From the NCBI RefSeq assembly GCF_014207705.1, contig NZ_JACHIU010000001.1, positions 3,960,501 through 4,024,500 of the forward strand: a stretch of DNA of 64,000 nt, given 5' to 3'. How positions within the stretch are numbered: the stretch's first letter is position 1; each line of letters begins with the position of its first letter. This DNA is from Sphaerisporangium rubeum. Its GTDB lineage: Bacteria; Actinomycetota; Actinomycetes; Streptosporangiales; Streptosporangiaceae. The position numbers were made by a program, and so were the translations under genes. Under the pieces are notes generated by a model. That model made no database searches. It was not told the origin of the DNA and was given only the letters and a program-made list of their open reading frames with translations. Below, one piece after another: positions 1 through 64,000 of this stretch.

Positions 1-1901
1 TTGGCGGTGAGGTCCGGCACGTCGACGTTGCCCTGGTCGTCGCAGGCCACCACGACGACCCGCATGCCGGCCATCACGGCGCTCGCGGCGTTGGTGCCGT
101 GCGCGGACGACGGGATGAGGCAGACGTCGCGCGCGTCGTCGCCGTTGGCCCGGTGGTAGGCGCGGATGGCGAGCAGGCCGGCGAACTCGCCCTGCGAGCC
201 GGCGTTCGGCTGGAGCGACACCGCGGCGTACCCGGTGACCTCGGCGAGCCAGCTCTCCAGGTCGCCGATGAGCCGCAGGTACCCCTCGGCCTGTCCGGCC
301 GGCGCGTAGGGGTGGACGCCGGCGAACTCCGGCCAGGTGATCGGCTCCATCTCGGTCGTCGCGTTGAGCTTCATGGTGCAGGACCCGAGCGGGATCATGG
401 ACCGGTCGAGCGCGATGTCCTTGTCCTGGAGCCTGCGCAGGTAGCGCAGCATGGACGTCTCGGAGTGGTGCGCGGAGAACACCGGGTGGGTGAGGTAGCC
501 GGTGGTGCGCAGCAGCCCGGCGGGGAGCGCGTCGGCGGTGGCGGTGTCGAGGTCGTCCAGTACGGCGTCCGCGCAGCCGAACGCCTCCCACACATCGCGC
601 AGGTGGCCGGCCGTGGTGGTCTCGTCGCAGGTCACGCCGACGTGGTCGGGCCCGTCCTGCCGCAGGTTGACGCCGAGCGCGACGGCCGCGGCGACGATCT
701 CGCCGGCCCGGCCCGGGACGTGGGCCCGCACGGTGTCGAAGAACTCGTCGTGGACGACCTCGACGCCGCCGGCGCGCAGCCCGGCGGCGAGGACGGCCGC
801 GTGGCGGTGCACGCGCTGCGCGATGCGCCGCAGGCCTTCGGGGCCGTGGTAGACGGCGTACATGGAGGCGATGACGGCGAGCAGGACCTGCGCGGTGCAG
901 ATGTTGCTCGTGGCCTTCTCACGGCGGATGTGCTGCTCGCGGGTCTGCAGGGCCAGCCGGTACGCCTGGTGGCCGTCGGCGTCCTTGGACACGCCGACGA
1001 GACGGCCGGGGAGCTGGCGCTGCAGGCCCTCGCGCACCGCCATGTAGGCGGCGTGCGGCCCGCCGAACCCGAGCGGCACGCCGAAACGCTGGGTGGAGCC
1101 GATCGCGATGTCGGCCCCGAGGGTGCCGGGGGCCTCCAGCAGGGTGAGGGCCAGCAGGTCGGCGGCGGCGACGACGAGCGCGCCGCGCTCGTGGGCCGCT
1201 TCGGCGACCGCCTGGAAGCCGGCGAGCCTGCCGCTCGCGCCGGGGTACTGCACGAGCACGCCGAAAAGATCTCCCTCGGGGAGGCCGGCGGCGAGGTCGG
1301 CCTCGACCAGTTCGATGCCGAGCGGCTCGGCCCGGGTGGCCAGCACGGCCTTGGTCTGCGGCAGCGCGTCGGCGTCCACCACGAAGCGGACGCCTCGGCC
1401 GCGGCCGGCCCGGTGGGCCAGGGTCATCGCCTCGGCGGCGGCGGTGGCCTCGTCGAGCAGCGAGGCGCCGGCGACGTCGAGGCCGGCGAGGTCGGACACC
1501 ATGGTCTGGAAGTTGAGCAGCGCCTCCAGGCGACCCTGCGAGATCTCCGGCTGGTAAGGGGTGTAGGCGGTGTACCAACCGGGGTTCTCCAGCAGGTTGC
1601 GCCGGATGACCGCCGGGGTGATGGTGTCGTGGTAGCCGAGCCCGATCATGGAGGTCAGCACGCGGTTACGGCCCGCGAGGTCGCGCAGCTCGGCGACGGC
1701 CTCGGTCTCGCTCGCGGCCCGCGGCAGGTCGAGCGGCTTGTCGGCGCGGATGGCGCCGGGTACCGCGACGGCGACCAGGTCGGCCACCGAGGCGTAACCG
1801 ACGGCTTGGAGCATGCGGGCCTGTTCGGCGTCGGAGGGGCCGACGTGCCGGGTGACGAACGGCGGTGCGGACAGGTCGCGAAGCGGTGACCGATCGGTCA
1901 T
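1..1901 (-). CDS. gcvP: Glycine dehydrogenase (decarboxylating), P-protein of the glycine cleavage system, 3' end outside window
   Basis: PLP-dependent P-protein that decarboxylates glycine and passes the aminomethyl group to the lipoylated H-protein. The ATG at 1901 opens [10 protein letters not shown] and 633 codons are inside the window. Recognisable stretches are the N-terminal [13 protein letters not shown], the [19 protein letters not shown] segment, [18 protein letters not shown] and, near the window edge, [11 protein letters not shown] and [14 protein letters not shown]. The family is usually about 950 residues, so roughly the C-terminal third, including the expected PLP lysine, lies beyond position 1. 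The gene stands alone behind a tandem glycine riboswitch and is followed upstream by the conserved merR/BFN/ftsR/garA group. Expression is probably switched by glycine. Identification is secure; completeness cannot be judged. Confidence 0.96.
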
Positions 1902-1944
1902 GAGGCTCTCCTGACGTGGCTCGGAGCAGGCGCGCGGCCGCGCC

Positions 1945-2182
1945 TGGTCTCCCCCTCTGTCAGCGCGACGACCTCGCCGCGACCTGAGAGCTTCACCCCC
2001 GGGAGGGGCTTGCACCGTCGGTGAGGCACGCCTGGCGGGCACGCCTACTTTCCAGAGTGGCCTCGCCCGCGCGGTACAGGGTGCCTGAGAGATTCCGGGG
2101 AGGTTGCTCCTTCGGCGCCCGGGTCACACGCACGCGCCGCCGTGGCGGCGCGTGCCCGCACCCGGGTCTCTCCCGCGCGGGG
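1945..2182 (-). ncRNA. Tandem glycine riboswitch in the gcvP leader
   Basis: Reading the minus strand, the leader contains GGGAGAGACCCGGG, then CGAAGGAGCAA, then a first CTCAGGCACC (around 2080-2090). A second, similar block follows: CACCGACGGTGCAAGCCC, CTCTCAGGTC (around 1981-1990) and GACAGAGGGGGAG ending near 1945. The repeated CGA-GGnGCAA and CTCAGG cores, with a short GAGGCCACTCTGG linker, are the hallmark of two cooperative glycine aptamers. It ends about 45 nt before the gcvP ATG, as expected for control of glycine cleavage by glycine. End points are approximate. Confidence 0.9.
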
Positions 2183-2243
2183 TCGAAAGCTTCACCGCCA
2201 ATGGTACCGGCCGCCCCCCGGCAGGGGGCACCCCTACCCGGCC

Positions 2244-2867
2244 TCAGCCGGTGCGGCGGGCCCGCCTGCGCTGTGCGAGCTCGTCACCGGGGTGCTCGGC
2301 GAAAGGGTCACGATCAGCCGGTTCCGCACGCTCCCCGGGCAGCTCGGCCAGGGTGCCCTCCACCTCGCGCCAGACGCCGCCGAGAGCGATACCGAACACG
2401 CCCTGGCCGCCTTCCAGCAGGTCGATCACCTCGTCGGCCGAGGTGCACTCGTAGACGCTGACCCCGTCGCTCATGAGGGTGATCTGCGCCAGGTCGTCCA
2501 CACCGCGCTGGCGCAGGTGCTGGACGGCGGTGCGTATCTGCTGCAGGGACACCCCGGTGTCCAGGAGGCGCTTGACGACCTTGAGGACCAGGATGTCGCG
2601 GAAGCTGTACAGCCGCTGTGAGCCCGAGCCGTGCGCGGCCCGCACCGACGGCTCGACGAGCTGGGTGCGTGCCCAGTAGTCCAGCTGCCGGTAGGTGATG
2701 CCGGCCGCCGAGCACGCCGTCGGGCCGCGGTATCCCACGTCGGCGGGGAGCGACCCGGGCCGCTCGCCGAACAGCAGGCCCTGCTCGCCCGCGCGCTCAC
2801 GTGCCGACTGACGCTGAGCCCGATCGCGCTGGCCGGCCGACTTGCCCTCGCCGCTGCTGACCGCCAC
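2244..2867 (-). CDS. MerR-family transcriptional regulator (second MerR of the garA-gcvP group)
   Basis: DNA-binding regulator of the MerR superfamily, counterpart by position of Rv1830. The winged HTH is around YRGPTACSAAGITYRQLDYW and RTQLVEPSVR, with the SQRLYSFRDILVLKVVKRLL helix typical of MerR and no effector-binding cysteines. The GTG at 2867 was chosen because GGAGG sits six bases before it, giving 207 aa; an ATG at 2891 would add eight residues but lacks a Shine-Dalgarno sequence. A good promoter lies 75-105 bases upstream, so the gene may be transcribed apart from the BFN gene. It sits between the BFN-family gene and the gcvP riboswitch. Target genes are unknown. Confidence 0.88.
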   Translation of the reverse strand: MAVSSGEGKSAGQRDRAQRQSARERAGEQGLLFGERPGSLPADVGYRGPTACSAAGITYRQLDYWARTQLVEPSVRAAHGSGSQRLYSFRDILVLKVVKRLLDTGVSLQQIRTAVQHLRQRGVDDLAQITLMSDGVSVYECTSADEVIDLLEGGQGVFGIALGGVWREVEGTLAELPGERAEPADRDPFAEHPGDELAQRRRARRTG

Positions 2868-2941
2868 TGCGGACCTCCGGCTTTCTCTCATCCCACGGTC
2901 TGATCTGGGGGTTCGTGAATTACAACCGTGGGTTCACTTGC

Positions 2942-2970
2942 ACCGTAGGACCGGCGGCATGCTCAGTCAA
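2942..2970 (-). promoter_or_regulatory. Predicted sigma-70-type promoter for the MerR gene, with an overlapping imperfect operator
   Basis: On the minus strand TTGACT (2965-2970) and TACGGT (2942-2947) are separated by 17 bp, a near-consensus housekeeping promoter. Just downstream, GTGAA and TTCAC form an inverted repeat with a 13-bp spacer around the expected start of transcription (about 2914-2936), which could be an autoregulatory site. Prediction only. Confidence 0.6.
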
Positions 2971-3014
2971 CGATCCCGCTCGGCGCGTCGTGAAGCGTAA
3001 ATAGCCCGACATGG

Positions 3015-3485
3015 TCAACCGGCACGCCCGAAGTCCTCAGGCGTGATGTTGTCCAGGAACTCGCGGAACTTCTCGACCTCGTCCTCCTGGTCGTCCGGGA
3101 TGATCACACCTGCCTCGCGGACGACGTCCTCGCTCGCGAAGATGCCGGCCCCGGTCCGCAGGGCCAGCGCGATCGAGTCGGACGGCCGCGCGCTCACCTC
3201 CACGCCGTTGGAGAACACCAGGTCGGCGAAGAAGATGCCGTCACGCAACGCGACGATGTTGACCGTCTGCAGCCGGACCCCGAGCGCCTCGATCACGTCC
3301 TTGAACAGGTCATGCGTGAGCGGCCTCGGCGGCGGCTCCTCGGCCTGTGCCAGAGCGATGGCCGTGGCCTCGGTCATCCCTATCCAGATCGGCAGATACC
3401 GCTCGCCCTTCGCCTCCTTGAGCAAGACGATGGGCTGATTGGAGGGCATCTCCACCCGGACCCCCACGACCTCCATCTGCAACAC
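3015..3485 (-). CDS. Bifunctional nuclease (BFN/DUF151) family protein
   Basis: Member of the BFN/DUF151 family, some plant members of which have DNase and RNase activity; the role in actinomycetes is not established. The core MEVVGVRVEMPSNQPIVLL, the IWIGMTEATAIALA helix and the HDLFKDVIEALG segment are characteristic. The GTG at 3485 (V-L-Q-M-E-V-V) has GGAG six bases upstream and yields 156 aa, the usual family length; a longer frame reaching 3569 adds 28 residues of low-complexity Arg/Ala sequence and is rejected. The C-terminus is acidic (DDQEDEVEKF). It lies between two MerR genes in the conserved garA group, as Rv1829 does. A nuclease activity for this protein is inferred only from the family name. 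Confidence 0.9.
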   Translation of the reverse strand: MLQMEVVGVRVEMPSNQPIVLLKEAKGERYLPIWIGMTEATAIALAQAEEPPPRPLTHDLFKDVIEALGVRLQTVNIVALRDGIFFADLVFSNGVEVSARPSDSIALALRTGAGIFASEDVVREAGVIIPDDQEDEVEKFREFLDNITPEDFGRAG

Positions 3486-3615
3486 AGGCGACTCCGTCTC
3501 AGTGGTCGCCGGCCCGCTTCGGGCCTGCTCCCTCGCGGCTCTCGGCTCGCGGCGTGACCATCGCCGCAAACCTCAACGTAACATCCCCGCACCCCGAAAT
3601 GTCCGGGTGCCTCGG

Positions 3616-4281
3616 TCAACGACCCAGAATGCCGCGCAGGGCGTCCTTCACGAGAGCCGAGTGCAGGTCGAGCAGCAATCCGGACAACTCATGCGCGGTC
3701 TGCTCGGCCTGCCCGGCGGCGCCGGGAGCACGCCGGCGCAGCAGCGGCGCCACGGCCTGCTCCACGAGGCCGGCCTCGCGCTCGGCGGCGGCCCGCAGGA
3801 CGCGAAGGTGGCGGGGGTGCAGCCCGTAGGCCGCCAGAGCGCCGCAGGCCCGGGCCACGGCGAGCGCCTCGGCGTCGTACCGCCGGGCCATGGGGGTCAC
3901 CAGGCCGTAGTCCTCCAGCTCCGACAGGGTCTCGTCGTCGAGCCCCGCCGCCTCGCACAGCTCGGCGCGGCCGAGCCGCACCTCGGGCTGCGCGGAGTCC
4001 AGGGAACGAGGACCGGTGCCGTCGTGGCCCGCGGTGTCGAGGTGGTCCTTGATCACGCGCAGCGGGAGGTAGCGGTCACGCTGCGCGGTCAGGATGAAGC
4101 GCAGCCGCTCCACGTCGGCGTGGGTGAACTTGCGGTACCCGGAGGGGGCCCGCTCGGGCTCGATGAGCCCCTCCCCCTCCAGGAACCGGATCTTGGAGAC
4201 GGTGATGTCGGGAAAGTCGGGACGCAGGAGCTCGAGGACCTCCCCGATGCTCATGTACGCCCTGGCGGCCTGCGCGCCCAT
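3616..4281 (-). CDS. ftsR: FtsR-like MerR-family regulator (Rv1828 type)
   Basis: MerR-family regulator matching Rv1828 and the corynebacterial FtsR, which activates ftsZ transcription. N-terminal winged helix: MSIGEVLELLRPDFPDITVSKIRFLEGEGLIEPERAPSGYRKF, where the IRFLEGEGLI and GYRKF wing are diagnostic. The rest is helical (LRVIKDHLD, ALAVARACGALAAYGLHPRHLRVLRAAAEREAGLV), without metal-binding cysteines. ATG at 4281 is preferred, with GGGGAC upstream; a GTG one codon earlier is possible. It starts 13 bp after the garA stop, so the two are likely cotranscribed. The link to cell division is taken from the Corynebacterium ortholog and is not shown by this sequence. Confidence 0.88.
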   Translation of the reverse strand: MGAQAARAYMSIGEVLELLRPDFPDITVSKIRFLEGEGLIEPERAPSGYRKFTHADVERLRFILTAQRDRYLPLRVIKDHLDTAGHDGTGPRSLDSAQPEVRLGRAELCEAAGLDDETLSELEDYGLVTPMARRYDAEALAVARACGALAAYGLHPRHLRVLRAAAEREAGLVEQAVAPLLRRRAPGAAGQAEQTAHELSGLLLDLHSALVKDALRGILGR

Positions 4282-4293
4282 CACCGTCCCCGA

Positions 4294-4800
4294 TCACGCA
4301 CGCGTGAGGAACACCAGCCGGAACTTGCCGATCTGGACCTCGTCGCCGCCGGTCAGCGGGTGCTCCTCGATGCGCTCGCGGTTGACGTAGGTGCCGTTGA
4401 GGCTGCCGACGTCGCGTGCGGTGAAGTAGCCGCCGCGGCGGTAGAACTCGGCGTGGCGCCGGGACACCGTGACGTCGTCGAGGAAGATGTCGCTCTCGGG
4501 GTGACGCCCCGCCGTGGTCAGGTCGCTGTCGAGCAGGAACCGGCTTCCGGCGTTCGGACCGCGCATCACCACCAGCAAGGCGGTGCCCGGTGGCAATTGC
4601 TCCACCGCCGCCCGGTCCGGCAGGAGCGTCTGTCCTGTGGCCTCGCCGTCCATCGCCTCGATCCCGCTGAGGGAGATCGTGGAGGTGGTGTCCCCAGGCG
4701 TATTGCTTTCGACGCGGTTCAACGGCGAACCGCACCGAGAGCAGAAACGGGCGTCCTCAGGGTTGGCGTGGCCGCACTGAGTGCAGTAGACGCTCGGCAT
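4294..4800 (-). CDS. garA: GarA/OdhI-type FHA-domain regulator with N-terminal zinc ribbon
   Basis: Phospho-dependent inhibitor of the 2-oxoglutarate dehydrogenase complex in the GarA/OdhI family. Residues 6-23 form a four-cysteine zinc ribbon (C6, C9, C20, C23). DTTSTISLSG (about 37-46) is the phospho-acceptor segment carrying the two threonines phosphorylated by PknG/PknB in mycobacteria. The FHA domain spans about 75-165, with GRHPESDIFLD, VSRRHAEF and SLNGTYVN providing the phosphothreonine-binding loops. The protein is 168 aa. The zinc ribbon is an N-terminal extension that I believe is absent from mycobacterial GarA. It is first in a probable operon with ftsR, and a promoter is visible upstream. 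The 2-oxoglutarate dehydrogenase target is inferred from orthologs. Confidence 0.94.
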   Translation of the reverse strand: MPSVYCTQCGHANPEDARFCSRCGSPLNRVESNTPGDTTSTISLSGIEAMDGEATGQTLLPDRAAVEQLPPGTALLVVMRGPNAGSRFLLDSDLTTAGRHPESDIFLDDVTVSRRHAEFYRRGGYFTARDVGSLNGTYVNRERIEEHPLTGGDEVQIGKFRLVFLTRA

Positions 4801-4901
4801 CGGATCGGCTCGGCCTCCTACCGCGAAGTCGCGGCGACGGTGCTCGGTGCGGCGTGCCTCGGTGCTTCGCTTCTCAAGATTGCTCAGACTGCGAATGCCG
4901 C

Positions 4902-4931
4902 AACCTATGCTGTTCGAGTGGCGAAGGTCAA
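4902..4931 (-). promoter_or_regulatory. Predicted promoter of the garA-ftsR operon
   Basis: TTGACC (4926-4931) and TAGGTT (4902-4907) on the minus strand are separated by 18 bp, about 100 bp before the garA ATG. It is the best sigma-70-like match in the 4801-5159 gap, which otherwise holds no convincing gene or hairpin. Confidence 0.5.
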
Positions 4932-5159
4932 GACGAAGTCAGGCCGCTGGGACGGACATGCTGCTGGTCGGGCTCGTTCGAGTCATCGCTGACGGGGGCT
5001 CGCGTGATGGTGAACGGCGCTCGCCCCTCGCTCCTTCCGACTCGGCTCGCCGCGCCGGTCCAAAGCTACCGCCCGCCGCGCCCTCCGGTCCATGCGGCGC
5101 GCCGTGCGAATGCGCCAGAAATCGGGCTGTTTCCCACGTAACGGGCGGTTCCTCTGGCG

Positions 5160-7661
5160 TCACGGTCCGACCGCCTGCTCCACCACCCGGGCCCAGCGTT
5201 CCAGCAGGGCCTGCGCCACGTCAAGATCGTCGGCCTCGGCCCACAGATGCGTGACCGCCTCGGCGGGGTCGGGCAGGATGAGGGCCCACCCGCCGTCCTC
5301 CTCGACGACCCGCACGCCGTCGGTGGTGTCCAGACGGTAGCCGTCGGCGGCCTCCACGACCGATCGCATCACGGCGCCCTTGGCGGCCCACGGCGTCGGC
5401 ACGGTGCGCTTGAGCAGCTTGGCGCGCGGGATGCGCGCGTCGATCTGGCTCAGCGAGAGCCGGGTGCGGGCCACCAGCCCGAGCAGCCGCAGGAACGACG
5501 CCATGCCGTCCACGGTGGCCGCGAACTCCGGCACGATGAACCCGCCCCTGCCGTCCGCCGCGAAGATCAGGTCGGGGTCGGTCGCGGCCGAGGTGAGCGC
5601 GTCCAGCGCCGTCGGCGTCCACTGCACCTGCGCGCCGTGGAACCGGCACACCTGCTCGGCCACGCGCGTGGTGGTCACCGGCAGCGCCACCCTGCCGCCG
5701 CGCCGCTCGGCGGCCACCAGGTCGAGCACGACCAGCAGCGCACGCTCCTCGCTGATGAACTGGCCCATCTCGTCCACCAGAGAGATGCGCTCCCCCACGG
5801 TGTCGAACCGCACCCCGAACGCGGCCCTGGAGGACGCCACGAGCTCGGCGAGCCGCTGCAGGTCCCTGCGGCGCTCGGCCAGGGTCTCGGTGGGTGAGGC
5901 GTCGTCCAGGCGGTTGTTGACGGTCAGCACGTCCACGCCGACCCGGCCGAGCAGGGTCGGCAGCACCAGCGAGGAGGTGCCGCCGGCGCAGTCGATCACG
6001 ACCTTCATCTCGGCGTCCCGCACACCGGACATGTCGATGCAGCGCAGCAGCTCGCGCGCGTAGTCCTCCACGGCGCGCGCGGAGAAGCTCAGCTCGGCGA
6101 TCTCGCCGGGGAACGCGCGCCGGAACTCCTGCCGGGAGAACACCCGCTCCAGCTTGCGCTGGGCCCCCTGGGACAGGTCCGCGCCGTTGTGGTCCATGAA
6201 CACGATGTCGACGCTCTGCGGGTCGCCGGGTGTGGTGCGCAGCGCGATGCCGCCGGAGGCGGTGCCGTTGGCGGTGTGGAAACGCGCCACCGGCAGCGCG
6301 GCGGCCTCCAGGTCGAGCACGTTGACGGCGCTGGCGTTGAGCGCGCTGATCACCGCGCGCTTGAAGGCGCGCGCCGCGCGGGAGGAGTCGCGTGAGGTGA
6401 TCACCGACTCGCCCTTCTTCAGCGTGGTGGCGTAGGCGCTGGCGAGCCGCACGCACAGCTCCGGGGTGATCTCGACGTTGACCAGCCCGGACACGCCGCG
6501 CGGCCCGAACAGGCTGCGCTGGCCGCGCGACTCCCAGATCACGCTGGTGTTGACGACGGCGCCGGCCTCGATGGTCTTGAACGGGTAGATCTTCACGCCG
6601 GAGGAGACGTAGGCCTCGGCCTCGATCACGCACTCGTCGCCGACGATCGCGTTCTCCTCGATCCTGGCGCCGGTCATGATGTCGGTGTTCTTGCCGACCA
6701 CGCAGCCGCGCAGGTTGGCGCTCGGGCCGATGTAGACGTTGTCGTGGACGACGGCGCGGTGCAGGAAGGCGCCTTCCTTGACCACGACGTTGTCGCCGAG
6801 CACGGTGTACTCGCGCAGCTCCGCGCCGGCCTCGACCTTGGCGTAGCCGCCGATGTACAGCGGGCCCTTGAGGACGGCCTCGGGGTCCACCGAGGCGCCT
6901 TCGGCCACCCACACCCCAGGCGACAGCTCGAAGCCGTCGGGGTCCAGGCGCACCCGGCCCGACAGCGCGTCGGCCTGGGCCTTGAGGTAGCTCTCGTGGG
7001 TGCCGACGTCCTCCCAGTACCCGGAGGCGACGTAGCCGTACAGCGGCGCGCCGCGCTCCAGCAGCTTGGGGAACACGTCGCCGGACCAGTCGACCGCCAC
7101 CCCCGGGGCGACCTCGTCCAGGACCTCGGGCTCCATGATGTACACGCCGGTGTTGACGGTGTCGGAGAAGACCTGGCCCCAGGTGGGCTTCTCCAGGAAG
7201 CGCTGCACCCGGCCCTGGTCGTCCACGATGATGATGCCGAACTCCAGGGGGTTCGGCACCCGCTTGAGCCCGATGGTGACCAGTGCGCCGTTCTCCTCGT
7301 GGAACCTGATCATGTCGGTGAGGTCGATGTCGGTCAGCGCGTCGCCGGAGATGACGAGGAAGCGCTCGTCGCGCAGTTTGTCCGCGGCGTTCTTGACGCT
7401 GCCGGCGGTGCCGAGGGGGACCTCCTCGGTGGCGTAGTGGAGGCTCATGCCGAGCTCGTCGCCGTCGCCGAAGTAGTTGCGCACCAGCGCGGCGAGGAAC
7501 TGCACCGTCACCACGGTCTCGGTGAAGCCGTGGCGTTTCAGCAGCCGCAACACGTGTTCCATGATGGGCCGGTTGACCACCGGGAGCAGCGGTTTGGGCT
7601 GGTTGGCGGTCATCGGCCGCAGCCGAGTGCCCTCACCGCCCGCCATCACGACGGCCTTCAC
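5160..7661 (-). CDS. Mannose-1-phosphate guanylyltransferase-like protein with left-handed beta-helix and a degenerate phosphomannomutase-like C-terminal domain
   Basis: 833-aa nucleotidyltransferase of the type annotated as GDP-mannose pyrophosphorylase. Residues 1-230 are the NTP-transferase domain, opening [18 protein letters not shown] with the [11 protein letters not shown] loop. About 240-370 is a hexapeptide left-handed beta-helix (repeats such as [17 protein letters not shown] and [18 protein letters not shown]). About 375-833 resembles the phosphoglucomutase/phosphomannomutase superfamily, but the catalytic Ser loop (TASHNP) is not recognisable near residue 465 and the DxDGDR metal loop is replaced by FDTVGER near 615. 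The mutase half is therefore probably not catalytic. GTG start at 7661 has GGAGGG six bases upstream. It follows the CDP-alcohol phosphatidyltransferase gene, suggesting a cell-envelope glycolipid role. Nucleotide and sugar specificity are not certain. Confidence 0.85.
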
Positions 7662-7747
7662 TGATCACCCTCCGGATGTCGTGTCACGGTGGCATCCGGG
7701 ACGCGCGCGCCCGGCGTTCGATGGGACCCGCCGCGGCGGTCCCCACG

Positions 7748-8326
7748 TCATGCCCGGCTCGCCCCGCCGATGAGCCGGAGCCCCTGAACGACGTACAGTG
7801 CCCCCGCCCACCAATACAGACCTGTTCCCCAGATGGCAAAGGCCCATCCCAGGATTCGGGCCACCTCCGCGTACCACCCGTCGTGGGAGGCCAGGAACAG
7901 CAAAGGGAAGGCGTACAGAAGACCCGCGGTGGCGGCCTTGCCGAGAAAGTGCACCGGCAGCGCGGTGCCGAGGCCGTGACGGCGCAGGACCGGCACGCAG
8001 GCGATCAGCACCAGGTCGCGCGCGATGAGTGACGCGGCCAGCCACCACGGGATCACCTCGCGGAGGGTCAGCCCGATGAGGGTCGCGAGGATGTACAGGC
8101 GGTCGGCCAGCGGGTCGAGCATGCGGCCCACCCGGCTCGTCTGGTCCCAGGCGCGCGCCAGTTTGCCGTCGAGCCAGTCGGAGAACCCCGCCAGCATCAG
8201 CAAGGCGAGGGCCCAGCCGTCGGCCTTCGGGCCGAGCACGAGCCACAGGAACACCGGCACTCCGAGCAGGCGGAGCATGCTCAGTGCGTTAGGAACCGTC
8301 CAGATACGGTCCTCGGCGGCGCTCAC
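7748..8326 (-). CDS. CDP-alcohol phosphatidyltransferase family protein
   Basis: Integral membrane enzyme that exchanges CMP of a CDP-alcohol for an acceptor alcohol. The signature DGKLARAWDQTSRVGRMLDP followed by LAD fits the family motif DG(x)2AR(x)8G(x)3D(x)3D, including all metal-binding aspartates. Several hydrophobic helices follow (LSMLRLLGVPVFLWLVLG, WALALLMLAGF, LLYAFPLLFLA, AIWGTGLYWWAGALYVV). The GTG at 8326 has GGGGGAG six bases upstream and gives 192 aa; the frame continues upstream without family similarity. The next gene on the strand is the guanylyltransferase-like gene, 86 bp away, and the two may form an operon. Acceptor (glycerophosphate, inositol phosphate or other) cannot be assigned. 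Confidence 0.9.
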   Translation of the reverse strand: MSAAEDRIWTVPNALSMLRLLGVPVFLWLVLGPKADGWALALLMLAGFSDWLDGKLARAWDQTSRVGRMLDPLADRLYILATLIGLTLREVIPWWLAASLIARDLVLIACVPVLRRHGLGTALPVHFLGKAATAGLLYAFPLLFLASHDGWYAEVARILGWAFAIWGTGLYWWAGALYVVQGLRLIGGASRA

Positions 8327-8609
8327 CTGCGGCTCCCCCCTCACGACCATGACCTCGTCACCCGTCCCCTGTGTGCCGCGGCGTACCGTGTGTGCCCGCG
8401 CACGCCTCCGCGTGCCCGTTCGCGGCGCTGATGACGACCCTATCCGGTGGGAGGCGCACGCGGCGGGAGAGCCCTCGCGGCTTCCCTGGCCGTGTGGCGC
8501 GGCGGTTCCGCTCCGCCGGCCGTCCCCGGCACAGCGGCGAATCCGTCCGGGGTGAGATCGTCCGCCGGAGGGAGGTGAACGGAGTGCTTTGTCGTTTAAG
8601 GTCAGGTCC

Positions 8610-9206
8610 ATGGCCAATGACTCCGCAGTGTTCTTCGGGCAGTTCGTCCGGTCGCCCGGCACCACCGGGGCCGTGGCGCCGAGCTCACGCCGCCTGGCCA
8701 GGGCGATCGCCTGCCCGGTGCCGGAGCGGGGAGATCCGGTGATCGTGGAGCTCGGGCCGGGGACCGGCGCGTTCACCGCGGAGATCCAGCGCAGGCTGGG
8801 TGGACGCGGTCATCACCTGGCGGTCGAGATCAACCCCAGGCTGGCCGAGCTGCTCGCCGGCCGTCACCCCGCCGCGCAGGTCGTCGTGGACGACGCCGCC
8901 GAGCTGCCGCGCATCCTCACCGAGCGCGGCCTCGACCGGGCCGACGCGGTGATCAGCGGCCTGCCGTGGGCCGCGTTCTCCCCTTCGGTGCAGGACCGGC
9001 TGCTCGCCGCGATCACCGCGGCGCTGGCGCCGGCCGGAGCGTTCACCACCTTCGCCTATGTGCACGCGCGCACGCTGCCGCCGGCGCTGCGTTTCCGGCG
9101 GCTGCTCGGCACGGCGTTCGAGGAGGTCGTGCAGAGCCGCACCGTGTGGGGCAACGTGCCGCCGGCGTTCGTGTACCACGCGCGGCGGCCACGCGCGGCG
9201 GGCTGA
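8610..9206 (+). CDS. Class I SAM-dependent methyltransferase (phospholipid N-methyltransferase / rRNA adenine methyltransferase-like fold)
   Basis: 198-aa methyltransferase. VIVELGPGTGAFTAEIQRRL is motif I of the Rossmann fold, HHLAVEINPRLAELL is motif II, and ADAVISGLPWAAF resembles the N-L-P-(Y/W) motif region of KsgA/PmtA-type enzymes. The opening FFGQFVRSPGTTGAVAPSSRRLA is typical of the actinobacterial PmtA-like group. ATG at 8610 was preferred, with AAGG eight to ten bases upstream; a TTG at 8589 is possible. It is divergent from the phosphatidyltransferase gene. A phospholipid substrate is suggested by the family resemblance only; a small-molecule or protein substrate cannot be excluded. 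Confidence 0.82.
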   Translation: MANDSAVFFGQFVRSPGTTGAVAPSSRRLARAIACPVPERGDPVIVELGPGTGAFTAEIQRRLGGRGHHLAVEINPRLAELLAGRHPAAQVVVDDAAELPRILTERGLDRADAVISGLPWAAFSPSVQDRLLAAITAALAPAGAFTTFAYVHARTLPPALRFRRLLGTAFEEVVQSRTVWGNVPPAFVYHARRPRAAG

Positions 9207-9260
9207 CGCCGCCCCTCCCGGCCGAATCGCGTTCTAGTATGGCGCCTCGACGGGAATGGA

Positions 9261-10451
9261 GTGATCACGGTGGACTTCACGCTTCCTGAGACCGCCGAGG
9301 ACGTGCGGCGCGGCGTCGCGGACATCTGCTCGCGGTACGACATGGCGTACTGGCAGCGGTGCGAGGCCGACAAGCGCTGGCCGGAGGAGGTCTGGTCCGA
9401 GCTCGCCAAAGGCGGCTGGCTCGGGCTCGCGGTCCCCGAGCAGTACGGCGGCGGCGGCCAGGGCCTGCTGGAGCTCGCCGTCGCCACCGAGACCCTGGCC
9501 GCCTCCGGCGCGGCCGGCGGGTCGGCGTTCACCTACGTGCTCACCCCCGGCTTCGGCGCGCTGACCGTCGCGCGGCACGGCTCGCAGGCGCAGAAGGACG
9601 AACTGCTGCCGAAGCTGGCGAGCGGCGAGCTGGAGACCTGCTTCGCGCTCACCGAGCCGGACGCCGGGTCCAACTCCCTGGCCATCACCACCTCCGCGCG
9701 CCGTGACGGCGACGAGTACGTGATCAACGGCCAGAAGATCTGGATCACCGGCGTGCAGCGCGCGAGCCGCATGCTGCTGGTGACCCGCACCATCCCCGCC
9801 GAGCAGGCGAGGCCGCGCACCGACGGGCTGACCGTCTTCCTGGTGGACGTGCCGGCCGCCGTCGCCTCGGGAGGGCTGTCGTTCCGGCCGATACCGAAGA
9901 TGGGGGCCAACACCACCCCGTCCAACATGGTGTTCGTCGACGACCTGCGCGTGCCGGCCGCGAGTGTGCTCGGCCAGGTGGACGCGGGGGCCGCGGTGCT
10001 GTGGGACGTGCTCAACCCCGAGCGGGTGCTGCTCGGCGCGAGCGCGCTCGGCGGCGCGGAGGTCGCGCTGCGGGTGGCGGTGACCTACGCCAAGGAGCGC
10101 GAGGTGTTCGGCCGGCCCATCGGCGCCAACCAGGCCATCGCGTTCCCGCTCGCGCAGGTGAAGGCCAGGATCGAGCTGGCCAGGCTGATGCTCTACAAGG
10201 CGGCGTGGCTGTTCGACCGAGGCGAGCCCTGCGCCACCGAGGCCAACATCGCCAAGCTCGCCGCCTCGCAGGCCGCGTGGGAGGCGGCCGACCACGCCTT
10301 CCAGACACACGGCGGGATGGCGTACTCCCTGGAGTACCCCCTCGCCCGGCTGCTGGCGGACGCACGCATCGGCCGGGTGGCGCCGGTCACCGAGGAACTG
10401 CTGCTCAACTATCTCGCCACGCAGGTCCTCGGCCTGCCGCGCAGCTTCTGA
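9261..10451 (+). CDS. Acyl-CoA dehydrogenase
   Basis: FAD-dependent acyl-CoA alpha,beta-dehydrogenase, 396 aa. N-terminal helical domain (AVPEQYGGGGQGLLELAVATETLA), middle beta domain with CFALTEPDAGSNSLAITTSARRDGDEYVINGQKIWITG, and C-terminal helical domain with AVTYAKEREVFGRPIGANQAIAF and the QTHGGMAYSLEYPLARLLADARI segment. The usual catalytic Glu of the YEG(T) loop seems replaced (GRVAPVTEE), while a Glu occurs in LNPERVLLGASALG, the position used by isovaleryl- and long-chain acyl-CoA dehydrogenases. Start GTG 9261; a GTG at 9270 is possible. The gene stands alone, so the substrate is unknown; a branched or long acyl-CoA is a reasonable guess. Confidence 0.93.
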   Translation: MITVDFTLPETAEDVRRGVADICSRYDMAYWQRCEADKRWPEEVWSELAKGGWLGLAVPEQYGGGGQGLLELAVATETLAASGAAGGSAFTYVLTPGFGALTVARHGSQAQKDELLPKLASGELETCFALTEPDAGSNSLAITTSARRDGDEYVINGQKIWITGVQRASRMLLVTRTIPAEQARPRTDGLTVFLVDVPAAVASGGLSFRPIPKMGANTTPSNMVFVDDLRVPAASVLGQVDAGAAVLWDVLNPERVLLGASALGGAEVALRVAVTYAKEREVFGRPIGANQAIAFPLAQVKARIELARLMLYKAAWLFDRGEPCATEANIAKLAASQAAWEAADHAFQTHGGMAYSLEYPLARLLADARIGRVAPVTEELLLNYLATQVLGLPRSF

Positions 10452-10485
10452 CGTCCCCCCTGGCCGCCCCCGGCCTCCTCGGCGG

Positions 10486-11172
10486 TCAGGGCATCGCCGC
10501 CTCGACCAAGGCGTCCACGATGCGGTTGTCGTCGCCGCGCTCGGGGTGCCACTGGACGCCGACGCAGAAGCGGTGGCCCGGCAGTTCCACGGCCTCGACG
10601 ATCTGGTCGTCGGCCCAGGCGATGGCGAGCAGGCCGGTGCCGAGCCGCTTGACGGCCTGGTTGTGCGGCGTGGACACCTCGATGCGGTCGCCGATCGCCT
10701 TGCCGACCTTGCTCGACACGCTGACCGTGATGACGTGCGGCGCGCTCGCGCCGTGCCGCTCGTGGTGCACGGCCGCGGGCAGCCAGGGGATCAGCGTTCC
10801 GCCGAGCGCGACGTTGAGCACGTGCATGCCGCGTGCGACGCCGAGCAGCGGCACCCCGGCCTCGACGGCCGCGCGGGCCAGCGCCGTCTCGAACCGGTCG
10901 CGGCCCGGCTGCGGCTCGTCCACCCGCTCGTCGCGCTCCTCCCCGTAGGACGCGGGGTCCATCTCCACACCGCCGGACAGGATCAGGCCCGACAGTCCGC
11001 GCACGTAGCCGTCGATCGCCCCCTGGCTCAGCGGCGGGACGAGCACAGGCGCGCCGCCGGCCCGGTCCACCGCCTTGGCGTACGCGGGGGGCGAGACGGC
11101 GGCCTCACGGACCCACGTGCCCCAGCGGGCCGCTTCGAAGTAGGTGGTGATACCGATCAACGGTCGGGACAT
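10486..11172 (-). CDS. Class-I glutamine amidotransferase-like (peptidase C26, PuuD-type) protein lacking the catalytic Cys
   Basis: 228-aa protein of the gamma-glutamyl-gamma-aminobutyrate hydrolase family. The start MSRPLIGITTYFE, the LSGLILSGGVEMDPASYGEE segment and the GVQWHPERGDDNR C-terminus (with the catalytic His-Glu) are typical. At the nucleophile elbow, where the family has G-x-C-R-G-x-x, this protein reads GVARGMHVLN, so residue 113 is Ala. Unless another thiol substitutes, the enzyme should be unable to form the thioester intermediate. It is convergent with the acyl-CoA dehydrogenase and has no glutamine synthetase-like (PuuA) neighbour. A non-enzymatic or binding role is inference. 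Confidence 0.88.
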   Translation of the reverse strand: MSRPLIGITTYFEAARWGTWVREAAVSPPAYAKAVDRAGGAPVLVPPLSQGAIDGYVRGLSGLILSGGVEMDPASYGEERDERVDEPQPGRDRFETALARAAVEAGVPLLGVARGMHVLNVALGGTLIPWLPAAVHHERHGASAPHVITVSVSSKVGKAIGDRIEVSTPHNQAVKRLGTGLLAIAWADDQIVEAVELPGHRFCVGVQWHPERGDDNRIVDALVEAAMP

Positions 11173-11493
11173 GCGATCTCCATGGGGTCGCGCGAGTCGT
11201 GCCGCCCGGGTGCGGCGGCATCTCAGCCAGTGGCAAGCCCCATCATGGCGTACTGCATTTCGGGTATGTCGGGTATCCGAGTATCAGTCACGTCACTTCA
11301 GCATCATTCGCCACTCTGGCACGGTCCAGCCGGGATCCGGCCCGGCCGGGAATCCGCCGCGGGGCCGCCGCGCCTCCCGCCTCGCGGGTAGGCGCGTGCT
11401 GAGGGGTGCCGCGAAATCAGGCCCCTCCGATACATGAGATAGCGTCCGGCCTTTCGAATTGACGAATCGTGACAACCTCTCGGAATTGACGAG

Positions 11494-11519
11494 GTGAATC
11501 AGAAGTGAAATTGATTCAC
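11494..11519. promoter_or_regulatory. Inverted repeat upstream of the flavohemoglobin gene, candidate operator
   Basis: GTGAATCA and TGATTCAC form perfect 8-bp arms around a 10-bp spacer, within an AT-rich stretch (about 11440-11620) unusual for this genome. A 10-bp direct repeat GAATTGACGA also occurs twice nearby (from 11456 and from 11482). The rest of 11173-11630 shows no gene. Likely binding site of a regulator of the downstream globin gene; the protein is unknown. Confidence 0.45.
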
Positions 11520-11630
11520 TATGCCCCGCCTATGAGGAGAAATCCACCCTCACCGACAATCATGAGATGATTACCAAGAGTACTCTTACGCCGTTTGTTG
11601 TGGTGAAACGGTTGTGTGACGCATTGGGGA

Positions 11631-12875
11631 ATGGAAGACTCCATTTCGAGCGAACGGCCGGGCCGGGACCGCCGCACGCTCACGACCCGGACCGTCAAGG
11701 AGGTGCGAGACCGGATCGGGAAAAACCCGATCCCGCGAGGGTGGCGTCCATTAATGTCTTTGAATCCACGGCTCATCAAGGAAAGTTTTTCCGCGCTTCA
11801 GCCGGTCATGGCCAAGGCGGCGGCCTACTTCTACGGGCGGCTGTTCGCGGAGCATCCCCATCTTCGCGGCATGTTCCCGCCCGCCATGGACGTCCAGCGG
11901 GAGCGCCTGTTCAACGCGCTCACCCGCGTCGTGTGGAGCGTCGACAGCCCCGACGGCCTCACCTCCTATCTCGGTCAGCTCGGCCGCGACCACCGCAAGT
12001 ACGGCGTGCTCGCCGAGCACCACACGGCCGTCGGCAACGCGCTGGTCGCGACGATCAAGAGGTTCGCCGCCGGCATGTGGTCGGCCGAGATGGAGGCCGC
12101 GTGGGTGGCGGCGTACACCGCGGCGGCCAACATGATGATCGAGGCCGCCGAGGCCGACGCCGGGGTCGCACCCGCCTGGTGGCTCGCCGAGGTCGTCGAC
12201 CACGACAGGCGCACACCCGGCATCGCGGTCGTCACCCTGCGGCCCGGCGGCCCGTACCCGTTCACCGCGGGCCAGTACGTCAACGTGCAGACCCGGCGCT
12301 GGCCCCGGGTGTGGCGCACCTACTCGATCGCCAACTCCCCCCGCGCCGACAACACCGTCCGCCTGCACGTGCGGGCCGTCACCGCCGGATGGGTCAGCAC
12401 GGCCCTGGTCGCGCACACCAAGATCGGCGACTCGGTGCTGCTCGGCCCGCCGGTCGGCACCATGAACCCGCCGGGCGAAGGCGACGACCGCGACCTGCTG
12501 TGCGTGGCCGGCGGCACCGGCCTGGCCCCGCTCAAGGCGATCATCGAGCAGGTCATCGCGTCCGGCCGCCGCCCCAACATCCACCTGCTGTTCGGCGCGC
12601 GCACCGCGGCCGAGCTGTACGACCTCGGCGACCTGATCCGCATGGAGGCGTCCTACCCCTGGCTGCGGGTGGTGCCGGTGGTGTCCGACGAGCCGGCCTA
12701 CGACGGCGTGCGCGGGAACCTGCCGGACGTCGTGCGCCGCTTCCACTCCTGGACCGACCACGTGGTCTACGTGTGCGGGCCCTCCGGCATGGTGCGGCAG
12801 ACCGTGCGCAACCTGCGCGAGGACGGCGTGCCGGCCGAGCACATCCACCAGGACACCTGCAGGGAGCCCTTCTGA
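11631..12875 (+). CDS. hmp: Flavohemoglobin (globin fused to FAD/NAD(P)H oxidoreductase), probable nitric oxide dioxygenase
   Basis: Single-chain globin plus ferredoxin-reductase-type protein that converts NO to nitrate using O2 and NAD(P)H. Globin domain about residues 43-160 (ATG 11631 numbering): Tyr B10 in YFYGRLF (Y68), Gln E7 in VQRERLFNA (Q89), and proximal His in GRDHRKYGV (H121). The FAD domain carries RTYSIANSP; the NAD domain carries AGGTGLAPL and VCGPSGM. The start is uncertain: ATG 11631, GTG 11616 or ATG 11754 (MSLNPRL) are all possible, and the first 40 residues before the globin are basic and of unknown function. The gene is monocistronic with an AT-rich upstream region containing an inverted repeat. 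Confidence 0.92.
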   Translation: MEDSISSERPGRDRRTLTTRTVKEVRDRIGKNPIPRGWRPLMSLNPRLIKESFSALQPVMAKAAAYFYGRLFAEHPHLRGMFPPAMDVQRERLFNALTRVVWSVDSPDGLTSYLGQLGRDHRKYGVLAEHHTAVGNALVATIKRFAAGMWSAEMEAAWVAAYTAAANMMIEAAEADAGVAPAWWLAEVVDHDRRTPGIAVVTLRPGGPYPFTAGQYVNVQTRRWPRVWRTYSIANSPRADNTVRLHVRAVTAGWVSTALVAHTKIGDSVLLGPPVGTMNPPGEGDDRDLLCVAGGTGLAPLKAIIEQVIASGRRPNIHLLFGARTAAELYDLGDLIRMEASYPWLRVVPVVSDEPAYDGVRGNLPDVVRRFHSWTDHVVYVCGPSGMVRQTVRNLREDGVPAEHIHQDTCREPF

Positions 12876-13157
12876 CGAAGGCGGCGCGCCGATTTCCCGG
12901 ACCTTCCGGGCAACCGATCACCCAAATCGCGAGGAGTCCGGCGGCCTCCGCGGCGACGTGGCACGATGACAGCGACCCGCGCACAGCGGTGACCCATGTC
13001 AGCCGCGGAGACCACGCCGAGCCGGGGGGACAGGCGTGTCTCTCTCCTTGCCGAAAGGAAGGGCGATCATGCCCGGCACCCCGCACACCGCCGGCCCGCC
13101 GAGGACCCACGGGGGCGACCCGGTCCTGCCCGCACGGACGGCGGTGCGCTGAGTCCC

Positions 13158-13463
13158 ATGGCCAAGCCGGTCACACTCGTGACGTTCGTGCTGCCCAGCA
13201 TGCTCGGCCACTGGGGCAGCGGCACCACCGAGGTCCGCGTCTTCGCCGTCGCCGACTCCGCCGAGAGCAGCCCCACCCTCGGGGCCGCCCTGCACACCCT
13301 GCGCCGCACCCATCCCACCCTGGAGCGCCGCCTGTGCGACGAGTTCGGCGGCATCCGCCGCCACATCAGCATGTTCGTCTGCGGTGAGAACGCACGCCGC
13401 CTCGGCGGCTTATCGTGCGCGCTTCCCCCCGGCGCCGAGGTCTACGTCGTACCCGCCTTGTAG
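13158..13463 (+). CDS. MoaD/ThiS-family beta-grasp protein without C-terminal Gly-Gly
   Basis: 101-aa protein with the ubiquitin-like fold signature of sulfur carriers: LVTFVLPSMLGHW at the start, a LGAALHTLRRTHPTLERRL helix, then FGGIRRHISMFVCGENARRLGGL and the closing PPGAEVYVVPAL. Actinobacterial MoaD/ThiS relatives have this layout and normally finish with Gly-Gly, the thiocarboxylate site; here the chain stops at Pro-Ala-Leu. ATG 13158 is chosen because similarity begins there, although no strong Shine-Dalgarno is visible; an upstream GTG would add about 54 Arg/Pro-rich residues. It is not next to molybdopterin or thiazole genes. Sulfur transfer by this copy is doubtful. Confidence 0.75.
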   Translation: MAKPVTLVTFVLPSMLGHWGSGTTEVRVFAVADSAESSPTLGAALHTLRRTHPTLERRLCDEFGGIRRHISMFVCGENARRLGGLSCALPPGAEVYVVPAL

Positions 13464-13513
13464 ACGGCGCTCAGGCGGCATCCAGGCGGCATCCGGGAGG
13501 CACGGCCCTCCGG

Positions 13514-14224
13514 TCAGGGGGCGACGCGGCCGTTGGCGTTGAAGGCGGCGTGGGTGATCGGCATGAGGCCGGCCCACAGCGCCTCCATCTTCTCCGCCAC
13601 CATCTCGATCTCACGCTGCGGGAACGACGGCACGGTCCCCCGATCGTCCCTCGTGCGCAGCGACAAGAAGTGCATGAGCGAGCGCGCGTTGCAGGTGGCG
13701 TACATCGAGGAGAACAGCCCGACCGGCAGCACCGCCCTGGCCACCTCGCGGGCCACCCCGGCCGCCAGCATCTCCTGGTAGGCGGCGTACGACTCGCGGT
13801 ACGACCGCTCCATCGCCTCCCCCACCAGCTTGTGCTGCGTCTCGTCCCCCTCGACGAAGACGTACTTGCCCGGCCTGCCTTCCTGCACGAGCTTGCGGTC
13901 CGGCCCCGGCACGTAGAAAACCGGACGAAGCTCCCGATATCTACCGCTTTCCTCGTTGTAGGACCAGCCGACCCGGTGGCGGTGGAACTCGCGGAAGACC
14001 AGGATCGGTGCGCTGACGAAGAACGTCATGGAGTTGTGCTCGAAAGGGCTGCCGTGGCGGTCGCGCATGAGGAAATTGATCAGGCCGGTGGACCGCTCGG
14101 CGTCCTGGCCGACCGCGGCCAGGGACTTCTCACCCGCCGTCGAGACCCGGGCCGCGAACAGCACGTCGGAGTCCGCCGCGCTGTGCTTGACCAGTTCCAC
14201 CGTCACTTCGCTGACCAACTCCAC
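13514..14224 (-). CDS. thyX: FAD-dependent thymidylate synthase
   Basis: Flavin-dependent thymidylate synthase that methylates dUMP using methylene-tetrahydrofolate and NADPH. The ThyX signature lies at about residues 82-95 (RHRVGWSYNEESGRY), preceded by DRHGSPFEHNSMTFFV, which helps bind FAD and dUMP. The C-terminal half has the ARAVLPVGLFSSMYATCNARSLMHFLSLR segment. GTG 14224 has GGGAGG six bases upstream and gives 236 aa, close to the family norm; the frame upstream to 14302 is not similar. It is convergent with the MoaD-like gene and lies directly downstream of trpE on the same strand, with an 84-bp gap. Confidence 0.95.
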   Translation of the reverse strand: MELVSEVTVELVKHSAADSDVLFAARVSTAGEKSLAAVGQDAERSTGLINFLMRDRHGSPFEHNSMTFFVSAPILVFREFHRHRVGWSYNEESGRYRELRPVFYVPGPDRKLVQEGRPGKYVFVEGDETQHKLVGEAMERSYRESYAAYQEMLAAGVAREVARAVLPVGLFSSMYATCNARSLMHFLSLRTRDDRGTVPSFPQREIEMVAEKMEALWAGLMPITHAAFNANGRVAP

Positions 14225-14308
14225 GCCGGCCCTCCCCTTCTCGTCGGCCGCAATGGTACTCCCGGCGGGAGGCGGGCCGGGCCGGCGCCGGCCGCCTCCC
14301 ACGCCGCG

Positions 14309-16456
14309 TCAGTCCGCCGTGACGGGGGCCCGGCGGCACAGCCGCAGGACGTTCGCCACGACGCGTGCCCCCGCCGAGCCCTCGGTGGTGAGGATCGACT
14401 CGGGGTGGAACTGCACGGCGTAGCGGCGGTTGGCGTCGTCCTCGATGGCCATGACGGCGCCGTCGAGGGTGACGGCGGTCACGGTGAAGCCGCGCACGCC
14501 GGGGGTCTTGGCGTGCAGCGAGTGGTAGCGCGCGGCGGTGAACTCACCCGGCAGGCCGTCCAGCATGGAGCTGCCGCCGACACGGCCGACCTTGCCGCGT
14601 TTGCCGTGCTCGGGGTAGCCGAGCAGTTCCAGCGTGCCGCCGGCCTGCTCGACCATGGCCTGCAGCCCGAGGCACACCCCGAAGACCGGCAGCCCGCGCT
14701 CGTACAGGTCATCGATCAGGCCGGCGCAGCCGAAGTCGGAGGGCCAGCCGGGGCCGGGGGACAGCACGACCAGATCAGGTGCGGCGTCGTCCAGCATGGC
14801 GCGCGGGAAGCCGTGCCGCAGGGTGAGCACCTCGGCCCCTTGCTGACGGAAGTAGTCGGCGAGGGTGTTGACGAAGGAGTCCTCGTGGTCGACGAGCAGG
14901 ACCTTCATGCCCTCCCCCGGCCGCTCGGCCGCCGGCGCGGGGGTCACGGCCGCCGGGGTGCCGACGTCGGCGAGCGCGCCGAGCAGCGCGCTGGCCTTCA
15001 GCTCGGTCTCGCGTTCCTCGGCCGCGGGGTCGGAGTCGTACAGCAAGGTGGCGCCGGCGCGCACGGTGGCCACCCCGTCGCGGATCTGCGCGGTGCGCAG
15101 GGTGAGCCCGGTGTTCATCGACCCGTCGAACCCGAGGTAGCCGACGGCCCCGCCGTACCAGCGGCGCGCGGTGGCCTCGTGGTCCTCGATGAACTGCATG
15201 GCCCAGGTCTTCGGCGCGCCGGTGACGGTCACGGCCCACATGTGGGTGAGGAAGGCGTCGAGCGCGTCGAATCCGGGACGCAGCCGGCCCTCGATGTGGT
15301 CGACGGTGTGGATGAGGCGCGAGTACATCTCGATCTGGCGCCTGCCGATGACCTGCACGCTGCCCGGCACGCAGATGCGGGACTTGTCGTTGCGGTCCAC
15401 GTCGGTGCACATGGTCAGCTCGGACTCCTCCTTGGTGGAGCTGAGCAGCGTGCGGATGGCCTCGGCGTCCTCGACGGGGTTGGCGCCGCGCGCGATGGTG
15501 CCGGAGATCGGGCAGGTCTCCACCCGGTCGGCCTGAACGCGCACGTACATCTCGGGTGAGGCCCCCACCAGGTGCTCGCCCTCACCGAGGTTGAACAGGA
15601 ACTCGTACGGAGCGGGGTTGCTGTGCCGCAGCGAGCGGTAGAACGCCACCGGGTCGGCGCACGGCCCGTGGAACACCTGGCCCGGCACCACCTCGAACAG
15701 GTCGCCGCGCTTGAACTTGGCCTTGGCGGCCTCCACGACCTCGGCGTAGCCGCCGGGCCTCGGTCCCGGCGGGATCTCGCCGGGGACGGGGGGAAGCGGC
15801 ACCGACTCGCCGGTGCGCGGCAGGCCGTGGGTGGAGACGCCGTCGACGGTGAACTCGTAGCGGTACTCCCGGCTGGTCTCCCGCTTGCGGTCGACCACCA
15901 TGACGCGGTCGGGCAGGTGGAGCACCAGGTCGCGCTGGTCGGCGGCGCGGGTGAGCGCCTGGCGGATCGGCTCGAACTGGAAGGCCAGGTCGTAGCCGAA
16001 CGCGCCGTACAGGCCGAGGTGCTCGTCCACGCCGGCGAACGCGGCGATCACCTCGCGGATGGCGGTGAAGACGGTGGGCCGCCTGCTGCGCATCTCCTCG
16101 GGAAGGATCTCCTCCGACTCCGGCACGTGGACCTCGACCTGGTCGGCGGTCGGCTCGGAGGTGGGCTTGCCCGCGGCGAGCAGGCAGGAGGTGACGACCG
16201 GCAGCACGACACGGCCGCGTTCGTTGAGCGCGCGAGCGCCGATGACCCGGCCCCGCGCGACGATCTCGAGCACCGGGTCGGTGTAGGCCAGGTGCCACCG
16301 GCTGTACCGGCCGGGGTACTCCATGCCCGAGGAGAGCACGCCGCCGCGATGCTCCCCGAGGGAGGCGACGATCTCATCGAGCACCGTCTCCGGCACGTCG
16401 GCCGTCGTCACTTCGACGCCGATGCCTCCGGCGGTGGTATATCCGCTGGTGTCCAC
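14309..16456 (-). CDS. trpE: Anthranilate synthase, fused TrpE-TrpG type
   Basis: 715-aa fusion making anthranilate from chorismate and glutamine, first step of tryptophan synthesis. Residues 1-510 form the chorismate-binding component I (FEVVPGQVFHGPC, CPISGTIARGANP, ELTMCTDVDRNDKSRI, VTVTGAPKTWAMQ). About 520-715 is the glutaminase: KVLLVDHEDSFVNTLADYF, nucleophile in FGVCLGLQAM, and FHPES with the catalytic His/Glu. The order E-G in one chain is the arrangement also found in rhizobia and some actinomycetes. GTG 16456 is the start. A Trp-codon leader peptide and a hairpin lie upstream, indicating attenuation control. PhzE-like phenazine enzymes share this architecture, but there are no phenazine genes nearby. 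Confidence 0.94.
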   Translation of the reverse strand: MDTSGYTTAGGIGVEVTTADVPETVLDEIVASLGEHRGGVLSSGMEYPGRYSRWHLAYTDPVLEIVARGRVIGARALNERGRVVLPVVTSCLLAAGKPTSEPTADQVEVHVPESEEILPEEMRSRRPTVFTAIREVIAAFAGVDEHLGLYGAFGYDLAFQFEPIRQALTRAADQRDLVLHLPDRVMVVDRKRETSREYRYEFTVDGVSTHGLPRTGESVPLPPVPGEIPPGPRPGGYAEVVEAAKAKFKRGDLFEVVPGQVFHGPCADPVAFYRSLRHSNPAPYEFLFNLGEGEHLVGASPEMYVRVQADRVETCPISGTIARGANPVEDAEAIRTLLSSTKEESELTMCTDVDRNDKSRICVPGSVQVIGRRQIEMYSRLIHTVDHIEGRLRPGFDALDAFLTHMWAVTVTGAPKTWAMQFIEDHEATARRWYGGAVGYLGFDGSMNTGLTLRTAQIRDGVATVRAGATLLYDSDPAAEERETELKASALLGALADVGTPAAVTPAPAAERPGEGMKVLLVDHEDSFVNTLADYFRQQGAEVLTLRHGFPRAMLDDAAPDLVVLSPGPGWPSDFGCAGLIDDLYERGLPVFGVCLGLQAMVEQAGGTLELLGYPEHGKRGKVGRVGGSSMLDGLPGEFTAARYHSLHAKTPGVRGFTVTAVTLDGAVMAIEDDANRRYAVQFHPESILTTEGSAGARVVANVLRLCRRAPVTAD

Positions 16457-16531
16457 CCTGCACTCGCCCTTCTTGATCGCCGATCGTGATGATCATGTGA
16501 TCGGTGAAGCCCCGGGGCGGGATACGGATGA

Positions 16532-16551
16532 GGCCGCCCTGCGGGGCGGCC
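16532..16551 (-). terminator. Hairpin in the trpE leader, candidate attenuator
   Basis: GGCCGCCC (16532-16539) and GGGCGGCC (16544-16551) make a perfect 8-bp GC stem with a 4-nt loop, 27 nt after the trpL stop codon and about 75 nt before trpE. No U-run follows, so termination by this hairpin alone is uncertain; it could also sequester the trpE start region. Confidence 0.5.
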
Positions 16552-16578
16552 GTCGGAAACATGCGAAGTTCGCGCCGC

Positions 16579-16620
16579 CTATGAGCAGCGCCACCACTGA
16601 GCGGGCGAAACGGATCGCAT
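16579..16620 (-). CDS. trpL: trp leader peptide, MRSVSPAQWWRCS
   Basis: A 13-codon frame on the minus strand reads M-R-S-V-S-P-A-Q-W-W-R-C-S-stop, with two adjacent Trp codons at positions 9-10. It lies 123 nt upstream of the fused anthranilate synthase and just before a GC hairpin. Tandem Trp codons in a short leader are the hallmark of ribosome-mediated attenuation, known for Corynebacterium and Streptomyces trp genes. There is no Shine-Dalgarno before the ATG; instead TAGCAT ends seven bases upstream of it, so the transcript may be leaderless and begin at the ATG. Confidence 0.8.
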   Translation of the reverse strand: MRSVSPAQWWRCS

Positions 16621-16626
16621 GTGGGG

Positions 16627-16658
16627 AATGCTAGCGGCCCCCCGCACAGGATGCCACC
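16627..16658 (-). promoter_or_regulatory. Predicted trpL-trpE promoter giving a leaderless leader transcript
   Basis: On the minus strand TAGCAT (a TAnnnT -10 box) lies seven bases before the trpL ATG, and GTGGCA about 18 bp further upstream is a 4/6 match to TTGACA. Transcription would then start at or next to the A of the trpL ATG. Boundaries are approximate. Confidence 0.45.
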
Positions 16659-16758
16659 GGTTACCGCCGGATCGCGCGCCGTGCCGGGGTCGTGCCGGGG
16701 TCGGACACGGCCGGCGGAGTGACACAGGGCGATTCAGGGCAAGCTGTGAGTGACGTCC

Positions 16759-16803
16759 TTGGCGGCGGCGCGAGTGTAGCAGTAGAATGTTACTCGCGAG
16801 TAA
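16759..16803 (+). promoter_or_regulatory. Promoter and palindromic operator in front of the CocE-type hydrolase
   Basis: TTGGCG (16759-16764), an 18-bp spacer and TAGAAT (16783-16788) form a sigma-70-like promoter. The perfect 14-bp palindrome TTACTCGCGAGTAA (16790-16803) begins one base after the -10 box, covering the predicted start of transcription. That position suits a repressor of TetR type. No TetR gene adjoins; the regulator is unknown. Confidence 0.65.
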
Positions 16804-16852
16804 AGCGCTGCTTGCGTCGATCGGAGTGATCCTCCGGCCAGAGGGGGCGCGC

Positions 16853-18448
16853 ATGGTTCGGGTTCCTCACAAGGTGCTCGTCCACAGGGACATACAGGTG
16901 AAGATGCCTGACGGGGTGGTCCTGCTCGCCGACCGTTACGTTCCGGTCGGAGCGGGTCGCGCGCCGGCGGTGCTGGTCCGCTCGCCGTACGGCAGGCGCG
17001 GCATGTTCGGCCTCGCCTACGGCAGGGCCTTCGCACGCCACGGTTTCCAGGTGATCCTGCAGAGCTGCCGCGGCGGATTCGGCTCCGGCGGTGTGGCGGC
17101 ACCGCTGGACGAACAGGACGACGGCCTCGCCACCATCGAGTGGATGCGGGCCCAGCCGTGGTACGGCGGGAGCTTCGCGCTGCACGGCCCGAGCTACCTC
17201 GGCCACGCGCACTGGGGCATCGCCCCCTACGCGGGCCCCGACCTGAAGGCCATGGCCACCCAGGTCACCGCCTCCCAGCTGCGCGACGCCGCCTACGTCG
17301 GCGGCTCGTTCGCGCTGGAGGCCACGCTGAGCTGGAGCACGCTGACGGCCATGATGAACGGCCCGCTGAGCGGCGCCGCGGTGTTCTTCGCGCCGCGCCG
17401 CACCCGCCGCGCGGTGACGTCGGGCCGGCCGGTCGGCGAGTTCGACGTGCTGGCCGCCGGACGGCGGCTGCCGTTCTACCAGGAGGTGCTCACCCACCAC
17501 GCCGACCCCGACGCGCCGTTCTGGAAGAAACGCGACCACTCAGGCACCGTCGGCGAGGTGGACGCCGCCGTCACCATGACCGGCGGCTGGTACGACGTCT
17601 TCCTGCCGTGGCAGCTGCGTGACTACGCGGCTCTGCGCAAGGCCGGCCGGCGGCCCCACCTGACGATCGGCCCGTGGCACCACGCCGACGTGCGCCACGG
17701 CAAGCTCGCCACCTTGGACGCGCTGGCATGGTTCCGTGCGCATCTGCTCGGCGACCCCTCCGACCTGCGGGAAAGCCCGGTGCGGGTGTACGTCACCGGC
17801 GTGGGTGAGTGGCGCGACTACGACGACTGGCCGGTGCCTGGCACGCGGGAACGGCGCTGGCACCTGCACGCGGGCCACGGTCTCGGCCTCGACGGCCCCG
17901 GCGAGTCGGCACCCGACCGGTTCCGCTTCGACCCGGCCGACCCGACCCCCTTTGCCGGCGGCCCCACCTTGCTCGGCAACTCCGCGCCGCGCGACAACCG
18001 CCGCGTGGAGCGCCGCGCCGACGTGCTGGTGTACACCTCGCCGGTGCTGCACGACGACCTCGACGCCATCGGTCCCGTCACCGCGGACCTGTACGTGCGC
18101 ACCAGCACCGAGCACGCCGACCTGGTGGTCAGGGTCTGCGACGTGCACCCCGACGGCACGTCGCTGAACGTGTGCGAAGGCGTGCGGCGGCTCGCCCCCG
18201 GCGCGCCGGCCGCCGGCGAGGACGGCGTGCGCCGCGCCGAGGTGGAGCTGTGGCCGATCGCGCACCGCTTCCGCCGCGGCCACCGGATGCGCGTGCAGGT
18301 GGCCGGTGGCGCCTACCCGCGGCTGGCCCGCAACCTCGGCACCGGGGAACCGCTCGCCACCGGCAGCACGTCGGTGCCGGTGGACCAGGAGATCTTCCAC
18401 GACCCGGTCCACCCGTCGGCCCTGGTGCTGCGCCACCTGGAGAGCTGA
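16853..18448 (+). CDS. CocE/NonD-family alpha/beta hydrolase (X-Pro dipeptidyl-peptidase-like)
   Basis: 531-aa serine hydrolase of the CocE/NonD family, which covers cocaine esterase, acylases and X-Pro dipeptidyl-peptidases. After the N-terminal DIQVKMPDGVVLLADRYVP strand, the nucleophile elbow is HGPSYLGHAHW (Ser114), and the IGPWHHADVRHG loop carries the probable catalytic His. The C-terminal jelly-roll begins about residue 370 (FRFDPADPTPFAGGPTLLG) and includes the DLYVRTSTEHADLVVRVCDVHPDG segment typical of the family. ATG 16853 has AGGGGG five bases upstream. A palindrome covers its promoter, so it is probably induced by a ligand. The natural ester or amide substrate is unknown. Confidence 0.9.
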   Translation: MVRVPHKVLVHRDIQVKMPDGVVLLADRYVPVGAGRAPAVLVRSPYGRRGMFGLAYGRAFARHGFQVILQSCRGGFGSGGVAAPLDEQDDGLATIEWMRAQPWYGGSFALHGPSYLGHAHWGIAPYAGPDLKAMATQVTASQLRDAAYVGGSFALEATLSWSTLTAMMNGPLSGAAVFFAPRRTRRAVTSGRPVGEFDVLAAGRRLPFYQEVLTHHADPDAPFWKKRDHSGTVGEVDAAVTMTGGWYDVFLPWQLRDYAALRKAGRRPHLTIGPWHHADVRHGKLATLDALAWFRAHLLGDPSDLRESPVRVYVTGVGEWRDYDDWPVPGTRERRWHLHAGHGLGLDGPGESAPDRFRFDPADPTPFAGGPTLLGNSAPRDNRRVERRADVLVYTSPVLHDDLDAIGPVTADLYVRTSTEHADLVVRVCDVHPDGTSLNVCEGVRRLAPGAPAAGEDGVRRAEVELWPIAHRFRRGHRMRVQVAGGAYPRLARNLGTGEPLATGSTSVPVDQEIFHDPVHPSALVLRHLES

Positions 18449-18550
18449 CCCGGCCCGGCTCCTCCGCGGCACGGCTCCGGCGACCCGGCACGACGCGACA
18501 CGACCGCGGCCGTTCAGCGCGCCGACATGGCCGTTCGGCGATCGGTGAGC

Positions 18551-18580
18551 TTGACACGGCCCCCGCGAAACTACGCTTCG
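18551..18580 (+). promoter_or_regulatory. Possible promoter of the DUF3311-symporter operon
   Basis: A perfect TTGACA (18551-18556) is followed by TACGCT (18572-18577), but the spacer is only 15 bp, so this is a weak assignment. It lies about 85 bp before the TTG start of the DUF3311 gene. Confidence 0.3.
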
Positions 18581-18660
18581 CCCATCCCGGTCGACCAGGC
18601 TCAACTGCCCCGACAGCGCTGTCAAGTCCGTCGTGCACCACCGATGCCGAGGAGAACGCG

Positions 18661-18897
18661 TTGACCACGCCGCCAAGCGACCAGCGTCCCGGACGCAGCG
18701 ACCGCAGCAGGTGGAACTGGCTCCTGCTGCTGCCCGTCGTCATCCCGCTGATCCCCGCGCTGTACAACCACGAGAATCCCCGCCTGCTGGGGTTCCCGCT
18801 GTTCTACTGGCTCCAGCTCGCGTTCATCGTCCTCGGGGTCGGCTGCACGGCGATCGTGTACCGCATGGGTTCGCGCGGCGGGAGGGACGGCCGGTGA
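18661..18897 (+). CDS. DUF3311-family small membrane protein, partner of the symporter
   Basis: 78-aa protein with two predicted membrane helices (WLLLLPVVIPLIPALYN and LFYWLQLAFIVLGVGCTAIVY) after a charged N-terminus. This is the DUF3311 pattern, generally found directly before sodium:solute symporters of the monocarboxylate type. The TTG start at 18661 has GAGGAG five to six bases upstream. Its stop overlaps the symporter start (GTGA, 18894-18897), so translation is coupled. Probably a small accessory subunit of the transporter; this is inference from constant pairing. Confidence 0.85.
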   Translation: MTTPPSDQRPGRSDRSRWNWLLLLPVVIPLIPALYNHENPRLLGFPLFYWLQLAFIVLGVGCTAIVYRMGSRGGRDGR

Positions 18898-20501
18898 GCG
18901 AGCACATCGTCGAGATCGCCGTCTTCACGGTCCTGTTCGCCGCCGTCAGCGGCATGGGCTTCGTCGCGGCCCGCTGGCGCCGTCCCGACGACCTCGCCAG
19001 CCTGCACGAATGGGGCCTCGGCGGACGCAAGTTCGGCTCGTGGGTCACGTGGTTCCTGGTCGGCGGCGACCTGTACACCGCGTACACCTTCGTGGCGGTC
19101 CCCGCGCTGCTGTTCGGCGCCGGCGCCACGGGCTTCTTCGCGCTGCCGTACACGATCGTGGTGTACCCGCTCGTCTTCCTGGTGCTGATCCGGCTGTGGT
19201 CGGTGGCGCACACGCACGGCATGGTCACCCCGGCGGACTTCGTGCGCGCGCGGTTCGGCTCCCCCACGCTGGCCCTGCTGATCGCGATCACGGGGCTGGC
19301 GGCCACGATGCCGTACATCGCGCTCCAGCTCGTCGGCATCGAGGCCGTGCTGAAGACGATGGGGGTGACCGGCGACCTGCCGCTCATCATCGCCTTCGCC
19401 ATCCTCGCGGCCTACACCTACCAGTCCGGGCTGCGCGCACCCGCGCTGATCGCCTTCGTCAAGGACTCGCTGATCTACATCGTGATCATCATCGCGATCG
19501 TGTACATCCCGGCGCGGCTCGGCGGCTGGGGGACGGTGTTCGACGCGGCGCGCGCCAAGTTCGAGGCGTCCCCCGCACCCGGGGACGGCTGGCTGCTCAA
19601 CTCCGGCAACCAGCTCCAGTACGTCACGCTGGCCCTCGGCTCGGCGATGGCGCTGTTCCTGTACCCGCACAGCGTCACCGGTGTGCTCGCGGCGCGCAGC
19701 CGCGGCGTCGTCAAGCGGAACATGGCCGCGCTGCCGGCCTACAGCCTGCTGCTCGGGCTGATCGCGCTGCTCGGGTACATGGCGATCGCGGCCGGGATCA
19801 AACCGATCACCACGGACGGCAAGACCGACGTCAACACCGTGGTGCCGCTGCTGTTCGACACGATGTTCCCCGACTGGCTGGCCGGGGTGGCCTACGCGGC
19901 CATCGGCATCGGCGCGCTGGTCCCCGCCGCGATCATGTCGATCGCCGCGGCCAACCTGTTCACCCGCAACATCTACAAGGAGTACATCAGGCCGGGAGCC
20001 AGCGACGCGCAGGAGGCCGCGGTCAGCAAGGTCACCTCGCTGGTCGTGAAGGTCGGCGCGGTGGCGGTGATCCTGCTCATCGACCCGCAGTTCTCCATCG
20101 ACCTGCAGCTCATCGGCGGGGTGATCATCCTGCAGACGTTGCCGGCGGTGGCGCTCGGCCTGTTCACGCGGTGGTTCCACCGCGCCGGGCTGATCGCCGG
20201 GTGGGCCGCCGGCATGACGGCCGGCATGGTGATGCTCTACAACATCGCCAACCCCGCGATCAAGCACGAGCACTTCGGCGGCTCGGCGTTCCCCCTGGCC
20301 AAGCTGGGTCTGGACACCAAGGTGACGGTGTACGCCGGGTTCCTCGCGCTCGCCGTCAACCTGGCCGTGGCGGCGGCCGGCACGCTGATCGCGCGGGCCG
20401 CCAAGGCCGCCGAAGGCGTCGACGCCACCCGGCGCGACGACTACTTCGCCGACGAGGGCGACCCCCGCGTGCACGACATCGAGCTCTCCGGCTCGCACTG
20501 A
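18894..20501 (+). CDS. Sodium:solute symporter family protein, MctP/MctC-like monocarboxylate permease
   Basis: 535-aa inner-membrane symporter of the SSS family with about 13 predicted helices. Early signature: EWGLGGRKFGSWVTWFLVGGDLYTAYTFVAVPALLFG; later SGLRAPALIAFVKDSLIYIVII and ALVPAAIMSIAAANLFTRNIYKEYI, the last being characteristic of the pyruvate/acetate/propionate permease branch. GTG 18894 overlaps the DUF3311 stop and has GGGAGGG upstream. The C-terminus is a hydrophilic tail (DDYFADEGDPRVHDIELSG). Substrate (acetate, pyruvate, lactate or propionate) is inferred from family and DUF3311 pairing. Confidence 0.9.
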   Translation: MSEHIVEIAVFTVLFAAVSGMGFVAARWRRPDDLASLHEWGLGGRKFGSWVTWFLVGGDLYTAYTFVAVPALLFGAGATGFFALPYTIVVYPLVFLVLIRLWSVAHTHGMVTPADFVRARFGSPTLALLIAITGLAATMPYIALQLVGIEAVLKTMGVTGDLPLIIAFAILAAYTYQSGLRAPALIAFVKDSLIYIVIIIAIVYIPARLGGWGTVFDAARAKFEASPAPGDGWLLNSGNQLQYVTLALGSAMALFLYPHSVTGVLAARSRGVVKRNMAALPAYSLLLGLIALLGYMAIAAGIKPITTDGKTDVNTVVPLLFDTMFPDWLAGVAYAAIGIGALVPAAIMSIAAANLFTRNIYKEYIRPGASDAQEAAVSKVTSLVVKVGAVAVILLIDPQFSIDLQLIGGVIILQTLPAVALGLFTRWFHRAGLIAGWAAGMTAGMVMLYNIANPAIKHEHFGGSAFPLAKLGLDTKVTVYAGFLALAVNLAVAAAGTLIARAAKAAEGVDATRRDDYFADEGDPRVHDIELSGSH

Positions 20502-20661
20502 CCCCCGGCGGCGCCGGCCGTCCCCGCCGTCGGAACGCCTCGCCGCCGGGCCACTGGGTCCCCGGGAACCCGCGTGGTTCCCGGGCCCGTCATGCCGGCC
20601 GAGGCCACGCGAGCCGATCATTGGCGGTAATGTGCCGCTCGCGACAGCGAGGAGGCGGAAG

Positions 20662-22461
20662 GTGACCGAGCCGGGGGCACCGTCGGTGCCGGGATACGAG
20701 ATGCTCGGGATCCTCGGCCAGGGCGGGTTCGGGGTGGTGTACCGGGCTCGTCAGCTCGCCGTGCGCCGCGAGGTGGCGCTCAAGGTGGACAACCGGGTGC
20801 TGGTGTCGGAGCGTGACCGGCGGCGGTTCATGCGGGAGGTCAGCTCGGCGGGTGCGCTGTCGGGGCATCCGCACGTGGCCGACGTGTACGACGCCGGGGT
20901 GCTGCCGGACGGCCGGCCGTACATGGTGCTCGAACTGTGTCCCGGTGGCTCGCTGGCCGACCGGCTGCGCGAGCGTGGCCCGCTGCCGCCTGCCGAGGTG
21001 CGCGACATCGGGGTGCGCGTCGCCGACGCGCTCGCCGCGGCGCACGCCGCCGGGGTGCTGCACCGTGACGTGAAGCCGGCCAACATCCTGCTCAACCAGT
21101 ACGGCATGGTCGCGTTGTCGGACTTCGGGCTGGCGGCGACCGGCCACGCCGGCGGCGAGGTGTCGGTCACCCGGGAGTCGCTGACCCCGGCGTTCGGCCC
21201 GCCGGAGGCGTTCGAGCTGGCCGAACCGAGCCCGGCCGGCGACGTGTACTCGCTCGCGGCCACCCTGTACGCGCTGCTCAGCGGCAGGCCGCCGCGCTTC
21301 CCCGAGAGCGGCGTGGTGAACGTCGCCATGATCATGGCACTGCACCGCCTGCCGGTGCCCGAGATCCCCGGCGTCCCTCCCCGGCTCACCGCCGTCCTGC
21401 GCGCCGGCCTCGCCGCCGACCCCCGCGACCGCCTCCCCTCGGCCGCCGCGCTCCGCGACGCGCTGACGTCCCTCCCCGCCGAGATCTTCTCCTCCCCGCA
21501 GCCACCGGCCCCCTCCTCCCCGCCACCGGGTCCGCACGCCACCCCGTCCTCCGGGCCGTACGCCGCCTCGTCCCGGCCTCCCGGTGCCGCCAGGCCGTAC
21601 GGCTCCCCCCTTTCCCCCTCCGGTCCGAGCGGTCCGCGCAGCGGTCCCGGTGGACGGCATGGCGCGTCCGGAGGGTGGAGCGGCGACACGGGGCCACGGG
21701 ACGTCTCCGGGCCCGGGGTGCGGGACCGCACGGGGCCGGGGTCCGGGACGCGGGACCGCACGGGGCCGGGGTCCGGGGCCGTACGGCCGGGGGGCCGGGG
21801 AGAGATCACCAGGCCGCCGGCTCCTCCGGTGGCGAGGCCCCGGCAGGCCAGGCTGTACGGGACGGTGGCGGCGCTGTTCGCGGTGCTGCTGGCGGTCGGG
21901 GTGACGATCGCGTGGTTCGAGTCACGTGGGCCCACGGCCGGTGCGGACGGCACACCGGGGGCCTCAGGCGTGCCGGGGAGGGACGCGGGGCCGGGGCCGT
22001 CCGCGTCCGGTGGTCAGGCGGCCGACGCGTTCGGTGGTGTGCCGGTCACCACCGCGAACTGTCCCGCCACCCTGGTCACCGGCGCGGGGGCCGCGTGCGC
22101 CGGGGAGGCCGAGTGCTGGGGTGGCATCGTGGCCATCACCGGCGCGGTGTCGGTGCGGCGCCGGGCCTGCGAGGAGAGCCACGTCTGGGAGACGTTCGCC
22201 GTCGCGCCTCTCCCCAAGGACGCCATGACGTTCGACCTCGCCGACCTGGAGGCCCACCCGGTCGTGAAGAGGCTCTGCTCCTCCCAGGTGATGCTGCGTT
22301 CCCGCACGGGGACGGCCCGCTCGATCCCCTCGGCCCGGTGGATGGTGTCGGTGCTCCCCCCGAGCCCCGACGCCTTCAAGGAAGGCATCCGCGTCTACCG
22401 CTGCGTCGGCGCCGTGACCGGCCGCGAACGTCCCGGCACGTACTTCCGCGCCGCGACCTGA
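20662..22461 (+). CDS. Membrane-anchored serine/threonine protein kinase (PknB-like)
   Basis: 599-aa Hanks-type kinase. GTG 20662 has AGGAGG six bases upstream. Kinase domain about 12-270: glycine loop GQGGFGVVY (20-27), Lys41 in VALKVD, HRDVKPAN (catalytic Asp136), SDFGL (Asp154) and the PPEAFE APE-motif region. Residues about 280-390 form a Pro/Ser/Gly-rich juxtamembrane linker that includes a 30-bp tandem DNA repeat giving two RDRTGPGSG units. One membrane helix at about 397-419 (VAALFAVLLAVGVTIAW) leads to a 180-residue extracellular domain with several cysteines but no PASTA repeats. Signal and substrates are unknown. Its 3' end overlaps a convergent small membrane-protein gene. Confidence 0.93.
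   Translation: MTEPGAPSVPGYEMLGILGQGGFGVVYRARQLAVRREVALKVDNRVLVSERDRRRFMREVSSAGALSGHPHVADVYDAGVLPDGRPYMVLELCPGGSLADRLRERGPLPPAEVRDIGVRVADALAAAHAAGVLHRDVKPANILLNQYGMVALSDFGLAATGHAGGEVSVTRESLTPAFGPPEAFELAEPSPAGDVYSLAATLYALLSGRPPRFPESGVVNVAMIMALHRLPVPEIPGVPPRLTAVLRAGLAADPRDRLPSAAALRDALTSLPAEIFSSPQPPAPSSPPPGPHATPSSGPYAASSRPPGAARPYGSPLSPSGPSGPRSGPGGRHGASGGWSGDTGPRDVSGPGVRDRTGPGSGTRDRTGPGSGAVRPGGRGEITRPPAPPVARPRQARLYGTVAALFAVLLAVGVTIAWFESRGPTAGADGTPGASGVPGRDAGPGPSASGGQAADAFGGVPVTTANCPATLVTGAGAACAGEAECWGGIVAITGAVSVRRRACEESHVWETFAVAPLPKDAMTFDLADLEAHPVVKRLCSSQVMLRSRTGTARSIPSARWMVSVLPPSPDAFKEGIRVYRCVGAVTGRERPGTYFRAAT
21721..21780 (+). repeat. Two tandem 30-bp units inside the kinase linker
   Basis: The unit beginning CGGGACCGCACGGGGCCGGG occurs at 21721 and again at 21751 with only terminal differences. 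The period is a multiple of three, so it lengthens the linker by ten residues per copy without breaking the frame. It is probably a slippage-prone length polymorphism. Confidence 0.85.
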
Positions 22462-22853
22462 GGCCGCGGCCGGTTCCCCTCACCACCTCTCGCCGGCCCG
22501 GTCGCGCGCGGCTCCGCGGCGGTACCCGGCCCGTCACCGGAGGACGACCCGGCCGGCGCCTCCGGCTCGGCGGCCTCGGACGGCCCGGTGGACGGCCCGG
22601 TGGACGGCCGAGGTTCCGCCAACGTAAGCGGCTCCGCGGAAAGACGGGGCTCGGCGGCCCTACGGGGGTCCGTCGCAGGTCGCGGCTCGGCGGACGGGTG
22701 GGGTTCGGTCGTGCCGGAGTGGGGTTCCGGGCTGGTGGTCGAGGCCAGCAGGGCCAGGGCGATCAGGGTGAGCACCGCGATGACCACCAGGGCCAGGGTC
22801 ACGAGCATCAGGACGGCCAGCACCGTGTAGACCGTGCCGATGATCGCCATCAT
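22395..22853 (-). CDS. Small membrane protein with a Pro/Glu-rich tail, unknown function
   Basis: 152 aa, unknown function. AGGAGG stands seven bases before the ATG at 22853, a strong Shine-Dalgarno, so I regard it as real. Residues 3-38 are one long hydrophobic segment (possibly a hairpin of two helices); the rest is low-complexity with repeated (A/T)EPR(P/L) motifs such as AEPRPAT, AEPRLSAEP and AEPRPSTG, then an Arg-rich end. The tail is rich in Ser/Thr. It is convergent with the kinase gene and overlaps its last 67 bp. An envelope-spanning role or kinase substrate is possible, but nothing in the sequence proves it. Confidence 0.65.
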   Translation of the reverse strand: MMAIIGTVYTVLAVLMLVTLALVVIAVLTLIALALLASTTSPEPHSGTTEPHPSAEPRPATDPRRAAEPRLSAEPLTLAEPRPSTGPSTGPSEAAEPEAPAGSSSGDGPGTAAEPRATGPARGGEGNRPRPQVAARKYVPGRSRPVTAPTQR

Positions 22854-22976
22854 CGTCTGTCCTCCTCTTCTGTTGTCCCAGTGCCTGACGTGCCCGCGCC
22901 TGGCGGGCTCACACCTGCGTCCGCGCAGGTGGAAAGGTGTTTCCGTTGAGGCTGGTGTGACGGGGCCCGGCGTGTC

Positions 22977-23909
22977 TCAGGCACCCGGCATCATGTCCAG
23001 GCGGCGCAGGATGACGCCTTCGCGCAGGGCCCACGGGCAGATCTCCAGGGACGACAGGTCGAACAGGTCCATGGTGGCGTCGGCCACGATGACGCCGGCG
23101 GCGAGCTGGGGAGCGCGGCCGGCGGAGACGCCGGGGAGAGCGGCGCGTTCGGCGTGGGTCATGGAGACCAGGCGCTCGGCCCAGCGGGACAGGTCGTCCT
23201 TGGAGAGCGTGCGCCGGACGTACGCGCCTTCGGCGGACGGCGCGGCGCCGGCGATGCGCGCGAGCTGGCGGAACGTCTTGGACGTGGCGACCGCGTGGTC
23301 GGCCCGGCCGTACCGCACGACGTCGCCGACGACGCGGCCGATCTCGGCCCGCACGTGTTTGCGCAGGGCCCGCACCTCTTTGGCCGGTGGCGGGTCGGCG
23401 GTGAACCACCGCCGGGTGAGGCGGCCCGCGCCGAGCGGCAGCGACACCGCGACGTCCGGCGCCTCCTCCATGCCGGACGCGATCTCCAGGGACCCGCCGC
23501 CGATGTCGAGCACCAGCAGCCGCCCCGAGGACCAGCCGAACCACCGCCGTACCGCGAGGAACGTCAGCCGTGCCTCCTCGGGGCCCGACAGCACCCGCAC
23601 GTCCACCCCGGTGGCGGCGCGCAGGGCCGTCAGCACCTTCTCGCCGTTGACGGCCTCGCGTACCGCGGAGGTGGCGAAGGCCATGACGTCCTCGACCCCC
23701 TTGTCCTCGGCGATGCGCAGAGCGTCCTCGATGAACTTGCGCAGCCCGCGCTCGCCCTCCGGCGACAAGGTGTCGCCGTCGTGCAGATGCTCGGCCAGGC
23801 GCAGCTCGGCCTTGTGGGAGAAGGCAGGCAGCGGCTGCGCTCCCCGGTGTGCGTCGACCACCAGCAGGTGCACCGTGTTCGACCCGATGTCGAGAACGCC
23901 GACTCGCAT
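22977..23909 (-). CDS. ppx: Ppx/GppA-family exopolyphosphatase
   Basis: 310-aa phosphatase of the actin-like ATPase superfamily that degrades polyphosphate or pppGpp. N-terminal [23 protein letters not shown] is the phosphate-1 motif, FATSAVREA and [12 protein letters not shown] are conserved, and [16 protein letters not shown] is the second phosphate-binding motif. The length of about 310 matches the short, two-domain mycobacterial Ppx1 (Rv0496) type rather than the 500-aa proteobacterial enzyme. ATG 23909 is used. The gene lies downstream of the MFS exporter gene but is separated from it by a hairpin. Substrate preference is inferred from Ppx1. Confidence 0.92.
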
Positions 23910-23956
23910 GAGCTGACGCTACTACTGTGCGGGGACCCTCTCGTGACGCAGGCATG

Positions 23957-23993
23957 ACGGTGGCCGCGACCCTTCAGGGATCACGGCCACCGT
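23957..23993. terminator. Hairpin between the MFS exporter gene and ppx
   Basis: ACGGTGGCCG and CGGCCACCGT form a ten-base-pair stem extended by a few more pairs around a TTCA loop. It lies just after the exporter stop codon on the minus strand and before ppx, as expected for an intrinsic terminator; there is no U-tract. Confidence 0.55.
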
Positions 23994-24013
23994 GCGCACG
24001 GGGTGAGGGCTCG

Positions 24014-25630
24014 TCAGTCGAGCGCCGCCACGGCCGGCTGGGGCCGCTCACCAGGCCCGCCGGTGCCGCCGGCCTGGTCGCCGGACGTGCCGGGACCGCC
24101 GCGCAGCGGTACCTCCTTGATGAAGGCGGCGAGCAGCGGGACGGCGACCGCGAACAGGATGGCCCAGAAGAACACGCTGGAGATGGACGTGGCGAGCGCG
24201 CCGAGGAAGCCGTCGCGGATCTGCGCGGGGAGCGCCGCGAGGGCCGCCGGGTCCAGGCGTCCGCCGCCGCCCTCGGCCAGCGCCGCGCCTTGCGGGCCGA
24301 GCCGCTCGGTGAGGCCGTCGACGAGGTGGTGGTTGAAGATCGCGCCGAACATCGAGACGCCGAACGAGCCGCCGATGGACCGGAAGAACGTGGAGGCGCT
24401 GCTCGCCACCCCGAGGTCCTTCTGCTCCACGCTGTTCTGCGCGATGAGCATCGTGGTCTGCATCAGGAAGCCCATGCCGAGGCCGAGCACGGCGATGAAC
24501 ACGCCGGTCTGCCAGGGCGGGGTGTGGACGTCCTGCAGCGACAGCAGCCACATGCCGACGCTCATGACCACGCCGCCGATGACGGGGAAGGCCTTGTAGC
24601 GGCCGGTCCTGGTGATGGCCTGGCCGACGAACAGCGAGACCACCATCATCGCCGCCATCATCGGCAGCAGGAGCAGGCCGGAGTTGGTGGCCGAGGCCCC
24701 CTGGACGGTCTGCTGGAACAGCGGCAGGAAGTTGATCGCGCCGAACATCGCGAAGCCGAGCAGGAAGCCGACCAGTGAGGTGAGGGTGAAGTTGCGGTCG
24801 GCGAAGACGTGCAGCGGGAGGATCGGCTCGGCGACCCGGCGCTCGACGGGGATGAACACCGCCAGCGAGATCACCGCGACGGTGGCGAGCCCGAGGATCT
24901 GCGGGGACAGCCAGTCGTACTCGTTGCCGCCCCAGGTGGTGATCAGGACGAGCGCGGTGATGCCGACGCCGAGCAGCGCGGCGCCGAGCCAGTCGATGCG
25001 GTGCTCGGTGCGGTACTTCGGCAGGTGGAGGCGGAAGAGCAGCCACACGAAGGCGACGACGCCGATGGGGATGTTGACGTAGAAGGCCCAGCGCCAGCTC
25101 AGGTGGTCGGTGATGAAACCGCCGACCAGCGGGCCGGCGATCATGGCGAGCGACATGATGGCGGCCATGATGCCCTGGTAGCGGCCGCGCTCACGAGGCG
25201 GCACGAGGTCGCCGATGATCGCCATGGCGTTCACGAGCAGGCCGCCCGCGCCGAGTCCCTGCAGCGCGCGGAACGCGATCAGTTCTCCCATGCCGCCGCT
25301 GGTGCCGCCGAACATGGCCGATCCCGCCATGCCGCACAGCACCGAGCCGATGAGGAAGATGACGATCGAGGCCAGGAAGATGGTCTTGCGGCCGTACAGG
25401 TCGCCGATCTTTCCCCAGATCGGTGTGGAGACCGTGGTGCCGAGGACGTAGGCGGTGACGACCCAGGACAGGTGCGCGAGTCCCCCGAGTTCGCCGACGA
25501 TGCGCGGCAGCGCCGTGCCGACGATCATGTTGTCGAGCATGGCGAGGATCACGGCCAGCATCAGGCCGGGGAGGACGATCATGACCTCCCTGCGCCTGCC
25601 GGGAACCTCCCCGGCCGTGGTTTCCGTCAT
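24014..25630 (-). CDS. MFS multidrug exporter, DHA2 (14-helix, EmrB/QacA) family
   Basis: 538-aa proton-driven exporter. Fourteen hydrophobic segments are visible, from VMIVLPGLMLAVILAMLDN to a last one around residue 500. DNMIVGTALPRIVGEL in helix 1 and WVVTAYVLGTTVSTPIWGKIGDLYGRKTIFL (motif A) mark the family; LGAGGLLVNAMAIIGDLVPPRERGRYQG and GPLVGGFITDHLSWRWAFYVNIPIG (motif C region) are typical of DHA2. ATG 25630 has AAGGGGG upstream. It is divergent from a TetR gene with two related operators between them, so exporter synthesis is probably induced when the TetR protein binds a drug or metabolite. Substrates unknown. Confidence 0.93.
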   Translation of the reverse strand: MTETTAGEVPGRRREVMIVLPGLMLAVILAMLDNMIVGTALPRIVGELGGLAHLSWVVTAYVLGTTVSTPIWGKIGDLYGRKTIFLASIVIFLIGSVLCGMAGSAMFGGTSGGMGELIAFRALQGLGAGGLLVNAMAIIGDLVPPRERGRYQGIMAAIMSLAMIAGPLVGGFITDHLSWRWAFYVNIPIGVVAFVWLLFRLHLPKYRTEHRIDWLGAALLGVGITALVLITTWGGNEYDWLSPQILGLATVAVISLAVFIPVERRVAEPILPLHVFADRNFTLTSLVGFLLGFAMFGAINFLPLFQQTVQGASATNSGLLLLPMMAAMMVVSLFVGQAITRTGRYKAFPVIGGVVMSVGMWLLSLQDVHTPPWQTGVFIAVLGLGMGFLMQTTMLIAQNSVEQKDLGVASSASTFFRSIGGSFGVSMFGAIFNHHLVDGLTERLGPQGAALAEGGGGRLDPAALAALPAQIRDGFLGALATSISSVFFWAILFAVAVPLLAAFIKEVPLRGGPGTSGDQAGGTGGPGERPQPAVAALD

Positions 25631-25670
25631 TTCTTGCAGCCCCCTTGGTGAGACGGAAGACGGTGTACTT

Positions 25671-25688
25671 ACTTGCCGACAGGTAAGT
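25671..25688. promoter_or_regulatory. TetR operator 1 in the MFS/TetR intergenic region
   Basis: ACTTGCCGACAGGTAAGT, an imperfect 18-bp palindrome (ACTT.CC....GG.AAGT). It shares ACTTGCCGAC...AAGT with operator 2, 45 bp away. Together they probably bind the adjacent TetR protein and control both promoters. Confidence 0.7.
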
Positions 25689-25715
25689 TAGTATGGTCAC
25701 CAAGGTAGGGGCCGC

Positions 25716-25733
25716 ACTTGCCGACCGTCAAGT
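25716..25733. promoter_or_regulatory. TetR operator 2 in the MFS/TetR intergenic region
   Basis: ACTTGCCGACCGTCAAGT, same left half as operator 1 and inverted ACTTG/CAAGT ends. It ends 13 bp before the TetR start codon, a position suited to autorepression. Confidence 0.7.
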
Positions 25734-25746
25734 CAGTTGAGGGGAC

Positions 25747-26307
25747 ATGAGGGAAACGACCGACACGCGAACCCGCATCCAGGAGATCGCTCTCAAACTG
25801 TTCACCGAACAGGGCTACGAGGCGACGTCGCTGCGCGAGATCGCCGAGGCCCTCGGTGTCACCAAGGCGGCGCTCTACTACCACTTCAAGACCAAGGACG
25901 ACATCATCGCGAGCCTCACCGAGGAGCGGCAGGCGATGGTCGAGCGCCTGGTCAAGTGGACGCAGGACCAGACCCCCACCGTCGAGGCCCGCCGCGAGTT
26001 CGTGCGCCGCTACGCCGACGAGCTGTTCGGCGGCCACCACCAGGCGTTCATGCGCTTCATGGAACGCAACCAGACGGCGCTGCGCGACCATCCGAAGCTC
26101 GGCAAGATGCGTGACCTGATGGTCGCCATGGTCGGCTTCCTGTCCGACGAGGAGGACCCGCCGGCCAGGCGGCTGCGTTCGTCCATGGCGCTGTTCGCGC
26201 TGCACGCCGCGATGTTCGTCCTCAGCGGTGACGAGCTCACCGACGAGGAGCGCAAGTCCGCGGCACTGCAGGTCGCCATGGAGTTGATCGAGCCGCGCGA
26301 GGACTGA
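25747..26307 (+). CDS. TetR/AcrR-family repressor of the divergent MFS exporter
   Basis: 186-aa TetR-family repressor. The HTH covers about 8-55: TRIQEIALKLFTEQGYEATSLREIAEALGVTKAALYYHFKTKDDIIASL, a textbook TetR domain. The C-terminal ligand domain (about 60-186) is of the type with MERNQTALRDHPKLGKM and a hydrophobic ALFALHAAMFVLSG helix. ATG 25747 follows GGGGAC. The divergent exporter gene and paired operators indicate local autoregulation plus control of the exporter. Inducer unknown. Confidence 0.93.
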   Translation: MRETTDTRTRIQEIALKLFTEQGYEATSLREIAEALGVTKAALYYHFKTKDDIIASLTEERQAMVERLVKWTQDQTPTVEARREFVRRYADELFGGHHQAFMRFMERNQTALRDHPKLGKMRDLMVAMVGFLSDEEDPPARRLRSSMALFALHAAMFVLSGDELTDEERKSAALQVAMELIEPRED

Positions 26308-26398
26308 CCCCCGCGGCGCCGGGTAGACGCGGCGGCGAGGAGCCGGCCCGCGTGCCGATAGGGTCGGACCGACGGTCGGGGTCCTGGTAGGAGGCGGC

Positions 26399-28027
26399 GT
26401 GCGGACATCCGGCGGAGCACCCGTGGCCCGGTGGCGGCGGCTGAGCACCAGGGCCTGGTTCACGCTCATCCTGGGATGCCTCGGGACGCTCCTCGCCACA
26501 TCGGCCACGCTGACCATCTGGGCTCTGACCGCGACCACCAGGAGCGCGGAACAGGTGACCCGGCACGTCGTGCCGGGGCTCCTCGCGTTCCACGGCCTGC
26601 GCACGGCCTTGTCGGACCAGGAGGCGGCGCTGCACGGGTATGTGCTGAGCGGCCGGGCCGAGTTCCTGGAGGCCTACCGCGCCGGCATGGCCGAGGAGAC
26701 CGCCGCGGCCGGCCGGTTGCGCCTCGCCCTTCCCGAGGCCGGGACGAAAGCCCGTCTGGACGCGGTGACCGAGCGCGTCGCGGCGTGGCGGAGCGGGTAC
26801 GCCGGCCCCGCCCTGGCGGCGGTCACCGCACGCGGCGCCGGCGTGATCGCGCCGGACGAGGCCGCACGCGGCAAGGTCCTGTTCGACCGGATCCGGCAGG
26901 CCCTGGACGCGCAGGAGGGCGACCTCGCCGAGCGGCGGGCCGAGGCCGAGGCCGGCCTGCGCGTGGCCCAGACCTGGCGCAACATCATCCTGTCCACGGT
27001 CCTCGCCGTGTTCGTGCTCACGCTGGTGTCGATATCGCTGCTGCTGCGGTACACGGTGCTGAAGCCGCTGGAACGCCTGGCGTCGGCGGCGGAACGGGTG
27101 ACCGGTGGCGACTTCGGCCGCGCGATCGACGTGCGCGGGCCGAGCGACATCACCGCGCTCGCCGGCGGGGTCGAGGCGATGCGGCAGCGCATCGCGGCCG
27201 AGCTCACCGTGTCGCAGCAGGCGCGGCGGCGGCTGCAGGAGCAGGCCGACCTGCTGAACGAGCAGGCCGTGGAGCTGCGCAGGTCCAACGCCGAACTGGA
27301 GCAGTTCGCCTACGTCGCCTCGCACGACCTGCAGGAGCCGGTACGCAAGGTGACGGCGTTCTGCCAGTTGCTGCAGCGGCGTTACGCGGGCCGGCTGGAC
27401 GAGCGCGCCGACGAGTACATCGCGTTCGCGGTGGACGGCGCCAAGCGCATGCAGACCCTGATCAGCGAGCTGCTGACGTTCTCGCGGGTGGGCCGCGGCC
27501 ACGTCGACCACGTGCCGGTACGGCTGGACGGGCCGCTGGACGAGGCGCTGGCCAACCTGGACACGCTGATCGAGGAGACCGGCGCCTCGGTGGTCCGGCC
27601 GCCTGAGCTGCCCGAGGTGATCGGCGACTCCGGTCTGCTGTGCATGCTGTGGCAGAACCTCGTCGGCAACGCGGTGAAGTTCCGGCGGCCCGGCCACGCG
27701 CCTGAGGTGCGGATCACCGTGGAGCGGCGGGACGCGATGTGGGAGTTCGGCGTCGCGGACAACGGCATCGGGGTGGAGCCGCGGTTCGCCGACAAGATCT
27801 TCGTCATCTTCCAGCGCCTGCACAACCGCGACGAGTACGACGGCACGGGGATCGGGCTCGCGCTGTGCAAGAAGATCGTCGAGTACCACGGGGGGCAGAT
27901 CGGCCTGGACACCGCCGTCACCGAGGGCACCAGGTTCGTCTTCACGCTCCCCGTCGCCGGCGCGGAGCCGGACGGCCACGCGGCCGCGCTCCCCGTGGCC
28001 GCCACCTCGGCGCGGACTGAGGCGTAG
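26399..28027 (+). CDS. Orphan sensor histidine kinase with CHASE3 and HAMP domains
   Basis: 542-aa two-component sensor. GTG 26399 has AGGAGG four bases upstream. Helix 1 (FTLILGCLGTLLATSATLTIWALT) is followed by a CHASE3 sensory domain (about 45-190; LRTALSDQEAALHGYVLSGRAEFLEAYRAG), helix 2 (IILSTVLAVFVLTLVSISLLL), HAMP, a coiled-coil, and HisKA with the phospho-acceptor His309 in YVASHDLQEPVRKV. HATPase_c has N, G1 and G2 boxes (LVGNAVKFRRP, VADNGIGVEP, YDGTGIGLALCKKIVEYHGG). This is the phytochrome/CHASE3 HisKA subfamily. No response regulator adjoins, so the partner is elsewhere. Signal unknown. Confidence 0.93.
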   Translation: MRTSGGAPVARWRRLSTRAWFTLILGCLGTLLATSATLTIWALTATTRSAEQVTRHVVPGLLAFHGLRTALSDQEAALHGYVLSGRAEFLEAYRAGMAEETAAAGRLRLALPEAGTKARLDAVTERVAAWRSGYAGPALAAVTARGAGVIAPDEAARGKVLFDRIRQALDAQEGDLAERRAEAEAGLRVAQTWRNIILSTVLAVFVLTLVSISLLLRYTVLKPLERLASAAERVTGGDFGRAIDVRGPSDITALAGGVEAMRQRIAAELTVSQQARRRLQEQADLLNEQAVELRRSNAELEQFAYVASHDLQEPVRKVTAFCQLLQRRYAGRLDERADEYIAFAVDGAKRMQTLISELLTFSRVGRGHVDHVPVRLDGPLDEALANLDTLIEETGASVVRPPELPEVIGDSGLLCMLWQNLVGNAVKFRRPGHAPEVRITVERRDAMWEFGVADNGIGVEPRFADKIFVIFQRLHNRDEYDGTGIGLALCKKIVEYHGGQIGLDTAVTEGTRFVFTLPVAGAEPDGHAAALPVAATSARTEA

Positions 28028-28034
28028 CGCGAGG

Positions 28035-28271
28035 TCAGCGAAGGTGCGCGGGCCGGTCGCCGGCACCGAAACCGGTGTCGTGGTCCCACAGGTGGGTGCA
28101 ACCGGGGCACTGCAGGTGCAGCACGCCGCCGGTGGTGCCGAGCAGGTACCGCCAGTGCCCGGCGCAGTTGCGGCCCTGCGCGCACGGGCCGCACCCGTGG
28201 TCGTCGCGGCAGCCGGGGCAGGGGACCCAGGCACGGCGGCCGAGGTCGGCGCCGGGGTCGATCGGCAGCAC
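28035..28271 (-). CDS. Small Cys-rich (zinc-ribbon-like) protein, unknown function
   Basis: 78 aa. Cysteines are arranged as CPGC...CGPC...C near residues 18-36 and a second CPGC at about 55-58, with several histidines, suggesting one or two metal-binding knuckles. GTG 28271 has GAGG five bases upstream and starts two bases after the stop of the upstream DUF6400-like gene, so the pair is cotranscribed. The frame runs convergent to the histidine kinase with a 7-bp gap. I do not recognise the family; function is unknown. Confidence 0.65.
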   Translation of the reverse strand: MLPIDPGADLGRRAWVPCPGCRDDHGCGPCAQGRNCAGHWRYLLGTTGGVLHLQCPGCTHLWDHDTGFGAGDRPAHLR

Positions 28272-28273
28272 GG

Positions 28274-28492
28274 CTACCTCGGCGGCAGGACGCCGGCCGC
28301 GACCAGTGTCGCGTAGACGCGCTCCTGCTCCTCGTCGAGGCCCGAGTACAGCAAGGCGTGGGCCTCCTGCTCGGCGCGCAGCGCGGCGGCGGGGTCCCAG
28401 TCGTCGCCGAGCGCGGCGACCACCTCGGCCCGGCGGCGCGCCTCGTGGCCGGTCAGGTCCAGCTCGAACACATCGGTGGGGTCAAAGTGCAT
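28274..28492 (-). CDS. DUF6400-like small protein
   Basis: 72-aa acidic, helical protein: MHFDPTDVFELDLTGHEARRRAEVVAALGDDWDPAAALRAEQEAHALLYSGLDEEQERVYATLVAAGVL. The pattern (DLT..EARRRA...LG.DWDP...L..E..A..LLYS.LD.EQ...Y..L...GVLP) matches small actinobacterial proteins catalogued, to my recollection, as DUF6400. No enzymatic residues are evident. It forms a two-gene unit with the Cys-rich gene downstream. Divergent from icmF across a promoter region with a large inverted repeat. Confidence 0.7.
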   Translation of the reverse strand: MHFDPTDVFELDLTGHEARRRAEVVAALGDDWDPAAALRAEQEAHALLYSGLDEEQERVYATLVAAGVLPPR

Positions 28493-28582
28493 CAGAAGGC
28501 CTTTGTGAGCGTTTTGTCGGCTTTGTCACTTTATAAGACATTTGCGAATGCCAACGGAGCGCACCTCCCACGGCGAGGCTGC

Positions 28583-28632
28583 TTCAGATCGTTACTAGGA
28601 CGACCTACAATTTAGTTGGACGTCCTAGTAAC
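28583..28632 (+). promoter_or_regulatory. icmF promoter with a 42-bp inverted-repeat operator
   Basis: TTCAGA (28583-28588), 17 bp, TACAAT (28606-28611) form the promoter. GTTACTAGGACG (28591-28602) and CGTCCTAGTAAC (28621-28632) are perfect 12-bp inverted arms around an 18-bp spacer, straddling the -10 box and start site. Each arm extends inward into a smaller palindrome-like unit (TAGGACGACCTA; TTGGACGTCCTA), suggesting two dimer sites. Confidence 0.75.
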
Positions 28633-28647
28633 TGCTGGAGGCACGCC

Positions 28648-31600
28648 GTGCACGCACCTGCCAATCCCGTACGCGTCGTCACCGCCGCGGCGCTCTTCGA
28701 CGGGCACGACGCGGCCATCAACATCATGCGGCGCATCCTGCAGTCGCAAGGAGCCGAGGTGATCCACCTCGGCCACGACCGGTCGGTGGAGGAGATCGTC
28801 ACCGCTGCCGTGCAGGAGGACGCGCAGGCCGTGGCGATCAGCTCCTACCAGGGGGGCCACGTCGAGTTCTTCACCTACCTGGTGGACCTGCTGCGCGAGC
28901 GCGGCGCCGGGCACGTCAAGGTGTACGGCGGGGGTGGCGGGGTCATCGTCCCCGCCGAGATCGCCTCGCTGGAGAAGCACGGCGTCACCAAGGTCTTCTC
29001 CCCCGAGGACGGCCAGCGTCTCGGCCTCGCCGGCATGATCAACACGATCGTCGAGACATGCGACACCGACCTGACCGCCGGGGCCGAGCCGCCTGGCGTG
29101 GCCGGCGGCGACCAGGCCGCGCTGGCCCGCGCCATCACGTTCACCGAGGCCGGGAAGGCCGGCGAGACCTACCTCGCGCAGGTGCGGCGGGCCGCGGCGG
29201 AACGGCGCGTGCCGGTGCTCGGCATCACCGGCACCGGCGGGTCGGGGAAGTCGTCGCTCACCGACGAACTGGTGCGCCGCCTGCGCCTGGACGACGAGGA
29301 CAAGCTGCGGGTGGCGATGATCGCCGTCGACCCGACCAGGAGGCGCGGCGGCGGCGCGCTGCTCGGCGACCGCATCCGCATGAACAGCCTCGGCGGCGAC
29401 CGGGTGTTCTTCCGCTCGCTCGCCACCCGAGGCGCGCACGAGCTGCCCGAGCATCTCGGCGACGTGATCGAGGTGTGCAAGGCGGCCGGACACGACCTGG
29501 TGATCGTGGAGACCCCCGGCATCGGCCAGGGGGACGCGGCGATCGTCCCGTTCAGCGACGTCTCGCTGTACGTGATGACGCCGGAGTTCGGGGCGAGCAG
29601 CCAGCTCGAGAAGATCGACATGCTGGACTTCGCCGACGTGGTCGCGATCAACAAGTTCGACCGGCGCGGCGCGGCGGACGCGCTGCGCGACGTGCGGCGC
29701 CAGCTCGTGCGCAACCGTGAGGCGTTCGGCTCGGCGCCGGAGGACATGCCGGTGTACGGCACGGTGGCGTCGCGGTTCAACGACGACGGCGTCACCGCGC
29801 TGTACCACCGCCTGCGTTCCCTGCTGGAGGAGCACGGCCTGGCGCCGGGGCCCGGCCTGCTGCCGCGGGCCGAGGTGACGACCTCCAGCCTCGGGACCGC
29901 GATCGTGCCGCCGTCCCGCGCGCGTTACCTGGCCGACATCGCCGGGACCGTACGCGGGTACCACACGCGCACGGCCGAGCAGGCGGAGGTCGCGCGCCGC
30001 CGCCAGCGGCTCGCCGAGACGTCCGCGCTGGTGGCCGCGGACGGCGGGGACACCGCGGCGCTGGACGCGCTGCGCGGACGCGCCGACGCCGAGCAGGACC
30101 CGGCCGACCGCGCGCTGCTCGACGCGTGGCCCGGCACCGTGGCCGCCTACTCGGCCGAGGAGCTGGTGGTCACCGTGCGCGGCGCCGAACAGCGCACACC
30201 GCTGTGGCGCACCACACTGTCCGGCAGCAAGGTGCCCCGCGTGGCGCTGCCCCGGCTCACCGATCACGGCGACCTGCTGCGCTTCCTGCGCTCGGAGAAC
30301 CTGCCCGGCCGGTTCCCGTTCACCGCCGGGGTGTTCCCCTTCAAGCGGGCCGACGAGGACCCCACCCGCATGTTCGCCGGGGAAGGCGACCCGTTCCGCA
30401 CCAACCGGCGGTTCAAGCTGCTGTCGCAGGGCCAGCCCGCCGTGCGGCTGTCCACGGCCTTCGACTCGGTCACCCTCTACGGCAACGACCCCGCCGAGCG
30501 GCCCGACGTGTACGGCAAGGTCGGCACGTCCGGGGTGTCGATCGCGACGCTGGACGACATGAAGGCGCTGTACGACGGCTTCGACCTCACCGCGCCGTCC
30601 ACGTCGGTGTCGATGACCATCAACGGCCCCGCACCGGCGATCCTCGCGTTCTTCCTGCACACCGCGATCGACCAGGCGCTGGAGCGCTTCGCCGCCGAGC
30701 AAGGCCGAGCGCCGGACGCCGGCGAGGCCGCGCGGGTGCGGGCCGCGACGCTCGCCAGCGTGCGCGGCACCGTGCAGGCCGACATCCTCAAGGAGGACCA
30801 GGGACAGAACACCTGCATCTTCTCCACCGACTTCTCGCTGCGCATGATGGCCGACGTGCAGGAATGGTTCATCGCCAACCGGGTGCGCAACTTCTACTCG
30901 GTGTCGATCTCCGGCTACCACATCGCCGAGGCGGGGGCCAACCCGATCACGCAGCTGGCGTTCACGCTGGCCAACGGCTTCACGTACGTGGAGGCGTACC
31001 TGGCGCGGGGCATGGCGGTCGACGACTTCGCGCCGAACCTGTCGTTCTTCTTCTCCAACGGCATGGATCCCGAGTACAGCGTGCTCGGCCGGGTGGCGCG
31101 GCGGATCTGGGCCGTCGCCATGCGGGAGCGGTACGGCGCCGGCGAGCGGTCGCAGAAGCTCAAGTACCACATCCAGACCTCGGGCCGGTCGCTGCACGCG
31201 CAGGAGATGAACTTCAACGACATCCGCACCACGCTGCAGGCCCTGATCGCGGTGTACGACAACTGCAACAGCCTGCACACCAACGCGTTCGACGAGGCGG
31301 TCACCACGCCGAGCGCGGACTCGGTGCGGCGCGCCATGGCCATCCAGATGATCATCAACCGGGAGTGGGGCCTGGCGGCCAACGAGAACCCGCTGCAGGG
31401 GTCGTACGTCATCGACGACCTCACCGACCTGGTGGAGGAGGCGGTGCTCGCCGAGTTCGAGCGGCTGTCGGACCGCGGCGGTGTCCTCGGGGCCATGGAG
31501 ACCGGCTACCAGCGTGGCCGCATCCAGGACGAGTCGATGCTGTACGAGACGCGCAAGCACGACGGTTCGCTGCCGATCATCGGCGTGAACACCTTCCGCA

Positions 31601-31863
31601 ACCCCGCGGGTGAGCCCGAGCACGGCACCCTGGAACTGGCCCGCGGCACCGAGGAGGAGAAGCGGAGCCAGCTCGACCGCCTGCGGGCCTTCCACGACGC
31701 GCACGCCGGTGAGGCCCCGGCGGCCCTGCGGCGCCTGAAGGAGGCCGCGATGTCCCGCGGCAACGCGTTCGAGGCCCTGATGGACGCGGCCCGTGTCTGT
31801 TCCCTCGGCCAGATCACCGAGGCGCTGTTCGAGGCAGGCGGCCAATACCGGCGCAACGTCTGA
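28648..31863 (+). CDS. icmF: Fused isobutyryl-CoA mutase (IcmF)
   Basis: 1071-aa adenosylcobalamin-dependent mutase interconverting isobutyryl-CoA and n-butyryl-CoA, with its own chaperone GTPase. Residues 1-135: B12-binding domain with the DGHDAA base-off motif (DxHxxG type) at about 17-22. About 185-430: MeaB-like G domain, P-loop GTGGSGKSS at about 191, VETPGIGQGDAAI and the NKFD specificity motif. About 530-1071: mutase TIM barrel (TLYGNDPAERPDVYGKVGTSGVS, SISGYHIAEAGANPITQLAFTLANG, HIQTSGRSLHAQEMNFNDIRTTLQAL). GTG 28648 has GGAGG six bases upstream. Single gene under a large inverted-repeat operator; role in branched-chain amino acid or butyrate metabolism. Related pivalyl- or methylmalonyl-type mutase activities cannot be fully excluded. 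Confidence 0.95.
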   Translation: MHAPANPVRVVTAAALFDGHDAAINIMRRILQSQGAEVIHLGHDRSVEEIVTAAVQEDAQAVAISSYQGGHVEFFTYLVDLLRERGAGHVKVYGGGGGVIVPAEIASLEKHGVTKVFSPEDGQRLGLAGMINTIVETCDTDLTAGAEPPGVAGGDQAALARAITFTEAGKAGETYLAQVRRAAAERRVPVLGITGTGGSGKSSLTDELVRRLRLDDEDKLRVAMIAVDPTRRRGGGALLGDRIRMNSLGGDRVFFRSLATRGAHELPEHLGDVIEVCKAAGHDLVIVETPGIGQGDAAIVPFSDVSLYVMTPEFGASSQLEKIDMLDFADVVAINKFDRRGAADALRDVRRQLVRNREAFGSAPEDMPVYGTVASRFNDDGVTALYHRLRSLLEEHGLAPGPGLLPRAEVTTSSLGTAIVPPSRARYLADIAGTVRGYHTRTAEQAEVARRRQRLAETSALVAADGGDTAALDALRGRADAEQDPADRALLDAWPGTVAAYSAEELVVTVRGAEQRTPLWRTTLSGSKVPRVALPRLTDHGDLLRFLRSENLPGRFPFTAGVFPFKRADEDPTRMFAGEGDPFRTNRRFKLLSQGQPAVRLSTAFDSVTLYGNDPAERPDVYGKVGTSGVSIATLDDMKALYDGFDLTAPSTSVSMTINGPAPAILAFFLHTAIDQALERFAAEQGRAPDAGEAARVRAATLASVRGTVQADILKEDQGQNTCIFSTDFSLRMMADVQEWFIANRVRNFYSVSISGYHIAEAGANPITQLAFTLANGFTYVEAYLARGMAVDDFAPNLSFFFSNGMDPEYSVLGRVARRIWAVAMRERYGAGERSQKLKYHIQTSGRSLHAQEMNFNDIRTTLQALIAVYDNCNSLHTNAFDEAVTTPSADSVRRAMAIQMIINREWGLAANENPLQGSYVIDDLTDLVEEAVLAEFERLSDRGGVLGAMETGYQRGRIQDESMLYETRKHDGSLPIIGVNTFRNPAGEPEHGTLELARGTEEEKRSQLDRLRAFHDAHAGEAPAALRRLKEAAMSRGNAFEALMDAARVCSLGQITEALFEAGGQYRRNV

Positions 31864-31883
31864 CGCGGCCCGCGCACACGACG

Positions 31884-31912
31884 GCGGGGCCCGGCCGATG
31901 GCCGGGCCCCGC
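31884..31912. terminator. Bidirectional terminator hairpin between icmF and the DUF1206 gene
   Basis: A perfect 13-bp GC stem (GCGGGGCCCGGCC / GGCCGGGCCCCGC) with a 3-nt loop, 20 bp after the icmF stop and 21 bp before the convergent gene's stop. Confidence 0.8.
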
Positions 31913-31933
31913 GCGTCCGACGGGTCCGCCGGG

Positions 31934-32755
31934 TCAGGTACGGCGCCAGCGGGCCTCGGCGAAGCAGTAGACCGCGAAGAGGATGAGGCCGAGCGCCACG
32001 AGGCCGAGCAGCCACGGGCCGAACGGCAGTTCGGCGAAGGAACGCAGCGTCGCGTCGATGCCCTTGGCCTCATCGGGGTCGAAGACGATCGCGGCGTGCA
32101 CGAAGAACACACCGGCGCCGATCGCGATCACGCCGCGTGCCACGTAGCCCGCCATGCCGAGCTTCAGGACCACGTCACGCACGCGCGGCGGCATCTCCCC
32201 CGAGCGCAGGTTCTTGCTGAACTTCTTCTTGACACCGTGGTGGATCCAGTAGACGCCGAGAGCGATGATGCCGAGGCCGATCAGGCCCACGATGAACTGG
32301 CCGCCGGGCCACTCCATGACCATGGCCGTGAGGTCCTTGGACTGGTCGTCGGTCGACGACCCCGCGCTGCCCCGCAGCAGGAAGCTCAGGACGGTGCCGA
32401 CCGCCAGGCCGTACACGATCGTGCGGGCCCCGGACTCGATCTTGTCCTTGGTCTCGCCCACACCGAAGAGGACCTCTGACAGCTGCCACAACGCCAGTGC
32501 CGCGAAGCCGACGGCCAGCAGCCAGAGGATGACCGTCCCGAACGGCTGCTCCGCCACCGTGCGGACCGCCCCGGTCTTGTCGGCCTCCTCACCGCCGCCG
32601 CCGAACGCTATGCGCAGGGCCAGCAGGCCGATCAGCCCGTACAGGACCCCCCGGCAGACCATGCCGAACCGCGCCAGCTTTTCGAAGGTCGGGTGATCGG
32701 CCGCGCGCCGAGCTGCTCCCTCGACCTGCCCACCCGTAGACGCCACGGAATTCAT
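31934..32755 (-). CDS. DUF1206 membrane protein
   Basis: 273-aa integral membrane protein made of three similar two-helix units, each opening with a short G-(M/Y)-V/F-x-RG motif: FGMVCRGVLYGLIGLLALRIAF, then AGYVARGVIAIGAGVFFVHAA, with central IVYGLAVGTVLSFLLR. This internal threefold repeat is the DUF1206 architecture. ATG 32755 is preceded by AAAGGGG. It is convergent with icmF. Function of the family is unknown; DUF1206 genes are common in soil actinomycetes and cyanobacteria. Confidence 0.9.
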   Translation of the reverse strand: MNSVASTGGQVEGAARRAADHPTFEKLARFGMVCRGVLYGLIGLLALRIAFGGGGEEADKTGAVRTVAEQPFGTVILWLLAVGFAALALWQLSEVLFGVGETKDKIESGARTIVYGLAVGTVLSFLLRGSAGSSTDDQSKDLTAMVMEWPGGQFIVGLIGLGIIALGVYWIHHGVKKKFSKNLRSGEMPPRVRDVVLKLGMAGYVARGVIAIGAGVFFVHAAIVFDPDEAKGIDATLRSFAELPFGPWLLGLVALGLILFAVYCFAEARWRRT

Positions 32756-32945
32756 CAAAGCCCCTTTCCTCCGAGCCGCACCCCCTCTACACCACAACCC
32801 GCCGGGTAAACCTTTCCCGGTCGCCACACCCGCAGGTCCCGCACGGACGAGAAAGCCGTGGCCGCCGGGGTATCCGGGCCGAACTGCGAGAACGCACCCG
32901 GTGGACGTCGGCGTGGCGGTCGCCGATCGAGGGGAGCACCGCTGT

Positions 32946-33752
32946 ATGGCGATATCGGTGCCGTTGTGGGGACGGCGGGGAATGCGGCGCCGGCTGCCTT
33001 CCGGGTGGTGTTCCGCGCCGTTGCGGATGATCGTCCCGGCGGCGGCCGGGGTGGTGTTCGTGACGCTGCCGCTCGGCGGGCTGCTGCTCGCGGGGCTCGC
33101 GGCCTTCGGGACGGCTCCGGCCGGGACGGGGGCGGCGGTACGGCTGTCGCTGGTGACGTCGTCGGCCGCGACCCTCGGGTGCCTGGTGACCGGGGTGCCG
33201 CTGGCCTGGATGCTCGCGCGGGTGGAGTTCCGCGGCCGGGCCGTGGTGCGCGGGCTGGTCCTGGCGCCGCTGGTCCTGCCGCCGGTGGCCGGCGGGGTGG
33301 CGTTGCTGACGGTGCTCGGGCCCGGCGGGGTGCTCGGCCGGTGGCCGTACGCGGCGCTGGGGGTCACGGTCTCCCCGGTGGCCGCCGTGGTGGCCGCGCA
33401 GGCGTTCACGGCGATGCCGTTCCTGGTGCTGTGCGCGGAAGGCACGTTCCGCGCCGCCGATCCCCGCCTCACCGAGACGGCCACCGCGCTCGGCGCCACC
33501 CGTGGCGCCGTGCTGTGCCGCGTCACCCTGCCGCTGACCGCTCCCGGCCTCGCCGCCGGCACGGCCCTGTGCTGGTTCAGGTCCTTCGGCGAGTCCGCCG
33601 CCGTCACGACGGTCACGCGCGGGCTCCCCGGTCCCGCGCCGGACGTCCTCGCCGCCTGGCCCGCGGCCATGCCGATGTACGGGCCGCTGTTGCTGCCGCT
33701 CACGGCGGCGGCGCTGTGGGGGCTTCGTGGCCGGTGGGTGTGTCCCTCATGA
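32946..33752 (+). CDS. ABC transporter permease, ModB/CysT-like
   Basis: 268-aa inner-membrane permease of the molybdate/sulfate type. Five or six hydrophobic segments (IVPAAAGVVFVTLPLGGLLLAG, VVRGLVLAPLVLPPVAGGVALLTVL, VAAVVAAQAFTAMPFLVLCAEG) and the cytoplasmic EAA loop ETATALGATRGAVLCRVTLPLTAPG that contacts the ATPase. ATG 32946 with GGGGAG nine bases upstream. Its stop overlaps the ATPase start (ATGA). There is no substrate-binding protein (ModA) gene nearby, and the ATPase partner looks catalytically impaired, so this may be a decaying transporter or one that uses a distant binding protein. Confidence 0.85.
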   Translation: MAISVPLWGRRGMRRRLPSGWCSAPLRMIVPAAAGVVFVTLPLGGLLLAGLAAFGTAPAGTGAAVRLSLVTSSAATLGCLVTGVPLAWMLARVEFRGRAVVRGLVLAPLVLPPVAGGVALLTVLGPGGVLGRWPYAALGVTVSPVAAVVAAQAFTAMPFLVLCAEGTFRAADPRLTETATALGATRGAVLCRVTLPLTAPGLAAGTALCWFRSFGESAAVTTVTRGLPGPAPDVLAAWPAAMPMYGPLLLPLTAAALWGLRGRWVCPS

Positions 33753-34396
33753 TGGACGCGCATCTGGTGGCCGCGCGTCCGGGGTTCCGGCTGGACGTGC
33801 GGGTCACGGCGCGCGCCGGGGAGGTCGTCGCGCTCGCCGGCCCAGGCGGGGCGGGGAAGACCACCGCGCTGCGGGTGCTGGCCGGGGTCGACCCGCCGTG
33901 CGGCGGCCACTTCACGCTGGACGGCGTCCCCATGGACGCCTGGCCCGCCGGCCGCAGGCCGGTCGCGATGGTGACTCCGGACCCGTTGCTGTTCCCTCAC
34001 CTGACCGTGTTGGAGAACGTCGCCTTCGGCCCCCGCTGCCACGGCGCCTCCCGCGCCGCCGCGCGCCGGTGCGCGGCCGTGTGGCTGGAACAGGTGGGGC
34101 TGCCGGAGCACCACCACACCCGTCCTCGTGACCTCACCCCCGGCCAGAGTCACCGCGTCGCCCTGGCCCGCGCGCTGGCCGTCCGCCCCCGTCTGCTGCT
34201 CCTGGACGGACCCCTCACCGACGGTGCGCTCCCCCGGCCACGCACCCGGTCGGTCCTGCGGCACCACCTGGCGGCCTTCCCCGGCGTCTGTGTGCTGACC
34301 GTCACCGATCCCGCCGACGCGGCGTCTCTCGCCACCAGGACTCTGCTGCTCCACGACGGCGCCTGCCTGCGCGAGGAGACCGTCCGGCCCTCATGA
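33749..34396 (+). CDS. ABC transporter ATPase-like protein with degenerate catalytic motifs
   Basis: 215 aa, shorter than ModC (about 350) and lacking its C-terminal regulatory domain. Walker A is intact (GPGGAGKTT, 31-39), but the Q-loop reads VTPDPLLFP (Gln replaced by Pro77), the signature is LTPGQ (129-133) instead of LSGGQ, Walker B is LLLLDG with Gly154 in place of the catalytic Glu, and the switch His of VTHD is missing (VTDPADA, from 185). It therefore should bind but hardly hydrolyse ATP. Start ATG 33749 overlaps the permease stop, and codon usage is normal for the genome. Either a pseudo-enzyme or a gene in decay. Confidence 0.82.
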   Translation: MMDAHLVAARPGFRLDVRVTARAGEVVALAGPGGAGKTTALRVLAGVDPPCGGHFTLDGVPMDAWPAGRRPVAMVTPDPLLFPHLTVLENVAFGPRCHGASRAAARRCAAVWLEQVGLPEHHHTRPRDLTPGQSHRVALARALAVRPRLLLLDGPLTDGALPRPRTRSVLRHHLAAFPGVCVLTVTDPADAASLATRTLLLHDGACLREETVRPS

Positions 34397-34634
34397 GCCG
34401 TGGTGTCCCCGATGTCACCCCGCGGTGTCCTCCGCGCACGGCGGGCAGCACGACGGCCCCGCCGGGTCCCACCGGCCGGTCGTGGCGGCGGCTCCGGGTA
34501 AAACCCGCGCGGGGTAAATGGTGGTGTGAGCGCTTGTCCGGCCACAGGCTGGGCAGAGGTAAAGAGCTGGGATCGCGCGGGCATCGCTCGCGTCCCTTAC
34601 GACGCGCACACCACACGGAAGGGAGCGGTCGCCG

Positions 34635-34799
34635 ATGCCAAGGCAGATCGCCGCGTATCAGCCACCCAGCTCGATGGAGCTGGAGGCGCGGGTCCACAAT
34701 CTCGAACTCCAGGTGGCCCATCTCACCGAGGCCGTGCGGTCGCTGACCGCCGTCGACGGCTCCCCCGGCCGCGGCGACACTCCCGCCTCGACCGACTGA
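34635..34799 (+). CDS. Small coiled-coil protein, unknown function
   Basis: 54-aa frame opening M-P-R-Q-I-A-A-Y-Q-P-P-S-S with a heptad-like middle (MELEARVHNLELQVAHLTEA) suggesting a parallel coiled coil, then a flexible Gly/Ser/Pro end. GGGAG lies nine bases before the ATG at 34635, and codon third positions are GC-rich as in real genes here. It stands alone between the ABC genes and a histidine kinase. I do not recognise a named family. Similar short LEARVHxLE proteins seem common in this order, but that is recollection. Confidence 0.55.
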   Translation: MPRQIAAYQPPSSMELEARVHNLELQVAHLTEAVRSLTAVDGSPGRGDTPASTD

Positions 34800-34997
34800 T
34801 CCGGCCTCCGGCCCCGCAGCGCACGGCCCCGGCCGCGGGGCCGCTCCGTCCGCGGCACCTTGGTGCACGCGACCGCCACACCGGCTGCCGTCCGGCCAGA
34901 AACCGCGTTTGACCTGGGCTTATACCACCCCCCCGTGCAGGCGGCACGGGGGGATGTGGTCGACTGGTGATAGCCGGACGTGGGGAGGCGCTGCATA

Positions 34998-36413
34998 TTG
35001 GCCGGTTGGCGCGAGTGGCCGATGGGGAGACGGATCACCGTTTTCGCCGGAGCGGTGGCGGCGTTGCTGTCGACGCTGCTCGCCGCCGTGCTGCTTATCG
35101 CGATCAACAGGCTGGCGGTGGAGCGCCTGCAAAGTGAGATGGCCGCCGCGACGGAACGGGTGGCCATGCAGGTGCGTGAGGGACGCGTCGCCGACGCGAC
35201 GCCGTACGGGCATGTCGACTACCTCCAGGTGCTCGACCCGTCAGGGCAGGTCGTGGCGTCCACGTCGGGACTCGGGGACAAGCCCCGGCCCATAGCCCAC
35301 TTCGCGCCTGACAAGGGCCAGGAGTTCGCGTACGAACAGGTGTGCGACGAGGTGCTGCCGGGGTGTCGCATGGTGGTGGCGCACAGCGTGGTCGTGAACG
35401 GGAGCAACTGGCTGGTCTACGGCTCGACGACCGGCATCCCGCCGCTGGTCGACCCTCGGCTGGCCGCGCTGCTCGGGCTCAGCGCGGTCGTCCTCACCGC
35501 GGCGACCGCGATCGGCAGCCGGCGGGTGCTGCGGTCGTCGCTGCGGCCGGTGGAGGCCATCAGGACCGAACTGGACACGATCAGCGGGCGATGCCCGGAG
35601 CGGCGGGTTCCCGTGCCGCCGGGTCACGACGAGATCAGCGGGCTCGCGAGCAGCGTCAACCGCACCCTCGACCGGCTCCAGGTGTCCCTGGAGCAGCAGC
35701 GCCAGTTCGCCTCGGACGCCTCCCACGACCTGCGCAGCCCGATCACCGCGATGCGGGCCCAGGTCGAGGACGCGCTGCTGGCTCCGGAGGAGAGCCGGCT
35801 GGACGTCATCGGCGACAACCTGCTGGTCAGCCTGGACCGCCTGCAGGCCATCGTGTGCGACCTGCTGATGGTGGCCCGTCTCGACGCCGGCACACCCGGG
35901 GGCCGCGAGGTGATCGACCTGTCGGCCCTGGTCACGGGTGAGCTGAGCGCACGCCACACGACCAAGAAGATCAAGCCGGACGTCGAGCCGAACGTCATCG
36001 TCGAGGGCGACCCGCTGCGGCTGGCCCGGTTGCTCACCAACCTGGTCGACAACGCCGAGCGCCACGCCGACACCGCGATCTGCGTGGCCGTGCGCAAACA
36101 GGCCGCCGACCCCGGCGACGAGCGCTTCCCGTCCGGTGTGGCGGTGATGGAGGTGCTGGACGACGGGCCCGGTGTCGAACGCGACCAGTGGGAGCGCATC
36201 TTCCAGCGCTTCATCCGGCTTCCCGCCGCGCGGGAGAAGGACTCCGGCGGCACCGGCCTCGGCCTCGCCATCGCGCGCCAGATCGCCGAGCTCAGCGGGG
36301 GCACGCTGACGGTGGAGCCGAGCGACCAGGGTGCCCGCTTCGTGCTGCGCCTCCCGTTGTCCGGGGCCTCTCCCCCGCCGCACCGGCACGTTCCCATCCC
36401 GACCTGTCCCTGA
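34998..36413 (+). CDS. Orphan sensor histidine kinase (HisKA/HATPase_c with HAMP)
   Basis: 471-aa sensor kinase. TTG 34998 was chosen because GGGGAGG lies nine bases upstream; ATG 35022 would remove eight residues. Helix 1 (TVFAGAVAALLSTLLAAVLLIAI), an extracellular loop of about 120 residues containing two cysteines (VCDEVLPGCRMVV), helix 2 (LAALLGLSAVVLTAATAIG), HAMP, HisKA with phospho-acceptor His243 in SDASHDLRSPITAMRAQ, and HATPase_c (LVDNAERHA, VLDDGPGVERDQWERIFQRF, GGTGLGLAIARQIAELSGG). No response regulator lies next to it. Domain order resembles the MprB/PrrB group. Signal unknown. Confidence 0.93.
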   Translation: MAGWREWPMGRRITVFAGAVAALLSTLLAAVLLIAINRLAVERLQSEMAAATERVAMQVREGRVADATPYGHVDYLQVLDPSGQVVASTSGLGDKPRPIAHFAPDKGQEFAYEQVCDEVLPGCRMVVAHSVVVNGSNWLVYGSTTGIPPLVDPRLAALLGLSAVVLTAATAIGSRRVLRSSLRPVEAIRTELDTISGRCPERRVPVPPGHDEISGLASSVNRTLDRLQVSLEQQRQFASDASHDLRSPITAMRAQVEDALLAPEESRLDVIGDNLLVSLDRLQAIVCDLLMVARLDAGTPGGREVIDLSALVTGELSARHTTKKIKPDVEPNVIVEGDPLRLARLLTNLVDNAERHADTAICVAVRKQAADPGDERFPSGVAVMEVLDDGPGVERDQWERIFQRFIRLPAAREKDSGGTGLGLAIARQIAELSGGTLTVEPSDQGARFVLRLPLSGASPPPHRHVPIPTCP

Positions 36414-36528
36414 GCGGATCACGGCCGTGCGACGTGCGCCGCTTCGTGATTGTGCTGTGCTCTTCCCCAGTGGCTCCGTGGACGTGACCATGGGACGGTA
36501 CGCGGGCCACGGGAAGGGGACGGCAACG

Positions 36529-37611
36529 GTGACCAGGAAGACGCCTTCGCTCGCCGACTCGGTGCGGACCACCGGGGACGGCGTGGAGATCCTCGACCGC
36601 AGGGTCTATCCGTTCGAACGGCGCTGGGTGCGATGCGCGACGCTGGAGGACGTGGCGGTGGCGATCGAGCGGATGGTCACGCAGAGCCACGGCCCGCTGT
36701 TCGCCGCCACCGCCGGGATGGCACTGGCCGCTCGCGAGGCACGGGACGCCGCCCCCGGCGATGCCGCGTCACGGCTGCGGGCCGCCGGCCGCCGGCTGAT
36801 CGCCACCCGGCCGACCAACCACCACATCAGGGACGCGGTGCAGGAGATCCTCCGGGCCACCGTGGACGGCCCGCTGGCGGACGCCTCAGGCGAGGAGCTG
36901 GTGCCCGCGGTGGCCGAGGCCGCGGCGGCGCACGACGCGGCGTACCGGGCCCGGTGCGCCGCGCTCGGTGTCCACGCGGCCACGCTGCTGCCGGACGGCG
37001 CACGGGTGCTCACCCATTGCTGGGGGGACGCCTACCTCGTCGCGGCCGTCCAGGCCGCCGAGGACCTCGGCAAGAGGCTGGAGTTCGTCTGCACCGAGAC
37101 CCGGCCGTACCTGCAGGGGGCCAGGCTGACCGCCGCGACCCTGGTGGAGATGGGGTACCGGCCCACGGTGATCACCGACGGCATGGTGCCGGCCGCGTTC
37201 GCCGACGGGCTCGCCGACGTGGCGATGGTGGCCTCCGACCGCGTCACCATGGACGGCCATGTGGTGAACAAGGTCGGCACGCTGGCGGTGGCGCTGGCCG
37301 CGCGGGCCTTCGACGTGCCGTTCTACGTGCTGGCCCACGGCCCCGACCCGCACTCCCCCGGCATCGCGGACGTCGAGATCGAGCATCGTGACGGCACCGA
37401 GGTCCTGCACGCGCTCGGCGCGCGCACCGCCGCCGAGGGCACCGTCGGCTACTATCCCGCGTTCGACGCCACCCCACCTCGTCTGATCACCAGGATCGTC
37501 ACGGAGAAAGGCGCGTACGACCCGGCCGATCTCGCCGCCGCGCATCCGCCGGTCGGCACCTCGACCGGCGGCCTCACCGGCACGGCAGGCGGGACGGCCG
37601 GAGTGCGGTGA
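36529..37611 (+). CDS. eIF-2B/MtnA-family isomerase-like protein
   Basis: 360-aa protein of the translation-initiation-factor-2B alpha/MtnA family, which includes methylthioribose-1-phosphate isomerase and ribose-1,5-bisphosphate isomerase. SLADSVRTTGDGVEILDRRVYPFERRWVRC is the N-terminal signature; the catalytic Cys is in RVLTHCWGDAYL and the catalytic Asp in ASDRVTMDGHVVNKVGT. GTG 36529 has AAGGGG nine bases upstream; ATG 36490 is an alternative. Deviation from MtnA (the usual THCNxG reads THCWGD, and NGDxxNKIGT reads DGHVVNKVGT) suggests another sugar-phosphate substrate. The gene is solitary, with no other methionine-salvage genes nearby. Confidence 0.85.
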   Translation: MTRKTPSLADSVRTTGDGVEILDRRVYPFERRWVRCATLEDVAVAIERMVTQSHGPLFAATAGMALAAREARDAAPGDAASRLRAAGRRLIATRPTNHHIRDAVQEILRATVDGPLADASGEELVPAVAEAAAAHDAAYRARCAALGVHAATLLPDGARVLTHCWGDAYLVAAVQAAEDLGKRLEFVCTETRPYLQGARLTAATLVEMGYRPTVITDGMVPAAFADGLADVAMVASDRVTMDGHVVNKVGTLAVALAARAFDVPFYVLAHGPDPHSPGIADVEIEHRDGTEVLHALGARTAAEGTVGYYPAFDATPPRLITRIVTEKGAYDPADLAAAHPPVGTSTGGLTGTAGGTAGVR

Positions 37612-37812
37612 CGCCTCGAGCGGACCGTCCACCGCGTGTTCACGACCGGAGAACCGCCTTTCGCGGGGCCGGTGTCGTAAGCCGTCGCGCGCGGGGGGAG
37701 GATGAGAGTGTCGCGTGGTTGCCGGCCTTGCGTGACATTTGCCACCCCGGGCAGCTACGACGGCCTCCATGACCGATCTTCCGCCTGATTCGCCACCCGC
37801 GAGGAGAATCCG

Positions 37813-38046
37813 TTGACCACCGCACCGAAGACCGACAACCTCGATCTCGCCACGAGCGCTCAGGAGGTGGCCGACTCGTCACCCGCCGGCTCGCTCGGTC
37901 ACGCCGCCGCCACCTCGGTGGCCATCACGCTCGCCACGACCCGCGACCTCCCCGAGGCCCGCGCCGTGCTGGACGGCGTGACTCCCGAGAACGTCCGCGC
38001 CGCGGCGATCGAGCTGTTCGACAAGCTCGCCACGTCGGCGTCCTGA
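37813..38046 (+). CDS. Hypothetical small protein
   Basis: 77 aa, no recognised family. TTG 37813 is preceded by GAGGAG six bases away, which supports translation. The sequence is soluble: an acidic N-terminus (LDLATSAQEVADSSPAG) followed by an Ala/Thr-rich helix-prone region (SLGHAAATSVAITLATTRDLPEARAVLDG, ENVRAAAIELFDKLATSAS). No cysteine, signal peptide or membrane helix is present. It stands alone between the MtnA-like and baeRF genes. Confidence 0.6.
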   Translation: MTTAPKTDNLDLATSAQEVADSSPAGSLGHAAATSVAITLATTRDLPEARAVLDGVTPENVRAAAIELFDKLATSAS

Positions 38047-38287
38047 CCGGCGCCGGCCGCGAACGCGGCCCTGCCGCCGTGCGTGAAGCGGTCCCCGGCG
38101 CCGGGTCAGGTCGCCGGGACGTGCGCGCGCGTGCGAGGAGAAGCCCTGGTCCGGACCACCGGGCGAGCCGATCGGCCCCATGCCCCGGGTAACGTCCTGA
38201 CCCCCGCCGACGCGGATGACCAGCGGAGGGTGAGGGGTAGGAACCGGGTGTGCGGGCCGGTCGGGGGCGGCCCGGATCGGGGGATTC

Positions 38288-39448
38288 ATGATCACCAAGG
38301 AGACGGTCGACCGGGTCATCGGCTTCGACGGCGGCGAGCTGCCTGTGGTCTCCCTGTACGTGGGGGTGTGCCCGGACGACGGCGCCGCGCTGTTCACGCG
38401 GATCAACAGCCTGCTGCACCAGATCCGGCCGCTCGCGCAGGACGAGTCGATCGGCCGTCGCGCGCGGATGTCGTTGCGGGGGGACATCGACCGGCTGGAG
38501 CACCTGCGGGATCTGGACGCCGGCAGAGGCCGGGCCGGCACCCTCGCGGTGTTCTCGTGCAGCGGTCAGGATCTGTTCGAGCAGGTGATGCTGCCCCGGA
38601 GGATCAGGGACCGCGTCGTGGTGGACGGCTCGGCGTGGACCCGGCCGATGCTCGGGGTGCTCGACGAGTACCACCGCTGCTGCGTCGTGGTGACCGACCG
38701 GCGCTCGGCGGTGGCTTGGGAGCTGTTCCAGGACGAGATGCGGGAGATCGGCAAGGTCGAGGACACGGCGCTGCGCAAACCCAACTACGCCGGGTGGTAC
38801 GGCCTCGCCGAGCACGGTGTGCGCAACCGGGCCGACGACCTGGCGCGGCGGCACTACCGCAACACCGTGCACATGATCACCGACTTGTTCCGTGGCGGCG
38901 GCCACGAGTTGTTGATCATCGGCGGCCATCCCGAGGAGGTGCCGTGCATGGTGGAGTTCCTGCCCCGGTCGCTGCGGGAGCGACTGGCCGGCACGTTCGC
39001 GGTGGATCCGCGCACGGCCACCCCTGCCGACATCCGGCACAGCGCCGAGGACATCGCCGAGCGGTACGAACGCGAGGAGGAGCGTCGCTGGGTGGCGGAC
39101 GTGCTGGAACGTGCCGCGGAGGGCCGGCCGGCCGCGATCGGGCTGGACGACTGCCTGTGGGCCGGTTCGGTCGCGGCGGTGCAGGCCCTGCTGGTGCAGG
39201 AGGGCATGACGGTCCCCGGGGTGGTGTGCGAGGAGTCGGGGTGGCTCGCCGCCGCCGGCGACGTGTGCCCGCTGTGCGGCGGCCCGGCCCGGCCCACGCC
39301 TGACGTGCTCGGGGCACTGGCGGAGGCTGTGATCGACGAAGGCGGCGCCGTGGAGCACGTCGTCGCCGACACCGAACTGAAGGACCACCTGGTCGCCGCG
39401 GCGCTGCGCTTCCCCCTCCCTCCGCGGCCCGAGCGCAGCGCCGCGTGA
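38288..39448 (+). CDS. Bacterial archaeo-eukaryotic release-factor-like (baeRF) family protein
   Basis: 386-aa protein resembling eRF1 domains 2-3 (the baeRF group). MITKETVDRVIGFDGGELPVVSLYVGV begins the N-terminal domain; the central RNase-H-like part contains LGVLDEYHRCCVVVTDRRSAVAWEL and a HELLIIGGHPEEVPCMVEFLPRSL segment typical of the eRF1-like fold; the C-terminus has the CPLCGG half zinc-ribbon near residue 340. ATG 38288 follows GGGGG. The GGQ catalytic motif of true release factors is not visible. Proposed roles of baeRFs in ribosome-associated quality control are general; nothing here fixes a function. It converges on rskA. Confidence 0.78.
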   Translation: MITKETVDRVIGFDGGELPVVSLYVGVCPDDGAALFTRINSLLHQIRPLAQDESIGRRARMSLRGDIDRLEHLRDLDAGRGRAGTLAVFSCSGQDLFEQVMLPRRIRDRVVVDGSAWTRPMLGVLDEYHRCCVVVTDRRSAVAWELFQDEMREIGKVEDTALRKPNYAGWYGLAEHGVRNRADDLARRHYRNTVHMITDLFRGGGHELLIIGGHPEEVPCMVEFLPRSLRERLAGTFAVDPRTATPADIRHSAEDIAERYEREEERRWVADVLERAAEGRPAAIGLDDCLWAGSVAAVQALLVQEGMTVPGVVCEESGWLAAAGDVCPLCGGPARPTPDVLGALAEAVIDEGGAVEHVVADTELKDHLVAAALRFPLPPRPERSAA

Positions 39449-39452
39449 GACG

Positions 39453-40196
39453 TCAGGCCTTCGGCAGGGGCACCGCCACCACCGGATCTCCGGACGGGGT
39501 GGCCGACCCCCCGTCGGGTTCGACGGTGACCCCGACCGTGGTGGCGTCGCCGACCGCGCCGAGGACGACCGGCGGGGTGCGGCCGTCGCCGTCGGGCTCG
39601 GTGAGGCCGCTCGGCAGCGCGCCTCCGGGGCCGATGCGCCACAGCTGGTAGGTCTTGCCGTCCGGCAGGGGTGACAGGCCGGAGGAGAAGAACACCATCG
39701 TGTTCTCGCCTCGGGAGACGACGACGGTGGCGGCGCCGCCGGGGGTGCCGCGGCTGACGGTGCGCGCGTCCGGCGCGGCGAGCACGGCGGCGACGGCCCG
39801 GCCGCCGGCCCGTTCCCTGTCGAGCATGTCCTGCACGCGGACGGCGATCACGCCGGCGCCGACGGCGACGGCGAGGCACGCGGCGGCGAGACCGGTGGCG
39901 AGACGCGGCCACCACGCCGGCCGCTCGGCCGTCTTGGCGTGCCGCCGCACCGGCGTCACGGCGGGGGGAAGCTGGCGCACCTGGCCGATCTCGGCCATGA
40001 CCCGGTCGCGGAGCGCGGGTGCGGGCGGCCTCGCCACCGCGGCGCCGAGACGGGCCGTGGTCTCCCGCAGGCCCCGCGCCTCCTCGGCGCACTCGGCGCA
40101 CCGGGACAGATGCTCCTCGAAGCGGGCCACGTCGGCGGGGTCGTCGATGGCGTACATCGCGTAGGCGCCTGCCAGTGTGTGCGCGTCGTGGCTCAT
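39453..40196 (-). CDS. rskA: Anti-sigma-K factor RskA
   Basis: 247-aa membrane-anchored anti-sigma factor. Zinc-associated anti-sigma signature HLSRCAEC (His29, Cys33, Cys36) with the upstream His; one transmembrane helix at about 97-120 (LATGLAAACLAVAVGAGVIAV); extracellular RskA domain with MVFFSSGLSPLPDGKTYQLWRIGPGG, which is diagnostic. Its ATG at 40196 overlaps the sigK stop by four bases (ATGA), so the two are translationally coupled. Regulated proteolysis of RskA releases SigK in mycobacteria; here it is inferred by homology. Confidence 0.94.
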   Translation of the reverse strand: MSHDAHTLAGAYAMYAIDDPADVARFEEHLSRCAECAEEARGLRETTARLGAAVARPPAPALRDRVMAEIGQVRQLPPAVTPVRRHAKTAERPAWWPRLATGLAAACLAVAVGAGVIAVRVQDMLDRERAGGRAVAAVLAAPDARTVSRGTPGGAATVVVSRGENTMVFFSSGLSPLPDGKTYQLWRIGPGGALPSGLTEPDGDGRTPPVVLGAVGDATTVGVTVEPDGGSATPSGDPVVAVPLPKA

Positions 40197-40783
40197 CGGC
40201 CCACCCCCAGGCAGTCGCGCATGCGGATCAGTCCGTCGCGCATGCGGGTCTTCACCGTGGCGAGCGGCACGCGCAGCAGTTCCGAGACCTCACGGTAGCT
40301 GTACCCTCCGTAGTAGGCGTAGGTGACCGACTCGCGCTGCAGCTCGGTGAGGGAGCCGAGGCACCGGCGCAGCCGCTCCCCCTCCATGCTGGTCTCCACC
40401 GCCTCCGCCACATCGTCGTAGGGCCGGTGGACCTCCAGGCGCGCGACGCGCGTCTCCCGGTCGGTCGCGGCCTGCGCGGCGCGCACACGGTCCACGGCGC
40501 GGTGGTGCGCGATGGTCATCACCCACGACATGGCCGAGCCACGTGCGGCGTCGAACCGCGCCGCGGAGCGCCACACCTCCACCAGCACCTCCTGCGCGAT
40601 CTCCTCGGCCTGTGCGGGGTCCCGCAGCACCCGCAGCGCCAGGCCGTACACCGGGCCCGACACCAGGTCGTACACCTGCTCGAACGCCGGACGGTCACCG
40701 CGGGCGACCTGTTCCAGCAGTTGTTCAAGGCCGGGGCGCTCATGGCGGCCCCCGTCCAGAGGGAGGGCCCGGTCGGACCTCAT
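40193..40783 (-). CDS. sigK: ECF RNA polymerase sigma factor SigK
   Basis: 196-aa extracytoplasmic-function sigma factor. Region 2 spans about 30-100 (FEQVYDLVSGPVYGLALRVLRDPAQAEEIAQEVLVEVWR; RGSAMSWVMTIAHHRAVDRVR) and region 4 about 130-190 (ELQRESVTYAYYGGYSYREVSELLRVPLATVKTRMRDGLIRMR). The LT-LQRESVTYAYYGGYSYREVS stretch is typical of SigK. ATG 40783 gives 196 aa. Cotranscribed with rskA. A SigK-like promoter lies upstream, implying autoregulation, and the intervening leader consists of 12-bp repeats. Confidence 0.93.
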   Translation of the reverse strand: MRSDRALPLDGGRHERPGLEQLLEQVARGDRPAFEQVYDLVSGPVYGLALRVLRDPAQAEEIAQEVLVEVWRSAARFDAARGSAMSWVMTIAHHRAVDRVRAAQAATDRETRVARLEVHRPYDDVAEAVETSMEGERLRRCLGSLTELQRESVTYAYYGGYSYREVSELLRVPLATVKTRMRDGLIRMRDCLGVGR

Positions 40784-40804
40784 CCAGTCACCCCAACCGT
40801 GGGA

Positions 40805-40900
40805 GAAGCGGACATCGAAGCGGACTCAGAAGCGGACTCTGAAGCGGACATTCAAGCGGACGTCGAGGCGGCACCGGAACGGACACGTGAACGGACACAG
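40805..40900 (-). repeat. Eight tandem 12-bp repeats forming the sigK 5' leader
   Basis: Eight contiguous 12-mers starting at 40805, 40817, 40829, 40841, 40853, 40865, 40877 and 40889. On the plus strand they read GAAGCGGACATC, GAAGCGGACTCA, GAAGCGGACTCT, GAAGCGGACATT, CAAGCGGACGTC, GAGGCGGCACCG, GAACGGACACGT and GAACGGACACAG. The array begins 22 bp upstream of the sigK ATG and ends four bases from the predicted -10 element, so the mRNA leader is almost entirely NNNGUCCGCUUC units. No hairpin-forming arms are obvious. Confidence 0.85.
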
Positions 40901-40903
40901 GTG

Positions 40904-40930
40904 TTTCGGAGCTCGCGGGGTCGTGGATGG
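40904..40930 (-). promoter_or_regulatory. Predicted SigK-dependent autoregulatory promoter
   Basis: On the minus strand CCATCC (40925-40930) and CCGAAA (40904-40909) are 15 bp apart. Mycobacterial SigK promoters use CCATCC and CCGAAT-like boxes about 16-17 bp apart, so the match is good with a slightly short spacer. The location upstream of sigK implies a positive feedback loop. Confidence 0.55.
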
Positions 40931-41070
40931 CATCGATGGTGAAGTGTCCGGCGGCACCGTGGCACGGGTGGTGCGGTACATGCCGGATGTGACGGGTGTG
41001 CGGTCCCGAATGGAAGAGGAGCTCCGGCCAAGGCATCATGACTCAAGCACCGACGACGAAGGAGCGGCAC

Positions 41071-41613
41071 GTGACCGAGCGTCCCCTGGTCCTGCTTGAC
41101 GTCGACGGGGTTCTGAACCCCGCGCGGCGGGCGACGCTGCGGCACCGGCGCCACGACATCGTCCTGGACGGCAGGACCTTCCGGGTGCTGCTCAGCGCGC
41201 GCCAGGGACGCGGGCTGCTCGCCCTGGCCGAGGCGACGGGGGCCGAGCTGGTGTGGGCGACGACGTGGGAGGACCACGCCAACACCGAGATCGGGCCGCG
41301 TCTCGGCCTGCCGCCGCTGCCGGTGATCGCGGTGAACGGCGACCCGGGGTCGCGCGCGGGTGAGCACTTCAAGACGCGTCACGTCGCCGAGTACGTCGCG
41401 GGCCGGCCGTTCGTGTGGTTCGACGACAGCCTCGGCATCGCCGACTGGGAGTACCTGAAGGACCACCCCGGCGTCGGGGATTTCCTGCTGGTCGAGGTGG
41501 ACCCCGAGGACGGCCTGACCGACGGCGACATGACCCATGCCGGCGACTGGCTGGCCGCCCGTGCCGCCGGCGTGGACGACGCGGGTACCTGCTCCCCCGA
41601 ACCGGCCCCCTGA
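41071..41613 (+). CDS. HAD-superfamily hydrolase-like protein
   Basis: 180-aa HAD-like protein. The nucleophile motif I is LVLLDVDGVLNPARR (D-x-D), followed by a cap-like insertion RRATLRHRRHDIVLDG, motif II in LVWATTWEDHAN and motif IV-like FVWFDDSLG. Actinobacteria have many such small HAD proteins, annotated as secreted or housekeeping phosphatases without known substrate. GTG 41071 has AAGGAG six bases upstream. Divergent from sigK; it could share regulation, but no second SigK promoter is evident. Confidence 0.85.
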   Translation: MTERPLVLLDVDGVLNPARRATLRHRRHDIVLDGRTFRVLLSARQGRGLLALAEATGAELVWATTWEDHANTEIGPRLGLPPLPVIAVNGDPGSRAGEHFKTRHVAEYVAGRPFVWFDDSLGIADWEYLKDHPGVGDFLLVEVDPEDGLTDGDMTHAGDWLAARAAGVDDAGTCSPEPAP

Positions 41614-41711
41614 CCCTCGCACGGTCCGCCGGTTCCCGCGGACACGCGGGTCAGGCAGGTCACCGCCGGGTTCACCGGGACCCGCACGCCGCCGGGCTCC
41701 CGTGAGCACGC

Positions 41712-43067
41712 TCAGGTGGAGGCGATGCGGTCGCGCAGCCAGTGGTAGCTGGTCTTGGGGGTACGGGTCTGGGTGCGGTAGTCCACGTGGACCAGGCCGA
41801 ACCTCGCGGCGTAACCCCGGGCCCATTCGAAGTTGTCCAGCAGGGACCAGCAGAAGTACCCCCGCACGTCCACCCCTTGCGCGACGGCCTCGGCGACGGC
41901 CGCGACGTGACCGCGCAGGTAGGCGACGCGGCCCTGGTCGTCGAGGTCGTCGCCGTGCTCGCCGTAGCCGTTCTCGGTGACGTACACCGGCGGCAGGCCG
42001 GGGTGGCGCGTCGCGAGGCCGGTGAGGGTCTGCCGCAGGCCCTCGGGCTCGACGGGCCACCCGAGCCCGCTGGTGGCCGTGCCTTCGGGGGTGACGGCGC
42101 GCACCCCGATGTCGAACGCGGTGCGCCGCGCCGGGTCGGGCTCGGCGTGCGGGGCGTCGGCCACGTGGATGCGGTAGTAGTAGTTCAGCCCGAAGAAGTC
42201 GAGCGGCGCGCCGATGATCTCCAGGTCGCCGTCCCGGCGGAACGAGAAGTCGGTGATCGCGCCGAATGTCTCCTCCATGTCGCTCGGATAGGCCCCGCCG
42301 AACACCGGCTCGGTGAACTGCCGGTTGACCAGCAGGTCCTGACGTCCTGCGGCCTCGGCGTCGCGCGGGCTCGGGCTCGCCGGCACGGCCGGGGACATGT
42401 TCAGGGTGATCCCCACGCGCTCGCCGCCTTGGGTGCGCAGCCGCGGTACCGCGAGGCCGTGCGCGAGCAGCAGGTGGTGCGCGGCGGCGAGCGCGCCGTG
42501 GCCCTCCGTGGCCCCGGGTGCGTGCCGGCCCTCGGCGTACCCGGTGATCGAGGAGCAGTACGGCTCGTTCAGCGTGATCCAGTACGGCTCCCAGCCGGCG
42601 AGCGCGTCGTGCACGATGCCGGCGTAGTCGGCGAAACGCTCGGCGGTGTCGCGTTCGCGCCACCCGCCGCGGTCCTCCAGCGCCTGCGGCAGGTCCCAGT
42701 GGTACAGGGTGACGAACGGCGTTATCCCCCGGTCGCGCAGCAGGTCCAGCAGCCGCTTGTAGAAGTCCAGCCCCCGCCGCTCCGGCCGGCCGTGGCCTTC
42801 GGGCTGCACGCGTGGCCAGGCGACGGAGAACCGGTAGGCCCCCGCGCCGAGGCCGGTCATGAGCCGGACGTCCTCGGCGAAGCGGTGGTAGTGGTCGCAG
42901 GCGTCGTCCCCGGTGTCGCCGCCGGCCACGGCTCCCGGCACCCGGCAGAAGGTGTCCCAGATCGAGGGTCCCCTGCCGTCCTCACGTGCGGCGCCTTCGA
43001 TCTGGTAGGCGGAGGTGGCGGTACCCCAGACGAAACCGGGAGGGAACACGGGGAAGTCGTGGGTCAC
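41712..43067 (-). CDS. GH1-family beta-glucosidase
   Basis: 451-aa glycoside hydrolase family 1 (beta/alpha)8 enzyme, cytosolic (no signal peptide). FPPGFVWGTATSAYQIEGAAREDGRGPSIWDTF is the family N-terminal signature. The acid/base Glu168 is in ITLNEPYCSS and the nucleophile Glu365 in VYVTENGYGE; WSLLDNFEWARGY near the C-terminus forms the substrate pocket. ATG 43067. It is a single gene divergent from a secreted glycerophosphodiesterase; no sugar ABC transporter or LacI repressor is adjacent. Activity on beta-glucosides or beta-galactosides cannot be distinguished. Confidence 0.95.
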   Translation of the reverse strand: MTHDFPVFPPGFVWGTATSAYQIEGAAREDGRGPSIWDTFCRVPGAVAGGDTGDDACDHYHRFAEDVRLMTGLGAGAYRFSVAWPRVQPEGHGRPERRGLDFYKRLLDLLRDRGITPFVTLYHWDLPQALEDRGGWRERDTAERFADYAGIVHDALAGWEPYWITLNEPYCSSITGYAEGRHAPGATEGHGALAAAHHLLLAHGLAVPRLRTQGGERVGITLNMSPAVPASPSPRDAEAAGRQDLLVNRQFTEPVFGGAYPSDMEETFGAITDFSFRRDGDLEIIGAPLDFFGLNYYYRIHVADAPHAEPDPARRTAFDIGVRAVTPEGTATSGLGWPVEPEGLRQTLTGLATRHPGLPPVYVTENGYGEHGDDLDDQGRVAYLRGHVAAVAEAVAQGVDVRGYFCWSLLDNFEWARGYAARFGLVHVDYRTQTRTPKTSYHWLRDRIAST

Positions 43068-43231
43068 GGTCGTCCTCTGGTCGTCGGCGGCGTCGTCTAC
43101 GATTATCCGCTCATGATCCGCCGCCGGGACCCGGCCCCCGGCAGGTGTTGATCGTTGACTCGCGCGCCACCCCGGGTACAGGTCACCGAACTAGCGTGCC
43201 CCATGTGTCCAGGAGAGTGGGGTATGCCCTG

Positions 43232-44359
43232 ATGGTGAAGAGAATGCTCACGGTGCTCGCCGGAGCGCTCGTCCTGACCGTCGCGGGGTCGGCGGGAGTG
43301 GTGAGCGCGACGGCGCGGCGAGGCGGCCACGACGGACCGGGCAGGCACGGCCGCACCGCGGAACCACTGGTGATCGCTCATCGCGGCGCGAGCGCGATCC
43401 GGCCCGAGCACACGCTGCTCGCCTACGAGGCCGCGATCGGGCTCGGCGCCGACTACATCGAGCCCGACCTGGTGTCCACCAAGGACGGCGTGCTGGTCGC
43501 CAGGCACGAGAACGAGATCGGCGGGACCACCGACGTGGCCGCGCACCCCGAGTTCGCCGACCGCAGGACGACCAAGACGATCGACGGCGTGACGATCACC
43601 GGATGGTTCACCGAGGACTTCACGCTCGCCGAGCTGCGCACGCTGCGGGCCGAGGAACGCATCCCGGATCTGCGGCCGGACAACACCGCGTTCGACGGGC
43701 TCGCCCCGGTCCCGACGTTCGACGAGGTGGTCGAGCTGGCGAAGCGGCACGGCGTCGGGGTGTACCCCGAGACCAAGCACCCGACGTACTTCCGGTCGAT
43801 CGGGCTGCCGCTGGAGGAGCCGCTGCTGCGCACGCTGAGCGAGAACGGCTGGGACGGGCCGACGGCGCCGGTGTTCGTCCAGTCGTTCGAGACCGGGAAC
43901 CTCAAGCGGCTGCGTCCGCTGACAAGGCTGCGCCTGATCCAGTTGATCAACGCGACCGGCGCGCCGTACGACCTGGTGGCGGCCGGCGACCCGCGTACCT
44001 ATGACGACCTGGTGACGCCACAGGGCCTGCGCGACATCGCGCGGTACGCCGACGGCGTCGGCGTGGCGACCACCCGCCTGATCCCGGCCGGCCCCGACGG
44101 CCGGCTGCTCGAACCCACACCACTGGTGCGCGACGCGCATCGCAGGAACCTGCTGGTGCACACCTGGACGGTGCGTCCGGAGAACTCCCAGCTCCCGCTC
44201 GACCACCGGGCCGGCAACCCGGCGAGCCCGGTCTACCCGCGCGCGACCGGCGACGTGACGGGCTGGCTCGAACGGCTGTACGGCCTCGGCGTCGACGGGG
44301 TGTTCTCCGACGACCCGGGGATCGCGCGCGCGGTCCGCGACCACGTGTCAGGCGGCTGA
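43232..44359 (+). CDS. Secreted glycerophosphodiester phosphodiesterase
   Basis: 375-aa GlpQ-like enzyme that releases glycerol-3-phosphate from deacylated phospholipids. Signal peptide at 1-26 (MVKRMLTVLAGALVLTVAGSAG), then the GDPD core VIAHRGASAIRPEHTLLAYEAAIGLGADYIEPDLVSTKDGVLVARHE with the HRG and E-x-D metal and catalytic residues, and a conserved second His (RHENEIGGTTDV). FVQSFETGNL and HTWTVRPEN are typical of the larger GlpQ group. ATG 43232 has GGGG nine bases upstream. A very strong hairpin follows the gene. It probably scavenges phosphate or glycerol; no PHO-box was identified. Confidence 0.93.
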   Translation: MVKRMLTVLAGALVLTVAGSAGVVSATARRGGHDGPGRHGRTAEPLVIAHRGASAIRPEHTLLAYEAAIGLGADYIEPDLVSTKDGVLVARHENEIGGTTDVAAHPEFADRRTTKTIDGVTITGWFTEDFTLAELRTLRAEERIPDLRPDNTAFDGLAPVPTFDEVVELAKRHGVGVYPETKHPTYFRSIGLPLEEPLLRTLSENGWDGPTAPVFVQSFETGNLKRLRPLTRLRLIQLINATGAPYDLVAAGDPRTYDDLVTPQGLRDIARYADGVGVATTRLIPAGPDGRLLEPTPLVRDAHRRNLLVHTWTVRPENSQLPLDHRAGNPASPVYPRATGDVTGWLERLYGLGVDGVFSDDPGIARAVRDHVSGG

Positions 44360-44401
44360 ACGGGCCGAGCGAAGACGCCGGCGGCGGGAAAAGAGAATAA
44401 T

Positions 44402-44437
44402 ACGGCCGCCGGTGGGCCCGGTCCCACCGGCGGCCGT
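44402..44437. terminator. Strong bidirectional terminator hairpin
   Basis: A perfect 15-bp inverted repeat (ACGGCCGCCGGTGGG / CCCACCGGCGGCCGT) with a 6-nt loop sits between the convergent glycerophosphodiesterase gene and the small secreted-protein gene. Two direct copies of CTCGGCCGTCCGCCG (44459 and 44489, period 30) follow it. Confidence 0.85.
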
Positions 44438-44518
44438 GCTGTGGGTGGCGGGGCCGGCCTCGGCCGTCCGCCGGATGGCGGGACCGGGCTCGGCCGTCCG
44501 CCGTGTTGATCTTACGGG

Positions 44519-44884
44519 TCAGCTCACGGTGGCGCAGATGACGTAGACGCTGATGCCGACGTCGGAGTAGTTGTTCTGGCGGCCGAGCCCGATCCAGCCG
44601 GTGCCGTCGTCGGTGGGGAAGCTGCCGACGAGGATGGCGTCGTTGCCCTGGGCCTCCGCGCCGCCGCCGACGGCACGCTTGCCGGCGGGGCAGCGCGCGT
44701 AGCGGCGGGTGAAGTTCGGGACGTTCGCGTTCGGCAGCTTGACGATCTGGTAGCCGGTGAAGTCGGCGGCACGCGACGCGGGGGCCGGCGCGGCGGACGA
44801 CGCGGGGGCCTCCGCCACCACGACCAGGCCGGCGCAGCAGGCCGCGGCGGCGAGCCCGAGCGTGTAGAGCTTCTTGCGCTGCAT
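44519..44884 (-). CDS. Small secreted protein, unknown function
   Basis: 121 aa. AAAGGAGG lies six bases before the ATG at 44884, an excellent Shine-Dalgarno. Residues 1-31 are a signal peptide (MQRKKLYTLGLAAAACCAGLVVVAEAPASSA). The mature part is YQIVKLPNANVPNFTRRYARCPAGKRAVGGGAEAQGND...GLGRQNNYSDVGISVYVICA; C-P-x-G-K-x-(A/V)-(V/L)-G-G-G is a pattern common in secreted actinomycete proteins of unknown role, and one Cys pairs with the C-terminal Cys. Its promoter is visible about 95 bases upstream. Function unknown; likely abundant. Confidence 0.8.
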   Translation of the reverse strand: MQRKKLYTLGLAAAACCAGLVVVAEAPASSAAPAPASRAADFTGYQIVKLPNANVPNFTRRYARCPAGKRAVGGGAEAQGNDAILVGSFPTDDGTGWIGLGRQNNYSDVGISVYVICATVS

Positions 44885-44974
44885 GAAGGTCCTCCTTTGA
44901 TCGTTCCGCCTTCGAGCCGGGACGGCTCCCCCGCGCGGGACGCGGGACGGCGGGGCCTTTGGATCGTCACGTGA

Positions 44975-45003
44975 AGTATCCACATGACTACTGTCCGTGT
45001 CCA
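44975..45003 (-). promoter_or_regulatory. Predicted promoter of the small secreted-protein gene
   Basis: TGGACA (44998-45003) and GATACT (44975-44980) on the minus strand are 17 bp apart (5/6 and 4/6 matches to consensus). The rest of the 44885-45382 gap shows no gene; an egtA promoter could not be assigned, although TATAGA near 45220 is a weak -10 candidate. Confidence 0.55.
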
Positions 45004-45382
45004 TGACCGAATCCTGACCCGCCTGGCCACCCGGCCGCCTCCGCACCTCCTCCCGGCACCCCACCATCCCGATCACCTGCGGTTTTCCCGTGCGCTCCCG
45101 GCCATCTCCGGCGCGCCGGCGGCGCCTGGCCGGCCCGTCATGACCACAAGAGGACGGCGACACCCGGCGCGCCGCGTCCGGCATGCGCCGTACGTCGGGT
45201 TTCGTGCTTTATGCGAGGTATAGACGGGTAAGACGTGATTAGTCGACGCCACCGGGCTCGGCACACCGGCCGGCGGTGCCGGCACCGCCTCCACCGGGGC
45301 GGGCCACGCACACGGCCCGCTCATCCAACCGTCAGCACCCGCATCCGCATGCCTTCACCGCCGTACGGCCGCAGGAGGACCC

Positions 45383-46612
45383 ATGATCGGTACGGAGAAC
45401 GACGACGCGCCGATCCGCCGGATGGCGGACGTGGAGGACTTCGCGCGGCAGTGCTTCCAGGGGACGCCTGGCGACCGGATCGGCGTCGAGCTGGAGTTCC
45501 TGGTGTTCGACCGGTCGGACCCCGCCCGGCAGGTGGCCGTCGAGGAGATCGAGCGCGCGCTGCCGCCGATGCCGGGAGGCAGCACCGTGACGTTCGAGCC
45601 CGGCGGCCAGGTCGAACTGTCCGGCCCGCCGGGTGACCTGCCAGGCGCCGTCTGCCGTATGGCCGCCGACGTGACCGGGATGTCCGAGGCCCTGGACCGC
45701 GCGGGCCTGACGGTGGCCGGCTTCGGCCTGGACCCCCTGCGCCGTCCCGTCCGTCAGCTCCACCAGGAGCGGTACGAGGCGATGGCGCGGCTGCTCGGCC
45801 TGCCGTACGGGCCGCTGATGATGTGCCTGACCGCGTCCATCCAGGTCAACGTGGACCTCGGCCGCCGTCCCGCCGTCCGGTGGCGTCACGCCAACATGTT
45901 CGGCCCCGTGCTGAACGCCGCGTTCGCCAACTCGCCGCTGCTGCGCGGCCGGCCCTGCGGCTGGATGTCCGGCCGGCAGGCCGTGTGGCTGCACCTGGAC
46001 CCGACCCGTACCCGTCCCCTGCCGTCCGACGCCGACCCGGTCGCCACCTGGGCCGCCTACCTGGCCGGCGCGCGCCTGATGCCGGGCCGCGAACGGCGCC
46101 GCCGTCCCGCGCCGCCGCGCCGCACGTTCGGCGACTGGATGCGCGGCCCCCGCCTGCCGCGCACTGCCCCCACCGCCGCCGACCTCGCCTACCACGCGAC
46201 CACCGTCTTCCCTCCCGTCCGGCCGAGAGGCTGGCTGGAGATCCGCTACCTCGACGCGCTGCACCCGCGCTGGTGGCCCGTCTGTGTGGCGGTCACGTCG
46301 GCGCTGCTGCTCGACGACGCCGCGGCGGACACCGCCGCCGCGTACGCCGAGCCGCTGGCGGGACACTGGTGGCAGGCGGCGCACGCCGGTCTCGCCGACC
46401 GGCGGCTGCGCGGCGCGGCCGAGGGCTGCTTCCACGCCGCGATCGGCGCGCTCCCCTCACTCGGCGCCTCCCCCGCGCTGGTGGCGGAGGTGGAGGAGTA
46501 CGCCGCGCGGCACGTGACCCCTGGTCTCGGCCCGGCGGCGGAGCTGCTGCTGCGCGCGCGGGACCTCGGCGGGCCGCTGCCGGGGCGGATCTTCGAGGCG
46601 GCCGCGGCGTGA
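45383..46612 (+). CDS. egtA: Ergothioneine biosynthesis glutamate-cysteine ligase EgtA
   Basis: 409-aa ATP-dependent ligase making gamma-glutamylcysteine, sulfur donor for ergothioneine. RIGVELEFLVFD is the nucleotide/metal-binding start of the GCS2 fold; STVTFEPGGQVELSGPP, MCLTASIQVNVDLG and GWLEIRYLDALHP are conserved in EgtA. ATG 45383 with AGGAGG upstream. First of four coupled genes: its stop overlaps the egtB GTG. The product of EgtA is consumed by EgtB. Confidence 0.93.
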   Translation: MIGTENDDAPIRRMADVEDFARQCFQGTPGDRIGVELEFLVFDRSDPARQVAVEEIERALPPMPGGSTVTFEPGGQVELSGPPGDLPGAVCRMAADVTGMSEALDRAGLTVAGFGLDPLRRPVRQLHQERYEAMARLLGLPYGPLMMCLTASIQVNVDLGRRPAVRWRHANMFGPVLNAAFANSPLLRGRPCGWMSGRQAVWLHLDPTRTRPLPSDADPVATWAAYLAGARLMPGRERRRRPAPPRRTFGDWMRGPRLPRTAPTAADLAYHATTVFPPVRPRGWLEIRYLDALHPRWWPVCVAVTSALLLDDAAADTAAAYAEPLAGHWWQAAHAGLADRRLRGAAEGCFHAAIGALPSLGASPALVAEVEEYAARHVTPGLGPAAELLLRARDLGGPLPGRIFEAAAA

Positions 46613-47910
46613 GCGGCGTCAAGGCGCGGATCGCCGCCGAGCTCGTCGCCGGCCGCGGCCGGTCGCTGCGCTACACCGACGTCGACGACGAGACGCTGCT
46701 GCGCCAGCACTCCCCGCTGATGTCGCCGCTGGTGTGGGACCTCGCGCACGTCGGCAACTACGAGGAGCAGTGGGTGCTGCGCCGGGCCGGCGGCCTCGCG
46801 GCCCTGCGTCCGGACATCGACGCGATGTACGACGCGTTCGCGCACCCGCGCGCCGAACGGCCCGCGTTGCCGCTGCTGCCGCCGGCCGAGGCGCGCCGCT
46901 ACATCGCCGGGGTGCGCGACCGGACCCTCGACGTCCTCGACCACATGGACCTGTCCGACCCGCACCCGCTGCGCGCGGACGGCTACGTGTTCGGGCTGGT
47001 CCTGCAGCACGAGCAGCAGCACGCCGAGACGATGCTGGCCACGTTGCAGCTGTCGAGGCTGCCGGGCCTGGTGCGCGACGGCGCGCTGCCCTCGGGCCGC
47101 GCACGCGGACACGACCAGGTCCTGGTGCCGGCGGGGCCGTGCGAGATCGGCACCTCGGCGAGCGCGTGGGCCTACGACAACGAGCGGCCCGCGCACCAGG
47201 TGGACCTGCCGGCGTTCTGGATCGACAGGTTCCCTGTGACCAACGAGGCGTACGAGGAGTTCGTCGAGCACGGCGGGTACGACGACCCGCGCTGGTGGAC
47301 CGTGGACGGCTGGCGGTGGCGGTGCGCGCGCCGGGTGGCGGCGCCGCTGTTCTGGATCAAGGACGGCGGCCGGTGGTGGCGGCTGCGGTTCGGCAGGCAC
47401 GAACCGGTGCCGCCTCGGGAGCCGGTGCAGCACGTGAGCTGGTACGAGGCCGACGCCTACGCGCGGTGGGCCGGCCGCAGGCTGCCGACCGAGGCCGAGT
47501 GGGAGAAGGCCTGCGCGTTCGACCCCCGCACGGGACAGGCGCTGCGGTACCCGTGGGGGGACGGCGACCCGGGGCCACGGCAGGCCAACCTCGGCCACCG
47601 GGCCTCCCGGCCGGCCCCGGCCGGAGCCTTCCCCGCCGGCGCGAGCCCGTGCGGCGCCGAGCAGATGATCGGCGACGTGTGGGAGTGGACCGCCTCGTGG
47701 TTCGCGCCGTACCCGGGGTTCACCGGCTTCCCCTACCGCGAGTACAGCGAGGTGTTCTTCGGCCGCACGCACCGGGTGCTGCGCGGCGGCTCGTGGGCCA
47801 CCCACCCGGCGGCGGTCCGCGCGACGTTCCGCAACTGGGACCTGCCGGTGCGGCGGCAGATCTTCGCGGGCTTCCGCTGCGCGCGCGACGTCACACGGGA
47901 CGAGCTGTGA
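46609..47910 (+). CDS. egtB: Ergothioneine synthase EgtB (sulfoxide synthase)
   Basis: 433-aa non-heme iron enzyme joining gamma-glutamylcysteine (or cysteine) to hercynine with O2. N-terminal DinB-like domain with the three-His iron site: His47 in DLAHVGN and His134/His138 in HEQQHAE, the same layout as in EgtB of Mycolicibacterium thermoresistibile. The C-terminal formylglycine-generating-enzyme-like domain (about 160-433) contains FWIDRFPVTNEAYEEFVEHGG, RLPTEAEWEKACAFDP and the VLRGGSWATHP motif. GTG 46609 overlaps the egtA stop codon, so translation is coupled. Confidence 0.95.
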   Translation: MSGVKARIAAELVAGRGRSLRYTDVDDETLLRQHSPLMSPLVWDLAHVGNYEEQWVLRRAGGLAALRPDIDAMYDAFAHPRAERPALPLLPPAEARRYIAGVRDRTLDVLDHMDLSDPHPLRADGYVFGLVLQHEQQHAETMLATLQLSRLPGLVRDGALPSGRARGHDQVLVPAGPCEIGTSASAWAYDNERPAHQVDLPAFWIDRFPVTNEAYEEFVEHGGYDDPRWWTVDGWRWRCARRVAAPLFWIKDGGRWWRLRFGRHEPVPPREPVQHVSWYEADAYARWAGRRLPTEAEWEKACAFDPRTGQALRYPWGDGDPGPRQANLGHRASRPAPAGAFPAGASPCGAEQMIGDVWEWTASWFAPYPGFTGFPYREYSEVFFGRTHRVLRGGSWATHPAAVRATFRNWDLPVRRQIFAGFRCARDVTRDEL

Positions 47911-47946
47911 CGGGCCGCCGCCGCGCCGCGCGCGGGGAGCACTGAG

Positions 47947-48672
47947 GTGTGCCGCCACGTGGCGTGGGTCGGGGCCCCGCGGACGCTCGCCACGCTGCTG
48001 GACGGCGACGCGGGCCTGATCCGCCAGTCGTACGCGCCGCGATTGCAACGCCACGGCGCCGTCAACGCCGACGGGTTCGGCGCCGGGTGGTACGCGCCGC
48101 GGCGGGCCGAGCCCGTGCGGTACCGGCGGGCCGTGCCGATCTGGACCGACGCCAACCTGCCGGGGCTCGCCGCCGTGGCCGCGTCCGGATGCATGGTCGC
48201 CGCCGTGCGGTCCGCGACCGCGGGCAGTGCCGTGGAGGAGTCGTCGACGGCGCCGTTCACCCACGGGCCGTGGCTGCTCAGCCACAACGGCCGGGTCGCG
48301 CCGCCGGCGGTGCGACCCCTGCTGCGCGGCCTCGACCCCGAGAGCGGCACCGACTCGGCGTGGCTGGCCGCCGCGGTGTTCGCGCGCCTCGCCGCCGGGA
48401 CGCCGCTCGCCGAGGCCGTCGCCGAGGTGGTCACCCTGACCGCGGCGGCCGATCCCGCCGCGCGGCTCAACCTGATCGTCGCCGACGGCGGCCAGGTCGC
48501 CGCCACCGCCTGGGGTGACACCCTGTTCGTCCACCTCACCGGCGGCGTGCTGATCGCCAGCGAGCCGCTCGACCACGAGGAGGGATGGCGCTCGGTACCC
48601 GACCGCCATCTGGTCCACGCCACCCCCGACGGCGTGGTGACCAGCCCGCTCGCGATCCCTGTGACCCCCTGA
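47947..48672 (+). CDS. egtC: Ergothioneine biosynthesis amidohydrolase EgtC
   Basis: 241-aa N-terminal-nucleophile glutamine-amidotransferase-like enzyme that removes glutamate from the gamma-glutamyl hercynylcysteine sulfoxide. The start GTG-TGC gives Met-Cys: after removal of Met, Cys is the catalytic nucleophile (MCRHVAWVGAP). Conserved RHGAVNADGFGAGWY, VRSATAG and LLSHNGRV motifs follow. GTG 47947 with GGGG nearby; 36 bp after egtB. It lies before egtD in the usual order. Confidence 0.93.
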   Translation: MCRHVAWVGAPRTLATLLDGDAGLIRQSYAPRLQRHGAVNADGFGAGWYAPRRAEPVRYRRAVPIWTDANLPGLAAVAASGCMVAAVRSATAGSAVEESSTAPFTHGPWLLSHNGRVAPPAVRPLLRGLDPESGTDSAWLAAAVFARLAAGTPLAEAVAEVVTLTAAADPAARLNLIVADGGQVAATAWGDTLFVHLTGGVLIASEPLDHEEGWRSVPDRHLVHATPDGVVTSPLAIPVTP

Positions 48673-48704
48673 TCCGTGCCGCGCCGTCACACCGGGAGGC
48701 CCGC

Positions 48705-49757
48705 GTGTCCGTCACACAGATCCCGCTGCCGTTCCTGTACACGGTCGACCTCCTCGGCCCCGGCGACCACCGGGCCGTCCTCGCGCGCGAGGTACGCGCC
48801 GGGCTGGCCGACTCTCCCAAATGGCTGTCCCCGACGTGGTTCTACGACGCCGCGGGGAGCGAGCTCTACACCCGGATCACCCGGCTGCCGGAGTACTACC
48901 AGGCACGCACCGAGACGGCGATCCTGCGGGACAACGCCGCGGACGTCGCCGCGCGGACCCGCGCCGAGACGCTGGTGGAGCTCGGCTCCGGCACCAGCGA
49001 GAAAACCGTGCCGCTGCTCGACGCGCTCGGCGCGGCCGGCACGCTGCGGACGTACTCACCGGTGGACGTGGACGCCGTCACCCTGGACGCCGCGGCGAGG
49101 CGTGTCGCGGAGGCGTATCCGGGGCTGGCGGTGTGGGCCGTGCGGGCCGACTTCCAGCGCCACCTCGGCAGGCTGCCGCGCATCGGACGGCGGCTGGTCG
49201 CGTTCCTCGGCGGGACCGTGGGGAACCTGAGCGCCGAGGCGCGGGAGACGTTCTGGCGTGAGCTGTGCGGCACGCTGGCGCCGGGGGACGCGGTGCTGGC
49301 CGGCGCGGACCTGGTGAAGGACACCGGACGGCTCGTCGCGGCCTACGACGACGCCGCAGGGGTGACCGCGGCGTTCAACCGCAACGCGCTGAACGTGCTG
49401 AACCGCGAACTCGGCGCGGACTTCGAGCCGCGGGCCTTCGAGCACGTGGCGCTGTACGACGCCACGTCGCAGCGGATCGAGATGCGTCTCAGGGCGACGC
49501 GCGCCATGCGGGTGGTGATCGGCGCACTCGGCATGGTGGTGGAGTTCAGGGCCGGTGAGGAGATGCGCACCGAGATCAGCGCCAAGTTCCACCGTTACCG
49601 GCTGGAGCGTGAGCTCACGCGCGCCGGGTTCGCCCTCGGCGCGTGGTACACCGACCCCGCCAAGGACTTCGCGCTCGTCCTCGCGCACGTGCCGGAGGAC
49701 CCGGCACGACCCGGCACGGTCACCGAGCGCGGGCCGTCACGCACGCGGCGCGCCTGA
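48705..49757 (+). CDS. egtD: L-histidine N-alpha-trimethyltransferase EgtD
   Basis: 350-aa SAM-dependent methyltransferase that makes hercynine from histidine. WFYDAAGSELYTRITRLPEYYQARTE is the EgtD N-terminal signature; TLVELGSGTSEKTVPLLDAL is motif I and YSPVDVDAVTLDAAARRV motif II; LVAFLGGTVGNLS and GAWYTDPAKDFALVLA are conserved. GTG 48705 is preceded by GGGAGG at five bases. Last of the egtABCD set; no EgtE (PLP C-S lyase) gene follows, so the final step must be encoded elsewhere. Its 3' end overlaps the convergent RES-domain gene by 21 bp. Confidence 0.95.
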   Translation: MSVTQIPLPFLYTVDLLGPGDHRAVLAREVRAGLADSPKWLSPTWFYDAAGSELYTRITRLPEYYQARTETAILRDNAADVAARTRAETLVELGSGTSEKTVPLLDALGAAGTLRTYSPVDVDAVTLDAAARRVAEAYPGLAVWAVRADFQRHLGRLPRIGRRLVAFLGGTVGNLSAEARETFWRELCGTLAPGDAVLAGADLVKDTGRLVAAYDDAAGVTAAFNRNALNVLNRELGADFEPRAFEHVALYDATSQRIEMRLRATRAMRVVIGALGMVVEFRAGEEMRTEISAKFHRYRLERELTRAGFALGAWYTDPAKDFALVLAHVPEDPARPGTVTERGPSRTRRA

Positions 49758-50444
49758 CACGGCGAGCGGAGCGGACGCCACGGCTCCTCGCTGCGGGGAC
49801 GCCACGAAGGTGCGGTACGGCGCGAGCACCGTGTCGACCCACCGCGTGCCGGCCGCGTCGCCGAGGTCGACCGCCTGGACCGGCGGGTCGCCGAGCACGG
49901 TGCCCGGCACCCGGTCGCCGAACAACATCAGCACCCGCTTGCCCTCGTCCCGCTTGGACGACCACACCAGGCCCTGGGCCCACGGCGCCTGCCTGCGCAT
50001 CCAGTGGGCCCACAGACGGGTGCGCGGGTAGTCGTGCGGCTCGGCGCGCACCAGCCAGTCGTCCTGCGCGACCGCGGCCAGGTCGGGGCCGGTGACCAGG
50101 GAGATCAGCGCCAGGGGACGTGTGGTGCGCAGACGGCTCGCCAGGCGTTCGGCGACATGGTCGTAGGGGAGGGAGCGGCGTCCGTCCGCGCCGAACGGCA
50201 GCCCGCGCAGCAGGACCTCGGCGAGCGCGGTGGAGACGTCCAGGCTCGCGTAGTAGAAGCGGTACGGGTCGGTGCGCACCGTGCCGTCGAACCTCCCGCC
50301 GGCCCGGCCGGGAGCACGGGGCCGGGTGAAGCGGTCGGCCCGGACCGCGCGATGGTGCACCCGCCACACCGGGGTACCCGCGGGCAGCAGGAACCGGTTC
50401 GGCCGGCCCGCGTACCTCGGCGGCGGCACCGTACCCGGCATCAC
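49737..50444 (-). CDS. RES-domain protein (NAD+ phosphorylase/glycohydrolase fold)
   Basis: 235-aa RES-domain protein. The opening segment (about 20-70) PVWRVHHRAVRADRF...GGRFDGTVRTDPYRFYYASLDVSTALAEVLLRG has the conserved Arg, Tyr and Glu of RES toxins, which degrade NAD+. RES toxins usually pair with an Xre antitoxin gene upstream; none is present here, so this may be a solitary housekeeping or orphan RES protein. GTG 50444, with an ATG next codon. Its 3' end overlaps egtD by 21 bp in convergent orientation. Toxicity is not shown. Confidence 0.85.
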   Translation of the reverse strand: MMPGTVPPPRYAGRPNRFLLPAGTPVWRVHHRAVRADRFTRPRAPGRAGGRFDGTVRTDPYRFYYASLDVSTALAEVLLRGLPFGADGRRSLPYDHVAERLASRLRTTRPLALISLVTGPDLAAVAQDDWLVRAEPHDYPRTRLWAHWMRRQAPWAQGLVWSSKRDEGKRVLMLFGDRVPGTVLGDPPVQAVDLGDAAGTRWVDTVLAPYRTFVASPQRGAVASAPLAVSGAPRA

Positions 50445-50809
50445 GCCTCGGCCCGTGAAACGTTCCTCGTGGAGGTGGAGATCACGGCCGCAGGATATTG
50501 CGGAGCAACGGCCGTGAATTCATCATTGGATTGGATATGGACCTTCCGCCGAAGAATTCTCCGGTTTCCCGGCTAACTCCGGCGATGGCATGGCGGCGGA
50601 TCACCGCCGGCCTTCCGAAAGCGCGACGCGCTCACACCGGTGAATCTCCCCGGACGCGAGGGCTCCGGCGCCGCCGGAGCGTAGTCAGCCTTCCGGAAGT
50701 GGCCACCGGATGACACTCCTGGCTATAGGTTTTCCGCTTGCCTGTGGCGCACCCTCTCACTAGCGTGTAAACACCACAATTCGATCTTGATCGAGGAGGC
50801 CGGGACCCG
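50445..50809. other. AT-richer intergenic region before the first TPR-regulator gene
   Basis: This gap is markedly lower in GC than the flanking genes around 50510-50600 and 50730-50800. It contains a GCTCCGGC/GCCGGAGC hairpin (about 50661-50680) and a CTATAGG near 50730 that may be part of a promoter for the 50810 gene. A 71-codon frame (50498-50713) has atypical codon use and no good Shine-Dalgarno, so I do not call it. Confidence 0.4.
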
Positions 50810-53155
50810 ATGCCCGCCCAGGAGGAGCGCCTGCGCGCGATCGGGGCCGCGGGGGCGGCCGTGCTCAGCCGGGTCGCCTACCACCAGGTCCGTACCGAGC
50901 AGGTGGCGGCCGAGGTGCGGCTGGGTGACACGCGGGTGGACCGGCCGGCGGGGGGCAGCCGCAGCGCCGTGTGGCTGTACAACGAGGTGAAGAGCCGGCG
51001 CGTGCTCGTCGCGCTCGCGGCGCTGCACGCCTTCGAACGTCACATGGCGGCCGGCGGCTGGTCTCCTCCGGACACCGGGCCGTTCACCGTCACCGACGCC
51101 AGGGCCCTGGTGACGGACGCGCTCACCGAGGTCTGCCGGTTCCAGCGCGCCGAGGCGTTCCTGATGACGCAGGTGGGTCACGGCATCGGCGACATCGCGA
51201 CGTCGGAGAAGCGCGTCAGGACCAGCGAGGCCCCGTCCCGCCCCCCCGCCTGGCCGCCGACACCGCTCGGCCGCGTCGCCGCCGCCGCGTGGACCGGCCG
51301 CCTCACCGTGTTCGCCCCCATGCTGGAGCCGGTGCTGCTCCTCGCGGCCCGTTCGGTGACCGACCCCCCGGCGGGCTGGGCCGCCGAGAGCGCCACGTTC
51401 CTGTCCGACCTGGCCTTCCGTGCCTACCTGGGTGACGCCTACTGCCCTCCCGGCCGCCAGGCCGCGGGCCTCGCGGCGTACTGGTTCGACCGTTCCCTCA
51501 CGATGCTGACCGGCCCCTGGGCCGGTGAGCTGCACGCCGCCGAGGTGGCGCTGACGGCCGTGCGCCGCCGCGGCACCGATCCACGCGCCGAGGCCGCCGC
51601 GCAGGTGACGATCCTGCGCACCCTCCTGGAGGCCGGCACCCTGCACGCCAGGGCCGCGCGCGAGGGCACCGAGGCGATCACGATGTTCCACCGGCTCGCC
51701 GGCCGTCCCGCTCTACCTCCGGCGGCGGGGATCACGGCGTCCGGGACGGCGGCGGCCAGGCCGTCCGGGACGGCGGAGTGGTCCGATCTGCGGTCGCTGT
51801 GCGACGCCGCGACGCGTCAGGGCATCGCGGCGCTGCGGTTCGGCGACATCGCCGGAGCGCGGGCCGCGTACGAGCTCGCCGGGGCCGTGGTGGGAAGCGC
51901 GGTGGAGAGCGCGGCCGAAGGCCGGGGGACGGGGGACGAGCGGCGTTCGCTGGCCCTGCGGGCCAGGCACAACATCGCGGACGTGCTGATCGAGGAGGGC
52001 CGGCCCGGTGCGGGGCTGGCGGTCGCCGAGCAGGTGCACCGCGTGCGGTCCGCCGCGGCGGCGCCGTCCGGCACCGATGCCGCCTGGCGGCGCGCCACGC
52101 TGACGGCCGAGGTGCGGGTCCGCGCGCTGACCAGGTCGGGCCGGGTGGTCGCGGCGGTGCGGGCCGCCGAGGAACTGGTGACCGACCGCAGGGAACGCCT
52201 CGGCGGCGTGGACAACGTGAGCGCGGCGAGCGCGCGGGTCACCCTGGCCGAGGCGCTGCTGGCGGCGGGCCATCCCGGCGAGGCCCGCCACCACATCGAG
52301 GACGCCTCCCAGTACCGCCGCGGCCGGCTGGTCGCCACCGGCTACTGGCCCCAGTACGACAGGGTGCTGCTGGCCCAGGCGCACATCGCGCTCGGCGCTC
52401 CCGGCGCCGCGGTGGAGATCCTGCGTGCGGCTCCGGTCACCGGTGAGTGGTTCGCCACGCGGGTGTCGGCCCGTCTGGCGCTCAACGCGCACCGCCTGCT
52501 GGCCCTCGCGCACGCCGCGCTCCACGAGACCGGCCTGGCCCTGGACGGGTTGCGCGCTCTGTCGGAGACCTTCGACTCCCGTCCGGCGGGGGACGCGCTC
52601 GCCGTGGTGGTGTGGCGGGACCTGTGCGAGCTCCTGATCGCCACCGGGGAGATCGATCAGGCCCGGTGCCTGCTCTCCCGTGTCACGCAGGCCGAGCCGC
52701 CGGCCGCCGAGGACCTTCCCGGCCACGCCTACACCCTGCTGCTGCGCACGTTGCTCGCCGCGCACGAGGACGGCGCCACGCAGGGGGTGCCGGCTCCCCG
52801 CGAGGCGGTCACGGCGGAGCGCCGCGACGTGCGGGACATCCCCGTAGCGGCCGCCGACGGCGACGCGGCCGGGCCGGGGCTCGACCCGGCGCGTGCCGAG
52901 CTGGTCCGGCTGGGTCTCGACCCGGCGCATCCGGTGCTGCTGCGCGTCGCCTACGAGGAGGCCCGCCGCCGAGGCGCGCACGATCCCGCGGCGGCCGCGG
53001 AGCTGCTGGCGCCACTGATGTGCCGCCGTCCCCTCGCGCACGGCCGGCCCGCGATCGGCGACGGCCACCCGCTGCACCTGGCCGCCAGGGACCTGGCCGA
53101 CCAGTTCGCCCTGCCTGGTCCCGCCGAGCCGGGACCCGCCTGGGACGACTACTGA
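50810..53155 (+). CDS. Large TetR-like HTH plus TPR-like protein, paralog 1
   Basis: 781-aa protein, no named family. The N-terminal 70 residues align with a TetR helix-turn-helix: LRAIGAAGAAVLSRVAYHQVRTEQVAAEVRL then RSAVWLYNEVKSRRVLVALAALHAFE, where WLYNEVKSRRVL corresponds to the recognition helix and following turn (compare LYYHFKTKDDII in TetR). GIGDIATSEKR (about 127) is shared with paralog 2. From about 300 onward the chain is helical with TPR-like units (ARHNIADVLIEEGRPGAGLAVAEQ, ARVTLAEALLAAGHPGEARHHIEDA). The C-terminal RRPLAHGRPAIGDGHPLHLAARDLA block is also shared. ATG 50810 after GAGGAGG (10 bp). Probably a regulator; partner genes follow on the minus strand. Confidence 0.75.
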   Translation: MPAQEERLRAIGAAGAAVLSRVAYHQVRTEQVAAEVRLGDTRVDRPAGGSRSAVWLYNEVKSRRVLVALAALHAFERHMAAGGWSPPDTGPFTVTDARALVTDALTEVCRFQRAEAFLMTQVGHGIGDIATSEKRVRTSEAPSRPPAWPPTPLGRVAAAAWTGRLTVFAPMLEPVLLLAARSVTDPPAGWAAESATFLSDLAFRAYLGDAYCPPGRQAAGLAAYWFDRSLTMLTGPWAGELHAAEVALTAVRRRGTDPRAEAAAQVTILRTLLEAGTLHARAAREGTEAITMFHRLAGRPALPPAAGITASGTAAARPSGTAEWSDLRSLCDAATRQGIAALRFGDIAGARAAYELAGAVVGSAVESAAEGRGTGDERRSLALRARHNIADVLIEEGRPGAGLAVAEQVHRVRSAAAAPSGTDAAWRRATLTAEVRVRALTRSGRVVAAVRAAEELVTDRRERLGGVDNVSAASARVTLAEALLAAGHPGEARHHIEDASQYRRGRLVATGYWPQYDRVLLAQAHIALGAPGAAVEILRAAPVTGEWFATRVSARLALNAHRLLALAHAALHETGLALDGLRALSETFDSRPAGDALAVVVWRDLCELLIATGEIDQARCLLSRVTQAEPPAAEDLPGHAYTLLLRTLLAAHEDGATQGVPAPREAVTAERRDVRDIPVAAADGDAAGPGLDPARAELVRLGLDPAHPVLLRVAYEEARRRGAHDPAAAAELLAPLMCRRPLAHGRPAIGDGHPLHLAARDLADQFALPGPAEPGPAWDDY

Positions 53156-53200
53156 CGCACGCGCCGCATGGCCGGCCGGCGACGCCGCGGCCGGAAGCGG

Positions 53201-54280
53201 TCACGCGCGCCGCGGCGGGCCGGTCAGTGCCGCCGCGGGTGGGAAGGCGGCGCGCGCGGCGGCCCAGCGGTCGAGCAGCGGCCCGGTCAGCGAGGCCGGC
53301 AGGTACGGTGCGAGCGGGCCGAGGTCATGGCCGCCGAGCAGGAGCAGCGGGCCGCGTACGTACACCGCGGCGAGGCGGGGCAGCGGCGCGAAGTCCGGTG
53401 AGGGCCTGGTCGCGGCGGCGCGCAGCGCGGCGGGTACGGGTCCGGCGGACGCCAGCCAGGCGCCGTACCCCGGCAACCGGCCGACGCGCTCGGCCAGCCC
53501 CACGCGCAGCCACCGCGCCTCCTCCAGGTCACCCGCCAGCACGCAGGAGACCGTGGCGAGCACCTCCACGGCCATCGCGTAGGTCTCCGCCGCCATCAGC
53601 CCGTACCCGAACTCCACGCCGAGCGGGGTCGCGGCGAGATGGTCCAGGTGCGCTCCCTCGTGCACCCCGCGCCAGATGCGCTCCTGGAGCGGCGCGGCCC
53701 TGCGCGGCACGTCCGCGTACACGTTCCTCGGCCCGGCCGGGGAGGGCAGCCGCATCCAGCACCGTCCGGCGAGCCCTCCGCACCGGTCGGTCCGCACGAT
53801 CGTGTAGGCGCCGCACGGCGAGGGCCGGTGCCGCTCTCCCCAGCGCAGGTCGGCCGCCGCGTCCTGCCGCGTCCCGCCGGTCGAGGGCTCCCCCGGGCAG
53901 GCCTCCGCCACGGCGTCGCAGAACTCCCCGATCGCACGGCACGCGTCCCACAGGGCCGGGGACCGGCCCGGCGAGACGCAGGCGGCGACCGGGTGCGCGG
54001 CGCGTCCGGCGGCCAGGTAGTACGGCGGCAGGGGCCCGGCCAGCGCGCGCAGTGCGCGCAGCCGCGTGGCGTGACATCCCGCGTACCGGATCCCGACCCT
54101 GCGCACCACCTCGTCCAGTCCGCGGAACGCCTCCACGGCGACCTCGTCGTGCTCGGCGAGCGCGAGCCCCGCGAAGGCGATCTCGGCCCAGCCACGGGTG
54201 CGCCAGGCGGCGGCCTCGCGTCCCGCGGCGGGGACGTGGGTGGCCTCGGTGGCCGCGGCGACGGCCCAGGCCCGGCTCAT
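53201..54280 (-). CDS. HExxH-motif protein, putative metalloenzyme, unknown function
   Basis: 359-aa protein. HEGAH (207-211) is an HExxH motif inside RIWRGVHEGAHLDHLAATPLG, and Glu232 in AAETYAM, 21 residues after the second His, would complete a gluzincin-type metal site. The N-terminal half is helical and Cys-containing (YAGCHATRLRALRAL, WDACRAIGEFCDAVAEACPG). HExxH proteins accompany several peptide-modifying gene clusters, but I cannot place this one in a named family, and a protease or oxygenase activity is equally possible. ATG 54280 overlaps the stop of the upstream oxygenase gene (ATGA), so the two are made together. Confidence 0.65.
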   Translation of the reverse strand: MSRAWAVAAATEATHVPAAGREAAAWRTRGWAEIAFAGLALAEHDEVAVEAFRGLDEVVRRVGIRYAGCHATRLRALRALAGPLPPYYLAAGRAAHPVAACVSPGRSPALWDACRAIGEFCDAVAEACPGEPSTGGTRQDAAADLRWGERHRPSPCGAYTIVRTDRCGGLAGRCWMRLPSPAGPRNVYADVPRRAAPLQERIWRGVHEGAHLDHLAATPLGVEFGYGLMAAETYAMAVEVLATVSCVLAGDLEEARWLRVGLAERVGRLPGYGAWLASAGPVPAALRAAATRPSPDFAPLPRLAAVYVRGPLLLLGGHDLGPLAPYLPASLTGPLLDRWAAARAAFPPAAALTGPPRRA

Positions 54281-54984
54281 CGGTCCGCCCACAGGCGTAC
54301 CCGCAGCAGCCGACGCTCGGGGTCGGCGAAGGGGGTGCGGCCGTGCAGGGTGCGCCGGTTGTCGATGACGATGACGTCGCCGGGGTGGTGGCACAGGCGG
54401 ACGGCGGGTGCGTGGCGCAGCCCGGACTCGAACACGGTGGCGGCCTGCGCCTGCGGCGGCCGGAGCGGGCCGAGGTTGTCCCTGCGCCACCGCACCGTCC
54501 CGTCGCCGGGGAGCACCGGCATCGGCGGGACGGCCGCGGCGGCCTTGCTGAAGACGTCCGGCGGGGTCCAGGTCCAGACGGGCTGCGCGAGGCGTTCCAG
54601 CGCCGTCTCCCCCGCCGGTTCGCGGCGTAAGGCGGTGACCACGTCGCGCTCGGTGAGCAGCATGGTGTCCCCGCCGTCGTCGGCGGGCCGCACCACGAAC
54701 AGGCAGATCACGTCCTCCGGCCTGCTGTGGTACTGCGCGTCGGTGTGGAAGGCCGCGCCGCCCGCGCGCATCGAGAAGGTGGCTCCCGGCCGGGTGGTGC
54801 GCGGCGCGATCGTCCAGATCTCCCGTCCGCCGTCCCGGTCCGACGGTCTGCCGAACCCCGTGGCGATGCGCAGCACCCCCTCGGGGTCGGGCCGGCCGTG
54901 CGGGAGGAACGGCGCGTCGTTCAGCAGGGCCCAGCCGCGGGCCGCCAGTTCCTCCTGTGCGCGTGCGATCTCGGTCTCCCGCAT
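54277..54984 (-). CDS. Fe(II)/2-oxoglutarate-dependent oxygenase, TauD/TfdA family
   Basis: 235-aa TauD-type oxygenase. The metal site is His-x-Asp in AAFHTDAQYHSRPED (about 98-103) with the distal His in RTLHGRTPFADPERRLLRVRLW, whose Arg binds 2-oxoglutarate. ATG 54984 has GAGGAGGAG two to three bases before TC-ATG. Closest in style to amino-acid/peptide hydroxylases of the clavaminate synthase-like group. Translation is coupled to the HExxH gene downstream. Probably hydroxylates an amino acid, carrier-bound or peptide substrate; the substrate is not known. Confidence 0.85.
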   Translation of the reverse strand: MRETEIARAQEELAARGWALLNDAPFLPHGRPDPEGVLRIATGFGRPSDRDGGREIWTIAPRTTRPGATFSMRAGGAAFHTDAQYHSRPEDVICLFVVRPADDGGDTMLLTERDVVTALRREPAGETALERLAQPVWTWTPPDVFSKAAAAVPPMPVLPGDGTVRWRRDNLGPLRPPQAQAATVFESGLRHAPAVRLCHHPGDVIVIDNRRTLHGRTPFADPERRLLRVRLWADR

Positions 54985-55172
54985 GACTCCTCCTCGCGTC
55001 GGTGGGTGGGGACGGGCACGCGTCGCCGCGAACACCGCCGTCCGGCGGGGATTTCACCGGACCCAGCAGCGCCGAGTGATATGAGCAAAATGAGCAAAAT
55101 GACGGAAAGGTACTCTTACTAGAGAACCGCTGCGCCTGGTCACCCCCCGGCCGTCGGCGGGTCGTTCCCCGG

Positions 55173-55373
55173 TCACTCCCCACGACCGCCGTCCCCGCTT
55201 CCGGCCGCCCGGCCCTGTGGCCCGCCGGGGACCGGTGACCCATCGGAACAGCGACGATGATCCTCACCCGCTCTCCCCTGCCCTCCGCCACTCCCCGTCA
55301 CCCCCGCACCCGCCCTCGACGCAGGCGTCACCATAGGCTTACGAACTGGTGCGGCTTCCCGCGAAAGATTCAT
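55173..55373 (-). CDS. Candidate short peptide gene upstream of the oxygenase-HExxH pair
   Basis: 66-codon frame, ATG 55373 with GGAG nine bases upstream, oriented with the oxygenase gene and ending 188 bp before it. It reads M-N-L-S-R-E-A-A-P-V-R-K-P-M-V-T-P-A-S-R then a Gly-rich end with one Cys (HRRCSDGSP). Codon third positions are much less GC-rich than in real genes here, so it may be noncoding or a recently evolved peptide. Offered only as a possible substrate or precursor. Confidence 0.2.
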   Translation of the reverse strand: MNLSREAAPVRKPMVTPASRAGAGVTGSGGGQGRAGEDHRRCSDGSPVPGGPQGRAAGSGDGGRGE

Positions 55374-55457
55374 GTCAGAAAGCTCCGCGCGACGCGTCGC
55401 CACCGGGACCGCGGCCCCTGCCGCCGCGCGGCGGCCGGCCGATGGGACCATGGCGGC

Positions 55458-56555
55458 ATGCCGGGGCCGGCGGTGCCGAATCTTGGGGAAGTGATGGCGG
55501 AGATCCGCCTGGTGCGGGAGAGGGGGTTGCTACGGCTCGGTCAGGTGCGGCTTCCCGCTCTCGCGTCCGCGGTCACGGCCCTCGGGCTGCCGGCGGCGGA
55601 GGGGCTGCTCGCTCCGTCGATCATCAGGATGCTCGAACAGGTGCTGGAACGCCTCGGCGGCGGCACGCTCGGCGAGGCCACGGCGTACACACTGGGTCTC
55701 GTGCCGGGGACGCGTGACTGGCCGGCGCAGACGCGGCGGCAGCGGGCCGCGGACGTGTACGGGCTCAGCGTGGAGCGGTTCCGCAAGGACCGGGAGCGGC
55801 TGATCCTCGGGCACGTCGCCGAGACGATCCTGGCGCTGTGCGCGGAGGCCGCCGCGGGTGGTCGCGACGTGCCGGCGGTGGGGAGGGCACGGCGGCTGGT
55901 GGTGCGGGCCGGGGACGCCGACGTGACGATCACGGTGCACCGGGCCCCTGTGGAGACGCTCCGGGGGATGGACGTGCTGGTGTCCTCGGAGAACATCTAC
56001 CTGGAGATGGCCAAGACCTACCGGTCGTCGTTGTCGGCCACGCTGCGCAACGCGGCGGCGCGGCGCGCGGTGACCGGCGAGATGGTGGACGACGTGCTGC
56101 AGCGGGAGCTGCGCGAGTGGCTGCGCGCGCACGGCCGCGAAGGCATGCCGGTGACGCCGGGAACCGTGGTGGCCACCTCCCCCGGGGAGCTGGCACGCCA
56201 GGGGGTGCGGCGGGTCTACCACGCCGCGACCGCGGTCCCCCGGCCCGGCACCGACGGCTACACCGTGGACCCCGCTGCGGTGCTGCGCGCGGTGCGCTCG
56301 GTCTTCGCCATGGCCCGCGCGGAACGCGACCGCTTCGGCCCGCCGCTGCGTTCCCTCTGCTTCCCGGTGTTCGGCGCCGGCCGTGGGGGGCTGCCGCCGG
56401 AGACGGGCCTCGCCTACCTCTGGGCCGCGCTGGAGCCGGAGCTGTCGGTCCCCGGCCCGTGGGACGTCCACCTGATGACGCGCAAGGAGCGCACCGCCGC
56501 CGCCGTCGTCACCGGGCTCCCGCTGGCGTCCCCGCCGCCGTCCCCCGGCCCTTGA
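55458..56555 (+). CDS. Macro-domain protein with an unassigned N-terminal helical domain
   Basis: 365-aa protein. The C-terminal part (about 150-350) matches the macro domain that binds ADP-ribose: TITVHRAPVETLRGMDVLVSSENIYL, MPVTPGTVVATSPGELARQGVRRVYHAATAV and SLCFPVFGAGRGGLPPETGLAYLWAAL. The first 130 residues (AEIRLVRERGLLRLGQVRLPALASAV, QRAADVYGLSVERFRKDRERLILGHVAETIL) form a helical domain that I recall as recurrent in actinobacterial proteins but cannot name. ATG 55458 is used; a start at 55494 (MAEIRLV) with GGGGAAG is as likely. Divergent from the oxygenase pair and upstream of the second TPR regulator. Confidence 0.75.
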   Translation: MPGPAVPNLGEVMAEIRLVRERGLLRLGQVRLPALASAVTALGLPAAEGLLAPSIIRMLEQVLERLGGGTLGEATAYTLGLVPGTRDWPAQTRRQRAADVYGLSVERFRKDRERLILGHVAETILALCAEAAAGGRDVPAVGRARRLVVRAGDADVTITVHRAPVETLRGMDVLVSSENIYLEMAKTYRSSLSATLRNAAARRAVTGEMVDDVLQRELREWLRAHGREGMPVTPGTVVATSPGELARQGVRRVYHAATAVPRPGTDGYTVDPAAVLRAVRSVFAMARAERDRFGPPLRSLCFPVFGAGRGGLPPETGLAYLWAALEPELSVPGPWDVHLMTRKERTAAAVVTGLPLASPPPSPGP

Positions 56556-56946
56556 CCGGCCGCGCACGGGCCGGGGACGCCGTCCGGCGCGGAGCGAGGG
56601 CCGTCCGGCGCGACGAGGGTGCCGTCCGGCGCACGCCGACGGCCGTCCGGCGCACGGCAGGGTCACGAAGGCGGTGGGGTGGCGGGTGAGCGAAGTGTGG
56701 GAATTTCATACATCTATTGCCGGAGATTTGAGTATTTGGTTGGTTGATTGCGGGTCGCAGTACGGGCGGTTTGCGGGCACTGCCGTAATTACCGGGGCCG
56801 CAGGGGCAGGCCGGAGCGGGGATGGCGGGGGGTCGCGCAGGACGCCGATTCGTGGTGCGAGATATATGCTTTGTAGATCAATGGACCTTTTGCCGTTGAT
56901 ATCCCTACTCCAGGTGAACCGCAGGACTGACCGAGGAGGTTCCAGG
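56556..56946. other. Intergenic region between the macro-domain gene and TPR-regulator 2
   Basis: The first third carries four iterons (see separate entry); the second (about 56700-56800 and 56860-56925) is AT-rich, e.g. GGGAATTTCATACATC and GATATATGCTTTG, which suits a promoter for the downstream gene. No Shine-Dalgarno or conserved frame suggests an extra gene. Confidence 0.45.
56581..56654. repeat. Four 11-bp iterons with exact 21-bp spacing
   Basis: CCGTCCGGCGC occurs at 56581, 56602, 56623 and 56644, always 21 bp apart, with unrelated filler between copies. Two helical turns per step puts all copies on one face of the DNA, as in operator arrays bound cooperatively. They lie between the macro-domain gene and the second TPR-regulator gene. 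Confidence 0.8.
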
Positions 56947-59106
56947 GTGTCGGCGCAGGAAAGACGGCTCTCCGCGATCGGGGAGGCCGCGGCAGGGGTC
57001 CTCCGCCACACCGACTACCACTTGGTGCGGGCCGAGGACGTCGCGGCGGCGGTACGGCTGTCCCGAGAGGGACAGAGCGGACGGCGTAGCGCCGTGTGGC
57101 TGTACAACGAGGTGAAGAGCCGCCGGGTCCTGGTCGCGCTGGCCATCCGGCACGCCTTCACCGAGTTCGCCGAGCGCAACGGCCCTCTTGAGCCGCCGGC
57201 CACGCCGGGAAGCCTGGTGGAGGCCCGTGACCTGGTCACGCAGGCACTGCTGGTGATCGCGCGGTTCCACCGCGCGGAGTCGTTCCTGACCCGGCAGGTG
57301 CAGCTCGGCATCGGCGACATCGCGACCTCCGAGAAGCGGCAGTCCGCGCCGCAGGGACCGCCGGTCTGGCCGGGAGGCATCGGCCAGGTCGCCGCCGCGG
57401 GGTGGTCGGGCCGGGTGATCGCCTACGCCGACCACCTGGCGCCGGTGCTGAGCGCCGCGGCGAGCGCCGTGTGCCTGCCCACGGCCAAGTGGATCCGTGA
57501 GAGCGCCGAGAAGCTGTCCCACCTGGCCTTCGACGCCTTGGCCGACGACACCGACGGGCCGGTGGACCGGCAGGCCGCGGCTTTGAGCGCGCACTGGTAC
57601 GAACGCCACCTGGTGCCGCTCGCCGGCACGTGGATCCACGACCTGGACGTGGCCGAGCGCGCCAGGGACGTCGCCAGGCGCACCGGCGCCGGCACCCACG
57701 CCGAGTCCGACGCGCAGGCCGGCGTGGTGCGCGCGCTCCTCGACACCGGCATCCTGCTCGAACGGGCCGCACGCGAGGCCGCGGAACTGACCCGCCTGCT
57801 GTCGCTGCCGGACGCGCGCACCGACAACGACCTGCGTTCACGGTGCGACGTGCTGAGCCGCCGGGGGCTCGCGCTGCTGCGGTTCGGCGACCTGGAGGCG
57901 GCCAGGGAGAGCTTCGAGTCGTCCCTGAAGATCGCCGAGAACGAGAAGGAGCCGTTCTGCCCCGCCGGTGAGGCCTCCTCCTACGCCGCGCGCGCACGCA
58001 ACAACCTCGGCGAGGTGCTCGTCGAGGAGGGCCGTCCCGTCGAAGGCGGCGCGCACATCGAGCAGGCGCGGACGGCGCGCGCCGACGCCGCGACGAGGAC
58101 GGCCGGGGTGTCGGCCGCGTGGCGCCGCTACACCCTCACCGCGCAGGCCGCGGCGCGCGCGACGGTCCGCGCGGGCCGGGTGGTGAAGGGGGTGCGGCTC
58201 GCCGAGGCGGTGGTCGCCGACCGGCGTGAGCGCCTCGGGGAGCTCGGCGACATCAACGTGGTGGGGGCCAGGGTGTCGCTCGGCGAGGCCCTGCTGGAGG
58301 CGGGCCAGCCGGTGGAGGCACGCCACCTGCTCCAGGAGGCGGGACGGCACCGCGCCGACCTGCTGCAGCCGATCGCCTACTGGCCGGGCCACGACACGGT
58401 GCGGCTGGCGCAGGCGGAGCTGGCTCTTGAGGACGGGGGCTCCGCGCTGCGGGTGCTGGAGCGGTCCCCCGTGCTGGACGAGTGGTTCGCGAGGCACGTG
58501 TCGTTCCGGCTGTGGGCCGAGGCACGGGTGACGCGCGCGCTCGCGTTGTCGCTCGGCGGCGAGCACTCCGAGGCCTGCCGGTCCCTCGACGAGCTGACCC
58601 GCCTGATCGCCGGTGCGCGGCCGGACGCGCTGGTGCTGTCGGCGTGGCGCGCGCTGGCCGAGGTGCGGCTGGCCGGCGGCGACCCGCAGGGGGCCATGGT
58701 GCCGCTGGAGCGCGCACGCGCGGCCGAGTCACGGCCGGGGGACCCGCCGGGACGGGCCCGCACCCTGCTGCTGGCGGCGCGCTGCGCCGACCTGTGCGGC
58801 GAACCGGTGACCGCCGCGCGCCACCGGACGGCGCTGGCCGCGCTGACCGACGACGGGCTCGACGCCACGCACCCGGTGCTGCTGGAGGCGGGCTACGACA
58901 AGGCGCACCGCCTGTTCGACGAGGGACGGTTCGACAACCTGGACGAGCTGCTCGCGCCGCTGCTCGACCGCACCCCGCTGGCGCACAACCGGCCGCCGCT
59001 CGGTGACGGCCATCCCTTGCTGTTCCGCGCCGTCCTGCTGGCCGACCGCAGCGGCGCCGTGCGCATGCCGCAGGCCCCACGGCAGATCCTCTGGGAGGAC
59101 GTCTGA
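56947..59106 (+). CDS. Large TetR-like HTH plus TPR-like protein, paralog 2
   Basis: 719-aa paralog of the protein at 50810. GTG 56947 has GAGGAGG seven bases upstream. TetR-like N-terminus RLSAIGEAAAGVLRHTDYHLVRAEDVAAAVRL ... RSAVWLYNEVKSRRVLVALAIRHAF; the shared LGIGDIATSEKR block; TPR-like helices (CDVLSRRGLALLRFGDLEAARESFESSLKIA, RARNNLGEVLVEEGRPVEGGAHIEQA, ARVSLGEALLEAGQPVEARHLLQEA); and the C-terminal RTPLAHNRPPLGDGHPLLFRAVLLA block. Both paralogs keep the WLYNEVKSRRVLVALA segment almost unchanged, suggesting DNA recognition is conserved while the TPR half has diverged. Convergent with the FUSC gene. Confidence 0.75.
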   Translation: MSAQERRLSAIGEAAAGVLRHTDYHLVRAEDVAAAVRLSREGQSGRRSAVWLYNEVKSRRVLVALAIRHAFTEFAERNGPLEPPATPGSLVEARDLVTQALLVIARFHRAESFLTRQVQLGIGDIATSEKRQSAPQGPPVWPGGIGQVAAAGWSGRVIAYADHLAPVLSAAASAVCLPTAKWIRESAEKLSHLAFDALADDTDGPVDRQAAALSAHWYERHLVPLAGTWIHDLDVAERARDVARRTGAGTHAESDAQAGVVRALLDTGILLERAAREAAELTRLLSLPDARTDNDLRSRCDVLSRRGLALLRFGDLEAARESFESSLKIAENEKEPFCPAGEASSYAARARNNLGEVLVEEGRPVEGGAHIEQARTARADAATRTAGVSAAWRRYTLTAQAAARATVRAGRVVKGVRLAEAVVADRRERLGELGDINVVGARVSLGEALLEAGQPVEARHLLQEAGRHRADLLQPIAYWPGHDTVRLAQAELALEDGGSALRVLERSPVLDEWFARHVSFRLWAEARVTRALALSLGGEHSEACRSLDELTRLIAGARPDALVLSAWRALAEVRLAGGDPQGAMVPLERARAAESRPGDPPGRARTLLLAARCADLCGEPVTAARHRTALAALTDDGLDATHPVLLEAGYDKAHRLFDEGRFDNLDELLAPLLDRTPLAHNRPPLGDGHPLLFRAVLLADRSGAVRMPQAPRQILWEDV

Positions 59107-59119
59107 CCGGGGACGGCCC

Positions 59120-61087
59120 TCACGGGTCCCCGCGGGGTGACCGGCCGGGTGAACCGGTGGAGAGGGTGGTGCGCAGGCAGCGCACGGCCCGGCCGACCTC
59201 GCCGAGGTCCCGCGCCGTGCCGCCGGGGGCCTCCCCCTCGGGGGACGGCGGCCGGACCGTGGCGCCGGCGCGCAGGTTCTCGGCGATGTCGTCGAGTGAG
59301 CGCACCACCGCGCGCACCGTGGCGCGCTCCGGTGGTCTGCCGCCGTGGTCGGCGCGCGTGACGGCGGCGGCGATCGCGTCGGCCACCTGCTGCAGCGCGG
59401 CCATCGCCGGCAGCCACGTCGTGACCCGCCGGCCGATCACGGCGGGCTCGGCCACCGCGCGCTGGAACACCGTGCGCAGGTCGGCGAGCGCGTCGTAGGC
59501 CTCGCGGTGCCGCAGCCGGCGCACGGGGTCACCGGGGCCGAACGCGTGCCGCAGGTAGCGCGCCGTGGCCGACACCGCGCCGGCGAAGCTCGGCCCGACC
59601 GGCGCGTACCAGCTCGCCGGCCAGAACAGGTAGCCGAGCACCAGCACGATGCCGCACCCGATCAGCGTGTCCTCCAGCCGGACCAGCGCGAGCCGCGGCC
59701 CCGCGTGCGTGTACAGGTCCACCAGCAGCACCACAAGCGGCGCCTGGAAGGTCGACATCATTCCCCAGTTGCGCTGCTGACCGTACGGCAGCAGCGCGGC
59801 GAACACCGCGATCGCCGCCACCAGGCCCGGCCCCACCGGGATCGCGATCAGCACCGCGGTGCCGATGAGCGCACCCGCCACGGTGCCGAGGCCCCGCTGC
59901 ACCGCTCGGGTGAACACCGAACCGAAGTCGGGCTTCAGCACCAGCGCGACGGTCAGCATGATCCAGTAGGACCGTTCGATCCGGTAGAACTCGCTGACCA
60001 CCGCCGCCACCCCCATGCACAGCGACAGCCTGACGACGTAGACCCGGGTCAGGTGGCCGTACAGCATGCGTTCCCAGGCCGCGCGCAGCCGCGCGGCCCG
60101 GCCGGCCGGCTCGCGCGGCTCCGGCGCGGGGCCCGCGTCCCCGCCGGACACCAGCATGACGGCGTGCCCCACCCCATCGCACAGCGCGCGCATGGCGGGG
60201 GTGCCGTACGGCCCGTGCGGCGGTCTCGGCGGCGGTGCGCGCCGCCGCTCCAGGGCCGCCGCGACCTCCTCGACGGTGTGCGCCAGCCACGGCGGAGGCG
60301 CCTTTCCCTCCTCGGTCAGGGTCACCAGCGCGTTGCGGATCAGCGTGGCCTGGTTGAGCAGAGCGAGCAGGCGTTCGCGCTCATGGTCGGCGCCTCCGGC
60401 GGCCGAGCGCGCGCCGAGCACCGTGTCGTACCCCTGTTTGACGGCCGTGTCCAGCGGGTCGAGCCCGGCCACGGGGTCGCGGAACAACCTGCCGAGTGCC
60501 CGGTAGGCGTCGAGGACCGCGAGCTGCTCCCCCGCCGTCGGGTGCAGCGGCCAGCCCGACAGCACCAGCAGCAGGGCCCACGTCCCCCCGCCGAGGTAGG
60601 CGACGGCCCCGAGGAGCGGGTGGTCGCTCAGCCGCACCCCCGAGCCGATCACCGTCATCACCAGGATCTGGAGCCCGGCGAGCGACCCGGCGCCGCCGGT
60701 CGTGCTGATCAGCGCCGACACCGCCGCCACCACCACGACCGCCGGCACCAGCCACCAGCCGGCCCCGCGCAGCGCGTCCCCGACCAGGTACCCGGCGGCG
60801 CCGCCGAGCGCCGCCCCCGACATCCGCGCCGCGCGCGCACGGTAGGAGCCGCCGCGGTCGGCGAGGCACGCGGCCATCGCCCCCATCGCCGGCAGCAGTC
60901 CGAGCGTGAGCCGGCCGGCGAGCATCGCCGCCACGAGCGGACCGGCCACCGCGACGGCGGTGCGCGGCATCGCGCTCCAGCGCAGGCGGCCCGGCAGGGG
61001 CCGCACCGTCTCCACCAGCCAGCCGGGGGCCGCGTCGGCCAGCCGTCCGGCGTGGAGACGCAAGGGGAGGCGCATGGGGAGGCGCAT
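59120..61087 (-). CDS. FUSC-family (aromatic acid exporter-like) membrane protein
   Basis: 655-aa membrane protein with two blocks of about six helices (about 40-170 and 360-490) separated by a cytosolic helical domain, plus a C-terminal helical domain. SEFYRIERSYWIMLTVALVLKPDFGSVFTRAVQRGLGTVAGALIG is the FUSC signature found in fusaric acid and p-hydroxybenzoate efflux proteins. ATG 61087 follows the stop of the molybdoenzyme gene by one base, so the two may be translationally linked. An efflux role for aromatic acids, possibly products of the adjoining aldehyde oxidoreductase, is inference. Confidence 0.88.
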   Translation of the reverse strand: MRLPMRLPLRLHAGRLADAAPGWLVETVRPLPGRLRWSAMPRTAVAVAGPLVAAMLAGRLTLGLLPAMGAMAACLADRGGSYRARAARMSGAALGGAAGYLVGDALRGAGWWLVPAVVVVAAVSALISTTGGAGSLAGLQILVMTVIGSGVRLSDHPLLGAVAYLGGGTWALLLVLSGWPLHPTAGEQLAVLDAYRALGRLFRDPVAGLDPLDTAVKQGYDTVLGARSAAGGADHERERLLALLNQATLIRNALVTLTEEGKAPPPWLAHTVEEVAAALERRRAPPPRPPHGPYGTPAMRALCDGVGHAVMLVSGGDAGPAPEPREPAGRAARLRAAWERMLYGHLTRVYVVRLSLCMGVAAVVSEFYRIERSYWIMLTVALVLKPDFGSVFTRAVQRGLGTVAGALIGTAVLIAIPVGPGLVAAIAVFAALLPYGQQRNWGMMSTFQAPLVVLLVDLYTHAGPRLALVRLEDTLIGCGIVLVLGYLFWPASWYAPVGPSFAGAVSATARYLRHAFGPGDPVRRLRHREAYDALADLRTVFQRAVAEPAVIGRRVTTWLPAMAALQQVADAIAAAVTRADHGGRPPERATVRAVVRSLDDIAENLRAGATVRPPSPEGEAPGGTARDLGEVGRAVRCLRTTLSTGSPGRSPRGDP

Positions 61088-61088
61088 G

Positions 61089-63179
61089 TCAGCGGATCAG
61101 TTTGTCCAAGGTGATCGGCAGGTCGCGCACCCGGACGCCGGTGGCGTGGTACACGGCGTTGGCGATCGCCGCGGCGGTGCCGACGATGCCGATCTCACCG
61201 ATGCCCTTGCTGCCCATCGGATTGAGGTGCGGGTCCTCCTCGTCCACCCAGACCGCGTCGATGTCCCGCACGTCGGCGCAGGACGCGATGTGGTACTGGG
61301 CCAGGTCGTTGTTGAGGTAGTCGCCGAACTCGGTGTCGAGCACGCTCTCCTCCATCAGCGCCATCGACAGGCCCATGGTCATGCCGCCGACGAACTGCGA
61401 GCGCGCGGTGCGCGGGTTGAGCACGTGTCCCACGGCGAACACCCCGAGCAGGCGCGGCACCCGGGTCTCCCCCGTGTCGGCGTCCACCGTGACCTCGGCG
61501 AACTGCGCGCCGAACGCGTGACGCGCGTACTTCTCCTGCGCGCGGATCTCCTCGCCGGTGTCGGCGGCGGCCTCGACCCCCTGTGGCGGCACCTCGCCGC
61601 CTCGCGCCTCGAGTTCCTCTTTCAGCGCCTCACAGGCCCGCACCACGGCGGTGCCCCAGGAGGCGGTCCCCATCGAGCCGCCGGCGAGCGGCGCCAGAGG
61701 CAGCGCGCTGTCGCCGACCTCCACCCGGACGGCCGTGAGCGGCGCGCCGAGGGTGTCGGCGGCGATCTGGGTGAGCACGGTGCGGGCCCCGGTGCCGATC
61801 TCGGCGGCGGCGACACGCACGGTGAACGTCCCGCCGGGCTCGGCGCGGGCCTCGGCCCGGGACCGCCTGCGTATCACCGGGTAGGTGGACGAGGCCACGC
61901 CGGTGCCGGTGTACAGCCGTCCCGAGCGGCGCGTCCCCGGCCGCGGGTCGCGTCCGTGCCAGCCGAACCTGCGGGCCCCTTCCCGCAGGCAGGCCACCAG
62001 GCCGCGGGAGCTGAACGGCAGCCCGCTCTCGGGCTCGGTGGCCGGTTCGTTGCGCAGCCGCAGCTCCACCGGGTCGACGCCGCACGCGGCGGCCAGCTCG
62101 TCCATGGCGGACTCCAGCGCGAACATGCCGGGTGCCTCACCCGGCGCGCGCATCCACGTCGGGGTCGGCACGTCCAGCCGCACCAGCCGGTGTGTGGTGC
62201 TCCGGTGCGGCGCCGCGTACATCAGGCGGGTCGGCGCGGCGGCCTGCTCGGCGAACTCACCCACCGTGGAGGTCTGCTCGACCACGTCGTGCGTGATCGC
62301 GACGAGCCTGCCGTCGCGCTCGGCGCCGAGCCGTACCCGCTGGATGGTGGGGGTGCGGTACCCGGTGACGGCGAACATCTCGTGCCGGGTGACCGCGACC
62401 TTGACGGGCCGGCCGACCTGTTTGGCGGCCAGCACCGCCAGCACCACATGGGGGTGCGGGGACAGCTTGGAGCCGAAGCCGCCGCCGACGTACGGGGACA
62501 CGACCCGCACGTTGCCGGGTGGCAGGCCGAACAGCGAGGCGATCTGGTCGCGCGTCGCGTAGGTGCCTTGGGTGGAGTCGTAGATCGTGAGCCCGTCGCC
62601 GTCCCACAACGCCACGGTGGCGTGCGGCTCCATGGGGTTGTGGTGCTCGGCCGGCGTGCGGTAGGTCTCGTCCACGACGACCGGGGCCGAGGCCAGTGCC
62701 GCCTCGGGGTCTCCCTTCAGGGTGTCGGCCGGCAGGCCCGGGTTGACGCTCCCGGGCCGGTACAGGCCGGGATGGCCGTCGCGCAGCCCGACGTCGTGCG
62801 GCTCGGCGGTGTACTCCACGTGCAGCGTCCGCGCCGCCTCGCGGGCCTGCTCGTACGTCGCGGCGATCACGGCGGCGACGTACTGGCCCCGGTAGGCGAC
62901 CCGCCGGGACTGGAGCACGGCGGGCTCGGCGTCCTCTCCGGTCGCCAGCCGCGGCGCGTTGGCGTACCACATGGCGGCGATCACGCCGGGTGAGCTGAGC
63001 ACGGCGTCCACGTCGACCCGGGTGACCTCGCCGCGCGCCACGGTCGCCTGAACCGGCACGGCGTACACCGCCGAGTCGGGGGTGTTCTCGTAGGCGTACC
63101 TGGCCTCACCCCGGACCTTGGCCAGGCCGTCGACCCGCTCGATCGGCGCGCCGAGGTGGCAGGGACGTGTGACGGTCAT
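61089..63179 (-). CDS. paoC: Molybdopterin-binding subunit of a PaoC/YagR-type aldehyde oxidoreductase (xanthine oxidase family)
   Basis: 696-aa large subunit binding the molybdenum cofactor. Early motifs PIERVDGLAKVRGEARYAYE and VSPYVGGGFGSKLSPHPHVVLAVLAAK (bis-oxo site), MRAPGEAPGMFALESAMDELA, and the catalytic Glu in SKGIGEIGIVGTAAAIANA at the C-terminus. ATG 63179 overlaps the stop of the FAD subunit (ATGA). E. coli PaoABC oxidises aromatic aldehydes in the periplasm; no twin-arginine signal would be expected on this subunit. The [2Fe-2S] subunit is presumably beyond the window edge. Confidence 0.92.
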   Translation of the reverse strand: MTVTRPCHLGAPIERVDGLAKVRGEARYAYENTPDSAVYAVPVQATVARGEVTRVDVDAVLSSPGVIAAMWYANAPRLATGEDAEPAVLQSRRVAYRGQYVAAVIAATYEQAREAARTLHVEYTAEPHDVGLRDGHPGLYRPGSVNPGLPADTLKGDPEAALASAPVVVDETYRTPAEHHNPMEPHATVALWDGDGLTIYDSTQGTYATRDQIASLFGLPPGNVRVVSPYVGGGFGSKLSPHPHVVLAVLAAKQVGRPVKVAVTRHEMFAVTGYRTPTIQRVRLGAERDGRLVAITHDVVEQTSTVGEFAEQAAAPTRLMYAAPHRSTTHRLVRLDVPTPTWMRAPGEAPGMFALESAMDELAAACGVDPVELRLRNEPATEPESGLPFSSRGLVACLREGARRFGWHGRDPRPGTRRSGRLYTGTGVASSTYPVIRRRSRAEARAEPGGTFTVRVAAAEIGTGARTVLTQIAADTLGAPLTAVRVEVGDSALPLAPLAGGSMGTASWGTAVVRACEALKEELEARGGEVPPQGVEAAADTGEEIRAQEKYARHAFGAQFAEVTVDADTGETRVPRLLGVFAVGHVLNPRTARSQFVGGMTMGLSMALMEESVLDTEFGDYLNNDLAQYHIASCADVRDIDAVWVDEEDPHLNPMGSKGIGEIGIVGTAAAIANAVYHATGVRVRDLPITLDKLIR

Positions 63180-64000
63180 CGCGTCTCCGGTGTGGCCGTG
63201 CCGGCGAGGTCGGCGAGCATCCGGACCAGCAGGTTCCTGGCCAGCGGCACCTTGAACGCGTTGCGCGGCAGCGGCCGGGCCTGCTCCAGCTCGGCCCGCG
63301 CCGCCTCGGTGAACGTCTCCATGGTGGCCGGCGCGCCACGCAGCACCCGTTCGGCCTCCCAGGCCCGCCACGGCGCGTGCGCGACCGCGCCGAACGCGAC
63401 ACGGCAGTCCCGCACCGTGTCCCCCTCGGCGTCCCCCTCGGCGCCTGTCTCGATGTCCAGCGCGACGGCGGCCGACAGCACGGCGAACGAGAAGGACGCG
63501 CGGTCGCGGACCTTGCGGTAGCGCGAGCGTGCCGCGAACGGCAGCGCGGGCACCTCGACGGCGGTGATCAGCTCGCCGGGTTCCAGGCGGGTGTCGCGGT
63601 CCGGCGCGTGGCCGGGAAGGCGGTGCAGGCCCGGCATCGGCAGTTCGCGGGGCCCGCCGGGGCCTTCGACGTGGACCACCGCGGTGAGCGCGGTGAGCGC
63701 CACCGCCAGGTCGGAGGGGTGGGTGGCGACGCATTCCTCGGTGTGGCCGAGTATCGCGAGGTTGCGGTGGTCGCCGTCGCGCGCGGGGCAGCCGGTGCCG
63801 GGTTCGCGCTTGTTGCACGGCTTGGTGACGTCCTGGAAGTAGGAGCAGCGGGTCCGCTGCAGCAGGTTCCCCGCCACGGTCGCCATGTTGCGTATCTGTC
63901 CCGAGGCCCCCGACAGCACCGCCTCGGCGAGCATCGGCTGCCGCCGCCGCACCAGGGGGTGGGCCGCCAGGTCGCCGTTGCGCACGGCGCCGCCGATCAG
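63176..64000 (-). CDS. paoB: FAD-binding subunit of PaoB/YagS type, 5' end outside window
   Basis: Partial CO-dehydrogenase-flavoprotein-like subunit; 274 codons are visible and the N-terminus lies beyond 64000. SGQIRNMATVAGNLLQRTRC contains the FAD-contacting (M)ATVAGN motif. The following CSYFQDVTKPCNK...GCPARDGDHRNLAILG...ECVATHPSD holds four cysteines in the pattern of the extra [4Fe-4S] cluster that distinguishes PaoB from most xanthine dehydrogenase FAD subunits. The end overlaps the Moco subunit start, as in an operon. Confidence 0.9.
   Translation of the reverse strand: MIGGAVRNGDLAAHPLVRRRQPMLAEAVLSGASGQIRNMATVAGNLLQRTRCSYFQDVTKPCNKREPGTGCPARDGDHRNLAILGHTEECVATHPSDLAVALTALTAVVHVEGPGGPRELPMPGLHRLPGHAPDRDTRLEPGELITAVEVPALPFAARSRYRKVRDRASFSFAVLSAAVALDIETGAEGDAEGDTVRDCRVAFGAVAHAPWRAWEAERVLRGAPATMETFTEAARAELEQARPLPRNAFKVPLARNLLVRMLADLAGTATPETR

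Follow-up and report, generated by a model that had tools for sequence, protein, structure and literature searches.

A gene for a TauD-type oxygenase and a gene for a protein with an HExxH-type motif form a nearly inseparable pair, beside which genes for a macro-domain-like protein (Macro), for an HTH-TPR protein and, less often, for a RES-domain protein recur. In part of the relatives this cassette is contiguous with GAP1-N2/DO-GTPase/Hsp70 genes or with kinase/ClpB/radical-SAM/FHA/CHAT genes. Because of these recurrent pairings and conflict-system neighbours, we prefer to read the locus as a regulated modular effector cassette from the conflict systems (for cell defence or programmed dormancy) of actinobacteria, rather than as a biosynthetic or peptide-modifying pathway; the reading is tentative, at somewhat less than an even chance. 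The window, by which we mean the whole analysed stretch of 64,000 nucleotides, belongs to the 7.5 Mb, single-contig genome of Sphaerisporangium rubeum; here the cassette has neither core machinery nor a RES antitoxin nearby and adjoins a resident HTH-TPR gene. The features are as follows:

45383-49757, plus strand: egtA, egtB, egtC and egtD (ergothioneine-type cluster), directly upstream
49737-50441, minus strand: RES-domain protein (NAD+ phosphorylase-type), called by Pfam RES at 70.5 bits
50810-53155, plus strand: HTPR1, TetR-like HTH (weak by sequence) followed by a TPR superhelix, 781 aa, limits from the codon-usage caller
53201-54280, minus strand: HExxH protein, 359 aa, helical model, limits from the codon-usage caller
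54277-54984, minus strand: TauD/clavaminate-synthase-type Fe(II)/2-oxoglutarate oxygenase, short form, 235 aa, called by Pfam
55458-56555, plus strand: Macro protein, 365 aa, with an N-terminal adaptor-like domain of about 140 aa and a C-terminal divergent macro domain
56859-56904 (limits approximate), plus strand: conserved DNA upstream of HTPR2 (GAGATATATGCTTTG...GCCGTTGATATCC), putative promoter/operator
56947-59106, plus strand: HTPR2, TetR-like HTH (weak by sequence) and TPR superhelix, 719 aa, limits from the codon-usage caller

The five genes singled out in the earlier note proved real and correctly placed by codon-usage gene calling, the caller having been trained on seven window intervals that include HTPR1, HTPR2, TauD and Macro; it also sets the gene limits in relatives. 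The RES gene, outside the interval of that note, belongs to the gene association as well; its product clearly passes the Pfam cut-off of 23.2 bits and it is the sole RES gene of the window genome. The HEGAH motif and the coupling of the oxygenase gene to the HExxH gene were found as described, with tauD overlapping the start of the HExxH gene by 4 nt. The divergent neighbour of TauD is Macro rather than an HTH-TPR gene, and that of HTPR1 is RES. On the 5' side, egtD was named by Pfam Methyltransf_33, which passes its cut-off, and egtA-C by sequence and order, while gene calling places a FUSC-type membrane protein and then a molybdopterin dehydrogenase subunit 3' of HTPR2.

Homologs of the five proteins do recur together in other genomes, as the co-occurrence check proposed in the earlier note reveals. 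We assembled 23 HExxH loci (the window, L071-L090, L108 and L110), and TauD adjoins HExxH in 21 of them. The exceptions are L074, with no TauD match, and L089, a contig of 3.75 kb; since G033, where a contig of equal length bears the L089 HExxH piece, carries an N-terminal HExxH piece together with TauD and HTH-TPR on a second contig, the L089 locus was probably just split in assembly. A full Macro gene accompanies the pair in 19/23 loci, with L085 as a twentieth that holds the Macro N-domain only; HTH-TPR is present in 18/23 (and lies about 13 and 16 kb off in two further genomes), and RES in six. Pattern-based scanning of a species-level collection returned 20 HExxH loci with names, distributed over Herbidospora (6), Acrocarpospora (4), Nonomuraea (3), Sinosporangium and Actinomadura (2 each), and Sphaerisporangium, a Streptosporangiaceae and Micromonospora (1 each). 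Among 200 genomes of the family, HTPR2 matches occur in 30 and the HExxH profile in 17, all 17 within the 30 (hypergeometric 6.5e-17, kinship ignored); HTH-TPR thus stands without an HExxH gene in 13 of the 30, and the Macro profile is matched at any strength in 35/200. In the class sample of 394 genomes, HExxH was detected in three, one of them marginal. HTH-TPR matches there come from 54 genomes, although among the matches listed only the window genome and G033 give full-length ones, the remainder being short ones that fall within the TPR part or, for seven genomes, cover residues 7-39. The distance matrices of four of the proteins over 13 loci correlate with r 0.82-0.94, kinship being ignored here too. 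Chance is excluded, as the cassette proteins are conserved across genera, mostly at 40-60% identity.

The arrangement of the cassette is less fixed than its content. TauD-HExxH is directly divergent from HTH-TPR in 13/23 loci, and nine loci show the exact order Macro, HExxH-TauD, HTH-TPR; Macro is placed beyond HTH-TPR, on its far side or farther, in the three Nonomuraea loci, and in the window and L078 the HExxH-TauD pair is flanked by HTPR1 on the HExxH side and by Macro on the TauD side. The surrounding gene neighbourhoods differ from genus to genus.

We were also interested in the two HTH-TPR paralogs of the window. Both contain the WLYNEVKSRRVLVALA and GIGDIATSEK blocks and end on RP(A/P)(I/L)GDGHPL, in agreement with what had been noticed earlier. 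As for their predicted domains, the TPR part stands: Pfam TPR_12 matches 28/28 family members at E up to 5 (best 8e-22), and the fold model is a TPR superhelix, in line with Pfam. The TetR-like HTH is only weakly supported by sequence, with TetR_N matched in 1/28 members (E 0.018, not over the cut-off) and only two PDB profile matches up to E 5, both to TetR proteins and both weak (E 0.73 and 1.4, the N domain having been searched within a larger profile), and the helices of the AlphaFold model (3-19, 29-35, 49-56 and 59-78) accord with it, their order fitting TetR apart from a loose 13-residue turn. L052 and L070 were left out of the HTH alignment. In one relative FxSxx_TPR was matched at 46 bits (vs 300), which we took for generic TPR. 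HTPR genes are found beside a CHAT-domain TPR protein in L049 and, by eye, beside a large TPR-like protein in L066, in both cases in stretches without the cassette.

The picture of two bracketing paralogs turned out to be local: apart from the window, a single genome shows this layout. HTPR2 is the resident gene beside egtD in the genus, where its proteins form one clade; in eight other genomes of the genus sample it keeps this place but the cassette is absent, and one more genome lacks HTPR2. RES, HTPR1, HExxH, TauD and Macro together at the egtD site occur only in the window and in G182 (Sphaerisporangium corydalis; L042/L078) of the 11 genus genomes, and the HTPR1 clade is likewise found only in these two. 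Recent tandem duplication of HTPR1 and HTPR2 was rejected, because the two HTPR1 proteins fall outside the HTPR2 clade in a tree that was built with a quick method, from which L067 and L069 were left out and in which the long branches L066, L070 and L085 are unsurely placed. In G173, which belongs to the same genus (g33) as the Herbidospora contigs, a 58-residue Macro piece in a frame with a stop (G173:C1:495052-495219, L114; E 1e-5) precedes a lone HTH-TPR gene; this 5'-end remnant is a possible deletion scar of the cassette. Given the local bracket and this putative scar, the cassette seems to be gained and lost beside HTH-TPR genes.

The oxygenase half of the pair is readily assigned, as PF02668 matches TauD at 71.9 bits (cut-off 27). 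Of its HTD...H...R motif, HTD is present in 13/13 members, and the (L/M)H(A/G)R and R(V/I)R motifs in 12/13, the TauD of L056 having a masked run. The best PDB profile match is asparagine oxygenase (AsnO, E 3e-11), followed by other amino-acid hydroxylases; the protein is short, however, and the alignment starts only at AsnO residue 134. The HExxH protein carries H207-E-G-A-H211 together with the invariant E232 and E239. HEGAH is found in 8/19 HExxH proteins (window counted) and HDGAH in 11/19, so that the catalytic Glu of gluzincins is not conserved, whereas an invariant Glu 19-38 residues past the second His in 19/19 could provide the third ligand of a putative metal site. The best structural matches of the model are helical metallopeptidases, and these are weak. 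In Sphaerisporangium corydalis (L042/L078) the HExxH protein has a long proline/histidine-rich repeat insert between its motif blocks; owing to this proline-rich insert and a gene start called late, L042 was shortened in one alignment and omitted from another. L110 (G079:C24) holds a second, divergent HExxH gene, 31% identical and accompanied by a separate TauD at a distance of about 60 bp, which adjoins, by eye, a NACHT-like STAND protein.

Macro scores 20.1 to 20.6 bits, just under the Pfam cut-off of 22, and 10/12 members of its family match Pfam macro at E<=5. The profile of the putative macro domain is nearest to TTHA0132 (E 9e-4) and DR_2288. The N-domain gave no significant PDB match by sequence. 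It has one copy in the window genome, and in L085, where it is the only part of Macro present, it is fused to NB-ARC-TPR. Macro also occurs apart from HExxH. Nine such loci were examined (L101-L107, L112 and L113), and five of them have RES: in L104, L105 and L107 it is the neighbour of Macro or one gene away, whereas the distance is greater in L102 and L113. In relatives, RES has next to it the gene for a 200-aa protein that we call f23, placed as an antitoxin would be, and the genes for f23, RES and Macro lie side by side on one strand in L077, L104, L105, L107 and L108. From this placement f23 may be a new family of RES antitoxins, presumably resembling MbcA/Xre C-termini. As a known antitoxin it was rejected, with no Pfam support in the scanned members and an unrelated chromoprotein as best PDB match (E 0.012). 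In the window genome the best f23 match reaches E 0.685 only, and no further gene was called beside RES; an unrelated antitoxin may be encoded elsewhere.

The neighbours of the cassette point to conflict systems. ClpB- and kinase-type companions accompany 9/23 HExxH loci, Hsp70 two and GAP1 one. The ClpB-type AAA+ and Ser/Thr kinase genes surround the cassette in the Acrocarpospora loci, two of the three Nonomuraea loci, NEAU-GS5, G198 and L090 (Actinomadura), and most of these loci also have a radical-SAM activase-like, FHA/zinc-ribbon or CHAT-TPR protein; the Pfam identities of these companions were tested on L072 members. L108 presents a run of TauD, HExxH, Macro, RES, f23, one uncharacterised gene, ClpB-like, radical SAM, FHA and kinase. 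In L080 (Actinomadura sp. DC4) the genes after the cassette encode GrpE, Hsp70, a protein that is FNIII-like by a weak fn3 match, DO-GTPase2 and GAP1-N2, with Pfam scores of 39.7 bits vs 27 for DO-GTPase2 and 130 vs 24 for GAP1-N2 and with GrpE also over its cut-off, and a Macro protein lies near Hsp70, DO-GTPase2 and GAP1-N2 in L101. No core conflict system and no GAP1 match was found in the 64-kb window. The nearest recognised related set of the window genome, about 1 Mb away, comprises kinase/ClpB/radical-SAM genes and a 30%-identical HTH-TPR protein. L069 (G000:C1:2999700-3019600), in the same genome, is a system related to the cassette locus, in which an HTPR-like gene is grouped with radical SAM, a vWA-like lipoprotein (by eye), a kinase and a ClpB-like ATPase. 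A defence library gave no match for six window proteins, and only the CHAT protein of a relative matched, weakly.

Could an operator be recognised upstream of these genes? The DNA ahead of HTH-TPR genes is conserved, and the block in front of HTPR2 is a possible promoter/operator. In the TauD-HTPR gap of L050, L057 and L061 (Herbidospora) a perfect palindrome with 14-bp arms and a 5-nt loop is present, which 0/100 shuffles equalled in each of the three loci, the shuffles preserving single-base content only. Of 18 other regions, L062 (0/100) and the RES/HTPR1 gap of the window (3/100) yielded GC-rich hairpins unlike the Herbidospora palindrome, and at least 17/100 shuffles were equally good in the remaining 16. 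No Herbidospora-like palindrome was found in the window, and a universal operator palindrome was rejected, the perfect one being limited to three Herbidospora loci among the regions tested. An argument from shared promoters fails in the window as well, where TauD is divergent from Macro and HTPR1 from RES.

Several other explanations have to be weighed against the effector cassette. The genes could form a secondary-metabolite or signal operon in which TauD hydroxylates an amino acid, HExxH finishes the molecule, HTH-TPR is a quorum-type receptor, and Macro and RES are passengers. The asparagine oxygenase and amino-acid hydroxylase matches of TauD, the similarity of the TPR part to the peptide sensors NprR and Rap, and the direct divergence of HTH-TPR and TauD in 13/23 loci all speak for such an operon, yet Macro is found in 19/23 loci, no other biosynthetic-type family co-travels across genera in ten-kilobase flanks, no conserved precursor peptide appeared in the matches inspected, and TauD is short, its match starting at AsnO residue 134; we regard this operon as unlikely. 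A RiPP pathway, with HExxH as a 2-oxoglutarate-dependent peptide hydroxylase acting with TauD on a small precursor, resembles the peptide-modifying clusters to which the locus had been compared, and it would account for the HExxH-like motif adjoining an oxygenase gene, for HD in place of HE in 11/19 relatives, which argues against a plain protease, and for the radical-SAM gene of some neighbourhoods. That parallel has been weakened. None of 13 HExxH members matches TIGR04267 or other NCBIfam HExxH models at E<=5, and profile comparison (hhalign) against 12 TIGR04267 proteins gave a probability of 0.2%, so that an assignment as TIGR04267 peptide hydroxylase was rejected for lack of sequence or profile similarity; besides, metallopeptidases are the best structural matches of the model. 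No conserved peptide ORF was recognised among the gap-ORF matches inspected across genera, from which a fast-evolving peptide would escape: of 33 cross-genus matches, the 25 listed fall in the HTH-TPR/TauD gap or one L090/L108 gap, and they look like conserved DNA, as most match in several frames. We consider a RiPP pathway very improbable. Three genes for TIGR04267 HExxH peptide hydroxylases do exist in the window genome (G000:C1:6217874, 627302 and 5169682), unrelated by sequence to the window protein.

Equally remote, in our estimate, is the view that these are unlinked genes in a low-rearrangement neighbourhood, co-inherited by descent only. Nearly all carriers belong to one family, and HTPR2, as one clade, adjoins the egt genes in every genome of the genus sample but the one without HTPR2, as this view would predict; it is at odds with the differing neighbourhoods of the cassette, with the retention of the TauD-HExxH pair in the atypical loci L085 and L090 and in the 31%-identical copy of L110, and with the pairing of Macro and RES elsewhere, and for TauD-HExxH it is already largely refuted. 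Besides linkage and companions, the effector cassette has in its favour the TPR fold, the conserved DNA ahead of HTH-TPR genes and the Herbidospora palindrome. It has weak points of its own: conflict-type companions are found in fewer than half of the loci, the window has no core system, no antitoxin beside RES and no defence-library match, HTH-TPR also occurs without HExxH, vertical descent in a single family may explain much of the co-occurrence, and the Macro N-domain is single-copy, whereas effector-associated domains are described as multi-copy (PMC8195603).

For the effector cassette, we infer the regulator role, the substrates and a metabolite route from RES to Macro as follows. The HTH-TPR protein would be a one-component sensor that governs the promoter of its own gene and also, in loci where the two are transcribed divergently, the tauD-hexxh operon; upon a danger signal the cassette would be released. 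The idea of one functional unit, as proposed from the letters of the window, is thus upheld with regard to gene linkage, its sensing and control part stays conjectural, and modification of a peptide is very improbable. Macro proteins can act on ADP-ribose-1''-phosphate. RES enzymes are described to form this compound by phosphorolysis of NAD+ (PMC11535050, in its accessible part). A more daring proposal, which we think rather unlikely, is a new NAD+-centred immune module, in which RES makes ADP-ribose-1''-phosphate, an adaptor-recruited Macro reads or clears the product, and the pair of oxygenase and HxxxH protein makes or destroys a second signal sensed by HTH-TPR. If true, it would give ADP-ribose-1''-phosphate a dedicated signalling partner. 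The accessible text of PMC11535050 raises the question of a specific role for this metabolite, and adjacent RES and macro genes make such a role directly testable. The near-fixed TauD-HExxH pair, the putative HTH-TPR sensor, the adaptor-macro protein and RES beside Macro would add building blocks, undescribed in the papers searched, to the conflict systems of multicellular actinobacteria.

Our literature search, with closed-access papers and further preprints outside its scope, found no paper on this gene set, and known systems resemble it in parts. TIGR04267 hydroxylases share the HExxH-type motif and differ in the downstream motif (AESYAMAVE in the window protein). An Xre-type HTH is a trait of the RRNPP family, whose sensors (NprR, Rap) share the TPR superhelix, a common fold; the HTH-TPR protein differs by a longer superhelix, a TetR-like HTH as far as its sequence suggests one, and the lack of any cognate peptide gene found across genera. 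With the RES-Xre modules MbcTA and NatRT the cassette has in common a RES domain over the Pfam cut-off and, in relatives, a gene (f23) encoded beside RES; unlike in those modules, the f23 members scanned match no antitoxin family, a search of the window genome gave no f23, and the pair is joined by a macro gene. The Macro N-domain is like the EAD adaptor proteins (PMC8195603, accessible part) in its terminal position and in having a fusion partner, which is a macro domain or, for L085, NB-ARC-TPR, the copy number given above setting it apart. The window is without the core genes of GAP1-N2 conflict systems, for which a Hsp70/GrpE theme has been described (Kaur et al. 2020, PMC7159879), and neither a TauD-HExxH pair nor RES nor HTH-TPR is among the variable components described in the accessible part of that paper. 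In L080, however, the cassette directly adjoins GrpE/Hsp70/FNIII-like/DO-GTPase2/GAP1-N2, which corresponds to the second theme of these GAP1-N2 DO-GTPase systems as the same part presents it (PMC7159879).
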